Below the pieces are notes generated by a model. That model was not told the DNA's origin. It searched no databases and saw only the letters and a list, made by a program, of their open reading frames with translations. Shown here piece by piece: positions 1 through 42,215 of a stretch of DNA of 42,215 bases (the stretch's first letter is position 1; each line of letters opens with the position of its first letter). A program made the translations under genes and the position numbers. This DNA is from Treponema sp. (GTDB lineage: Bacteria > Spirochaetota > Spirochaetia > Treponematales > Breznakiellaceae): assembly GCA_009782495.1 (NCBI GenBank), contig WRIX01000005.1:1-42215 (forward strand), read 5' to 3'.

Positions 1-1212
1 GGTAAATTTACGTATGGTTCTTTCTATTGATTCCCTTGTAACGGCAAAATTTTCCCGTTCGGGAGTTTCCACCGCATCAGGCCCTACCAGGATATTATGG
101 TGAACGGTGCGGATAACGCCGCCGCCTTTTGTATGAGCGTCCTTTGTTTCGCCAACTTTGGCTACACTGTCCCGCGCCAGTATCCGGGTGAATTTTTTAT
201 CAAGGATTGCATTGCTGCCCCGCCGGGGATGTATTGAAAAAAAACGGTCGCCGGCCATTGCAGCTACATCATCTGCAAAAACCCCGGCAGCGTTTATCAC
301 GAGCTTTGGATAGACCATGCCTCTGTTGGTTCGTACCGCGATAATGCGGCCGTTACCGGTTTCCATGCCAAGAACAGCTGTGTCAAAGCTTATCCGGGCG
401 CCATTCTGTACGGCATTCTCTCCGCAGGCAATGGTCAGGTTGTATGGGCACACCACCCCCATAGAAGGAAAATAAACCGCCAATACAAGGTCTTTTTTAA
501 GACCCGGTTCTAAACGGCGCAACTCTTTTTTTCCAATAACCCGAACCGGGACCCCCAGCCACTTCCAATGCAGGAGCTTAAGGTACAGAAAGGGTTTATA
601 AAGCGGATTGGTGAAACAGCCGTACTCTCCGCTGCGATCAAAATCAACCCCAAGCTCTTCGCAAAGCCGGCCATACATTGCGTTTCCGCGGTGGTTATAG
701 TGATATTTCCATGTTCCCTTTCGCAGTTCCAAACCCGGATGTACCACGCCGTCGTTGCGGCTTGAAGCATGCATGGCAAGGTCGTGTTCTTTGTCTACCA
801 GCAGAATGTCAAGGTTGTGCCGGGATAGCTCCCGTGCAATGGTACAACCACTAATGCCGCCGCCTATTACCAATATATCGGGCCGCTGCCCTTCGATAGC
901 CTTATCCTGCAAGGCAGGAATGCGCATGGGTTGTTGCCCCGACTGCCGGACTCCATCTGACCGCTCGTGAGCGGTCAGATGAATGGTATTTACCACACCT
1001 CCAAGCCGGGACTCCGATGCAGTCTGCATTTCCCGTACAAAACGACGGGTGTCTTTTTTTCGGGCACGCACCGCAAGATTTCCTGCCCGGACGATATCAT
1101 CCCAGTTATCCAGCTCTCCTTCAAGAAAAAGGCAGCCGTCGCTTTCGCTGGCCTTAACCCTGCCAGAGAATTCAGCCAACAGCCGCTTGTTTAACCGGAC
1201 AACGTAATTCAT
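1..1212 (-). CDS. FAD-dependent oxidoreductase, GlpA/DAO superfamily (5' part, runs off window)
   Basis: My translation of the minus strand is open for 404 codons from ATG 1212 to the window edge, so the C-terminus is missing. Residues 113-150 are a dinucleotide-binding fold: a hydrophobic strand, GGGISG at about 117-122, then LLVDKE. This is followed by an SSRNDGVVHPG stretch, the substrate/FAD segment of glycerol-3-phosphate dehydrogenase and L-2-hydroxyglutarate oxidase relatives. Before the Rossmann fold is an unusual segment of about 110 residues; part of it (VKASESDGCLFLEGELDNW, then GVVNTIHL) resembles a BON domain, which is my inference. The protein would oxidise a hydroxy acid, glycerol-3-phosphate or an amine, but the substrate cannot be told. 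The ATG directly abuts the AGGAG sequence, and a near-consensus promoter sits just upstream, so the mRNA may be leaderless. It is divergent from the sugar operon. Confidence 0.8.
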   Translation of the reverse strand, partial: MNYVVRLNKRLLAEFSGRVKASESDGCLFLEGELDNWDDIVRAGNLAVRARKKDTRRFVREMQTASESRLGGVVNTIHLTAHERSDGVRQSGQQPMRIPALQDKAIEGQRPDILVIGGGISGCTIARELSRHNLDILLVDKEHDLAMHASSRNDGVVHPGLELRKGTWKYHYNHRGNAMYGRLCEELGVDFDRSGEYGCFTNPLYKPFLYLKLLHWKWLGVPVRVIGKKELRRLEPGLKKDLVLAVYFPSMGVVCPYNLTIACGENAVQNGARISFDTAVLGMETGNGRIIAVRTNRGMVYPKLVINAAGVFADDVAAMAGDRFFSIHPRRGSNAILDKKFTRILARDSVAKVGETKDAHTKGGGVIRTVHHNILVGPDAVETPERENFAVTRESIERTIRKFT

Positions 1213-1219
1213 CTCCTCT

Positions 1220-1247
1220 ATTTTAAGTGATTTATCTCCGTTGTCAA
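1220..1247 (-). promoter_or_regulatory. sigma70-type promoter of the FAD oxidoreductase gene
   Basis: On the minus strand TTGACA (1242-1247) and TAAAAT (1220-1225) are separated by 16 bp. The predicted transcription start falls at or next to the ATG at 1212, so the AGGAG before the ATG may not lie in the message. Confidence 0.6.
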
Positions 1248-1317
1248 GAAAATGGTACTGTAATACAAAGGCATCTTTATGGCCTTTTAATACCGTGGTT
1301 TGTATTCCCTCCTTACC

Positions 1318-1347
1318 TTGACAGCGTAAAAAAAAATAGTGTAGTCT
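1318..1347 (+). promoter_or_regulatory. putative promoter of the sugar-uptake operon
   Basis: TTGACA (1318-1323), an 18-bp A-rich spacer and TGTAGTCT containing a weak -10 (1342-1347) lie about 50 bp before the solute-binding protein gene. A 6-bp inverted repeat, AAAGGC (1267-1272) with GCCTTT (1282-1287), lies upstream and could be an operator. The -35 is convincing, the -10 is poor. Confidence 0.4.
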
Positions 1348-1395
1348 TTATTACCACTTTACTCAACATTAAAAACCAATTTTTTGGAGGAGAAA

Positions 1396-2682
1396 ATGAT
1401 GAAAATGAAGCATTTTTTGTTCGTATTGACAGCAGCGCTTCTGATTACCCTTGCTTTTGCGGGGTGTTCACAACAATCGGGCGCTTCTGCGGATGGTGCT
1501 GTTACAGAGATAACCCTTATCAGCAACAAGATCGAAATTGACGAAGCCTTAAAAGGTTTTGCGGCCGCATACGAGAAGCAGACCGGCGTAAAGGTCAATA
1601 TCAGGAGTTTCGGCGGAGAAACCCCTTATGCGCCGAACATTACTGCAATGTTCAATTCCGGCACGGAGCCTGAAATATTCGTCTTCGAAGGCAGAGCCGG
1701 ATACGAGGATGCCAAGCAATCGGGCAGACTTACCGACCTTTCGGGCGAGCCGTGGGTAAACGACACGGATGTCGCTTATATCGATCCGGCCGATGGTAAA
1801 GTCGTCGGTTTCCCGGTTGCAATAGAGGGTTGGGGCCTTGGCTACAACAAGGAACTCCTCGCCAAAGCGGGAGTGGATCCCAAAACCTTGGTGAATATCG
1901 ACGGTATCAGAGCTGCGTTTGAAAAAATTGATTCCATGAAGGCAACTCTCGGTATTGATGCGGTTGTCTCAATGGTATCCGGTCCCGGAATGACCTGGGT
2001 TACCGGTCTGCATGGAGTAAACTCCTACCTTACCCTTGGCCTCCCGTATAACAATTCCACAAAGTTCATTGATATGCTGAACAACGGGCAGGTTGACAGC
2101 GAGCGTCTTACACGATTCGCCGAATACATGAATTTGCTGTTCCGTTATTCCAACAGGAACACCCTGCTTACCGGCGGCTATGATCAGCAGCTTGGCGATT
2201 ATGCTATTGGCAAGACGGTGTTTATCCATCAGGGCAACTGGACGGATCCGACTTTTGCGGACTTGGGCATTACCTTTGAAATGGGCTATGTGCCGCATGC
2301 ATTCCTTCCCGAGACTACGGAAGGTATCTTCGTGGGCGCCCCTTCGTTCTATGTGATAAACGCAAAAGCCAAAGGAATAGATGAAGCCAGAAAGTTCCTT
2401 ATTGCCATGTCTTCCACCCCGGAAGGCCACGACTATATGGTGAATAAAGCCGGAATGGTTCCCGCATTTAAATCCTGCAGGCTGCAACCCGCTGGACAGT
2501 TTTCAAAGGCCGTTCAGGAATGGTCTGCTCAGGGTAAGATATACTCCTGGCAGCAGAACGACATGCCCGATGGTTTTGGCATGAATATCCTGGGGCCGAT
2601 ATTTGGTCAGATGGCTGCCGGACAGATTGATGTAAGAGAATTTGTGAACTTGTTCACTCAGGCTGTTGCCGATATCAAGTAA
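1396..2682 (+). CDS. ABC transporter sugar-binding lipoprotein (extracellular solute-binding family 1)
   Basis: The product is 428 residues. The N-terminus (MMKMK, a hydrophobic run, then LAFAGCS) is a lipoprotein signal peptide with a lipobox Cys, so the mature protein should be lipid-anchored on the periplasmic side. The rest has the shape of family 1 carbohydrate-binding proteins: a TEITLISNKIEIDEALKGF opening, a GWGLGYNKELLAKAGVDP segment near residue 150, an FIHQGNW segment and an FFINLFTQ-like amphipathic tail. ATG 1396 is chosen because GGAGGAG (1386-1392) sits 3 bp upstream; a TTG at 1384 would overlap that site. Two permeases and an alpha-glucosidase follow, so the ligand is probably an alpha-glucoside such as isomaltose, maltose, trehalose or sucrose. 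The exact ligand is not visible from sequence. Confidence 0.9.
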   Translation: MMKMKHFLFVLTAALLITLAFAGCSQQSGASADGAVTEITLISNKIEIDEALKGFAAAYEKQTGVKVNIRSFGGETPYAPNITAMFNSGTEPEIFVFEGRAGYEDAKQSGRLTDLSGEPWVNDTDVAYIDPADGKVVGFPVAIEGWGLGYNKELLAKAGVDPKTLVNIDGIRAAFEKIDSMKATLGIDAVVSMVSGPGMTWVTGLHGVNSYLTLGLPYNNSTKFIDMLNNGQVDSERLTRFAEYMNLLFRYSNRNTLLTGGYDQQLGDYAIGKTVFIHQGNWTDPTFADLGITFEMGYVPHAFLPETTEGIFVGAPSFYVINAKAKGIDEARKFLIAMSSTPEGHDYMVNKAGMVPAFKSCRLQPAGQFSKAVQEWSAQGKIYSWQQNDMPDGFGMNILGPIFGQMAAGQIDVREFVNLFTQAVADIK

Positions 2683-2700
2683 AAATCTTTTTCTTAACGG

Positions 2701-2737
2701 AAAACAGCATACGTCCTTTCCCGGTGTATGCTGTTTT
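2701..2737 (+). other. intercistronic stem-loop between binding protein and permease genes
   Basis: A perfect 12-bp stem, AAAACAGCATAC (2701-2712) with GTATGCTGTTTT (2726-2737), encloses a 13-nt loop. The Shine-Dalgarno GGAGG of the permease starts 2 nt after the stem. By analogy with other binding-protein operons it could protect the upstream message and limit permease expression. Confidence 0.75.
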
Positions 2738-2747
2738 CGGAGGCGGT

Positions 2748-3671
2748 ATGGGTAAAGTAAAAAATAAGACCAGCGGACCGCGGAACACCCCCTTGTTTTT
2801 TATATTTTTATTTCCGGCGGTCTTTGCGTTTGTTATGGTAATTGTAATTCCTTTTTTTATGGGAATATACTATTCTTTTACAAACTGGAATGCGATAACA
2901 GGTACACAGGTAAACTGGGTAGGGACGCGGAATTTCGCCGCAGTAACGAAAGATATTACATTCCTTCACTCGTTCATAATTACCTCCGTATACGCTGTTT
3001 TAAATATAGTTGTTCTAAACATCTGCGCGTTTTCTCTTGCCCTTTTGGTAACGAGTAAAATTAAGCTAACCGGAGTTTACCGCTCCGGGTTTTTCCTCCC
3101 GAACCTTATCGGCGGACTTATTTTAGGCTATATCTGGCAATTCATATTCAACAACGCCATACCTTCGTTTGGAGGCATGATAGGCTTTACGTGGCTAAAG
3201 GAAAATCAATTCCTTGCCCATCAGTATTTGGCGCTGCTGGCAATAGTCATTGTAGGTACATGGCAATATGCCGGATATATAATGATGATTTACGTGGCTG
3301 CCATACAGACCATTCCTACTTCGCTCATGGAAGCCGCGGAAATTGACGGTGCAACTTACCGGCAAAGGCTCAGACATATAATGTTTCCCCTGGTTGCTCC
3401 GGCATTCACGGTTTCAATGTTCCTTACCCTTATAAACTCTTTCAAACAGTTTGACGTGAACTTTGCGCTTACCGCCGGCGGACCTTCGGGTATGTTTATG
3501 GGCAGAGCGCTCATGACCAATGAATTTCTGGCGCTGAACATTTACCAGACGGCGTTTTCGTTCCGCCAGCTGGCTCAGGGGCAGGCAAAAGCAATTATTT
3601 TCTTTTTGGTGATTGCGGTTATTTCGTTGATTCAGGTACGTTTTAATAAGCGAAAGGAGATTGAGATGTGA
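2748..3671 (+). CDS. sugar ABC transporter permease, MalF/UgpA type
   Basis: The product has 307 residues with about six hydrophobic membrane segments. The cytoplasmic EAA loop is clear in the second half (LMEAAEIDGATYRQRLRHIM), the docking site for the ATPase subunit. An N-terminal positive segment (KVKNKTSGPR) precedes the first membrane span. ATG 2748 is chosen over the upstream in-frame ATG 2724 because GGAGG at 2739-2743 precedes it with proper spacing and 2724 lies inside the stem-loop. It forms a heterodimeric channel with the next gene, whose start overlaps its stop. Family assignment is firm; the substrate is inferred from the glucosidase downstream. Confidence 0.92.
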   Translation: MGKVKNKTSGPRNTPLFFIFLFPAVFAFVMVIVIPFFMGIYYSFTNWNAITGTQVNWVGTRNFAAVTKDITFLHSFIITSVYAVLNIVVLNICAFSLALLVTSKIKLTGVYRSGFFLPNLIGGLILGYIWQFIFNNAIPSFGGMIGFTWLKENQFLAHQYLALLAIVIVGTWQYAGYIMMIYVAAIQTIPTSLMEAAEIDGATYRQRLRHIMFPLVAPAFTVSMFLTLINSFKQFDVNFALTAGGPSGMFMGRALMTNEFLALNIYQTAFSFRQLAQGQAKAIIFFLVIAVISLIQVRFNKRKEIEM

Positions 3672-4543
3672 TGAAAAGGAAAAACAGCGCATCCATTCTG
3701 GAAATTATTGCAATTATTGTTTTCTTGTTATACATGATTCCTTTCGCCATAGTAGCGATAAATTCTTCAAAACCGTCACTTAAGATCATTATGGATCCCC
3801 TGGCGTTTCCGGAGAATCCTTTACAGCTCATTGCCAACATTAAAACGGTAATTGAAAGCCCCAATGTCCGTTATGTATCGTCCTTCGTTTCGACGATTAT
3901 AATAACAGTTGTATCTGTCGGCCTTCTTGTGTTGATCGCATCTATGGGAGCATGGGTTCTTGTGCGTACCAAAACAATGCTTTCCAATGTAATATTTATG
4001 ATTTTTGTAGCGGCTATGGTAATACCCTTTCAGGTGGTAATGTTCCCATTAATTTCCTGGTTCCACCTTATTGAAGTTAAACTGGGCCTCTTGCATACAC
4101 CGTTCAGGCTGCTGCAGAATTACCCGGGAATTATTTTTGCCTACATGGGTTTTGGCTCGTCTCTCTCGATATTTCTTTTCCACGGATTTATCAAATCAAT
4201 TCCGCTTGAGCTTGAAGAGGCCGCCACCATTGATGGCTGTTCAAGGCCGGCTACTTTTTTCAGAATAGTTTTCCCGATTCTTACGCCGATTACTGTTACT
4301 GTAATGATTTTGAACGGTATATGGATTTGGAACGATTACCTGCTGCCTCTTTTGCTGCTTGGTTCGGGTAACGCCATACAAACGCTTCCTCTTGCCGTGG
4401 CGAGCTTTGTCGGATCGTTTGTAAAGAAATGGGACTTGATTCTTACCGCCACCATGATGACCATGCTGCCGATTATCATAGTGTTCCTGATACTGCAAAA
4501 GCACATTATCAAAGGCATGGTGGAAGGCTCTGTAAAGGGATAA
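3668..4543 (+). CDS. sugar ABC transporter permease, MalG/UgpE type
   Basis: This second inner-membrane permease has 291 residues, six likely spans and the EAA motif (LELEEAATIDGCSRPATFF) in its last third, as in MalG-like partners. GTG 3668 and ATG 3671 are both possible starts; GGAG at 3656-3659 is 8 bp from GTG and 11 bp from ATG. Either way it overlaps the upstream stop codon, indicating translational coupling and roughly equal synthesis of the two permeases. No ATP-binding gene follows, so the transporter must borrow an ATPase; the MsmX-like gene at 19356 is a candidate. Confidence 0.92.
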   Translation: MMKRKNSASILEIIAIIVFLLYMIPFAIVAINSSKPSLKIIMDPLAFPENPLQLIANIKTVIESPNVRYVSSFVSTIIITVVSVGLLVLIASMGAWVLVRTKTMLSNVIFMIFVAAMVIPFQVVMFPLISWFHLIEVKLGLLHTPFRLLQNYPGIIFAYMGFGSSLSIFLFHGFIKSIPLELEEAATIDGCSRPATFFRIVFPILTPITVTVMILNGIWIWNDYLLPLLLLGSGNAIQTLPLAVASFVGSFVKKWDLILTATMMTMLPIIIVFLILQKHIIKGMVEGSVKG

Positions 4544-4552
4544 CCGCAAACA

Positions 4553-6196
4553 ATGAAAACGGAATGGTGGAAGCGGGCAGTCGTATATCAAATTTACCCG
4601 CGCAGTTTTTGTGATTCCAACGGAGACGGCATCGGTGATTTGAACGGCATCACATCAAAACTCAGCTATGTAAAAGAGCTGGGAGTTGATGTGATCTGGC
4701 TTTCGCCCGTCTACCAAAGTCCGATGCACGACAACGGTTACGACATCAGTGATTACCGGGCCATCAATCCGGAATTCGGAACGATGGAAGATTTTGACCG
4801 TCTTTTGGAACAGGCCCACAGCCTGGGACTTAAAGTGGTTATGGATTTGGTCGTTAACCACACATCCGACAAACATCCGTGGTTTATCGAAAGCCGGTCC
4901 GCACGTAAGAACGCAAAACGCGATTACTACATCTGGCGGGACGGAAAAAACAATGGTACGCCATGCGACTGGAAGGCATGGTTCGGCGGCCCTGCATGGA
5001 CGCAGGACAAATCTACAGGCCAGTATTACCTGCATTGTTTTTCCCCGTACCAGCCTGATCTGAACTGGGAGTGTCCCGAACTTCGTGCCGAGATTCACGG
5101 CATGATGCGCTGGTGGCTGGATAAAGGAATAGACGGTTTCCGCATGGACGCCATCAGCTTTATTTCCAAACCCCAGGATTTTCCGGACGGCGATGCGAAA
5201 CAGTTCGTTCCTAACGGCCCGCGAATCCACGAGTACATTCAGGAGATGCGGCGCGAGGTATTGTCCAGGTATAACGTTATGGCTGTCGGAGAAACCGGCG
5301 GGGTAACAGTTGACGATGCAATACAATACGCCGCTTCAGACGGCAGCGAACTGGATATGGTGTTCCAGTTCGAACAGCAGGAACTGGACGGCGGTGAAAC
5401 GTTTAAGTGGAATGATCGTAAAATCAACCTGGTTGAACTGAAAGAAGTCCTCTCCCGCTGGCAAAACAGGCTGTTTAACCGCGCCTGGAACAGCCTGTAC
5501 TGGTGTAACCACGACCAGCCGCGCATTGTTTCACGGCTTGGCGATGACGGCGAGTACCGTGAAAAATCAGCGAAGATGCTGGCTACGTGCCTGCATTTTA
5601 TGCAGGGTACACCGTATGTCTACCAGGGCGAGGAACTGGGCATGACAAACGTTCCCTTTGCCGATATAAGCGATTACCGCGATTTGGAGAGCATCAACGC
5701 GTACGAGGCGCTTGTCGTACAGGAAAAACGTATCGCCAAAGAAGATATGCTGCGGTATCTGGGCAGGAAAAGCCGGGATAATTCGCGTACACCGATGCAC
5801 TGGAACGGCGGGCCCAATGCCGGATTTTCGGACGGTAAGCCGTGGATCATGCTGAACCCGAATTACCGCGAAATCAACGCCGAAGAACAAACACAGCGCG
5901 CCGGTTCGGTTTTCGCATATTACAAAAATCTTATTCAATTACGAAAAAAGATGGACATTATTACTTTGAGCGATTATCAACTGCTGCTGGCGGACGATCC
6001 GCATTTGTTCGTCTATACCCGATCGTTGTTGCAGGAGGAATTACTCGTGGTTTGTAATTTTGCGCCCAATGAACAGAAATTTGTACTGCCTGAACGGTTC
6101 TGCAGTGCGGAGATACTTATAACAAATGAGGAAGAGCCGGTTTCCGGAGGGGTTTTAACGGCTTTCGGTGCAGCGGTGTTTTATATCAGAAAGTAA
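4553..6196 (+). CDS. alpha-glucosidase of glycoside hydrolase family 13 (oligo-1,6-glucosidase/MalL-like)
   Basis: The 547-residue length is typical of MalL-type enzymes, with no signal peptide, so it is cytoplasmic and hydrolyses imported alpha-glucosides to glucose. All GH13 signatures are present: DLVVNH at 98-103, nucleophile Asp199 in GFRMDAIS, acid/base Glu247 in AVGETGG, and Asp321 in NHDQPR. A QPDLNWECPELR segment precedes the nucleophile, as in the oligo-1,6-glucosidase subfamily. Residue 200, just after the nucleophile, is Ala. In this family Val there is linked to alpha-1,6 cleavage and smaller residues to alpha-1,4 preference, so maltose-type or mixed specificity is as likely as isomaltose. 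The gene lies 9 bp after the second permease, in the same operon. Confidence 0.93.
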   Translation: MKTEWWKRAVVYQIYPRSFCDSNGDGIGDLNGITSKLSYVKELGVDVIWLSPVYQSPMHDNGYDISDYRAINPEFGTMEDFDRLLEQAHSLGLKVVMDLVVNHTSDKHPWFIESRSARKNAKRDYYIWRDGKNNGTPCDWKAWFGGPAWTQDKSTGQYYLHCFSPYQPDLNWECPELRAEIHGMMRWWLDKGIDGFRMDAISFISKPQDFPDGDAKQFVPNGPRIHEYIQEMRREVLSRYNVMAVGETGGVTVDDAIQYAASDGSELDMVFQFEQQELDGGETFKWNDRKINLVELKEVLSRWQNRLFNRAWNSLYWCNHDQPRIVSRLGDDGEYREKSAKMLATCLHFMQGTPYVYQGEELGMTNVPFADISDYRDLESINAYEALVVQEKRIAKEDMLRYLGRKSRDNSRTPMHWNGGPNAGFSDGKPWIMLNPNYREINAEEQTQRAGSVFAYYKNLIQLRKKMDIITLSDYQLLLADDPHLFVYTRSLLQEELLVVCNFAPNEQKFVLPERFCSAEILITNEEEPVSGGVLTAFGAAVFYIRK

Positions 6197-6231
6197 ATAC
6201 AGTGTAACTAATTTGATAGAACAATAAAATT

Positions 6232-7038
6232 ATGAGTAACTATCCTTTTCGTCTTCTTTCTACCGGCTTCCGCGACTGTTATTACAATATGAGTCTGGAT
6301 GAGGCGTTGCTGGAATCGGCAGCCGGCAATATTTCCTCTGACAATAGCGCCGGGCTTCCTGTTCTCCGTTTTTACGGCTGGAATCCTCCTGCTGTTTCCA
6401 TAGGCTATTTTCAGGATCTTGCCGAAGAGGTGGATCTGGAAGCAGTCAAACGATACGGCTTTGATCTGGTAAGACGGGTTTCCGGGGGTGGGGCAGTGCT
6501 TCACCGGTCGGAGCTGACTTACAGTATAATCGTGGGTCTTAATCATCCCCTGGCCGGCAAGAACCTGGATGAGTCGTACCGTATTTTATGCAGGGGACTT
6601 ATTCATGGCCTTGCCTTGTTGGGTATTGAATCTGTCTTTTCCGGTACCAATGATATACTAACGGGAGGCAAAAAAATTTCCGGCAATGCCCAAACCCGGC
6701 GCATGAACTGCCTCTTACAGCATGGGACAATCTTACTGGACAACGATGTTGAGACAATGTTCGGGGTTTTAAAAGCGCCGAAGGAAAAAAACAAGGGTAA
6801 GCTTATCGGTCAAATAAGAGAACGTGTTACGTCTCTTCGTTCCATACTGGGCAGGGAGATAAACTTTGTTGAAGCTGAAAAGGCTTTTACCAGGGGTTTT
6901 TCCGAAGCTTTGAACATTGAACTTCATAACACAGATGTTACGCCTGCCGAAGAAAGCCGGGCTCTTGAGCTTGCTGAGACTAAATTTAAAACCCGGGAAT
7001 GGCTTGTTAATAAGAAAATAAATACAGACCGTTCCTGA
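6232..7038 (+). CDS. lplA: lipoate-protein ligase A family
   Basis: A 268-residue BPL/LPL-fold protein. The lipoate-binding motif RRVSGGGAVLH is at 81-91 and the catalytic Lys is probably Lys148 in GGKKISGNAQ. Enzymes of this family attach free lipoate through lipoyl-AMP to the E2 subunits of 2-oxoacid dehydrogenases or to GcvH. The C-terminal accessory domain is short (KFKTREWLV). No Shine-Dalgarno is obvious before ATG 6232, which begins 35 bp after the glucosidase, so it may be read through from the sugar operon. Octanoyl-transferase activity of the LipM/LipL type cannot be excluded by sequence alone. Confidence 0.88.
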   Translation: MSNYPFRLLSTGFRDCYYNMSLDEALLESAAGNISSDNSAGLPVLRFYGWNPPAVSIGYFQDLAEEVDLEAVKRYGFDLVRRVSGGGAVLHRSELTYSIIVGLNHPLAGKNLDESYRILCRGLIHGLALLGIESVFSGTNDILTGGKKISGNAQTRRMNCLLQHGTILLDNDVETMFGVLKAPKEKNKGKLIGQIRERVTSLRSILGREINFVEAEKAFTRGFSEALNIELHNTDVTPAEESRALELAETKFKTREWLVNKKINTDRS

Positions 7039-7074
7039 ATTTAATTATTTAAGACACTATTAACAGGGGCTTTG

Positions 7075-7317
7075 ATGAACAGTACAGACTGGCAGGAAGA
7101 CACATACAGAGAAACCTATGAAAGCGAAATACGGGGTTTAAGGCGGCGTCTTGCCTCGGATCCGTCCTGTACAATCGAAGACCTGGAGGGTACCCTGAAA
7201 AGCCTCTATATTATGGATGGTTCCGATTGGCTGGGCAGGGGAGAAGTCCAAAGCATCAATCTGTCGGCTGTCACGGCCGCCTATGAAGAGATAATCGGAG
7301 AATTAAAAAAATTGTAA
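7075..7317 (+). CDS. conserved-looking hypothetical protein, 80 aa
   Basis: I do not recognise this family. The product is small, acidic and probably all-helical (YRETYESEIRGLRRRLA, then IEDLEGTLKSLY), with no signal peptide or membrane span. ATG 7075 is preferred to TTG 7072 because AGGGG (7065-7069) lies 5 bp upstream. It lies 36 bp after lplA and is the last gene before a strong terminator, so it is probably cotranscribed with lplA. Confidence 0.65.
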   Translation: MNSTDWQEDTYRETYESEIRGLRRRLASDPSCTIEDLEGTLKSLYIMDGSDWLGRGEVQSINLSAVTAAYEEIIGELKKL

Positions 7318-7409
7318 AAAAACCTGTAACCTTTATTTATCCCGGTTGTTTAAGCATCAGGTAGACGGTAGAACACTGTTTCCTATTCCTCCTTTCCTTT
7401 TTGGTTTTA

Positions 7410-7442
7410 CCCCGGGAGTTCTCCTTCTCCCGGGGTTTTTTT
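7410..7442 (+). terminator. rho-independent terminator
   Basis: A 9-bp GC-rich stem, CCCCGGGAG (7410-7418) with CTCCCGGGG (7427-7435), has an 8-nt loop and is followed by seven T. It ends the transcript carrying lplA and the 80-aa gene. The rest of 7318-7560 shows only this terminator and the promoter below. Confidence 0.95.
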
Positions 7443-7520
7443 CTGCCATAACCTGAGGTATCTGAACTTCAGATATTGAAAATGGCTCAATTAACAGAGT
7501 AATAAAAAAAGCATATCTTG

Positions 7521-7549
7521 TTGAAAATGCAAGTTTACTCTATGATAAT
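7521..7549 (+). promoter_or_regulatory. sigma70-type promoter of the HD-GYP gene
   Basis: TTGAAA (7521-7526), a 17-bp spacer and GATAAT (7544-7549) lie 11 bp before ATG 7561. The predicted start site leaves an untranslated leader of only a few bases. Confidence 0.6.
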
Positions 7550-7560
7550 AAAAGGATAAT

Positions 7561-8820
7561 ATGGCTGCTGATACTGATTTTAAGTCAATCATTAAACTTG
7601 ACTCTGAATTGAACCAAATCCAGGATCTGGATTTACTTTTGGAGCGTATTCTTTTGGAATCCCGCAAGGTTGTCCGGGCTGATGCAGGTTCTATTTATGT
7701 TATTGAAAAAGTAAAGGATGAATTCAACAACATTACAGATAAACTTGTAATTAAATATGCTCAAAATGATACTTTAGCCAGGAACCTCCCTCCCGGGCAA
7801 AAACTCCTTTATTCGGTTTTTTCAGTGGAAATTAATGAAAAAACCATTTCCGGCTACTGTGCCCTTACCAAGAAACTGGTAAATGTACCGGATGTATACA
7901 GTATTTCTCCCGATGCACCATATTCGTACAGCACCTCCTATGACAAGATTTCCGGATACAGGACTGTTTCCAATCTGGCCATTCCCCTGCAAACGGCGGC
8001 AGGAAAGCTCCTGGGGGTAATTCAAATGATCAACTCCAAAGATCAGAATGGAGATATAGTTCCGTTTTCCCAGGATGATGAATTACTTATTACCCATTTT
8101 GCCACCAATGCGGCCCTGGCTTTGCAGAGAGCCAGTGTTACCAGGACTATGATACTCAGAATGATAAAAATGTCTGAACTCAGGGATCCAAAGGAAACAG
8201 GAACCCACGTTAACCGGGTGGCCGGTTATGCTGTGGAAATTTACGATCGATGGGCTTTTCATCACAATATACCGGCAACGGAAAAGGAGCAATTTAAGGA
8301 CACTTTAAAAATTGCATCCATGCTTCATGATGTCGGCAAGGTTGCAATTTCCGACACAATACTTAAAAAACCTGCTAAATTTACTCCTGAAGAATTTGAA
8401 ACCATGCAGCATCATACTTTGCACGGCGCCAGGCTTTTTGAAGATCCGCAGGTGCCGGTTGATGAAATTGCACTGGATGTTGCGCTGAACCACCACGAAA
8501 ACTGGGATGGGTCAGGCTATCCCGGCTGGATGGATCCTTTTACCGAAAAGGTGCTTCAATCCGGTCAAGAAGGAAAGCCTCAGGGAAAAAAGGGTGAAGA
8601 AATTCCTTTAACAGGCCGTATTGTTGCTCTGGCGGATGTCTACGACGCCCTCTGTTCGCGGCGGGTTTACAAGGATCCCTGGACGGAAGATGATGTCCTG
8701 GCTGAAATCAAAAAACTCTCCGGCAGTAAATTTGATCCCGAACTTATAGACATTTTTTTTGAAATACTTCCCAGCATCAAACAGATCCGCAGTCTCTACC
8801 CGGAACCCGGAACAGCGTAA
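7561..8820 (+). CDS. GAF domain plus HD-GYP cyclic-di-GMP phosphodiesterase
   Basis: In this 419-residue protein, residues about 20-190 form a GAF sensory domain (AGSIYVIEK through LGVIQMINSKDQNG) and about 200-410 an HD-GYP domain. The metal ligands and signature are visible: LHDVGK with His256 and Asp257, HHTLHG, HHENWDGSGYP at 311-321, and ALADVYDAL. Families with this arrangement hydrolyse c-di-GMP, which in spirochaetes controls motility and chemotaxis. There is no membrane segment, so the GAF domain senses a cytoplasmic signal. It is monocistronic, bounded by a terminator and its own promoter upstream, and its last 25 bp overlap the converging gene on the other strand. Confidence 0.94.
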   Translation: MAADTDFKSIIKLDSELNQIQDLDLLLERILLESRKVVRADAGSIYVIEKVKDEFNNITDKLVIKYAQNDTLARNLPPGQKLLYSVFSVEINEKTISGYCALTKKLVNVPDVYSISPDAPYSYSTSYDKISGYRTVSNLAIPLQTAAGKLLGVIQMINSKDQNGDIVPFSQDDELLITHFATNAALALQRASVTRTMILRMIKMSELRDPKETGTHVNRVAGYAVEIYDRWAFHHNIPATEKEQFKDTLKIASMLHDVGKVAISDTILKKPAKFTPEEFETMQHHTLHGARLFEDPQVPVDEIALDVALNHHENWDGSGYPGWMDPFTEKVLQSGQEGKPQGKKGEEIPLTGRIVALADVYDALCSRRVYKDPWTEDDVLAEIKKLSGSKFDPELIDIFFEILPSIKQIRSLYPEPGTA

Positions 8821-9266
8821 TTTTGCAGTCTTGTCAGCAGTTTATCAAAGGAATCGGCAAATGTTTTTAGTTCCCGCTTACCGTAAACAGCACTTCGCTC
8901 AAATTCATAACCGTTTTCCGCCAGACTTACCGTAAAGTTTCGCAGTGATATTTTTTCCCGGATGTTTTCTGCCGTATAGATCCGGCCGCGATCATCCAAT
9001 ACAGAGGCTCCTTTTTCCAGTAACCGTTCTGCAAGCGGTATGTCTCTGGTAACGGCAATGTCTCCTTTTTGAGCAAGCCCTGCAAGGCAATTGTCGGCGG
9101 AACCTTCGGCCGCCTGACATATCAGCATCCGGGCATATTCGCCTTCAATGCCCGGAATACTTCGGTTTGCGGCAAAGAATGCCGGAGTTTTGGTACGTAT
9201 AGCCGCCCTGAGGATCAATTCACGTACAGGCGCAGGACAGGAATCGGCATCTATCAACAGCTTCAT
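8796..9266 (-). CDS. YaiI/YqxD family protein (UPF0178, DUF188)
   Basis: The 156 residues match the family's usual length. It opens with MKLLIDADSCPAPVRELIL and contains the internal GDIAVTRDIPLAERLL, the acidic motifs of the PIN/NYN-like nuclease fold to which DUF188 is related. The biological role is not established. It is the last gene of the leftward run, 21 bp after manA, and overlaps the 3' end of the HD-GYP gene tail to tail. Confidence 0.88.
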   Translation of the reverse strand: MKLLIDADSCPAPVRELILRAAIRTKTPAFFAANRSIPGIEGEYARMLICQAAEGSADNCLAGLAQKGDIAVTRDIPLAERLLEKGASVLDDRGRIYTAENIREKISLRNFTVSLAENGYEFERSAVYGKRELKTFADSFDKLLTRLQNYAVPGSG

Positions 9267-9287
9267 TTTTTAATTGTTTACCGGGCG

Positions 9288-10490
9288 CTAATGAGCCAAC
9301 GCTGCAAAAAGAGTAAAATCGCCGTAAAAATACAGGGTTTCTCCTTCTTTACGCCGGCTGATAAATGCTGACTCACCCTTTTTTAGCACGAACTTTTTTT
9401 GATTTGGTTTTTCCTGGTTTTGACCGCTTTCTTTGCATATAGATATTTCAGCAGTGCCGTTATAAACGGCGATAATTCCTTTTTCGGGAACTTCCAGTTT
9501 CTGTCCTCCAGGCAATGCCGGGTCAAGTGAAGATACAGGGTTTTGCAGAAGGTAGAGTGAAAATTCATTGCACGGAGCTTCAAAGCGGTAACAGCCCGCA
9601 GAAGACATCCGGACAGTTTTCAGTATTTCTGGCTTAAAAGGATCAAAACTCAATATGGAAAAAAGTTCCTGTATGTCAATGTGTTTTGGTGTAAGCCCTC
9701 CCCGCAGTACATTATCCGAATTAGCCATGCATTCCACGCCAAAACCGCTGAAATAGGCATGAAGTATTCCTGCAGGAAGGAAGAGCGCTTCGAAGGGTTT
9801 CAGGTTTATCACATTCAGGTAAAGCGGAGCAATGATCCCGGGATCACAGGGATAGATTTGGGCTAATTCTCCGCACAGGCCGACGGGCGATTGATCTTTT
9901 TTTGCGGGATTTTTTGGTATCAGATTTGCGGCATTGAGTACGGAATCATTAAGGTTTTTTCTTTCCGCTGCATCCAATCCAAAAAGCTCTGAAAGAAATG
10001 CCTGGTAGCCTGCTTTTAATGCAGAATGCAATTTTTCAGTGCCGCTTACTTTGGATAGCAGCAGTTCCGCTTCTGCTGTTTCACGGAACCCTGCCAGGGC
10101 GGTAAAAGGGCTGAGTGCACAGATTATTTCCGGTTTGTGGTTTGAATCATGGTAATTTCTGTTGGCAGCGGAAAGGGGAATGCCGGCCTTGTTTTCCCGT
10201 TCAAATCCTTCCCCGGCCTGAACAAGATTGGGATGAGCCTGAATAGAGAGCGGGCTGCCGGCAGCAAGAAACTTAAGCAAAAAAGGAAGTTCAGTTATTT
10301 CGGACAACAATACGGTTCCGCCCTGTTCTTGTATTGTTGTTTTGGAAGGACCTCCGGGGTGAGTCCCCATCCACAGTTCTGCATAAGGCTCTGCTTGGGG
10401 ATTTTCTTTTCCCAAAAGCGCAGGTATCCAGGACTGCGATCCCCAGGCATAGTGTTTTATATCATTTTCAAGTATGTAGAATTCCGCCAT
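9288..10490 (-). CDS. manA: mannose-6-phosphate isomerase, class I
   Basis: A 400-residue zinc-dependent cupin enzyme interconverting mannose-6-phosphate and fructose-6-phosphate. Visible motifs are YAELWMGTHPGG; SIQAHPN with zinc ligands Gln84 and His86; HKPEI with Glu121; and the ILHAYFSGFGVECMANSDN segment carrying the distal His. The cytoplasmic product links mannose use to glycolysis or supplies mannose-6-phosphate for sugar nucleotides. It follows zapA by 45 bp on the same strand and precedes the DUF188 gene, so it is probably read from the infC promoter or a weak internal one; I saw no convincing promoter in the gap. Confidence 0.95.
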   Translation of the reverse strand: MAEFYILENDIKHYAWGSQSWIPALLGKENPQAEPYAELWMGTHPGGPSKTTIQEQGGTVLLSEITELPFLLKFLAAGSPLSIQAHPNLVQAGEGFERENKAGIPLSAANRNYHDSNHKPEIICALSPFTALAGFRETAEAELLLSKVSGTEKLHSALKAGYQAFLSELFGLDAAERKNLNDSVLNAANLIPKNPAKKDQSPVGLCGELAQIYPCDPGIIAPLYLNVINLKPFEALFLPAGILHAYFSGFGVECMANSDNVLRGGLTPKHIDIQELFSILSFDPFKPEILKTVRMSSAGCYRFEAPCNEFSLYLLQNPVSSLDPALPGGQKLEVPEKGIIAVYNGTAEISICKESGQNQEKPNQKKFVLKKGESAFISRRKEGETLYFYGDFTLFAALAH

Positions 10491-10535
10491 GCTTCTTCAA
10501 CGCTTTCTCAAAACTAGCAGAGTTTTAAAAAATGC

Positions 10536-10826
10536 TCAATCCTTGGGGATTACTTCGTCGATCCGTGCTATCATATTTAATGTACGCTGCTCAGCTTCTT
10601 TCCCTTCAAGTTTTTTTTCCTGTTTCATTTTTTCAATTTCATCGCACAGCAAAAACCCGGTAAGTATAGCCAGTTTCAGAGCTTCATTTACCCCGGTGGC
10701 CTTTTGGGTATTATCCAGGATGTTTTTATACTTGTTAAGGAGTTTTTCCAGATAATCAGTGTCTTCATCGGCGGCGATAGAAAAAGAGGTTCCCAGCAAT
10801 TTAAAATGAAGGCTACTCTTTTCCAT
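10536..10826 (-). CDS. zapA: cell division protein ZapA
   Basis: This 96-residue protein has the ZapA layout: a short N-terminal beta segment (HFKLLGTSFSI), AADEDTDYLEKLLNKY, then a long C-terminal helix ending in a charged coiled coil (EIEKMKQEKKLEGKEAEQ). ZapA tetramers crosslink FtsZ protofilaments at the midcell ring. The gene starts 3 bp after the stop of a coiled-coil gene, which suggests coupled synthesis of two Z-ring accessory factors. FtsZ itself is encoded 18 kb away in the same window. Confidence 0.85.
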   Translation of the reverse strand: MEKSSLHFKLLGTSFSIAADEDTDYLEKLLNKYKNILDNTQKATGVNEALKLAILTGFLLCDEIEKMKQEKKLEGKEAEQRTLNMIARIDEVIPKD

Positions 10827-10829
10827 ACT

Positions 10830-11387
10830 TCAGAATATATCCAGCTCTGCCTCGCCCGAATCTTCTGTATCATCTAAATCTTCTGACAGATCCATTGAAT
10901 CTGCCGGCTCCGCATTTTCTTCAAACGGGTCAACGGGATCCGTCTGACCTACCGGCTCCGCTTCTTCGTCTATGGTATAAGCAGAAGGTACAACAGGCCT
11001 TGCTTTTTCCGGCGGAATTAACTTCTCCGGCCTCGGACTTTCGGTCCGGCGAATTGGCTGTTCGGAGGCAGTTTTAACCTTCGTTATGCTTTCTTCTTGC
11101 AAGGGTTTTGGACTGCTTTTTACGGAAGAAGCGGATCCGGCAGACCCGGCGGATACAGCAGTTTCGAGGCTGCGTTCTATTGCGTCTTCAAACCGGTTGA
11201 GTATTCCCAGAGCAGATTCAATTCCTTCTCCCCACCTGGTTTTTTCTTCTTTTAATGAAATGATCGTTTCCTCAAGCTCTTTATTTCGTTTTTTTAAACT
11301 GTTTTTTTCTTCCGTTAGCTGGGTAACAAAATTGATTGCCCGTGTAAGTTTGGATTCCAACAGTTTGATTTGCTCAAGGGTTACCAT
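10830..11387 (-). CDS. ZapB-like coiled-coil protein with acidic C-terminal tail
   Basis: The product has 185 residues. Residues 1-70 (VTLEQIKLLESKLTRAINF, ELEETIISLKEEK) form a heptad-rich coiled coil like ZapB. The remainder is low-complexity, rich in Pro, Ser, Glu and Asp, ends DSGEAELDIF and is probably disordered. ATG 11387 is chosen because GGGAG lies 6 bp upstream, within the end of rplT; the longer upstream frame merely reads through rplT. Adjacency to zapA supports a role at the division ring, but this is inference. The gene order rplT, coiled-coil gene, zapA ties division factors to the ribosomal operon. Confidence 0.7.
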   Translation of the reverse strand: MVTLEQIKLLESKLTRAINFVTQLTEEKNSLKKRNKELEETIISLKEEKTRWGEGIESALGILNRFEDAIERSLETAVSAGSAGSASSVKSSPKPLQEESITKVKTASEQPIRRTESPRPEKLIPPEKARPVVPSAYTIDEEAEPVGQTDPVDPFEENAEPADSMDLSEDLDDTEDSGEAELDIF

Positions 11388-11388
11388 C

Positions 11389-11748
11389 TTATGCTCCCAG
11401 GGCAGTCTTAACCTTGGCTGTAACCGCCTTAAAAGCTTCCGGATCTTCGGAAGCAAGATAAGCCAGGGCTTTTCTATTAATGGCGATTCCCGCTTTGTTA
11501 AGTCCCTGAATAAAGCGGGAATAACTTAAACCTTCTTCACGGCAGGCGGCATTGATTCTTATAATCCATATTCGGCGAAAATCACCTTTACGGTCTTTTC
11601 TATCACGATAGGCATAGGAAAGCCCTTTGGCTACCGCATCCTTGGCGGTCTTATAATTTGAATGACGCCGGCCCCAGTAACCTTTGGCCAGTTTAAGTAT
11701 TTTTTTCCGGTGGTTCTTCCTTTTGGAACCGTCTATTGCGCGTGACAT
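11389..11748 (-). CDS. rplT: 50S ribosomal protein L20
   Basis: A 119-residue basic protein of the standard L20 length. It has the [20 protein letters not shown] start, the [17 protein letters not shown] block and the conserved [14 protein letters not shown] segment. L20 binds 23S rRNA early in 50S assembly and in many bacteria represses its own operon. AGAGGAG precedes the ATG. It is third in the classic infC-rpmI-rplT operon. Confidence 0.98.
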
Positions 11749-11759
11749 AGCTACTCCTC

Positions 11760-11966
11760 TTAACCGTATGGCAGCAGTTTTTTCCGGACAACAGGTACGT
11801 TGTCCTCGGAAAGAATCCCGGCATGGCGAAGATTCCGCTTCCGTTTAGTTGATTTTTTTGTAAGGATATGGCGAAGGTTCTGCTTTTTATATTTTACCTT
11901 CCCTGATCCGGTAAATGAAAAACGCTTGGCAGCGCTTTTTTTTGTTTTCATCTTAATCTTTGGCAT
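11760..11966 (-). CDS. rpmI: 50S ribosomal protein L35
   Basis: A 68-residue basic protein with the L35 features: [24 protein letters not shown] at the start and [11 protein letters not shown] near the end. A strong GAGGAAGGA ribosome-binding site lies about 8 bp before the ATG, just after the infC stop. It sits between infC and rplT as in most bacteria. Confidence 0.97.
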
Positions 11967-11983
11967 TACATTATCCTTCCTCT

Positions 11984-12625
11984 TTAAGTCTTAAGCTGTA
12001 CGGTTTCTTCCTGTTTAACAGCTAAACCATGCGCCGCTTTGTCTGCGGTAATTTTCGCCGTGGTTCCCTTTTTAGCTGCATTCTGCTCCGTAATTTGTTT
12101 TGAACTTTTACCGGACTTGCTTTTGGAACTAAGCACCATGGACATGAATTTTCCTTCCATTGCGGGGTTCTTGTCCATTACATAGTCCCCGTCAAGGCGC
12201 TCCAGAACACTTTTTAAAACTTCCAAACCCAATTCGGGATGGGCCAGTTCTCTGCCCCGAAACCGTACCGTTACCTTAACCTTATTGCCTTCCGCAAGAA
12301 AGCTCTTTACATGCTTGGATTTAAAATCCAGGTCATGATCGTCAATTTTGGGCTGCATACGGATTTCTTTTAATTTTAACAGCTTTTGCTTTTTCTTCGA
12401 ATCGCGAACTTTTTTTTCGTTTTCGAATTTAAACTTGCCGTAGTCAAGAATTTTAACCACCGGCGGATTTGCCTGGGGGGCCACTTCCACAAGGTCAAGC
12501 CCCTGGTCTCTTGCCAGTTCCAGGGCCTCCTGGGTAGTGATGATTCCCTGCTCACCGTCTTCACGGATGAGCCTGACCTCCCGCACCCTGATCTGCTTAT
12601 TGATCCGTAAATCCTTATCCGCCAA
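11984..12625 (-). CDS. infC: translation initiation factor IF-3
   Basis: IF3 domains are clear: [17 protein letters not shown] at the N-terminus, [39 protein letters not shown], and the C-domain [17 protein letters not shown]. The best start is TTG 12625, preceded by AAGGAGGT with a 3-nt gap; a longer reading from TTG 12652 would put that site inside the gene. Non-AUG starts are a known infC trait that lets IF3 regulate its own synthesis. The usual protein ends near VLSSK, but here about 45 more residues rich in Lys, Ser, Thr and Ala follow (213 aa in total). It is first in the rightmost leftward operon. Confidence 0.95.
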
Positions 12626-12672
12626 CTGACCTCCTTCCCTTTTTACGGGCAAAACTGAAAATTACAGGCTCC

Positions 12673-12702
12673 AGTATACCAGAAATGGCTTTAAAATGTA
12701 AA
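12673..12702 (-). promoter_or_regulatory. promoter of the infC-rpmI-rplT operon
   Basis: On the minus strand TTTACA (12697-12702), an 18-bp spacer and an extended TGG-TATACT -10 (hexamer at 12673-12678) lie about 40 bp before the infC start. It probably drives the whole leftward run as far as the DUF188 gene. Confidence 0.75.
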
Positions 12703-12780
12703 GCAGAGTACACGTTTCTTAAATAATATTCAAGAAAAGGTCTATAGAATAGATATGATAAAACTGGTAAGATCAAGTTA

Positions 12781-13389
12781 ATGACGCTTTTTTGCTTTCT
12801 CTGGACACCGTTGTTTTACCTCTTCTGGCGGTCTTTGAACGATGAATCAGCTCTGGAAGGGGGAACGTGGGCTCTCCTGATGGGGATGATTATTGCTTTT
12901 TTCCGGTTTTTCCTCGGAACTTTTGTTAATGCCGGAGGTTTTGGCTTTGAACGATGGGTTTCCGCCTGTATTGATGTGGTGGCTCTTCCGGTGGCGCTGC
13001 CGTTTATTATTTGCGTGATATTTGCCCTTTTACGTATTATTTCTGCTCAGGCAAATTTTACCAATTATGCCTTTCTCTGGCTTATCCCGGTTGCGGCGGT
13101 GCGCACACTTGGCTGGAGTTCTCAGAATAACCCTATTTTACTTATGGGAGTTCCTGTTCTGTGGACTGCGGTAGCCCTTGGCATGGGACTCTTTATAGGT
13201 TTAGCCAAGAACGGCTGGGGACTGGTATTAATTCCTGCTATTCTGGGGGCAATTGCACTTCCCTTTGTCGGTGCAACTGCCTATTGGGCTCTGTTTGCCC
13301 AGTATAACCTTCTTGGGATAGGCCTTCTCGTTGTATGCTGTATCCCTATGGCTATTTCGATAGTTATGTCGTTTTTGGAGAAAAAGTAA
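12781..13389 (+). CDS. hypothetical integral membrane protein
   Basis: I do not recognise this family. The 202 residues include about six hydrophobic segments (for example LLMGMIIAFFRFFLGTF, VALPVALPFIICVIFALL, LLGIGLLVVCCIPMAISIV) and a short charged C-terminus, so it is an inner-membrane protein with little outside the bilayer. No strong ribosome-binding site precedes ATG 12781. It is divergent from infC, and its stop codon touches the outer end of a large foldback repeat. No neighbour hints at its role. Confidence 0.7.
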   Translation: MTLFCFLWTPLFYLFWRSLNDESALEGGTWALLMGMIIAFFRFFLGTFVNAGGFGFERWVSACIDVVALPVALPFIICVIFALLRIISAQANFTNYAFLWLIPVAAVRTLGWSSQNNPILLMGVPVLWTAVALGMGLFIGLAKNGWGLVLIPAILGAIALPFVGATAYWALFAQYNLLGIGLLVVCCIPMAISIVMSFLEKK

Positions 13390-13764
13390 AAAACCCCAAT
13401 CTGCCTCTGAGCTTGGCATATGTAAACCTGTAGTATTGTATGGAAAGAGGCAGGGAAAGCCCTGATAAGAGCGCCTGTAAAATCCATTGGCCGGGCTGAA
13501 CGCATCAATCTTCCCATATCGGTGGGAGGAGGAACACTCATTCAGACCATAGTGGTCGTGGCTGCAGTTGACGGACGCTTTGGCGTCACTACTGTTGTAT
13601 CACGCCAAATGGTCTTCATGAGTAACCCCCCTCCCACCTATGTGGCAACATTAGTTTCGATGTGTTCAGTCCGGCTTTTGGTAATTACCGACCTTGTACC
13701 CACCTCTTTCCAAAAAATACTGCTTAACACGATATGCCAGGATCAGGGGCAGATTAAGGTTTTT
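13389..13764. repeat. foldback element 1: 376-bp imperfect palindrome
   Basis: The stretch reads as a decayed inverted repeat centred near 13580. Complementary blocks are symmetric about one point: 13389-13395 with 13758-13764, 13398-13405 with 13748-13755, 13415-13421 with 13732-13738, 13441-13450 with 13703-13712, 13490-13501 with 13664-13675, 13521-13529 with 13630-13638, 13536-13541 with 13618-13623, and 13544-13549 with 13610-13615. The core is a hairpin, GACGC (13574-13578) with GCGTC (13583-13587). Between blocks the arms have diverged, with a few small indels. The left arm starts exactly at the stop of the membrane-protein gene. No transposase was found. Confidence 0.75.
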
Positions 13765-13772
13765 ATGGTGGA

Positions 13773-14227
13773 TGTAATCGGCATTTTACCGGTGAGCATC
13801 TGTCAAACCATGATCCGAAATAATGCTGGAAAAGGGCTGAAAACACTTAGATGCAGTACTCTTTTGATAGGTAATAAAGGCGCTACCTATAGCCAATGCC
13901 GGGGCGCAGTAGGGGTACAAAAACTATCCTGGAATTCCCTGCCGGCAGACCAGCGAAATAAAAGTAATACTATATAAGAAAGGCTCGGCGTCTAAACAGT
14001 ATATTTTTTCTGATTAAAACGAATAGGAAAAATATGCTGTTTAGACGCTGAGAGGCTGTAAGGCAGGTTCTTCCAGAGTTTTTGCTACTCCGCTGTGCTC
14101 CCGGACGTTGGCTGTGGGTAGCGGCATGGTAACATATAAAATGATTACAGAGGTTACTCAGCCCTTTCCCAGGCTTAATGCAGACAATGTAAATGACAGA
14201 TGCTCAGCGGTAAATTGGGGATTTTAG
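13773..14227. repeat. foldback element 2: about 450-bp imperfect palindrome
   Basis: A second inverted repeat lies directly after the first. The left arm 13784-13805 matches the complement of 14194-14214 almost perfectly, 13831-13840 pairs with 14158-14167, and 13879-13934 is recognisably complementary to 14071-14125. The centre is the tight hairpin listed separately. The outer end (14202-14220, complement) matches the outer end of element 1 (13394-13412) at 16 of 19 positions, so the two elements are related and the pair has terminal inverted repeats. The right arm ends 4 bp before the fba stop codon. Confidence 0.7.
13984..14052. repeat. 25-bp hairpin at the core of foldback element 2
   Basis: Arm 13984-14008 (CTCGGCGTCTAAACAG and on) pairs with 14028-14052 over 25 positions. 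Only two pairs are not Watson-Crick, and both are G-U in the plus-strand RNA. The loop is 19 nt. It is far better preserved than the outer arms, and no T-run follows it on the plus strand. Confidence 0.85.
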
Positions 14228-14230
14228 CTC

Positions 14231-15229
14231 TTATGCCTGTCCCGCCGATCCCAGAACCGTTTTGTTCTTTTCCGCATACATTTTCTTTAGTTCATCCCTG
14301 GCAGGGCCCAGATACTTGCGCGGATCAAACTCATCGGCTTTTTCTGCAAAGGTTTTACGAATCATGGCTGTCATGGCCAGGCGGCCGTCACTGTCGATGT
14401 TGATCTTGCAGACGGCGCTTTTTGCCGCCGTTCGAAGCTGTTCCTCGGGTATACCAACAGAGTCGGGGAGTTTTCCGCCGAATTGCTCGATGATCTTTAC
14501 GTATTCAATGGGTACCGAAGAAGCACCGTGAAGAACAATGGGGAATCCGGGGATTTTCTTTTCAATTTCTTCCAGGATGTCAAAACGGAGCGGAGGGGGA
14601 ATCAGTATCCCGTTGGCATCTTTGGTACATTGTTCTGGTTTGAATTTTGCCCTTCCGTGGCTTGTACCGATGGAGATTGCCAGCGAGTCGACCTTTGTTT
14701 TGTTTACAAAGTCGATTACCTCCTCTGGCTGAGTATAATGGCTTTGTTCGGCCACTACATCGTCTTCTACACCTGCTAAAACGCCCAATTCACCTTCTAC
14801 TGAAACATAATCCTTTTGCGAATGGGCAAAATCGACTACTTTTCGGGTTAGAGCAACGTTTTCATCGTACGGTTTGCTGGAACCGTCGATCATAACGCTG
14901 GAAAAGCCTGTTTCAATACAGTCTTTGCACAGTTCAAAGGTATCACCGTGGTCCAGATGAAGGACTATCGGAATGTCGTAACCCAGTTCATTGGCAAATT
15001 CCACAGCACCCCGGGCCATGTTTTTTAACAGATTCTGGTTGGCGTATTTCCTGGCGCCGGAAGAGACCTGTAAAATAACCGGAGATTTGGTTTCAACACA
15101 GGCCTGTATAATAGCCTGTAGCTGCTCCATATTGTTAAAGTTGTAAGCCGGGACGGCATATCCGCCGGAAATCGCTTTTTTAAAAAGTTCAACGGTATTG
15201 ACAAGGCCCAATTCTTTATAACTGGTCAT
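14231..15229 (-). CDS. fba: fructose-bisphosphate aldolase, class II
   Basis: A 332-residue zinc aldolase cleaving fructose-1,6-bisphosphate in glycolysis. Motifs include the AYNFNNMEQLQAII opening, HLDHGD with the catalytic Asp and a zinc His, VSVEGELG, GTSHGRAKF with a zinc His, VLHGASSVP, and the phosphate-binding NIDSDGRLA. AAGGAG lies 6 bp before the ATG at 15229. It is transcribed toward the foldback elements, which may act as its 3' boundary because no ordinary terminator is visible. Next to it on the far side are the flaA genes, an arrangement I recall from other treponemes. Confidence 0.97.
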   Translation of the reverse strand: MTSYKELGLVNTVELFKKAISGGYAVPAYNFNNMEQLQAIIQACVETKSPVILQVSSGARKYANQNLLKNMARGAVEFANELGYDIPIVLHLDHGDTFELCKDCIETGFSSVMIDGSSKPYDENVALTRKVVDFAHSQKDYVSVEGELGVLAGVEDDVVAEQSHYTQPEEVIDFVNKTKVDSLAISIGTSHGRAKFKPEQCTKDANGILIPPPLRFDILEEIEKKIPGFPIVLHGASSVPIEYVKIIEQFGGKLPDSVGIPEEQLRTAAKSAVCKINIDSDGRLAMTAMIRKTFAEKADEFDPRKYLGPARDELKKMYAEKNKTVLGSAGQA

Positions 15230-15307
15230 GTAAAGCTCCTTATAATGAATGATACTAAAGTATAGTGAATTATGGGAAAAGGGTCTATACTCAGAATAAT
15301 AATCACC

Positions 15308-16279
15308 ATGAAGAATTACCGTATCTCAGCAAGAAGACTTTTCAAAAAATTGCCTTTTAAGATAATTTTGGCTGTTTTCGCTTTGATTATTCTCCTCGTG
15401 GTAGTCTTTTTTAGCCGCAAGCCGGTGGTGTTGGTGACAGGTAAGGCTTTTACGGTACTTTACGGTGAAAAAAGAAGCCGGTTTAAACAGATTTCACTTT
15501 CATTAAGGCTTTTTAGGCCTGTAAAAACAATTGCTATTGCCGAAGGAGCAGGGGCGGATCTGGTGACACAGGGGGCATTAAGTCTTTCACGGCAGCCTTT
15601 TGCGGTGTTTTTTCCCTATCGTTACAGAGAAGCTGCATGGCGTTACCAAAATAACCGTCCCGGTTCCCGGGTTGTGGTTCTGGCAGGGCGGAAGGCTCGG
15701 GAAAATGATTACGGATCGGAAAATAACAGTCAGGGCAGTACTGCAATATCAGAGGCAATGTCCGGGTTGCCTCTGTGGATAAATACCGATTCGGAAACCG
15801 ATTTGTACCGTGCCGGAGCCTTGGCAGGTATCTATACACAGCATGAAAAGCAAAACCGTGGAATAGCTCTATTCTATGAAGGGCTCAATTATGAGGAAAA
15901 AGCTGCCTTTGTTGCCGGGCTTGATGACCAGCAATGGGACGGTTCTCCGTCTTATTCCCCGGATTTAACGGAAACAGACCTGAGCTGTGCTGTTATTTTG
16001 GAAAACTTTCGTTTTGGCGAAGAAGGAAAGGCTGGTTCACTGATACTCTTTACATGGATGGATCCCGCTTTGGCTCCCCGGAAGACACTTGCAATTTTTG
16101 ACGACTCCCCCTGGGCTCAGATTAGCCCGGCTATGGATATAATAAAAAAAGGCCGTCATGGTACTTTAATCCCATCCGAAATAACTATATTAAGGGGAGA
16201 CAAAACAAAAAAAGATGTTTATAATGAAATAAACAGGCTAAAAATACTTAAAAAAAGGGTGGAAAACGCTGATAATTAA
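15308..16279 (+). CDS. membrane-anchored hypothetical protein, possibly periplasmic-binding-like
   Basis: Translation from ATG 15308 gives 323 residues; an in-frame ATG at 15272 would add 12, and neither has a clear ribosome-binding site. A basic stretch (RRLFKKLPFK) and one membrane segment (IILAVFALIILLVVVFFS) form an uncleaved anchor; the remaining roughly 280 residues should be periplasmic. LYRAGALAGIYTQHEKQNRG followed by IALFYEGLNYEEKAAF recalls the type 1 periplasmic-binding fold of Med/BMP proteins, but the similarity is weak and no ligand is suggested. It is divergent from fba and ends just before the flaA promoter. Confidence 0.7.
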   Translation: MKNYRISARRLFKKLPFKIILAVFALIILLVVVFFSRKPVVLVTGKAFTVLYGEKRSRFKQISLSLRLFRPVKTIAIAEGAGADLVTQGALSLSRQPFAVFFPYRYREAAWRYQNNRPGSRVVVLAGRKARENDYGSENNSQGSTAISEAMSGLPLWINTDSETDLYRAGALAGIYTQHEKQNRGIALFYEGLNYEEKAAFVAGLDDQQWDGSPSYSPDLTETDLSCAVILENFRFGEEGKAGSLILFTWMDPALAPRKTLAIFDDSPWAQISPAMDIIKKGRHGTLIPSEITILRGDKTKKDVYNEINRLKILKKRVENADN

Positions 16280-16296
16280 AGTAATGCTTAAAAGGT

Positions 16297-16325
16297 TTGA
16301 CAAAAATAAGGGAAAGAATTATAAT
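16297..16325 (+). promoter_or_regulatory. perfect-consensus sigma70 promoter of the flaA pair
   Basis: TTGACA (16297-16302), a 17-bp spacer and TATAAT (16320-16325) match consensus at all 12 hexamer positions. The leader would be about 60 nt and contains a small hairpin at 16354-16372 before AAAGGAG (16378-16384). A vegetative rather than flagellar-sigma promoter is thus indicated. Confidence 0.9.
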
Positions 16326-16392
16326 TTTAGCTGATTTCATTTTTCAGGATTGAAACCAGGGAGTTCCCGGTTACGTTAAAAGGAGTATTGGG

Positions 16393-17229
16393 ATGAAGCA
16401 TAAGAGTTTTATGGTCGTTTGCCTGGTATTGTTGTTGGGTACGGCCTTGGCAGCTTTTGGCCAGGATGCTACGGTAAATCTGGAGTCAAAGGTAATTGAA
16501 AGTTTTAACAGTACGGAAGATGGTTTATATGTATGGCGCAAAGACGCCAGCCGTTTTGCCGTAGGCAAGGATCCTGCGGACAAGGATAATCCTTCCTTCG
16601 CCAATTTTGGGCTGGAAGGCGGCGACTTTTATCCCAAGCTCAGTTTTTTCGATGTTTGGCCGATGGCCCTGTACAGGAATAACCGGGAAGGCAAGGAAAT
16701 CAAGAGTCTGGGTGTTTGGGGCAAATTTAAACGAATGGGGTACAACTGGATAGATATCTATCCCACACTGAAATCCCAGGGTGATGACGCCGAGCCTTAT
16801 GAAATTCCGTTACCAGGTCATATACGGTTTCTGGATGTATGGGCCTGGGGTTCAAATCTTAATTACTACATAGAAGCATACATCAGGGATGAACAGGGAG
16901 TTATCCATACGTTATATCTTGGAAGCCTCTCTTTTCAGGGTTGGAAAAACCTTCGGATAGCGATACCTACTGCCATACCCCAACGCCGCCGCATTATTCT
17001 GGATCCAACATCTGCCTCAATGCTGAGTACGGCAGAAAAAAATTCCATTTACCTGAAATTTGTCAAGTTCCGCATATGGACAACCCCCAGAGAAGAAGTG
17101 GCCAATTTCTACACCTATCTTCATCAGTTGAGGGTTATGACGGATGTCTATGAAAGGATATTTGACGGTGATGAAATGAGCGATCCCGACTGGATCAGAG
17201 AAAACTGGGAAACCGGAAGCGGAAATTAA
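16393..17229 (+). CDS. flaA: flagellar filament outer layer protein FlaA
   Basis: The 278-residue product is a spirochaete FlaA-family sheath protein of the periplasmic flagella. It starts with a cleavable signal peptide (MKHKSFMVVCLVLLLGTALA, cut near AFGQ). Family-like blocks follow: KEIKSLGVWGKFKRMGYNW, HIRFLDVWAWGSNLNYYIEA and SLSFQGWKNLRIAIP near the middle, and an acidic tail. FlaA coats the FlaB core in the periplasm and affects cell helicity. AAAGGAG lies 8 bp before ATG 16393. The strong promoter fits an abundant structural protein. It is the first of two paralogous genes, spaced by 11 bp. Confidence 0.9.
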   Translation: MKHKSFMVVCLVLLLGTALAAFGQDATVNLESKVIESFNSTEDGLYVWRKDASRFAVGKDPADKDNPSFANFGLEGGDFYPKLSFFDVWPMALYRNNREGKEIKSLGVWGKFKRMGYNWIDIYPTLKSQGDDAEPYEIPLPGHIRFLDVWAWGSNLNYYIEAYIRDEQGVIHTLYLGSLSFQGWKNLRIAIPTAIPQRRRIILDPTSASMLSTAEKNSIYLKFVKFRIWTTPREEVANFYTYLHQLRVMTDVYERIFDGDEMSDPDWIRENWETGSGN

Positions 17230-17240
17230 GGAGGCTGCAG

Positions 17241-17960
17241 ATGAAGCGTTTTATTTTATCTTTGTTAATTGTGTCCGTTACGGTTGCCGGTCTTTTTGCC
17301 CAGGAAATCGGTGAACCTGACGCACAACAGCTGGGCATCATGGAAGCCCAGCAAAAACTTAAAGAAATTTCGGTGGATAAATTCGAATACGAAGGATACT
17401 GGAGAGTTTCCATATCTTCCGACGAAGGCTATGGTACGGCCAGGCTCTTTGAAGGCAGTCCTGCCGCCAAAGTTCCCATCAAAGAAGAAGAGGGTCTCAA
17501 TATCCCAGACAAGTATGTATTGGGTGTAAGGATCGATTTTCTCCGCCGCGGAACCAATAGTTTTTTCATTTATCCACAGCGGCCCATCCCCATCGAGGGA
17601 ATATGCAAAACTGTTTCGGTATGGGTAGCAGGCCGTAACTTTAATCACTCGCTTAACCTCCTTCTGGAAGATGCCCTTGGTCGGCATTTTGAACTTTTTA
17701 TAGGTAAACTTAATTTCCAGGGCTGGAAAAAGCTGACCGTTGCAATTCCTCCCCAGGCTCCCGACGGTGTTCATGGTATTGTCCAGCGGAATTACCATTA
17801 TGTTAACCTTATGGGAATCAGGCTTATCGGATTCCGTATTGACTGTGATATGATGGAAGCCTATGGGTCTTATTATGTCTACTTTGACGATCTTCGTGCA
17901 GTAACAGACCTCTTTGCAGAAGATCTTAAAGATGCCGATGATATGAGCGATATGTGGTAA
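17241..17960 (+). CDS. FlaA-like flagellar sheath protein (paralogue)
   Basis: The 239 residues start with a signal peptide (MKRFILSLLIVSVTVAGLFAQ). It shares with the preceding FlaA the blocks ICKTVSVWVAGRNFNHSLNL and KLNFQGWKKLTVAIPP, and the acidic C-terminus ending DDMSDMW parallels DEMSDPDW in FlaA. It is therefore a diverged tandem copy in the same operon, preceded by AAGGAGG. It presumably forms part of the periplasmic filament sheath with its neighbour; which of the two is the main sheath subunit cannot be told. A terminator follows at 18032. Confidence 0.88.
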   Translation: MKRFILSLLIVSVTVAGLFAQEIGEPDAQQLGIMEAQQKLKEISVDKFEYEGYWRVSISSDEGYGTARLFEGSPAAKVPIKEEEGLNIPDKYVLGVRIDFLRRGTNSFFIYPQRPIPIEGICKTVSVWVAGRNFNHSLNLLLEDALGRHFELFIGKLNFQGWKKLTVAIPPQAPDGVHGIVQRNYHYVNLMGIRLIGFRIDCDMMEAYGSYYVYFDDLRAVTDLFAEDLKDADDMSDMW

Positions 17961-18031
17961 GGTATTGAGCCAGAGGTTTTGTTTAGCCCGTAGAAGGCTG
18001 CAAATGCGGTTTTTTTTGTAAGAGATTAATA

Positions 18032-18058
18032 GGGCTGTCTTTGACAGCCCATTTTTTT
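18032..18058 (+). terminator. rho-independent terminator of the flaA operon
   Basis: A perfect 8-bp stem, GGGCTGTC (18032-18039) with GACAGCCC (18043-18050), has a TTT loop and is followed by ATTTTTTT. Confidence 0.96.
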
Positions 18059-18094
18059 AAATTGTTTTTCTTGATAGAATAGGTAAGGATTGCT

Positions 18095-19369
18095 ATGGAA
18101 GAAAAAGAAGAGCAAGTAAGAAAGAGTTACTATTTTACACCGTTGCAGGTTGGTTATATTGCCAATCCTATTGAACCGATTAATATAGCCTCCGACGCCA
18201 AATGGACGCTTGACTTAAAATCGGGAAGGCCGGAAACAGAAGTAATTCCCATTGAACGGCATGGCGCCATTTTAGGTATAGTTCACAAAGAAGATATAAA
18301 TAAAGTGGGTAATTTTAAAGAATCGCTGGTGAACCGTGTTCTGGGTAAAACGGCCGTTCCGTTTATGATGCCGGTACATGAAGTTATTGAAGCTTCATCT
18401 TACATTAATGTGGTACTGGAACGGGGGTTACAAAACATCCGCTGGGACGATCCGGGCTGGTATGTAGTTGAACATAAACATAAATATTACGGCGTTGTAA
18501 ACCTCAGGCAGATGATGGAATATTCGGAAGCAATACAGGCCCGGGATCTGAAACGGGCCGGAGAAATCCAAAAGAATCTGCTTGTCCAGCCTGAATTGCA
18601 GGATGCGCGGTTTGGCTTTATTTCCTACAACCGTATGGCTAATGTTGTCGGAGGTGACTGGCATAAACCGTTAAGAATTAACAAAGACCTGTACCTTTTT
18701 GGCTGCTTTGATGTTGCGGGAAAAAATATTTCCGGTGCTCTGGTTACCATGTCGTTGGGTACCTGTTTTGCTACTTTGGAGATGGTGTCTTACAGGGAAG
18801 GCGCTCAAAGCCTGAGAAAGAGAGATAAACCCGAACAAATTACATCTCTTATTAATTCATTAATCACAAAAGTTAATCCTCCAGATGTTTTTGTAGCCGG
18901 GGCGCTGTTATATGTTAATTTTTCCACTAACATGGTAGAAATACATAATTGCGGTTTGTCTCCGGTAACGGCATTTGTCCCTTCGGACAATATGACGATT
19001 GCCTATAAAACCTATAAGCCAAATCTGCCGCCCCTTGGTTTAGCCGGAGAATTTGTTCCGGATCCGCCTCAAAAAATACGTATAAGCGACGGTTTGCGTA
19101 TTGTTGTTTTTTCGGATGGTCTTTCGGATATGAGTGATATACGCGGGGAACGGTACGGGGACGCAAGGACGATTCAATTTTTGCAAAACCTTCACTACAT
19201 TCCTGCCGATGGGTTTTCTACCTATGTGGACAGGGAAATAGACCTGTGGACTAAAGACACCGCTTTGGCGGATGATGTAACCTTGTTTGAACTGCGGTTT
19301 GGAAACATATTGCCGGATGTTGAACAAATACCGGACAATGATTCAGGGGGTATTAATGGCGAGGGTTGA
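18095..19369 (+). CDS. SpoIIE/RsbU-like PP2C serine phosphatase with N-terminal CBS-like region
   Basis: In this 424-residue protein, residues about 185-405 form a PP2C phosphatase of the RsbU/SpoIIE type. The metal-binding acidic motifs are present: VVGGDWH, LFGCFDVAGKNISGALVTM, VVFSDGLSDM and LADDVTLFEL. The first 150 residues have two repeats ending HGAILGIVHKEDIN and KYYGVVNLRQMMEYSE, which look like degenerate CBS domains that could bind a nucleotide; this is inference. Such enzymes usually dephosphorylate anti-sigma-factor antagonists, but no partner kinase or antagonist is adjacent. Its last 14 bp overlap the start of a sugar ABC ATPase, so the two are translationally coupled. No membrane segment is seen. 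Confidence 0.88.
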   Translation: MEEKEEQVRKSYYFTPLQVGYIANPIEPINIASDAKWTLDLKSGRPETEVIPIERHGAILGIVHKEDINKVGNFKESLVNRVLGKTAVPFMMPVHEVIEASSYINVVLERGLQNIRWDDPGWYVVEHKHKYYGVVNLRQMMEYSEAIQARDLKRAGEIQKNLLVQPELQDARFGFISYNRMANVVGGDWHKPLRINKDLYLFGCFDVAGKNISGALVTMSLGTCFATLEMVSYREGAQSLRKRDKPEQITSLINSLITKVNPPDVFVAGALLYVNFSTNMVEIHNCGLSPVTAFVPSDNMTIAYKTYKPNLPPLGLAGEFVPDPPQKIRISDGLRIVVFSDGLSDMSDIRGERYGDARTIQFLQNLHYIPADGFSTYVDREIDLWTKDTALADDVTLFELRFGNILPDVEQIPDNDSGGINGEG

Positions 19370-20471
19370 ACTAAAAAGTGTTTACAAAACCTATGAGGGC
19401 GGTGTTAAGGCAGTAAACGATGTAAATTTTGTTGTCGAAGACAAGGAATTTGTTGTTTTGGTAGGACCGTCAGGCTGCGGAAAATCAACGACGCTTCGAA
19501 TGATTGCAGGTTTGGAAGATATTACCAAAGGGGAATTGTACATTGACGGAGAATTAATCAATCATATCCCTCCGAAAGACAGAAATATTGCTATGGTTTT
19601 CCAGAACTATGCACTTTATCCGCATATGACGGTGTACGACAACATGGCTTTCGGCCTTCAAATGCGGAAAGTTGAAAAACAGGAAATTTACCGCCGGGTT
19701 CAGGGAGTATCAAAAATCCTTGATGTTGCACAGTATTTACATCGTAAATCTACGGCGCTTTCGGGCGGTCAGCGTCAGAGAGTTGCGGTTGGGCGGTCCA
19801 TAGTACGGAGTCCCAAAGTATTTCTTTTCGACGAACCGTTGTCCAATTTGGATGCAAAACTCCGCGTACAAATGAGAACGGAACTGTCAAATCTTCATAT
19901 CCGGCTTGATGCCACAATGATCTATGTTACTCATGATCAGGTTGAAGCAATGACTATGGCCAATAAAATTATTGTTATGAAAGACGGAGTAATTCAGCAA
20001 ATCGGACCTCCGCTGGATCTGTATGATTATCCGGAAAATAAATTTGTTGCCGGTTTTTTGGGTTCCCCGCCCATGAATTTTCTTGATGTCACGGTAATTG
20101 AAAAAAACGGAAAACCCGTTCTGCATAATGTTTCTTTTGAGTTAATACCTTCGCCGGAGCATGTTCGCGATTTGCAGAACTATATCGGCAGGGAAATTAT
20201 CTTTGGAATTCGTCCGGAGGACTTGGTTTTTTCAAAACGGCCTCAATTGGACAATAACATCGGCGCTAAAATTACCCTGATAGAGCCTTTGGGAGCGGAA
20301 ACCCATCTTTGGCTTACTACAACAACGCAACCGCTTCTGGCCAAGGCAACGTTCCGTTACGATTTTAGAATTGGCAATACGATTAATCTGGCTCCTAATA
20401 TGAGCAGGGCGCGGTATTTTAACAAAGAAACGGAATATTCTCTGCTGGACTATACTGATTTGAAAGAATAG
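19356..20471 (+). CDS. ABC transporter ATP-binding protein, MsmX/UgpC/MalK type
   Basis: The 371-residue product has all ATPase motifs: Walker A GPSGCGKSTT at 37-46, Q-loop VFQNYALYPHM, signature LSGGQRQRVAVGRS, Walker B VFLFDEPLSNLD and H-loop YVTHDQVEAM. A C-terminal MalK-like OB domain (FGIRPEDL) follows. This subclass energises family 1 carbohydrate importers and is often shared by several. ATG 19356 is chosen because AGGGGG (19345-19350) lies 5 bp upstream and the family starts MARVELKSV; a longer upstream frame exists. No permease is adjacent, and the complete importer at 1396-4543 lacks an ATPase, so I infer that this gene serves it. Confidence 0.95.
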   Translation: MARVELKSVYKTYEGGVKAVNDVNFVVEDKEFVVLVGPSGCGKSTTLRMIAGLEDITKGELYIDGELINHIPPKDRNIAMVFQNYALYPHMTVYDNMAFGLQMRKVEKQEIYRRVQGVSKILDVAQYLHRKSTALSGGQRQRVAVGRSIVRSPKVFLFDEPLSNLDAKLRVQMRTELSNLHIRLDATMIYVTHDQVEAMTMANKIIVMKDGVIQQIGPPLDLYDYPENKFVAGFLGSPPMNFLDVTVIEKNGKPVLHNVSFELIPSPEHVRDLQNYIGREIIFGIRPEDLVFSKRPQLDNNIGAKITLIEPLGAETHLWLTTTTQPLLAKATFRYDFRIGNTINLAPNMSRARYFNKETEYSLLDYTDLKE

Positions 20472-20474
20472 TTG

Positions 20475-20511
20475 AGCTTGTTCCAAAACTCCGTTAGTTT
20501 CGGAACAAGCT
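20475..20511. terminator. strong hairpin between convergent genes, possible bidirectional terminator
   Basis: AGCTTGTTCC (20475-20484) pairs perfectly with GGAACAAGCT (20502-20511); after a one-base mismatch, AAACT (20486-20490) pairs with AGTTT (20496-20500) around a 5-nt loop. It starts 4 bp after the ATPase stop and lies 15 bp from the stop of the converging gene. There is no T-run, so termination is likely but not certain. Confidence 0.65.
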
Positions 20512-20525
20512 ATTGGTTTGTGCTT

Positions 20526-21209
20526 TCAAATTATGTGATATACCCAGCTTCTTCCCTGCTTATGGGTTTTTTTCAAAAAACCGGCTTTTTCCAGGGTATA
20601 AATGCTTTTTCTTACCTTGTCAGGGCTTATATTGACTGTCTCGGCCAGGGTTTTTACAGAAAATTCGTTTTCCAGAGGCATAAAATGTTTCAGCCAGGCA
20701 GCTTTTTTCTTTAATACTATACCTTCCCTGTGATTTTCGAGGATTCTGTCTTCAATGCTCACTCCCTTTCTCCGCCGGGCGCCTTTACCGTCGTTCCGCC
20801 GGCGTTCTATTGCGTCCACGCAGATTATTTCTATGGTTAGATTCTTTAGCCTGAGAAACTCCGGAACATATACAAGTTCATCAAAAATATCCCAAATAGT
20901 TCCTTTTTTGGGGCTTTTTTTTCTGCGAAGGAGCTGGCCTTCAGAGTCGTACAACTCTATGGTTTTATTTGCAATTACCGGATATATAACCCGCACTTTA
21001 CCGCTTTTTGCCAGGGCGGGGATCTTTTTTCTCAGGGCGCTAAAATGGCTTGTTTGTATCTCAATAACCTCTCCGTTTGCTCCGATAGCGTCACAGACAT
21101 AACCGGCCTTTATTGTTTCGGTGTTTTCCGGTTTTGCATAGAAATATTTCAGCGAACGGTGGAGGCTGCTTTCGTTTTTAGTGCCAATACTATGCTCAGA
21201 AACGATCAT
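20526..21209 (-). CDS. DUF8091-like protein: PD-(D/E)XK-like domain plus winged helix
   Basis: In this 227-residue protein, residues 1-90 carry ESSLHRSLKYFYA, GYVCDAIG and EVIEIQTSHFSAL. The spaced Asp and ExQ resemble the active site of PD-(D/E)XK nucleases. The middle has RVIYPVIANKTIELYD and RRKKSPKKGTIWDIF, and the last 60 residues (VKTLAETVNISPDKVRKSIYTLEKAGFL) form a winged helix. I recall the same architecture in DUF8091-type proteins from other phyla; the function is unproven. GGAAGGA precedes the ATG. Its first 14 bp overlap the upstream small gene, so the two form one operon, divergent from mraZ. Confidence 0.72.
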   Translation of the reverse strand: MIVSEHSIGTKNESSLHRSLKYFYAKPENTETIKAGYVCDAIGANGEVIEIQTSHFSALRKKIPALAKSGKVRVIYPVIANKTIELYDSEGQLLRRKKSPKKGTIWDIFDELVYVPEFLRLKNLTIEIICVDAIERRRNDGKGARRRKGVSIEDRILENHREGIVLKKKAAWLKHFMPLENEFSVKTLAETVNISPDKVRKSIYTLEKAGFLKKTHKQGRSWVYHII

Positions 21210-21468
21210 TTATCACGGTCCTTCCGCTTTTTACAAAAGGCAGCAACTCTTCGGCGCTCATTAATTCCAAATAATGGAAGGTTTCGTTGCTCCCTTTGTT
21301 TTCGTTGGTTTTTATCCGCGCAACCCGAAAAACGATCATTTTGTTGGTTGGGAGGGGCAGGGAGAGGACATTCCCGTTCATGTCCACGAGTGTATTGAAA
21401 GGCAGGCGGCCGGGCACTTCCTGGACATCACCTTCGGGAAAAACAATGAAAAACTCTTCGATAAACAT
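21196..21468 (-). CDS. hypothetical protein, 90 aa, paired with the nuclease-like gene
   Basis: I do not recognise the family. From ATG 21468 the product reads MFIEEFFIVFPEGDVQEVPG, then a mixed alpha/beta sequence including MIVFRVARIKTNENKG and LELMSAEELLPFV, with no signal peptide or membrane span. A longer reading from TTG 21555 is open, but a promoter-like TTGTCC, 17 bp, TATGGT (with TGG extension) lies inside that extra part, favouring the shorter start. It overlaps the downstream gene by 14 bp, suggesting the two products act together. Confidence 0.6.
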   Translation of the reverse strand: MFIEEFFIVFPEGDVQEVPGRLPFNTLVDMNGNVLSLPLPTNKMIVFRVARIKTNENKGSNETFHYLELMSAEELLPFVKSGRTVINDRF

Positions 21469-21642
21469 TCTTATTCCAAAGGTAAAAAATATGGTTTTAC
21501 CATACCAGAGCAACCGAAATTGGACAATTGGTTCTTTTGTATGTTTTTTCGGCAAACCCTAAATATTTGTTAAGCTATTTTTACAAAAACTTTCTTTTTT
21601 TTCTTTTTTTTCTATAAAAACCCATTGCAATAGAAGAAAAAA

Positions 21643-21706
21643 TGGGAAATAGTGGTATGATAATGAGTTTTTTCCCAAGAAATGGGAAGTAATGGGGTAT
21701 CAGGGA
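21643..21706 (+). promoter_or_regulatory. candidate MraZ operator repeats and mraZ promoter
   Basis: TGGGN repeats occur with a 10-bp period: TGGGA (21643-21647) and TGGTA (21653-21657), then TGGGA (21683-21687), TGGGG (21693-21697) and an imperfect AGGGA (21702-21706). MraZ of E. coli binds TGGGN direct repeats separated by 5 bp upstream of its own gene. The TGG of the second repeat is also the extended part of a -10, TATGAT at 21656-21661. Confidence 0.65.
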
Positions 21707-21725
21707 ATAATCCTTGAAAATAGAT

Positions 21726-22193
21726 ATGGCGCTGTTAAAGGGTGAATATCAGGCGACTCTTGATGAGAAAGGGAGAGTGAGCATACCCGCCCGGTTCAGG
21801 GAAGGGATACCGGAAAATGTGCTGGTTTTAACCAAAAGTATGTTTGAAGCTTGTATTTGGGCTTTTACTCCGGAAAACCATGAAAAATTTACCGAAAGTC
21901 TCCGGAATTTCTGGAGCGCCAATGCCAATATGCCCATGACGCTCAGGCAAAAAGATATGTTTGATCACAGGGTAAGCTTTTCTGCCGGCGAGGTGGAGAT
22001 AGACAAGACCGGACGTATAATGATCCCCTCGAAATTCCGGGATCATGCAGGGCTTACAAGGGATTGCGTAGTAACGAGCGATGGTGTCCGTATAGAAATA
22101 TGGGATGCTAACCGCCATGCGGAATATGAACAGAGGGTAGAGGAACAATTTGAGGCAGTTGTGGAAAAAATGGGACTTTTGAATTTGTATTAA
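21726..22193 (+). CDS. mraZ: transcriptional regulator / division-cluster protein MraZ
   Basis: The 155-residue product has the two tandem SpoVT/AbrB-like halves of MraZ: GEYQATLDEKGRVSIPARFRE at the start and GEVEIDKTGRIMIPSKFRDHA in the second half, each with the DxxGR DNA-binding signature. MraZ forms rings, binds TGGGN repeats and regulates the division cluster. ATG 21726 fits the family length; TTG 21714 adds 4 residues and has AGGGA 7 bp upstream, so it cannot be excluded. It is first in the dcw cluster, divergent from the nuclease-like pair, with candidate operator repeats just before it. Confidence 0.95.
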   Translation: MALLKGEYQATLDEKGRVSIPARFREGIPENVLVLTKSMFEACIWAFTPENHEKFTESLRNFWSANANMPMTLRQKDMFDHRVSFSAGEVEIDKTGRIMIPSKFRDHAGLTRDCVVTSDGVRIEIWDANRHAEYEQRVEEQFEAVVEKMGLLNLY

Positions 22194-22237
22194 TTTGTTT
22201 GTCTGATTGAAAATAGCAGAGAAGAGGAGGGGAGGGT

Positions 22238-23188
22238 ATGGAAGTAATCCATACTCCGGTATTACTGGAAGAGGCAATACAATACCTGGCGCCCAGAACC
22301 CCGGGTGAACTCATGATAGACGCAACCTTGGGTGAAGGGGGTCATAGCGCAGCATTTTTGGAACGTTTTCCGGCCCTCCGTATAGCTGGTGTAGATGCCG
22401 ATCCGGAAATTCAGGTTAGGGCCAGAGAACGGCTCTCTCCCTTTGGAACGAGGATAGGTTTCTACAATCGATGGGCAGATGAATTCTTTTCCGATTATCC
22501 CGTCGAACTTCCCTTGCCTGATACTATTCTCTTTGATCTGGGAATAAGTCTTTTCCATTATGAAGGATCGGGACGGGGTTTTAGTTTTATGCGCGATGAA
22601 TACCTTGATATGCGTCTTGATGTTTCCAGGGGAAAGACGGCGGCGGATCTGATTGCAGGCCTGCCGGAAAAAGATTTTGCTGACTTGCTGTACAATAATG
22701 CCGGAGAACGTTATTCCCGCCGTATAGCCGCTGCGGTCAAGGCAGCAAAAAGACAGGGAACAATTACCAGTACTGCAGCTCTTGCGGAACTTGTTGCTGA
22801 TTCCGTCCCGGTATCTTATCGCCGCGGCCCTATACATCCGGCAACCCGTACCTTTCAGGCTTTACGTATGGCCGTAAATAATGAGGTTGAAAGTCTCCCT
22901 TGCATACTGGAAAAAGCCCTGAAAAAGTTAAAAACAGGGGGCCGGATGGGGGTAATAAGTTTTCATTCAGGTGAGGACCGGAAAGTAAAGAATTTTTTCA
23001 GGGAAATGAGCAGGGACTGTACCGGTCAGCCGGATACGCCGATATCTAGATCTGTAGGGATCTGTTCTGTAAAAATTCTTACCCGTAAACCCATTTCGGC
23101 CGGGAATGAAGAATGCAGAAAAAATCCCCCTTCCCGGAGTGCAAAATTCCGGGTGGTAGAAAAAACCGGTACCGGGGTAGCATCATGA
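22238..23188 (+). CDS. rsmH: 16S rRNA (cytosine1402-N4)-methyltransferase RsmH
   Basis: A 316-residue SAM-dependent methyltransferase of normal length. Motifs are HTPVLLEEAI, the SAM-binding MIDATLGEGGHSAAFL, GVDADPE, DLGIS, GFSFMRDEYLDMRLD, HPATRTFQALRMAVNNE and GVISFHSGEDRKVK. It methylates C1402 in the 16S rRNA decoding centre. A purine-rich GGAGGGGAGGG precedes ATG 22238. It is the second dcw gene, 44 bp after mraZ, and its stop overlaps the ATG of ftsL by 4 bp (ATGA). Confidence 0.97.
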   Translation: MEVIHTPVLLEEAIQYLAPRTPGELMIDATLGEGGHSAAFLERFPALRIAGVDADPEIQVRARERLSPFGTRIGFYNRWADEFFSDYPVELPLPDTILFDLGISLFHYEGSGRGFSFMRDEYLDMRLDVSRGKTAADLIAGLPEKDFADLLYNNAGERYSRRIAAAVKAAKRQGTITSTAALAELVADSVPVSYRRGPIHPATRTFQALRMAVNNEVESLPCILEKALKKLKTGGRMGVISFHSGEDRKVKNFFREMSRDCTGQPDTPISRSVGICSVKILTRKPISAGNEECRKNPPSRSAKFRVVEKTGTGVAS

Positions 23189-23619
23189 TTCGTAAATTTT
23201 TCTTTTATTGTTTTATATTAAGCATTCCTGCCTTTTTGGGACTTTCTGCATTGCAGGCTTCCCGTTACGGTGATTTGGAGCGGGAGTTAAAAAAACTGGA
23301 AAAAACCCAGGAAGAATGGGTAGAGAACAACAAGCGGCTCATTGCCGGTGTTACCTACCTTTCTTCACCCGACAGAATTGAACATATTGCCCGGAATCAA
23401 CTGGGTTTGCAGAAAAAACAGCCCGAAGAAGTTCTGCAAATTTCCATAACAGATTCATCTGTTGTGGCCGGTACAGATGCCCTTCCGGTTTATTCTGCCG
23501 GGACAGGAACTGTGAACGAAGATGTTCATGGTTTCCCTCCGGATACGGTTTCCGTATCAGAAGTAACGTATAGAAGCATTGCTGAATATTTTGAAGGCTT
23601 TGAGGCGGCGGATGAGTAA
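23185..23619 (+). CDS. ftsL: FtsL/DivIC-like septum protein
   Basis: The 144-residue bitopic protein has a membrane span at about 4-24 (FFFYCFILSIPAFLGLSAL), a coiled coil (DLERELKKLEKTQEEWVENN) and the FtsL/DivIC-type end SSPDRIEHIARNQLGLQKKQP. A further 50-residue extension is rich in Ser, Thr and Gly. It would join FtsQ and the FtsW synthase at the septum. ATG 23185 overlaps the rsmH stop as ATGA; a longer frame from 23113 reads into rsmH. Position after rsmH is the normal place for ftsL, and sequence similarity alone would not distinguish it from DivIC. Confidence 0.85.
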   Translation: MIRKFFFYCFILSIPAFLGLSALQASRYGDLERELKKLEKTQEEWVENNKRLIAGVTYLSSPDRIEHIARNQLGLQKKQPEEVLQISITDSSVVAGTDALPVYSAGTGTVNEDVHGFPPDTVSVSEVTYRSIAEYFEGFEAADE

Positions 23620-25036
23620 ACCTTTCTTGATGGATTACCGAAGCGCCGCTTTAGCCATAGGGGCAGAACTTTTTCCCGAAAGGGCAGAGGGGGGTTTTTT
23701 TTCGGTAGCTATTGATTCACGAAAGGTTAATAAAGGGTCTCTTTTTATTGCCCTTCAGGGCCTTAGTTCCGATGGACACCGCTTTCTTGATGAAGCGTTT
23801 GATGCAGGAGCTGCAGGGGCTTTGGTGAGCAGAAAAGGCCTTGAAGAAGCAGGTCATGATCCGCAGACTCTGGGTATTCAAGCGGCGGAAAAAGGGGTTA
23901 TTCTGCTTATCGTTGACGATACCCTAAAAGGGCTCCAGAATCTTGCTGCAGCATATTTGGAACTTTTCCCCCGCCTTTTGCGGATAGGTATAACAGGATC
24001 TTCCGGTAAAACGACAACCAAAGAAATTACCGCTTCTGTAATAGGCAAAGAAAAAAATGTAATTATGAACAGCGGCAACCTGAATTCAGAAACAGGACTT
24101 CCCCTTTCAACCTTCAATGTGCGTACCCATCATGATGTTGGAGTTTTTGAAGCAGGAATGAACCGGAAGGGAGAGATAAAAGAACTTGCAGCAGTGCTGA
24201 AACCGGAAATAGCCCTTGTAACCAACATTGGTCCCGCTCATATCGGTATTTTGGGAAGTATGGAAAATATTGCCAATGAAAAGAAGCAAATTTTTTCGCA
24301 GTTTACAGGAACAGAAACGGCTCTGATTCCGGAAGATGATCCCTTCAGGGATTATCTGGCACAGGGCGTAAATGGAAAAGTGTTGTTTTACGGACAAAAT
24401 ACTTTTGAGGCGTCCGGAAAACTCAATTCAATTCTGGATCGGGGTCTGGCGGGGACAGAAATTAACTGGGAGGGGATCCCCGTCAGCTTCGGTCTTCCGG
24501 GAAAACACAACGTAAAAAATGCCCTCGCTGCGGCAGCCCTGGCAAATGAAGCTGGTATCAGCGCCGCTTCTATCCGGAATGGTCTTGCCGGTGTTAAGGG
24601 TCTTTTTGGCCGCAGCGAGGTACTGCAAGGTAAAACCACGGTAATCCGTGATTGTTACAACAGTAATCCCGATTCGGCTGCGGAAGCCCTTGCTTTTTGC
24701 GACAGCATTAACTGGCCCGGGCGGCGAATTTATATTGTTGGTTCTATGCTGGAACTTGGGGAACATGAAGAAGCAGAACACCGGAAAATAGGACAGATCC
24801 TTGGCGAATCAAAGGCGGATTTAATTTTCCTTTACGGAAAAGAAATGGAAAACGCTGCAGAAGAACTGAAAGAATACCGGAGAAAATATTTCCATACCGG
24901 CAGTATGGAGCAATTATCGAAAGAACTGGAAAATGAAATACAATCGGGGGATCTTGTTTTACTTAAGGGTTCGCGGGGCTGCGCATTGGAACAATTAACC
25001 AGCATTGTTTTTTTGGAAGGTCCTGATGTTTCTTGA
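23612..25036 (+). CDS. murF: UDP-N-acetylmuramoyl-tripeptide--D-alanyl-D-alanine ligase MurF
   Basis: The product is a 474-residue Mur ligase. The N-terminal substrate domain has SVAIDSRKVNKGSLFIAL, the ATPase P-loop is ITGSSGKTTTKE, followed by NSGNLNSETGLPLS and EAGMNRKGEIKEL; the C-domain contains GRSEVLQGKTTVIRDCYNSN. It adds D-Ala-D-Ala to the UDP-MurNAc-tripeptide in the cytoplasm. ATG 23612 overlaps the ftsL stop by 8 bp and has a weak GAGG 6 bp upstream. murE, absent here, would normally precede it. Confidence 0.96.
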   Translation: MSKPFLMDYRSAALAIGAELFPERAEGGFFSVAIDSRKVNKGSLFIALQGLSSDGHRFLDEAFDAGAAGALVSRKGLEEAGHDPQTLGIQAAEKGVILLIVDDTLKGLQNLAAAYLELFPRLLRIGITGSSGKTTTKEITASVIGKEKNVIMNSGNLNSETGLPLSTFNVRTHHDVGVFEAGMNRKGEIKELAAVLKPEIALVTNIGPAHIGILGSMENIANEKKQIFSQFTGTETALIPEDDPFRDYLAQGVNGKVLFYGQNTFEASGKLNSILDRGLAGTEINWEGIPVSFGLPGKHNVKNALAAAALANEAGISAASIRNGLAGVKGLFGRSEVLQGKTTVIRDCYNSNPDSAAEALAFCDSINWPGRRIYIVGSMLELGEHEEAEHRKIGQILGESKADLIFLYGKEMENAAEELKEYRRKYFHTGSMEQLSKELENEIQSGDLVLLKGSRGCALEQLTSIVFLEGPDVS

Positions 25037-26105
25037 ATTCCTCTATCCCCTTGTAAAGTATTTTACCCCTCTCAATGTATTTCAGTATTTAACTTTCAGA
25101 GGTGCGTATGCAGCATTAACCACACTGCTTCTTTGTTATCTCATGGGACCTCGTATTATCGAAAAACTGCGTAAACTTAAAGTAGGTCAGTCGATACGGA
25201 ACGATGGCCCAACAACGCATCTTTCAAAAGGCGGAACTCCGACTATGGGCGGAGTGATGATCCTTGTTTCAATAATTATTTCTGTTTTTCTCTGGATGGA
25301 TTTTTCAAGCTTTAAGGTTTGGCTTTGTCTGGGCGCTCTTGTCGCATTTGGAACCATCGGTTATGCAGACGATTATTTAAAAGTTACAAAAAAGAATGCA
25401 GACGGACTTTCCGCCAAAGTTAAATTCGGAGCTCAGGTTGCAGTTGCTCTGGCGCTGGCTTTAGTTCTGTATTTTTCCGGAGAAGAAGAAGTAACGCAGC
25501 TTTATATTCCTTTTTTTAAGAATCCGGTGCTGGATTTGGGCCCGTTCTGGATTCCTTTTGCCGTTCTTCTTATGGTCGGTGAATCGAATGCGGTAAACCT
25601 TACCGATGGTCTCGACGGGCTTGCAACGGGTCTTTTGCTCTGGGTATTTATTACGCTGGGAATTCTTTCCTATCTTTCCGGCCGTGCAGACTTTTCCGCG
25701 TATTTGGGAATTCCGTTTATTGAAGGAGCCGGAGAACTTACCATATTCTGCCTTGCCGCTGTCGGCGCCTGCATAGGATTTCTTTGGTTTAATGCACACC
25801 CGGCAGATGTGTTTATGGGTGATGTCGGAAGCCTTTCTTTGGGCGGAATTATTGCGGTAATTTCCCTTGTCATAAAAAAGGAAATATTAATACTTGTTAT
25901 TGGCGGCGTATTTGTGCTGGAAGTCGCATCGGTGATTTTGCAGGTTTTATCTTTTAAACTCTTTAAAAAACGGATTTTTAAGATGAGCCCCCTCCACCAC
26001 CATTTTGAATTATCCGGTTGGGTGGAAAGCAAAGTCGTTATCCGGTTTTGGATACTTGGCGGGCTGTTTGCAATTATGGCTCTGTCAACATTAAAAATAC
26101 AGTAG
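25026..26105 (+). CDS. mraY: phospho-N-acetylmuramoyl-pentapeptide transferase MraY
   Basis: A 359-residue polytopic membrane enzyme with about ten spans that makes lipid I from undecaprenyl phosphate. Active-site signatures are GTPTMGGVMIL, YADDYLK with the DD pair, NLTDGLDGLA, FMGDVGSLSLGG and the C-terminal PLHHHFELSGW. ATG 25026 is preferred over an upstream TTG; it overlaps murF by 11 bp and has GGAAGG upstream. The order murF-mraY is the standard one. Confidence 0.98.
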   Translation: MFLEFLYPLVKYFTPLNVFQYLTFRGAYAALTTLLLCYLMGPRIIEKLRKLKVGQSIRNDGPTTHLSKGGTPTMGGVMILVSIIISVFLWMDFSSFKVWLCLGALVAFGTIGYADDYLKVTKKNADGLSAKVKFGAQVAVALALALVLYFSGEEEVTQLYIPFFKNPVLDLGPFWIPFAVLLMVGESNAVNLTDGLDGLATGLLLWVFITLGILSYLSGRADFSAYLGIPFIEGAGELTIFCLAAVGACIGFLWFNAHPADVFMGDVGSLSLGGIIAVISLVIKKEILILVIGGVFVLEVASVILQVLSFKLFKKRIFKMSPLHHHFELSGWVESKVVIRFWILGGLFAIMALSTLKIQ

Positions 26106-26113
26106 AGGATTGG

Positions 26114-27244
26114 ATGAAGTTTCAGCTGTTAATGGAACAACAGGGCCGCAAGGCAAAAAGCGATCATCTTCTTGTCGCATGTATTTTGCTCCTGACAGGA
26201 ATAGGACTGGTCACCTTGTATTCCGCATCTTATGCCTATGCCGATCGCTGGCTTGGCAACAGCTTTTACTTTATTTTACGTCAGGCTGTAATTGCAGCTT
26301 TTGGTTTTATCCTGTGTTTTATCGTTTCCCGTGCTAATCTGGATTTTGTCCGCGAATGGATTTTCCCTGTGGTTATCGGTTCAATGATTCTTTGTGCGCT
26401 GACATTTGTTCCCGGTATAGGAGTCAGGGCGAACGGTGCCACCAGATGGATACGGATCGGTTCTTCCACCTATCAGCCTTCGGAACTGGTTAAACTTGTT
26501 TTGCCGTTTTATCTGGCCCATATTTTTGACAAAAAACAAAACAGGCTTGATTCTTTTTCCGCCGGCGTACTTCCTCCAACCATGATAACCGTACTCTTTG
26601 TGGCTTTAATTTATATGCAAAATAACTTTTCCACGGCATTTTTTATTCTTTTTAATGCCCTGGTTATTTTTTATCTTGCCGGATTAAAACTGCGTTATTT
26701 CTTTGCTGCGGCAATGATCTTTTTGCCTTTGTCAGTGTTTTTTATATTAACCAGAGAACACCGTCTGCGCCGTATTATCAGCTTTATCTGGCCGGAATTC
26801 GATCCGCTGGGAGCGAGATACCAGGTAAATGCCAGTATTATGACAATCAGTTCCGGTGGTTTTTGGGGTAAAGGGATAGGACAGGGTACCAGGAAAATTT
26901 CCAGTGTATATGCAATCCATTCAGATTTTGTTTTTGCTTCACTTGCGGAAGAAGGCGGTTTTTTTGCAGTGGTTCTGATTTTTGCTCTGTTTGCACTTTT
27001 TGCCTTTGCAGTATACCGCTGCGCTCTGAAAAACAAAACACTTTTTGGACGTCTTTTGGGATTTGGTCTTGGAACAACGATCCTTTCCCAGATTTTGCTG
27101 AATGTTGCGGTGGCTATCGGGGCTCTTCCCGCAACCGGAATACCTTTGCCGTTTTTTTCTGCCGGCGGTTCGTCTCTGGCTACAACATTGGTTATGTGCG
27201 GGTTACTGATAAATAATTCACGGGAGGTTACTAATGTCCAGTGA
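26114..27244 (+). CDS. ftsW: peptidoglycan glycosyltransferase FtsW
   Basis: A 376-residue SEDS-family polytopic protein that polymerises lipid II at the septum. Visible features are YSASYAYADRWLGNSFYF, the VRANGATRWIRIGSSTYQPSE block with the catalytic-loop region, and GIPLPFFSAGGSSLATTL near the C-terminus. ATG 26114 has GAGG about 5 bp upstream and lies just after the mraY stop; a longer frame from 26018 overlaps mraY and lacks support. No cognate class B penicillin-binding protein (FtsI) is in the cluster, so the transpeptidase partner must be elsewhere. Confidence 0.95.
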   Translation: MKFQLLMEQQGRKAKSDHLLVACILLLTGIGLVTLYSASYAYADRWLGNSFYFILRQAVIAAFGFILCFIVSRANLDFVREWIFPVVIGSMILCALTFVPGIGVRANGATRWIRIGSSTYQPSELVKLVLPFYLAHIFDKKQNRLDSFSAGVLPPTMITVLFVALIYMQNNFSTAFFILFNALVIFYLAGLKLRYFFAAAMIFLPLSVFFILTREHRLRRIISFIWPEFDPLGARYQVNASIMTISSGGFWGKGIGQGTRKISSVYAIHSDFVFASLAEEGGFFAVVLIFALFALFAFAVYRCALKNKTLFGRLLGFGLGTTILSQILLNVAVAIGALPATGIPLPFFSAGGSSLATTLVMCGLLINNSREVTNVQ

Positions 27245-28049
27245 TTATATGTTTGGGGATGAAGCCGGTTCCGGCCCCAGAGTTCATTCAATAGAATACA
27301 GAAAATTAAAATTTATCCTTGCGGTAATTACGGTTATTCTGGGAGTAGAACTGGTTTGGCTTTTCGGTATAAGTCCCTGTATGCCGTTTTCCAAAATTAC
27401 CATTTCGGGTATTCCCGGAGTCGACGAAAAAACAGTGCTTGCCCTGGCAGGAATAGGAAAGCATACTTCTTTTATGGCGCTGAATGCCAAATCCGCAGAA
27501 GATGCGCTCCTGACCCTGCCAATGATCCGTTCTGCACGGGTCATTAAGCGTTTTCCCAACAGGGTGGAACTTCATTTGGAAAGCCGGAGGGCTGCGGCTA
27601 TGGCTTTTGTAACTCATGGTGAAAGGATCTTTCCGGCCCTCATTGACGGAGAAGGAACGATCATCAGCGCCGGAAAGGAAGGTTTTTTGGGTGATGAAAC
27701 ACTGCCGGTTATTTCGGGCTTGGTGCTGGAAGGAGTGTATCCGGGAATGAAGCTTCCCCGCATGTACAATACACTTTTTGCCCGGCTTGAAGACCTGACC
27801 CGGACTGCACCTGAGCTTTTGTCAACGATTTCCGAGATCAAGATCAATCACAGAAACTACGATGGTTTTGATTTAACACTGTACCCGGCTCATAAGGCAG
27901 TTCGGGTACGGGTAAGCGAAGATATAACAGAAGAAACACTCAGGTATATGCTCCTTATGCTGGATGTACTTTCCGGAAAATCAGGAAATATCGAAGAGAT
28001 TGATTTCAGAACCGGTACAGCTTCGTACAAGGAGGTACAGTCTGGCTAG
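27234..28049 (+). CDS. ftsQ: FtsQ/DivIB cell division protein
   Basis: A 271-residue bitopic protein: short cytoplasmic N-terminus, one span (LKFILAVITVILGVELVWLF), a POTRA domain at about 50-120 (ITISGIPGVDEKTVLALAG through MIRSARVIKRFPNRVELHLE) and a beta domain ending near FRTGTASY. It recruits FtsL and the septal synthase. GGGAGG lies 6 bp before ATG 27234, which overlaps ftsW by 11 bp. Its 3' end contains the AAGGAGG ribosome-binding site of ftsA. Confidence 0.92.
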   Translation: MSSDYMFGDEAGSGPRVHSIEYRKLKFILAVITVILGVELVWLFGISPCMPFSKITISGIPGVDEKTVLALAGIGKHTSFMALNAKSAEDALLTLPMIRSARVIKRFPNRVELHLESRRAAAMAFVTHGERIFPALIDGEGTIISAGKEGFLGDETLPVISGLVLEGVYPGMKLPRMYNTLFARLEDLTRTAPELLSTISEIKINHRNYDGFDLTLYPAHKAVRVRVSEDITEETLRYMLLMLDVLSGKSGNIEEIDFRTGTASYKEVQSG

Positions 28050-29292
28050 CGGCGATTTAGTGGCCGGTCTTGATATCGGAACGGCCAAGGTTTGCGTTGT
28101 AATTGGTGAGCGTACAGAAAACGGCGGTATAGAAATAACCGGCATAGGTACAAGTCCGTCCACAGGATTACGCAAAGGAGTAGTTGTAAATATCGAAGCT
28201 ACGCTGCGTTCCGTGGAATCCGCTATTGAGGCCGCGGAAATGATGAGCGGCAGAGAACTGCACAGCGCATGGACGGGTATTGGCGGAAGTCATATCGAAG
28301 GGAGAAATTCCCGCGGGGTGGTAGCGGTAACCGGTAAAAACCGGGAAACCAGAGAAATTGGAGACGATGATATCCTTCGTGTCCTGGAAGCGGCACGTGC
28401 TGTAGCGATTCCCATGGACAGGCAGGTACTGGAACTGATTCCTCAGAGCTATATCGTAGATGATCAAAAAGGGATCAGGGATCCTCTGGATATGATCGGG
28501 GTACGGCTGGAAGCGGAAGTTCATATTATTACCTGTTCGGTTACCAGCGCACAAAATCTTGTTAAGTGCGTTAATCGGGCTGGTTTCCGGGTGGACGGTT
28601 TTGTGCTTCAGTCGCTGGCTGCAGGACGGGCGGTGTTAACCGAAGAAGAAAAAGAACTGGGAACGGTGCTTATTGATCTGGGCGGCGGTACCACCGATGT
28701 TTTAATCTATTCCGAAGGGGCGCCGTATTCAACCACAACGATTCCTGCCGGCGGAACCCAGGTTACCAGTGATATTTCGAAAATTAAAAATATTTCGTAT
28801 GAAACCGCCGAAAAAATTAAACTAACAGCGGGAAACTGCTGGGAAGGGATAGGCATGGGAGAAGATGACATTATTGTCCCTGGTGTAGGCGGAAGATCTC
28901 CGTTGGTTATTCCCCGTTTTGAAATAGAAGAAATCATAAGACCGCGTCTCGAAGAGATCTTTTTTATGGTTAAGGAAAAAATTGATAAACTTACTCTGTC
29001 CCGTCCGTTAGGCGGCGGAGTTGTTCTGACCGGCGGAGCTTCACAGCTTTCTGGAGCGGCGGAACTGGCATCGGAAATATTTAAACTTCCTGCCCGCGTT
29101 GGTTCGCCTCTTTCTGTAGGCGGTTTAGTGGAAGAATACAGGAATCCTGCCTATGCAACTGCTGTAGGATTGGTACTTGAGGGCAATGACCGGGAACTGA
29201 GAAGCGGAATTGGCGGAAGAGAGAATAAAAAGTCTGATGGAGCATCACTCTTTGGAAGGATCGCGGAATGGCTGCGGAGGGAGTTTTTCTAA
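28042..29292 (+). CDS. ftsA: cell division protein FtsA, probable CTG start
   Basis: The product is a 416-residue actin-fold ATPase that tethers FtsZ to the membrane. Motifs are [18 protein letters not shown] (phosphate 1), [12 protein letters not shown] (phosphate 2) and [10 protein letters not shown]; the C-terminus ([13 protein letters not shown]) is the amphipathic membrane-targeting helix. AAGGAGG (28029-28035) is followed 6 bp later by CTG 28042, which would give a start at (M)[12 protein letters not shown], exactly as the family begins. GTG 28060 is too far away, and ATG 27964 would overlap ftsQ by 86 bp and add 26 unrelated residues. The CTG start overlaps the ftsQ stop by 8 bp. Confidence 0.92.
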
Positions 29293-29365
29293 GGATCGAC
29301 AGCTTTTGCATTGCTGGAGCTTTGCAGGGTTAGTTATAGATAAAAAATTTTTTGGGGGAGGGGAC

Positions 29366-30538
29366 ATGAACATCCAGCTTTTGGAGGAACGCGAAAAAAT
29401 CGGGCCGCGTTCCACGATTATCAAGGTAATTGGAGCCGGCGGCGGGGGCTCGAATGCGGTTAACTGCATGATTGAATGCGGCCTTGAAGGGGTCGAATTT
29501 ATTGCCGCCAATACCGATCTTCAGGCTCTGAATGACAGCAAAGCAGCCACTAAACTTTCCATAGGCTCAAAGCTAACGGCCGGACTGGGAGCCGGAGGGA
29601 TACCCGATGTGGGTGAAAAGGCAGCTATGGAAGACAGGGATTTAATTGCCAATAATTTAAGGGGCGCAGACATGGTCTTTGTTACCGCAGGTATGGGCGG
29701 CGGTACCGGTACGGGAGCTGCTCCTGTAATTGCCCAGGTTGCCCGTGAATGCGGTGCGCTTACGGTAGGTGTAGTTACAAAGCCCTTTAATTTTGAAGGC
29801 AGATATAAAATGCGGCTTGCCGAAGAAGGAATTGACAGGATGAGAGAAGCGGTTGACACCCTTATTGTTATTCAGAATCAGCAGCTTCTTTCTTTGGTCG
29901 AAAAACGTACTCCGGTCAAAGAAGCGCTCCGCATGGCAGACGATATACTCCGTCAGGGTGTTCAGGGTATTTCTGAATTGATTCTGGAAACAGGCAAGTG
30001 GAATGTGGATTTTGCCGATGTAAAACAAACTATGCACGGTCAGGGAGATGCCTTGATGGGAGTGGGAATAGCATCCGGTGATAACAGAGCCCAGGAAGCA
30101 GCTGTAAAGGCGATGGAAAATCCCCTGCTCGAAGACACAACCATTGAAGGTGCAAAGCGTATTCTTGTTTGTTTATCGGGTGATGAATCATCGTTTGCTC
30201 TTACTGAATTGGAAGATGTAGTGGAAACAGTTTCCGAAAAAGCAGATGCTGACGCACAGATTATTCCCGGCATGGTATATAAAAGCGAACTTGGAGACAA
30301 ACTGCAGGTAACGGTAATTGCTACAGGGTTCCGGCAAAAAACCCTGAAGATGGAAGTTAAAGGCGGCGGAGAAATAAATCAAAACCGTGATGTGGTCGGA
30401 CTTGAAGAATGGCACAGTTTTACCACTCGTACTTCAAGAAACAGGGCCGATTTCCTTGCTCACCGGAACTACAAAGAAGAAGATTTGGACGTTCCTACCG
30501 TAATGCGGTTTCCCAAAAAAGAGAAAGTTGAAGTATGA
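29366..30538 (+). CDS. ftsZ: cell division GTPase FtsZ
   Basis: A 390-residue tubulin homologue forming the Z-ring. The GTP-binding features are [25 protein letters not shown], the tubulin signature [12 protein letters not shown], and [13 protein letters not shown]. The linker is short, and the C-terminal peptide [11 protein letters not shown] is the docking site for FtsA and ZapA-type partners. ATG 29366 follows a GGGGGAGGGG ribosome-binding site with 2 bp between; a longer open frame from 29210 is not supported. The 73-bp gap from ftsA is the largest of the ftsA-side junctions and could hold a promoter, though I see none that is clear. The stop overlaps the next reading frame as ATGA. Confidence 0.98.
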
Positions 30539-31048
30539 AAGATATTCTTGCCGGTTACAGGTCTTTTCTCGTTGCTTTGGAGAGGCGATCTCTTCTGACA
30601 TCGGAAACGTATTTGGGAGAGATACGGATTTTCCTGCTGTGGCTGCGGGAAAAAGACACTGATCCGGAAAGAATATTAAAAGATATTGATACTGTTCTGC
30701 TGACAGAATATCTGGAGGAACGAAGGAAAACAATCGGTTTTGGCAAAACAGCAGCATCCAAAAGCACTTTTTTTGGCCCGGGGGGGCAAACGTTTATCGA
30801 GGAAGGGAATTTGGAAAAATTATGCGCTGTTGGCGTTAATTGCCGGTACTTCTTCCAGGCTTCACACCCTGCGGCACAGTTTTGCCACAGAGTTGCTGGC
30901 AGGCGGCGCGGATCTCAGGCAGGTGCAGGAATTGCTGGGGCATGCGGATTTGGCTACAACCCAGATCTATACCCATGTTGATGTTTCCATGCTGAAAGAA
31001 AATCATAAAAAGTTTTTGCCGGTATTGGGTTTGGCAGCTTCCGGATGA
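30535..31048 (+). pseudogene. decayed XerC-like tyrosine recombinase (internal deletion plus frameshift)
   Basis: An intact copy would be about 300 residues. The first frame (from ATG 30535, overlapping the ftsZ stop as ATGA) encodes only the N-terminal core-binding part (AGYRSFLVALERRSLLTSET through [11 protein letters not shown]). From about 30740 the homology jumps to another frame encoding the C-terminal catalytic end: [35 protein letters not shown] with the second Arg, His and nucleophile Tyr. About 120 middle residues, including the first catalytic Arg and the Lys, are absent. Deletion and frameshift together make a functional product implausible. A complete Xer gene lies at 34764. A sequencing error could explain the shift but not the missing segment. 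Confidence 0.88.
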
Positions 31049-31071
31049 TTAAACCCGGCGGAGTGTAAAGA

Positions 31072-31812
31072 ATGGCACAGAAAGGATTAGGAAAATCAAT
31101 TATAATTCTCATTATACTTGCTGCCGGTATTACGGGTGTTTTTGTGTATAAAAAAATTGCCGCACGTAATTCTTTGGCCGCTCAAATAGCCGCATTGAGT
31201 CCCCGCGGAGCCCCTCCTCAATCTATAGAAGATCTGCGTAAGGCTATTGCACTGTATGAAAAAAAGATCGATGAGCATGTTAAAGATGCGGCTCAAACCG
31301 GGATCTACTGGAAGATACTTGGTTCAAGGCTGATGGACTCACGGCAGCCTCTTTACGGAGAGGCCCTGGAAGCGCTTCAAACCGCTGCCCGTTACTTTCC
31401 GGAAGACGAGACGGTTCATTATCTTATTGGCGTATCTGCGGGGAGTCTTGCCCGTTCCGAATACTTTTCTCCCGGTGAACAGGCGGAACATTACCGCATT
31501 GCAGAGGCGGCATATCTTAGGGCTCTTGACTTGCAGGGCCGTTACGGTAAAGCTCTTTATGGGCTTGGCGTACTCTATGTTTTTAACCTGGATCGTCCGG
31601 AAGAAGCAATTCCGTACCTGGAACTATTTTTGGATATTAATAAACGTGATACAGACGGAATGTTTGTCCTGGCTTCCGCCAGGGCATTAACAGGAGACTT
31701 TGCAGGAGCGGCGGATCTTTATGATCGTATTATAGGTCTTACAAAAGATCAGAAAGTAAAAGATCAGGCAGAACTTAATAAACAGAAGGTTATGGATGCG
31801 TGGTACAGATGA
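31072..31812 (+). CDS. TPR-repeat protein with N-terminal membrane anchor
   Basis: The product has 246 residues. A basic start (MAQKGLGK) and one hydrophobic segment (IIILIILAAGITGVFVY) anchor it, probably with the remainder in the periplasm. From about residue 90 there are tetratricopeptide-like helices: ALQTAARYFPEDETVHYLIG, YLRALDLQGRYGKALYGLG, AIPYLELFLDINKRDTDG and GAADLYDRIIGL. TPRs mediate protein contacts; no partner is evident, although the position between ftsZ and dprA suggests a conserved accessory of division or envelope. It has GGAG about 10 bp before the ATG and a 1-4 bp overlap with dprA. Confidence 0.8.
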   Translation: MAQKGLGKSIIILIILAAGITGVFVYKKIAARNSLAAQIAALSPRGAPPQSIEDLRKAIALYEKKIDEHVKDAAQTGIYWKILGSRLMDSRQPLYGEALEALQTAARYFPEDETVHYLIGVSAGSLARSEYFSPGEQAEHYRIAEAAYLRALDLQGRYGKALYGLGVLYVFNLDRPEEAIPYLELFLDINKRDTDGMFVLASARALTGDFAGAADLYDRIIGLTKDQKVKDQAELNKQKVMDAWYR

Positions 31813-32582
31813 TGAATAACATTGATAAAGAAAAGCTTTTGGGAATATACCGGATAGATAAGGATTCCCCCCTCTATCCGCCTTTATTGCGTGAAATTTT
31901 TGATCCTCCTGAATATCTTTATTGCCGCGGCAGTTTCCCCGATCCGGAAAAGTCTTCCATTGCCCTGGTGGGCACCCGGCATCCCAGCGCTGAGGCATCC
32001 ATGCAGGCTCTTGCACTGGGCCGTGAATTTGCCAGAGCAGGTATTACGGTAATTTCCGGCCTTGCCCTGGGAATTGATGCTTTGGCCCACAGGGGCGTTC
32101 TGGAAGAGGGCGGCTGTACTGTGGCAGTGCTGGGTTCTTCGGTGGACGAAGTCTTTCCGGCGTCAAACCGTGATTTGGCAAGACGCATATTAAAAAACGG
32201 GGGTTCCCTTTTAAGTGAATATAAACTCGGTACTACGCCAAAGAAATGGTTTTATCCCCAGCGAAACAGGATCATTTCCGGTCTTGCCAGAGCTACGGTA
32301 ATTGTGGAAGCTCCCACCGGTTCCGGCGCTCTCTATACAGGGAAATTTGCCCTGGAACAGGGAAGGGATCTTTTTGTAGCTTCTGCCGGTGTTGCTTCTC
32401 CAATCGGAGAAGGCACCAGGGCTCTGGCTGCCGAAGGATGTCCTGTTATTGACAGCGCCGCTGATGTATTGACCGGATTAAATATAGATCCGGCATTGTT
32501 GCTGAAATGGAACGAACAAAACAGACGGAACGGCGGAAGCTTATCTCTGGCTGATTCATTAAAACAGGAATTGGATCTATAG
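31809..32582 (+). CDS. dprA: DNA-processing protein DprA (Smf)
   Basis: The 257-residue product carries the Rossmann-like DprA domain: IALVGTRHPSAEA, ITVISGLALGIDALAHRG, TVAVLGSSVDEVFPASN, FYPQRNRIISGLA and VIVEAPTGSGALYT. DprA loads RecA onto single-stranded DNA during transformation. The C-terminal winged helix found in longer homologues is absent. The start is uncertain between ATG 31809 and the next codon ATG 31812; both overlap the TPR gene stop. It lies 13 bp before topA, as in Bacillus smf-topA. Confidence 0.94.
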   Translation: MMNNIDKEKLLGIYRIDKDSPLYPPLLREIFDPPEYLYCRGSFPDPEKSSIALVGTRHPSAEASMQALALGREFARAGITVISGLALGIDALAHRGVLEEGGCTVAVLGSSVDEVFPASNRDLARRILKNGGSLLSEYKLGTTPKKWFYPQRNRIISGLARATVIVEAPTGSGALYTGKFALEQGRDLFVASAGVASPIGEGTRALAAEGCPVIDSAADVLTGLNIDPALLLKWNEQNRRNGGSLSLADSLKQELDL

Positions 32583-32595
32583 GGGTCGACTATTT

Positions 32596-34767
32596 ATGGA
32601 AAAAAATTCAACGGATACAAAAACAATTAAATCAAAAAGCAAAGCAGCAAAGAAAACCGGTAAACAAATACTTGTAATTGTCGAATCTCCTGCAAAAGCA
32701 AAAACCATTGAAAAATATTTGGGTCCTTCCTATACCGTAAAAGCTTCTATGGGGCATTTAATCGATCTGCCCAAATCGCGTACAGCAGTTGATGTGGAAC
32801 ATGATTTTGAACCCGAATATATTACTGTCAGGGGAAGAGCTAAACTCCTTAAAGAGCTTCAGGGCGATGCAAAAAAATCGGATGAAGTATTGCTTGCCAG
32901 TGATAATGACCGTGAAGGAGAAGCAATAGCCTGGCATTTACGCAATGCTATTGCTGCAAAAACAGCCAAAGTTCCGATAAAACGTATCTCTTTTAACGAA
33001 ATTACACCTCAGGCAATTAAAGATGCGGTAGATAATCCTTCGATGATTGATGAAGCAAAGGTGAATGCCCAAAAAGCCAGGAGGGTTTTGGACAGGCTTG
33101 TCGGGTATAACCTTTCTCCCTTGCTTTGGAAAAAAGTTAAAAACGGACTTTCCGCCGGACGGGTTCAATCGGTTGCGCTGCGGCTTATCTGTGAACGGGA
33201 AAAAGAAGTTGAGTCTTTTATTCCGGAAGAATACTGGACTGTAGATGCCGATTTTAAAGCCGGAAAACACGGAATATTTACCGCTCAGCTTGTATCCTGG
33301 CAGGGAAAAAAACCGGAACTGAAAAACGAAACTGAGGTACACCGTATTATTGATGCGGTAAAAGATTCTTCCTGTGTTGTTTCTGAAATTCGGGAAACGG
33401 AAAAAACAGTTCGTCCCAGGCCGCCTTTTACTACTTCTCAGTTACAGCAAATGGCTGCAAACAGATTGGGCTTTACCAGTAAAAAGACCATGCAGATTGC
33501 CCAACAGTTGTACGAAGGGGTTAATATAGGATCAGGCCGGGTAGGGTTGATTACCTATATGCGTACCGATTCGGTTCGGATTTCCGCTCTTGCGTTAAAC
33601 GAAGTGCGGGACTGGATTGGAAAAAATCATGCTGATTGTCTTCCTCCGGAACCCGTTGAATACGAAGCCGGAAAGAAAGTTCAGGATGCGCATGAAGCAA
33701 TCAGACCGACCTATGTAAGCTATACACCTGATTCAATTAAGGATTCTTTAACCCGCGATCAATTAAAACTTTATACAATTATTTGGGAACGGTTTGTAGC
33801 CTGTCAGATGAAAAATGCCAGAACAAAAACGGTAAGTATTGATATTTCAGCAGCTATTGCGGAATCTGCCGGAGGAGGAGATGCAATTTTCCGTATTGCG
33901 GGTACAAAGATCCTGGAAAAAGGTTTTTATAAGGCAATGAAACTCCTTGCTTCCAAAGAAGAAAAGGGAAGTAACGTTCCGCCGCTTAAACAGGGTGACA
34001 TTCTGAAAACGGAAAAATTTTATCCCGAGCAGCACTTTACACAGGGACCTCCGCGTTATACCGATGCTTCAATAGTAAAAATACTTGAAGAAAAAGGTAT
34101 AGGCCGGCCTTCAACCTATGCTCCGATTATTTCGGTTCTTTTGGACCGGTACTATGTAACAAGGTCCAATAAACAACTGGTTCCCACCTTGTTGGGCCGT
34201 ATGATCAGCGATATGCTCGGCGAATACTTTCCTCATGTTGTAGACGCTGCTTTTACCGCAACCATGGAATCCAAACTTGATGAGGTAGAGGAAAACAATA
34301 TACGCTGGCCCGACATGATTAAGGAATTCTGGGATCCTTTTAAAGACAGAGTTGATGAAGTCGGAAAAACCCTGGAGTCCTACAAAGGAACTTTGGATGA
34401 AATAACAGAATATAAATGTGAGAAATGCGGTAAATCGCTGGTAAAAAAACTCGGACGTTTTGGGTTTTTCCTTGCATGTTCAGGTTTTCCGGAGTGCAGG
34501 AATACCCGTTCAATTCCCCTGGCAAAGTGTCCGAAATGCGATGGTGATGTGGTTGCCCGGAAAACAAGGGGAAGGGGAAAAGAATTCTACGGTTGTACTA
34601 ATTTTCCGGAATGTGATTTTATTTCCCATTATAAACCGCTTTCCCAGGACTGTCCCCAATGCGGACAGTTTCTTGTGGAAAAATATGACAAACGAAAAGG
34701 CAGCCACAAGGTCTGCATTAATCCTTCATGCGATTACCTTCACAGTGCCGAAGAGGAGGAAAAATGA
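32596..34767 (+). CDS. topA: DNA topoisomerase I
   Basis: A 723-residue type IA topoisomerase relaxing negative supercoils. The Toprim domain has IVESPAKAKTIEKYLG with Glu30 and SDNDREGEAIAWHL with Asp103 and Asp105; the active-site Tyr321 is in GRVGLITYMRTDS. The C-terminus has three Cys4 zinc-ribbon units: CEKCGKSLVKKLGRFGFF then C-x5-C, CPKCDGDVVARKTRG then CTNFPEC, and CPQCGQFLVEKY then CINPSC. A Lys-rich N-terminal tail of about 23 residues precedes the Toprim domain. Its stop overlaps the following Xer gene as ATGA. Confidence 0.98.
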   Translation: MEKNSTDTKTIKSKSKAAKKTGKQILVIVESPAKAKTIEKYLGPSYTVKASMGHLIDLPKSRTAVDVEHDFEPEYITVRGRAKLLKELQGDAKKSDEVLLASDNDREGEAIAWHLRNAIAAKTAKVPIKRISFNEITPQAIKDAVDNPSMIDEAKVNAQKARRVLDRLVGYNLSPLLWKKVKNGLSAGRVQSVALRLICEREKEVESFIPEEYWTVDADFKAGKHGIFTAQLVSWQGKKPELKNETEVHRIIDAVKDSSCVVSEIRETEKTVRPRPPFTTSQLQQMAANRLGFTSKKTMQIAQQLYEGVNIGSGRVGLITYMRTDSVRISALALNEVRDWIGKNHADCLPPEPVEYEAGKKVQDAHEAIRPTYVSYTPDSIKDSLTRDQLKLYTIIWERFVACQMKNARTKTVSIDISAAIAESAGGGDAIFRIAGTKILEKGFYKAMKLLASKEEKGSNVPPLKQGDILKTEKFYPEQHFTQGPPRYTDASIVKILEEKGIGRPSTYAPIISVLLDRYYVTRSNKQLVPTLLGRMISDMLGEYFPHVVDAAFTATMESKLDEVEENNIRWPDMIKEFWDPFKDRVDEVGKTLESYKGTLDEITEYKCEKCGKSLVKKLGRFGFFLACSGFPECRNTRSIPLAKCPKCDGDVVARKTRGRGKEFYGCTNFPECDFISHYKPLSQDCPQCGQFLVEKYDKRKGSHKVCINPSCDYLHSAEEEEK

Positions 34768-35675
34768 TAGAACAGTACCTCCTCTACCTTAAAGCTGTAA
34801 GAGGTATGTCCGAACGAACATTGACGGCCTATGGAAACGATCTTTCCCGTTATGCCGTATATTGCAATAATATGGATATTGTTCCGGAAACGGCTGACAG
34901 CCGGGGTGTACAGCATTTTATTGCAGATCTTTCAGCCGAAGGAATTTCTTCGGTTAGTGTAAACCGTTCTCTTTCTTCGATCCGCGGGTTTTACCGGTGG
35001 CTTATCAGAACAGGAAAACGTAAAGACGATCCTTCGGTTTCCATAAGGAATCTAAAAACAGCCAGGACACTGCCGGAATTTCTTTGGGAAGGGGAAATGG
35101 CTTCTTTTGCGGAACTTCCCGAAAAAGAAGGTATACTATGGCCGTTACGGGACAAAGCGCTGATCCTGGCCATGTATTCGGCAGGATTACGAATTGCGGA
35201 GCTTGCTTCACTTTCAATTGGATTTCTGGATGACGATGTCCAGTCTGCTCGTGTAACCGGAAAGGGCGGCAAAGAACGCTATGTATTTTTTTCCGAAGAA
35301 GCAACGCAGGCTATAAAAGAGTATTTTCCGGTTCGTACCGAAAGAATAAAGCAGGAAAAACCGACAGACCGGGTATTTATCAACCGCCGTGGAGGACCGC
35401 TTTCTGTTCCGGGAATACGATGGATTATCAGCCAATACGGAGACAGGTCGGGTTTGGGAAAGCATATTCACCCTCATGCCCTGCGTCACAGCTTTGCAAC
35501 TCATCTGTTAAATTCGGGCTGCGATGTCCGTCTGGTACAGGAAATGCTGGGACATGCAAGTATTTCGACTACCCAGCGCTATACCCATGTAGATATGGAA
35601 CGGTTAAAACAGGCATATATGAAAGCCCATCCACACGCAAGTGTTCGTGCACATACAATGGAGAACGTACAATGA
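34764..35675 (+). CDS. tyrosine recombinase XerC/XerD (CodV-like)
   Basis: A 303-residue site-specific recombinase of standard Xer length with the full catalytic set: Arg143 (AGLRIAEL), Lys167 (TGKGGKER), His238 and Arg241 (HPHALRHSF), His264 (LGHASI) and nucleophile Tyr273 (QRYTHVD). The N-terminal half is the SAM-like core-binding domain. It resolves chromosome dimers at dif. GAGGAGG precedes ATG 34764. Whether it is XerC or XerD cannot be decided here; the position after topA matches codV of Bacillus. With the copy at 30535 broken, this may act alone or with a partner elsewhere. Confidence 0.95.
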
Positions 35676-36217
35676 ATGAAGTGATAATACGATCCACTAC
35701 CGTCCTCGCTGTAAGGCGAAACGGAGAAGTTGCCATGTCGGGAGACGGGCAAGTAACGTTAGGTGAAACAATAGTCAAGAACAATGCCCGCAAAGTACGC
35801 AGGCTTTGGGACGGTAAGGTGCTTTGCGGGTTTGCCGGCGCTACCGCAGATGCCTTTACGCTTTTTGATCGTTTTGAAGGCAAGCTTAAGGAATATTCCG
35901 GCGACCTCGCACGGGCCGCGGTTGAACTTGCAAAGGACTGGCGCATGGACAGAGCTTTGCGCCGCCTTGAGGCAATGCTCTTAACGGCGGATTTAAGCAA
36001 AACCCTCCTCATTTCAGGAACAGGGGACGTAATAGAACCGGCAGAAGATGTGCTGGCCATAGGTTCAGGCGGCAACTATGCCCTTTCGGCAGCTCTGGCT
36101 TTTCTTGACGGGAGCACACTATCTGCTTCGGAAATAGCAAAACGCAGCCTTGAAATTGCAGGGAATATTTGTATCTATACCAACAGAGAAATTACGGTGG
36201 AGGAATTGAAGCCATAA
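35672..36217 (+). CDS. hslV: ATP-dependent protease HslV (ClpQ) peptidase subunit
   Basis: The 181-residue Ntn-hydrolase is the proteolytic core of the HslUV protease. The catalytic Thr is expected at [23 protein letters not shown], which here is preceded by eight residues (MNEVIIRS) that would have to be removed, as in family members with a short propeptide. [14 protein letters not shown] and NREITVEEL near the end are typical. ATG 35672 overlaps the Xer stop as ATGA; an upstream in-frame extension is an artefact. The stop overlaps hslU by one base. Confidence 0.96.
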
Positions 36218-37830
36218 TGGAAAAAAAACCAGTATATTCAGCCGGGCCGGCAGGCGAAGGTTCATTTCTTGATCGTCTGACACCCCGGGAAATCGTTGCG
36301 GAGTTGGACAAATACATAATTGGCCAGAAAAAAGCCAAAAGGTCGGTTGCCGTTGCTCTGCGTAACCGCATTCGGCGAATCAAACTCGATCCGGAATTGC
36401 GGGAAGACATCGCTCCAAAAAATATCCTTATGATTGGCCCTACCGGAGTGGGTAAAACGGAAATTGCACGCCGGCTTGCAAAACTTGCCAATTCACCTTT
36501 TATTAAAGTAGAAGCTACCAAATATACCGAAGTCGGCTATGTCGGCCGGGATGTAGAATCGATGATCCGCGATCTTATGGCTGCAGGTGTTCAGATGGTA
36601 AAGCAGGAGATGCAGCAATCGGTAAATGCCGAAGCGGAAAAACTTGCCGAAGAAGCCCTGCTGGATCTGCTTGTTCCCCGGCCGAAGAAAAAGAATAAAG
36701 AGCAAGCGCCGCAATCTTCCGGTCCGGTATTCCGTCCTATGGGTTCTTTTTCCTTTAACAACGACAATGGGCCGGGGATTATGGGAACCGCCATTCAGGT
36801 AGGTATACCTGTTATGAACCAGCAGTTTTCTTCTGATAATCAGAACGAACAGCCGGATATTGCCGGCGGCGAACAAGAAATTGAAGAAAGGACAGACGAA
36901 CAAACCAGCCGCCAGGAAATTCACGATGATGCAGGAAGTGAAAGGAAAACCGATCATACCCGTGAAAAATTCCGCACATGGCTTAGGGAAGGAAAGCTGG
37001 AAGACGGTACTGTGGAAATTACGGTAAATCAAAGCCCGCAGCTTCCTTCTTTTGAAATGATGGGCGGCAGTATGGAAGACCTGGAATCCAGCCTTTCGGG
37101 AATAGCCGGTTTTTTTGGAGGGAACAAGAAAAAAAAGCTTGTTACTGTCAGACGGGCAAGGGAAATCCTGATTGCCGAAGAAGCTGAAAAGCTTATCGAT
37201 CGTGACAAAGTCAGTGAAGAAGCCAGAAAACGCGTGGAAGAAACCGGAATTGTCTTTATCGACGAGATAGACAAGATTGCCGTAAGGGAAGGGCGAAGCG
37301 GAGGTCCCGACGTATCCCGCGAAGGGGTTCAGCGGGATATCTTGCCGATTGTAGAGGGGGCCACGGTAAATACCAAATGGGGGCAGGTGAACACAAGCCA
37401 CATACTTTTTGTTGCAGCCGGAGCTTTTAACATAAGTAAACCTTCGGACCTGATCCCCGAGCTTCAGGGCCGTTTTCCCCTGCGGGTAGAGCTGGATTCC
37501 CTTGGCAAGGAAGAATTCCTGCGGATTCTTACAGAACCAAAAAATGCCCTGACCCGGCAGTATAAGGATCTTCTTTCCACGGAAAATGTCGAAATCGACT
37601 TTACCGATGAAGCTATTGAACGCCTGGCCGCCCTGGCCGCAGAAGTAAACAAGCGGCTGGAAAACATTGGGGCTCGCCGTCTTCATACAATAATGGAAAA
37701 TTTGCTGGAAGAGCTTTCTTTTGAAGCTCCTGACATAAGTCCGACAAAAGTAACCATAACAAGAGATTATGTGAACGAAAAGCTCGAAGGTCTGGCAACG
37801 GATCAGGATTTGGGGCGCTACATACTGTAA
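36217..37830 (+). CDS. hslU: ATP-dependent protease HslU (ClpY) unfoldase, enlarged I domain
   Basis: The AAA+ unfoldase partner of HslV. Motifs are [17 protein letters not shown], Walker [10 protein letters not shown] at 74-82, the pore motif [11 protein letters not shown], Walker [13 protein letters not shown], the [18 protein letters not shown] sensor region and the C-terminal LGRYIL that docks into HslV. At 537 residues it is about 90 longer than E. coli HslU (443). The extra is in the I domain, roughly residues 155-250, a low-complexity stretch rich in Gln, Asn, Glu and Asp. The start overlaps hslV; GGAGG lies about 12 bp upstream. Confidence 0.97.
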
Positions 37831-37874
37831 AGGGAGGGTCAAAATAAGCCGATGCTCAAAAGAGAGGTATATGG

Positions 37875-38288
37875 ATGAATAGTTTTTCCAAAACCGTTGA
37901 TGTACTCCACCGGGCAATGAACGCGGGGAATCTCCGTCATTCGGTTTATGCGGACAACCTTGCCAACAAAGATGTTCCCAACTTTAAAAGGACCGAGGTG
38001 AATTTTGAATCGGCATTAAAAAAAGCAATTCTTTCCCAAAGCTATAAGCCGGAGTTTATTATGGCGCGGGGCGATCCCCGTCATGTCAGCAACTGGACAC
38101 AAATAGATTACCGGGATGTACATCCCAGGCGTGTGCTGGACTTTACCAGTACCTACAACAACGACGGTAATAATGTTGATCCGGAAAAAGAGATAAACAA
38201 TATTCTGGAAAACCAGATGCGTTATACTTTATACGCCCATGCAGCGGCGTTTGAATACAGCCAGGTTGCCCTGGTATTGAGGTCATAG
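37875..38288 (+). CDS. flgB: flagellar basal-body rod protein FlgB
   Basis: The 137-residue proximal rod protein has the N-terminal rod signature (RHSVYADNLANKDVPNFKR) and the amphipathic C-terminal helix (MRYTLYAHAAAFEYSQVALVL) that forms the coiled-coil rod wall. GAGAGG precedes ATG 37875. It is first of the flagellar genes, 44 bp after hslU. An 8-codon frame, ATG 37852 to TGA 37878, ends overlapping its ATG and has AGGGAGGG upstream; it may be a coupling leader or chance. Confidence 0.96.
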   Translation: MNSFSKTVDVLHRAMNAGNLRHSVYADNLANKDVPNFKRTEVNFESALKKAILSQSYKPEFIMARGDPRHVSNWTQIDYRDVHPRRVLDFTSTYNNDGNNVDPEKEINNILENQMRYTLYAHAAAFEYSQVALVLRS

Positions 38289-38289
38289 T

Positions 38290-38748
38290 ATGGGACTTTT
38301 TACTTCGATTAACATTGCTTCCAGCGGCATGGGCGCTCAGCGCCTGCGTGTCGATGTTATTGCGGACAATATGGCCAACGCAACCACCACCCGAACCAAT
38401 GAAGGCGGTGTTTTTAAGCGATCCCGGGTGATCATGAGGCCGCGGGTTCAACAGCCTTATTGGCGTTCGCCTTTTTTGCCGAAATTGCTTGATAACGGCC
38501 CTGGTCAGGGCGTTCGGATAACGGGTATAAAAAAAGACGATTCTCCGCCCCGCCTGATCTACGATCCTTCCCATCCCGACAGAATTCTTGACGGTCCCCA
38601 CAAGGATTATGTGGAAATGCCGAATGTCGAGATTGTAAAAGAAATGGTGGATTTGCTGGAAGCTAACCGTATGTATGAAGCCAACGCCCAGGTGGTAGAA
38701 GGCTATAAATCGATGTTCCAGAGAGCTCTGGAAATAGGAGGAAGATAA
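38290..38748 (+). CDS. flgC: flagellar basal-body rod protein FlgC
   Basis: A 152-residue rod protein with the family opening (INIASSGMGAQRLRVDVIADN through MANATTTRTNEGG) and the C-terminal block NVEIVKEMVDLLEANRMYEANAQVV shared by rod and hook proteins. It starts 1 bp after flgB, and the two build the proximal rod across the periplasm. Confidence 0.97.
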   Translation: MGLFTSINIASSGMGAQRLRVDVIADNMANATTTRTNEGGVFKRSRVIMRPRVQQPYWRSPFLPKLLDNGPGQGVRITGIKKDDSPPRLIYDPSHPDRILDGPHKDYVEMPNVEIVKEMVDLLEANRMYEANAQVVEGYKSMFQRALEIGGR

Positions 38749-38751
38749 TAA

Positions 38752-39135
38752 ATGACTTTAACACCGCAATACTATAGTCCTGTACCCATGCCGCCTGTCC
38801 CTTCTTCTTTACCGGATCTGCGGCCCAGGGTATTAAACGAAGAGTTCTACAATGCTACCGGTTCCGGAATTGCGTCGCTGGGTAAGACCATCGGCGCTGA
38901 CGGAGTAATGAAGGACGGTCTTTTTAGTGAGACTATGCTTAAAGCCCTGGACAAGGTAAGCGGTTACCAGAAGTACAGCGACAATCTTTATCAACAGGCA
39001 ATACTTGCGCCTGACTCGGTAAATGTGGAAGACATCGCTATGGCGGAAGCGCAGGCTAATATGTCATTGAATATTGCCAACAGAATCCTGAGCCGTGTTG
39101 TTCAGGCATGGAAAGATATTGTAAACACACGATAA
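38752..39135 (+). CDS. fliE: flagellar hook-basal body complex protein FliE
   Basis: The 127-residue protein has a variable Pro-rich start (TPQYYSPVPMPPVPSSLPDL) and the conserved helical C-terminus (DSVNVEDIAMAEAQANMSLN, then ILSRVVQAWKDIVN) typical of FliE. FliE joins the MS ring to the rod. The gene lies 3 bp after flgC and 21 bp before fliF. Confidence 0.93.
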   Translation: MTLTPQYYSPVPMPPVPSSLPDLRPRVLNEEFYNATGSGIASLGKTIGADGVMKDGLFSETMLKALDKVSGYQKYSDNLYQQAILAPDSVNVEDIAMAEAQANMSLNIANRILSRVVQAWKDIVNTR

Positions 39136-39156
39136 TTAGTATAGCAGGGGGGGGAA

Positions 39157-40857
39157 ATGGATTTCTTGCGAAAATTACTCGAACAGGTTAAAAATCTCTG
39201 GGGGAAGTGGACCTTAGTTCAGCGCCTGATTCTTGCCGGCATTGTTGTTGTTGTACTGGCAGGGATGATTGCTCTTGTGTCGGTATCATCATCGCCCAGT
39301 ACAGTGGCATTGTTTGACAGAGCCATTACCGACGAAGATATGCGGGACAGGATCATCACCCGGATCAACGAAGAGGGGTATAACGCTCAGGTCAACTCCA
39401 GCGGGATCATTATGGTTCCCGATGCCGCTACGGCCCGGAAGATACGCGGTATCCTTATTCGTGAGGATTTGGTTCCCAGAGGGATAAATCCCTGGGAAAT
39501 TTTTGACAGGGACCGCTGGACCATTACCGATTTTGAAAGGAATGTTAATCTGCAGCGTGCCATAAAACAGATGGTAACCGATCATATCAAAGCCCTGGAC
39601 GGTGTGGATGATGCCAAGGTAAACATTGTTGTTCCCAAGAATTCACTGTTCCTGCAGGATCAAAATCCTGTTTCCGCCAGTGTAAGCCTGATCCCTACTC
39701 CCGGCAGCGATATTACGCAAAACCGGAAAAAAATTGAAGGTATTGTTAAAATCCTTAAATTTGCCGTAGAAGGCCTAAATGAAGAGTATATCGTCATTAC
39801 CGATCAAGCCGGTGTAGTGCTGAATGATTTGGAATGGGATGGCGTGGATGAACATAATTTATTGAAGCGCCAGCAGGAATACATCCTCAGTCTTGAGTCC
39901 AAGTACAAAACGCTTATCTTGACCAGCCTTCAAAGTACATTTACAACAGACCGCGTTCGGGATATCAATGTTAAGTTTGATATGGATATGTCCAAAAAAT
40001 CGATTAGCAGGACAGAGTACCTTCCGTTTGTGCAGCGCCCCAGAACTCCGGGTTTAGCTTATGACGATTCGGTAATAAAAGATTCTGTTACTCTTTCGCA
40101 GGAAATCTATGATACTACCTATGAAGGTACCGGTTTTAATCCCGAAGGTCCTCCGGGAGTGGAGCCCAATGTAATGCCCAACTACGGTGACGTAGCCAAT
40201 ATGCACGGCACGGTTAAGCAGCATGTGGTAAAAACCAATGAAAATGTCGGGAGCGAAGTAACCGAGGAAGAACGAAAGCCCCGTATAGACAGGGTAACCG
40301 TATCTGTAAACATAGACGGAACCTGGAATAAAAAGTACGATGAAAAAGGAAAACCGGTAATCCTGTCCAACAATTCCATTGAACGGGAATATACCCCCAT
40401 TGATTCGGCTGATGTAAAAAACACTCAGCTTTTGGTGCAGGATGCCATCGGATACGATGCGGCACGGGGGGATTCGGTTACGGTACAGAACATACGTTTT
40501 GACCGTACCCAGCAGTTTGCCGACGAGGATGCCGCCTATTTCAGGCAGCAGAACATACAGCGAACGATAATCTTCTTTCTGATTGGACTTGCTGTTCTTC
40601 TTGTTGCCTTCGTGATCTTCCGTCTGGTGTCCAAAGCCATTGAACGGCAGCGGCTTCTTGCAGAAGAAGCTCTGGCCAGAGAACGGCAGGCGGCGCGGGA
40701 AAGAGCCCTTTTGGAGGCGGAACAGGAAGGCGTGGAAGTGTCCATGTCCGTTGAAGAACGGAAGCGCATGGAACTGCAGGAAGCTGTAATCAGCATGGCC
40801 AAGGATCATCCTGAGGATGCGGCACAGCTGATCAGAACCTGGCTTTTGGAGGACTAA
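39157..40857 (+). CDS. fliF: flagellar MS-ring protein FliF
   Basis: A 566-residue protein with two membrane spans (LVQRLILAGIVVVVLAGMIA at about 19-38 and IIFFLIGLAVLLVAFVIF near 470) flanking a large periplasmic region with ring-building motifs (VPRGINPWEIFDRDRWTITD, DGVDDAKVNIVVPKNSLF). The C-terminal AAQLIRTWLLED is the FliG-binding tail. FliF forms the MS ring on which the export gate and rotor assemble. A GGGGGGG run immediately before ATG 39157 acts as the ribosome-binding site. Confidence 0.97.
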   Translation: MDFLRKLLEQVKNLWGKWTLVQRLILAGIVVVVLAGMIALVSVSSSPSTVALFDRAITDEDMRDRIITRINEEGYNAQVNSSGIIMVPDAATARKIRGILIREDLVPRGINPWEIFDRDRWTITDFERNVNLQRAIKQMVTDHIKALDGVDDAKVNIVVPKNSLFLQDQNPVSASVSLIPTPGSDITQNRKKIEGIVKILKFAVEGLNEEYIVITDQAGVVLNDLEWDGVDEHNLLKRQQEYILSLESKYKTLILTSLQSTFTTDRVRDINVKFDMDMSKKSISRTEYLPFVQRPRTPGLAYDDSVIKDSVTLSQEIYDTTYEGTGFNPEGPPGVEPNVMPNYGDVANMHGTVKQHVVKTNENVGSEVTEEERKPRIDRVTVSVNIDGTWNKKYDEKGKPVILSNNSIEREYTPIDSADVKNTQLLVQDAIGYDAARGDSVTVQNIRFDRTQQFADEDAAYFRQQNIQRTIIFFLIGLAVLLVAFVIFRLVSKAIERQRLLAEEALARERQAARERALLEAEQEGVEVSMSVEERKRMELQEAVISMAKDHPEDAAQLIRTWLLED

Positions 40858-40860
40858 ACT

Positions 40861-41913
40861 ATGGCACAAGCAACGGTTGGCGGTGCTTCAACCACTTCCA
40901 AAAAGAAAGGAAACAAGGATTTTACCGGCCGCCAGAAAGCAGCCATTTTTCTTGTCAGTATAGGATCAGAAATCTCTGCGGAAATTTTTAAATACCTGCG
41001 GGAAGACGAAATAGAAACGCTTACCTTTGAAATAGCGCGGCTTGAAACCATAGAGCCCGAACAGAAAGACGCCATCCTTTTGGAGTTCCAGGAACTCATG
41101 ATGGCCAACCAGTTTATCACAACCGGCGGTATAGACTATGCACGGGAATTGCTGGAAAAATCCCTGGGAAGCCAGAAAGCCATCGACATTATCAACCGCC
41201 TTACTTCGAGTTTGCAGGTCAGGCCATTCGACTTTATCCGGCGCACCGATCCGGCGCACCTGTTAAACTTTATTCAGCAGGAACATCCCCAAACCATAGC
41301 GCTGATCCTTGCGTACCTCGAACCCAACAAGGCTTCCATCATTCTGCAGAATCTTCCCCACGAAGTGCAGAGTGATGTTGCCCGGCGTATCGCAACTATG
41401 GACAGAACAAGTCCCGAAGTACTCCGTGAAGTGGAACGTGTTCTGGAAAAGAAACTTTCTACACTGTCCAGCGAAGACTATACGGCGGCAGGCGGTGTGG
41501 AAAGCATTGTAGAAATTCTTAACCTTGTTGACCGTTCTTCGGAGAAACAGATCATCGAAGCTCTGGAAGACGAAGATCCTGAATTGGCCGAAGAGATCAA
41601 GAAGAGGATGTTCGTATTCGAAGACATCGTTATGCTCGACGACCGCGCCATTCAGAAGGTTATGCGGGAAGTGGATTCCCAGGAATTGGCCAAGGCGCTC
41701 AAGAGCGTGGATACGGAAGTACAGGATAAGATCTTCCGCAACATGAGTAAACGCGCTGCCGGGATGCTTAAAGAGGATATGGAATACATGGGGCCGATAC
41801 GTCTTAAAGACGTTGAGGAAGCTCAGCAGAAGATCGTTTCCATTATCCGTCACCTGGAAGACACCGGCGAAATCGTTGTTGCCCGCTCCGGCGAAGATGA
41901 GCTTGTTGTATGA
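40861..41913 (+). CDS. fliG: flagellar motor switch protein FliG
   Basis: The 350-residue rotor protein has an N-terminal FliF-binding domain (GRQKAAIFLVSIGSEISAEI), the middle EHPQTIALILAYLEPNKAS motif contacting FliM, and a C-terminal torque domain (VMREVDSQELAKALKS, IFRNMSKRAAGMLKED) with the charged helix facing the stator. It converts ion flow to rotation and switches direction. GGAGG in the end of fliF serves as the ribosome-binding site, and the gene starts 3 bp after the fliF stop. Confidence 0.98.
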   Translation: MAQATVGGASTTSKKKGNKDFTGRQKAAIFLVSIGSEISAEIFKYLREDEIETLTFEIARLETIEPEQKDAILLEFQELMMANQFITTGGIDYARELLEKSLGSQKAIDIINRLTSSLQVRPFDFIRRTDPAHLLNFIQQEHPQTIALILAYLEPNKASIILQNLPHEVQSDVARRIATMDRTSPEVLREVERVLEKKLSTLSSEDYTAAGGVESIVEILNLVDRSSEKQIIEALEDEDPELAEEIKKRMFVFEDIVMLDDRAIQKVMREVDSQELAKALKSVDTEVQDKIFRNMSKRAAGMLKEDMEYMGPIRLKDVEEAQQKIVSIIRHLEDTGEIVVARSGEDELVV

Positions 41914-41934
41914 GAAAGCATTACTGCCGTTCAC

Positions 41935-42015
41935 AAAGCATCACGCAGAGACGCAAAGAAGAAAAGAATTATTGTCTTTCCTTTGCGTTCTCTGCGCCTT
42001 GGCGAGAGGAATTTG
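41935..42015. repeat. dispersed palindromic repeat between fliG and fliH
   Basis: Arms CGCAGAGACGCAAAG (41944-41958) and CTTTGCGTTCTCTGCG (41981-41996) pair apart from one bulged base, followed by CCTTGGCGAGAGG. The pattern matches a widespread intergenic palindrome whose spurious translation reads HAETQRRKE and FLCVLCALAR. It accounts for most of the 138-bp fliG-fliH gap. Confidence 0.8.
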
Positions 42016-42051
42016 GGAATAAATTAATAGTTAAGTAAGCAGAGGAACGTT

Positions 42052-42215
42052 ATGGCAAAAGCAGTTTTCAGGCCCGGGGAATTAACCGTGGTGGAAAGCA
42101 GAGTGGTACTTGAGCCTCCCGGAGGTTTTACCGGCGGCTTTGATGCGCATACTCCGGAAGAAGAACTGGAAGAGGTTGATGAAATAGGATCGGACGATGA
42201 ATATTCCGGTCCAAC
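42052..42215 (+). CDS. fliH: flagellar assembly protein FliH (5' part, cut by window end)
   Basis: Only the first 54 codons are present (MAKAVFRPGELTVVESRVVL, then a Gly-Phe and Glu/Asp-rich segment). The sequence itself is too short to prove the family; the call rests on position after fliG and the acidic N-terminus. FliH regulates the export ATPase FliI. AGAGGA lies about 6 bp before ATG 42052. Confidence 0.75.
   Translation, partial: MAKAVFRPGELTVVESRVVLEPPGGFTGGFDAHTPEEELEEVDEIGSDDEYSGP

What the first reader, a model, noticed from the sequence alone, without database searches (positions are those of the whole stretch)
13389..14227. Two back-to-back decayed foldback elements fill a convergent intergenic region
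The 840 bp between the stop of the membrane-protein gene and the stop of fba are two consecutive imperfect palindromes of about 376 and 450 bp. Complementary blocks are symmetric about each centre (listed under the features), and the outermost ends of the pair are inverted copies of each other (13394-13412 against 14202-14220, 16 of 19 identical). The four arms look like copies of one sequence of roughly 150-220 bp. This resembles a MITE or foldback transposon without a transposase, or a large structured RNA. The elements begin and end almost exactly at the flanking stop codons, so they could also act as 3' boundaries for both genes. I do not recognise the family.
Basis: partly seen in the sequence, partly recalled or inferred. 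Interest (0 to 1): 0.7.

Follow-up and report, generated by a model that had tools for sequence, protein, structure and literature searches.

The report
Tip-conserved palindromic repeats in termite-gut treponemes
The gap between two genes is filled by two large DNA hairpins from a family of scattered repeats in termite-gut treponemes; they look mobile, but unlike ordinary small transposons it is the hairpin tip, not the ends, that evolution has kept.

Summary
In detail: 13389-13766 and 13776-14227 are two long imperfect hairpins (fold z about -11 and -13), and their outermost ends are inverted copies. The claim that all four arms copy one sequence does not hold. The region is a dispersed repeat: 74 BLAST matches in this genome, including an 88% near-full copy. 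Two hairpin classes exist, each with its own conserved tip. The type-1 tip (13537-13623) is found in 29 of 150 genomes and 16 of 57 genera of this family, and in no other family of the phylum sampled. Sixteen of 17 pairs show compensatory change; the two inner helices have 416 Watson-Crick pairs and no G.U in 38 sequences. Between genera the tip is 66% identical and the arms 37% (shuffled 31%). Copies occur in all gene orientations, are present or absent at orthologous sites, and nest inside one another at the tip. No transposase accompanies them; Y1 transposases were not detected in several copy-rich genomes, and IS110 was found only as an insert into broken copies. Best reading: non-autonomous mobile palindromes recognised by their DNA hairpin tip. 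No mobilising protein, target duplication or transcript was found.

The parts
12781..13389 (+). flanking membrane-protein gene, 202 aa; its stop codon abuts the element
   Evidence: ORF list
13389..13766 (.). hairpin 1: type-1 unit nested at the tip of arms of the type-2 arm class
   Evidence: DNA fold z -11.1; arms homologous to a type-2 arm in L061, 54/78 identical, no shuffle as good
13389..13491 (+). outer 5' arm of hairpin 1
   Evidence: aligns with the 3' arm, score 55 against shuffle maximum 23
13674..13766 (-). outer 3' arm of hairpin 1, ending in ...GATTAAGGTTTTT
13492..13673 (+). type-1 unit: inverted ends CGGGCTGAACGCATC ... GATGTGTTCAGTCCG; also found in other arm contexts elsewhere in the genome
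   Evidence: alignment A2 of 20 copies; model R2 hits in G000, G004, G001, G002, none in G003
13537..13623 (+). conserved type-1 tip: stem GGTCGT/ACGCC with one bulged pyrimidine, internal loop of two ~13-nt strands, apical stem
   Evidence: R3 hit 77.7 bits; 16 of 17 pairs compensatory; 29 of 150 family genomes
13574..13587 (+). apical 5-bp stem and TTTG loop, GACGC-TTTG-GCGTC
   Evidence: 100% of cells paired in 38 sequences; a ~30-bp mini-hairpin is inserted at this loop in L034, L039, L042, L047
13754..13781 (+). linker TTAAGGTTTTTATGGTGGATGTAATCGG; similar sequence lies between the two hairpins at other loci
   Evidence: seen in L036, L041, L051, L053, L061
13776..14227 (.). hairpin 2: type-2 hairpin with its own core
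   Evidence: DNA fold z -12.8
13776..13943 (+). 5' arm of hairpin 2
   Evidence: score 81 against shuffle maximum 32; in L035 the same arm (132/152 identical) carries a type-1 unit at its tip instead
14062..14227 (-). 3' arm of hairpin 2
13925..14081 (+). type-2 core with conserved GGAATTC...CAGACC and GAGAGGCTG strands
   Evidence: R1 hit E 8.2e-27, one of 17 hits in the genome; 11 of 17 pairs with compensatory change
13984..14052 (+). tip hairpin of the type-2 core; stem sequence differs between copies but stays complementary
13394..13412 (+). left outer end CCCCAATCTGCCTCTGAGC, inverted copy of 14202-14220
   Evidence: direct reading, 16/19; the genus-level end motif CCNCAATTTACCGCTGAG has 18 matches in the genome against 0 for the reversed control
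14202..14220 (-). right outer end, CCCCAATTTACCGCTGAGC on the minus strand
14231..15229 (-). flanking fba gene, convergent
   Evidence: orthologues 86-97% identical in related genomes

Best explanation
The region is two adjacent copies of a family of non-autonomous mobile palindromes of the termite-gut treponeme family (probably Breznakiellaceae; the family name is inferred). Each copy forms a long hairpin; the tip is the conserved functional part and the arms are exchangeable. Most likely a trans-acting protein that I did not identify recognises the tip as a DNA hairpin or cruciform, and copies enter intergenic DNA, with a marked tendency to lie at the tip of hairpins already present. Arms are later shuffled by recombination between copies and trimmed by deletion. 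At this site the pair occupies the short space between two convergent genes where relatives carry an ordinary terminator or different DNA. Shown: repeat family, conserved tip with compensatory change, tip-to-tip nesting, presence/absence at orthologous sites, arm exchange. Inferred: mobility by transposition, DNA-level recognition, the partner protein. Not shown: target duplication, transcript, any protein binding.
For: 74 matches in the own genome and many in three of four congeners, none in the fourth. Site polymorphism: at the L044 site G001 and G003 have no element, G004 one hairpin and G000 two; at the L042 site G000 has 671 bp with two type-1 units and G004 has 153 bp without a model hit. 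Arm exchange: the G004 copy at the L044 site has an A-type left arm and a C-type right arm. Nesting at tips: C arms carry either the type-2 core (window) or a type-1 unit (L035, L037, L044, L046), and a mini-hairpin sits in the type-1 apical loop at four loci. Compensation: 133 double-change cells against 31.6 +/- 7.0 in shuffles; slid pairings reach 33-54% paired against 94%. No G.U among 417 scored cells of the inner helices. Tip 66% against arms 37% identity between genera.
Against: No target-site duplication was found, even in five G162 copies with visible boundaries. No mobilising protein: Y1 transposases not detected in G000, G001, G002, G009 and G012, IS110 not detected in G001, G002, G004 and G009; flanking genes of 46 loci are ordinary. 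A DNA reading is indirect: absence of G.U could also come from transcription of both strands or from few independent events, as the 38 sequences are related. In the 40-nt arms A.C mismatches (98) exceed G.U (57), so a minus-strand RNA is not excluded. Genomes are incomplete drafts, so absences are soft.
Confidence: 0.5

Rival explanations
1. A multicopy structured RNA: the tip is an RNA domain bound by a protein, the long arms stabilise it, and copies are spread by unrelated recombination or retrotransposition.
For: Strict compensatory change, a conserved single-nucleotide bulge and two internal-loop strands, and a second complex core in the type-2 hairpin are typical of functional RNAs.
Against: No G.U pair in the inner helices, no fixed orientation to neighbouring genes (convergent 16, tandem 23, divergent 12 of 51; core orientation in tandem 11 against 12), complete absence from many genomes of the same family, no Rfam match at threshold.
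Confidence: 0.2
2. Ordinary MITEs of a DDE-type insertion sequence, nested by repeated insertion, whose parent element is missing from these draft genomes.
For: Within the genus the ends share an inverted motif CCNCAATTTACCGCTGAG, copies are numerous, and nesting is common in MITEs (general knowledge).
Against: Between genera the ends and arms are nearly unrelated while the tip is kept, the reverse of a MITE; no target duplication recognised; no recurrent transposase beside 46 loci examined.
Confidence: 0.15
3. Large bidirectional transcription terminators or 3' boundary elements of convergent genes.
For: The window copy and L031 fill the space between two convergent stops almost exactly; A-tract, G+C-rich stem and T-tract at the outer ends; in sister genus G005 this junction holds a plain terminator hairpin.
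Against: 12 of 51 copies lie between divergent genes and 23 between tandem genes in either orientation (crude gene calls).
Confidence: 0.07
4. REP/BIME repeats mobilised by a REP-associated Y1 tyrosine transposase (RAYT).
For: Dispersed intergenic palindromes in modular, mosaic arrangements; one cluster hit by IS110 as REPs often are (PMC1525189, PMC2817692).
Against: Units of 180-450 bp rather than 20-40 bp; Y1_Tnp not detected in G000, G001, G002 or G009, which carry 8 to 29 or more copies each.
Confidence: 0.03
5. A stand-alone relative of IS110 bridge RNA, in which the variable internal-loop strands act as guides.
For: Stem, internal loop with two variable strands, and apical stem resemble one bridge-RNA loop (PMC11208160).
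Against: IS110 recombinase not detected in G001, G002, G004 or G009; the two IS110 genes in G000 lie inside broken type-2 copies rather than beside a type-1 tip, and no R3 match lies in 16 IS110-region loci.
Confidence: 0.03

Closest known systems
Miniature inverted-repeat transposable elements of bacteria (Correia, RUP, MITEAba12; PMC10969869, PMC2229807, PMC6382973)
   Same: Short non-coding dispersed palindromes without a transposase, variable in copy number, intergenic, nested
   Different: Across genera the tip is conserved and the ends diverge; no target duplication or parent insertion sequence found; units of 180-450 bp nest tip to tip
REP sequences, BIMEs and RAYT transposases (PMC2817692)
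   Same: Dispersed intergenic palindromes in modular mosaics, targets of IS110-type insertion (PMC1525189)
   Different: About ten times larger, and no Y1 transposase detected in several copy-rich genomes
IS110 bridge RNA (PMC11208160)
   Same: A stem with a two-strand internal loop and an apical stem; loop strands vary more than stems
   Different: No IS110 recombinase detected in three of the four copy-bearing genomes of the genus; here the structure is dispersed in dozens of copies and shows no G.U in its inner helices
Integron attC sites (from general knowledge)
   Same: Imperfect hairpins with conserved extrahelical bases that act as folded single strands
   Different: attC conserves its base and varies at the tip; here the reverse; attC core motifs were not searched for

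Membership tests
MITE | non-coding, multi-copy, dispersed | tested here: met
   ORF not kept in the sister copy
MITE | terminal inverted repeats shared by copies | tested here: inconclusive
   shared within the genus (18 matches, 0 control), not between genera (arm identity 37% against 31% shuffled)
MITE | target-site duplication | tested here: inconclusive
   none recognised at compared sites or in five aligned G162 copies; empty sites too diverged to settle it
MITE | a parent transposase with matching ends | tested here: inconclusive
   none recurrent beside 46 loci among the 25 Pfam families printed; only Y1 and IS110 families were tested genome-wide, in incomplete genomes
REP/BIME | palindrome of 20-40 bp | tested here: not met
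   units of 180-450 bp
REP/BIME | cognate Y1 (RAYT) transposase in the genome | tested here: not met
   PF01797 not detected in G000, G001, G002, G009 (genomes 64-86% complete)
IS110 bridge RNA | located beside an IS110 recombinase gene | tested here: not met
Known Rfam family | score above the gathering threshold | tested here: not met
Structured RNA | conserved secondary structure with compensatory change | tested here: met
   (also expected of a DNA hairpin)
Structured RNA | transcribed | not testable with these tools
   no expression data
Structured RNA | G.U pairs tolerated in helices | tested here: not met
   0 of 417 scored cells in the inner helices
Integron attC | conserved core sites at the base of the hairpin | not tested
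   only the opposite conservation pattern was seen

The most novel reading that the evidence does not exclude
A class of selfish DNA, confined to one bacterial family, whose identity lies in the DNA hairpin tip and not in its ends: a tip-recognising protein moves or copies the hairpin and places it at the tip of other hairpins, so that elements grow by nesting and can change arms from host to host while keeping the tip.
Probability: 0.2. Interest if true: 0.8.

Novelty: new variant of a known kind. Interest (0 to 1): 0.62.

Why it matters
Small bacterial mobile repeats are defined by their ends. A family kept by its hairpin tip, with arms free to change, would point to an unknown DNA-hairpin-recognising mobiliser or to an unknown chromosomal function of hairpin tips. 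The family is large enough (dozens of copies, 16 genera) for the question to be tested with complete genomes and a cultured member. Palindromes of 400 bp are also expected to be unstable in bacteria with normal hairpin-cutting nucleases (general knowledge), so these genomes may be permissive in an interesting way.

Tried and rejected
Rfam at gathering and at E 5: only chance matches to microRNA families on the tip hairpin D. Plasmid and phage collections by distant BLASTN: no match. IMG/VR pattern scan: one hit, a real copy on the bacterial side of a prophage junction between an oxidoreductase gene and a tRNA gene. Protein-coding reading of 13522-13977: rejected. Terminator as general role: unlikely. 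Y1 and IS110 as movers: unlikely. Clean empty site with target duplication at fba: not obtained; in G003 another gene lies between, in G005 the junction is a ~160-bp terminator region, in G004 the contig starts inside a type-2 hairpin. Literature searches on treponeme repeats found nothing relevant.

Full report
Check of the observation. The region 13389-14227 folds into two long hairpins, 13389-13766 and 13776-14227. As one RNA the region has an MFE of -403 kcal/mol against -247 +/- 9 for shuffles, z -17.9; as DNA the halves have z -11.1 and -12.8 and no shuffle folds as well. Arm-to-arm alignments inside each hairpin are far above shuffles; hairpin 1 arms against hairpin 2 arms are at shuffle level except for the outermost 24 bp. 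So the coordinates and the palindromes are right, and the idea of four copies of one arm is not. The flanking genes end at 13389 and 14231. The 151-aa frame through the region is broken in the 88% identical sister copy.

A dispersed family. The region has 74 BLAST matches in its own genome, among them a near-complete copy on contig C2 (88%) and many partial ones. Mapping the modules shows a mosaic: the type-1 unit (13492-13673) occurs inside the arms of hairpin 1, inside the arms of hairpin 2 in place of its own core (L035, L037, L044, L046), and in simple arms alone. Hairpin 1 of the window has arms homologous to a type-2 arm (54/78 identical to L061, no shuffle as good), so here too a type-1 unit sits at the tip of type-2 arms. 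A further ~30-bp mini-hairpin, GGTAGACCACTTTCGTGGTCAA..., sits in the apical loop of the type-1 tip in L034, L039, L042 and L047 and at another place in L050. The pattern is hairpins nested at the tips of hairpins.

Two conserved cores. Type-2 core (model R1, from 14 copies): 11 of 17 predicted pairs have compensatory changes; 17 hits in G000, 16 in G004, 4 in G001, none in G002 and G003. The type-1 unit (model R2, from 20 copies) is found in G000, G004, G001 and G002 but not in G003, the best-assembled genome of the genus sample (both strands of one palindrome are often listed there). Across the family R2 and then the tip model R3 find it in 28 and 29 of 150 genomes, 16 of 57 genera. In a phylum-wide sample of 393 genomes only G000 and G063, both of this family, match. 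Contig lengths identify G004 with the Treponema sp. MAG Nt197P3bin20 (WRIB01).

The tip. In 38 sequences from about ten genera, 16 of 17 pairs change on both sides; 94.3% of cells pair, against 75.3% in shuffles and 33-54% when partners are slid; 133 double-change cells against 31.6 +/- 7.0. The inner helices are interrupted by a conserved bulged pyrimidine (GG-y-YGT / ACRCC) and by an internal loop of two strands of about 13 nt, often alike in sequence. In those helices 416 cells are Watson-Crick, one is unpaired and none is G.U. Selection on an RNA normally lets G.U through; a DNA hairpin or cruciform, or use of both strands, would not. Templated self-correction of palindromes would also give perfect pairing, but it should have erased the bulge and the loops, which are kept. 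This DNA reading is an inference. Between genera the tip is 66% identical and the adjoining 40-nt arms 37% (shuffled baseline 31%), while within a genome tip and arms are 77% and 73%. The arms are thus genome-specific and the tip is the lasting part.

Mobility and decay. Flanks of seven G000 copies were located in four congeners. At the L044 site G001 and G003 have the two genes almost abutting, G004 has one hairpin and G000 has two; the G004 hairpin combines a left arm of one class with a right arm of another. At the L042 site G000 has two type-1 units in 671 bp and G004 has 153 bp without a model hit. At several other G004 sites only end remnants or shortened hairpins remain. At one G004 junction two genes that each border an element in G000 lie 21 bp apart, so rearrangement has occurred at such places. 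No target duplication was recognised, also not in five G162 copies whose boundaries are visible in an alignment.

Context. Of 51 copies with two neighbours, 16 are between convergent, 12 between divergent and 23 between tandem genes, and core orientation is even among tandem ones (11 and 12; gene calls are crude ORF calls). Pfam scans of 82 neighbouring ORFs from 46 loci show ordinary metabolic genes in the listed families and no recurrent transposase (only the 25 most frequent of 115 families are printed). At the fba site the sister genus G005 has a plain terminator hairpin; G003 has another gene and a terminator.

Search for the mover. Y1 transposases (PF01797) pass the cut-off in 92 of 150 family genomes but were not detected in G000, G001, G002, G009 and G012. 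IS110 (PF01548) is found in G000 only on contig C127, where an IS110 gene interrupts a type-2 core and another lies in a nearby arm; both are insertions into a heap of broken copies, and G001, G002 and G004 have none. This resembles the known habit of IS110 elements to enter REP palindromes (PMC1525189, PMC11208160). No tip-model match lies in 16 loci around IS110 genes. The mover is unknown.

Verdict. A family of dispersed, nested, tip-conserved palindromes specific to one treponeme family. Mobility is well supported by distribution and site polymorphism but the mechanism is inferred. Filed as a new variant of non-autonomous palindromic repeats. It fails the size and transposase tests for REP/RAYT, and the transposase, duplication and end-conservation tests for MITE are inconclusive. 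Nearly all genomes used are drafts, so absences carry that limit.

Noticed in passing
L236 (G000:C127) 1240-4200: Two IS110-family transposase genes (1597-2688 + and 3090-4181 -) sit inside a heap of broken palindromes; the first interrupts a type-2 core between about 1345 and 2740.
   Followed up: partly
L034, L039, L042, L047, L050: A ~30-bp mini-hairpin GGTAGACCACTTTCGTGGTCAA is inserted at the apical loop of the type-1 tip (elsewhere in the tip in L050).
   Followed up: partly
L173, L174, L175 (G162), right of the element: The right half of the G162 element recurs in partial copies downstream, so right halves alone are also repeated.
   Followed up: no
L045 about 1312-1372: A short tandem array of TTGTCTG-type units upstream of a type-1 copy, followed by a strong A/T-rich hairpin.
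   Followed up: no
L197 (G004:C20, contig positions 26268-26290): Two genes that each border an element in G000 are direct neighbours, 21 bp apart, in G004: a rearrangement whose break points coincide with elements.
   Followed up: partly
L235 1100-1500: An IMG/VR contig carries a type-1 copy beside a tRNA gene and a phage-type integrase, on the bacterial side of a prophage junction.
   Followed up: partly
genome G003: One congener, the best assembled of the genus sample, has no detectable copy of either type.
   Followed up: no
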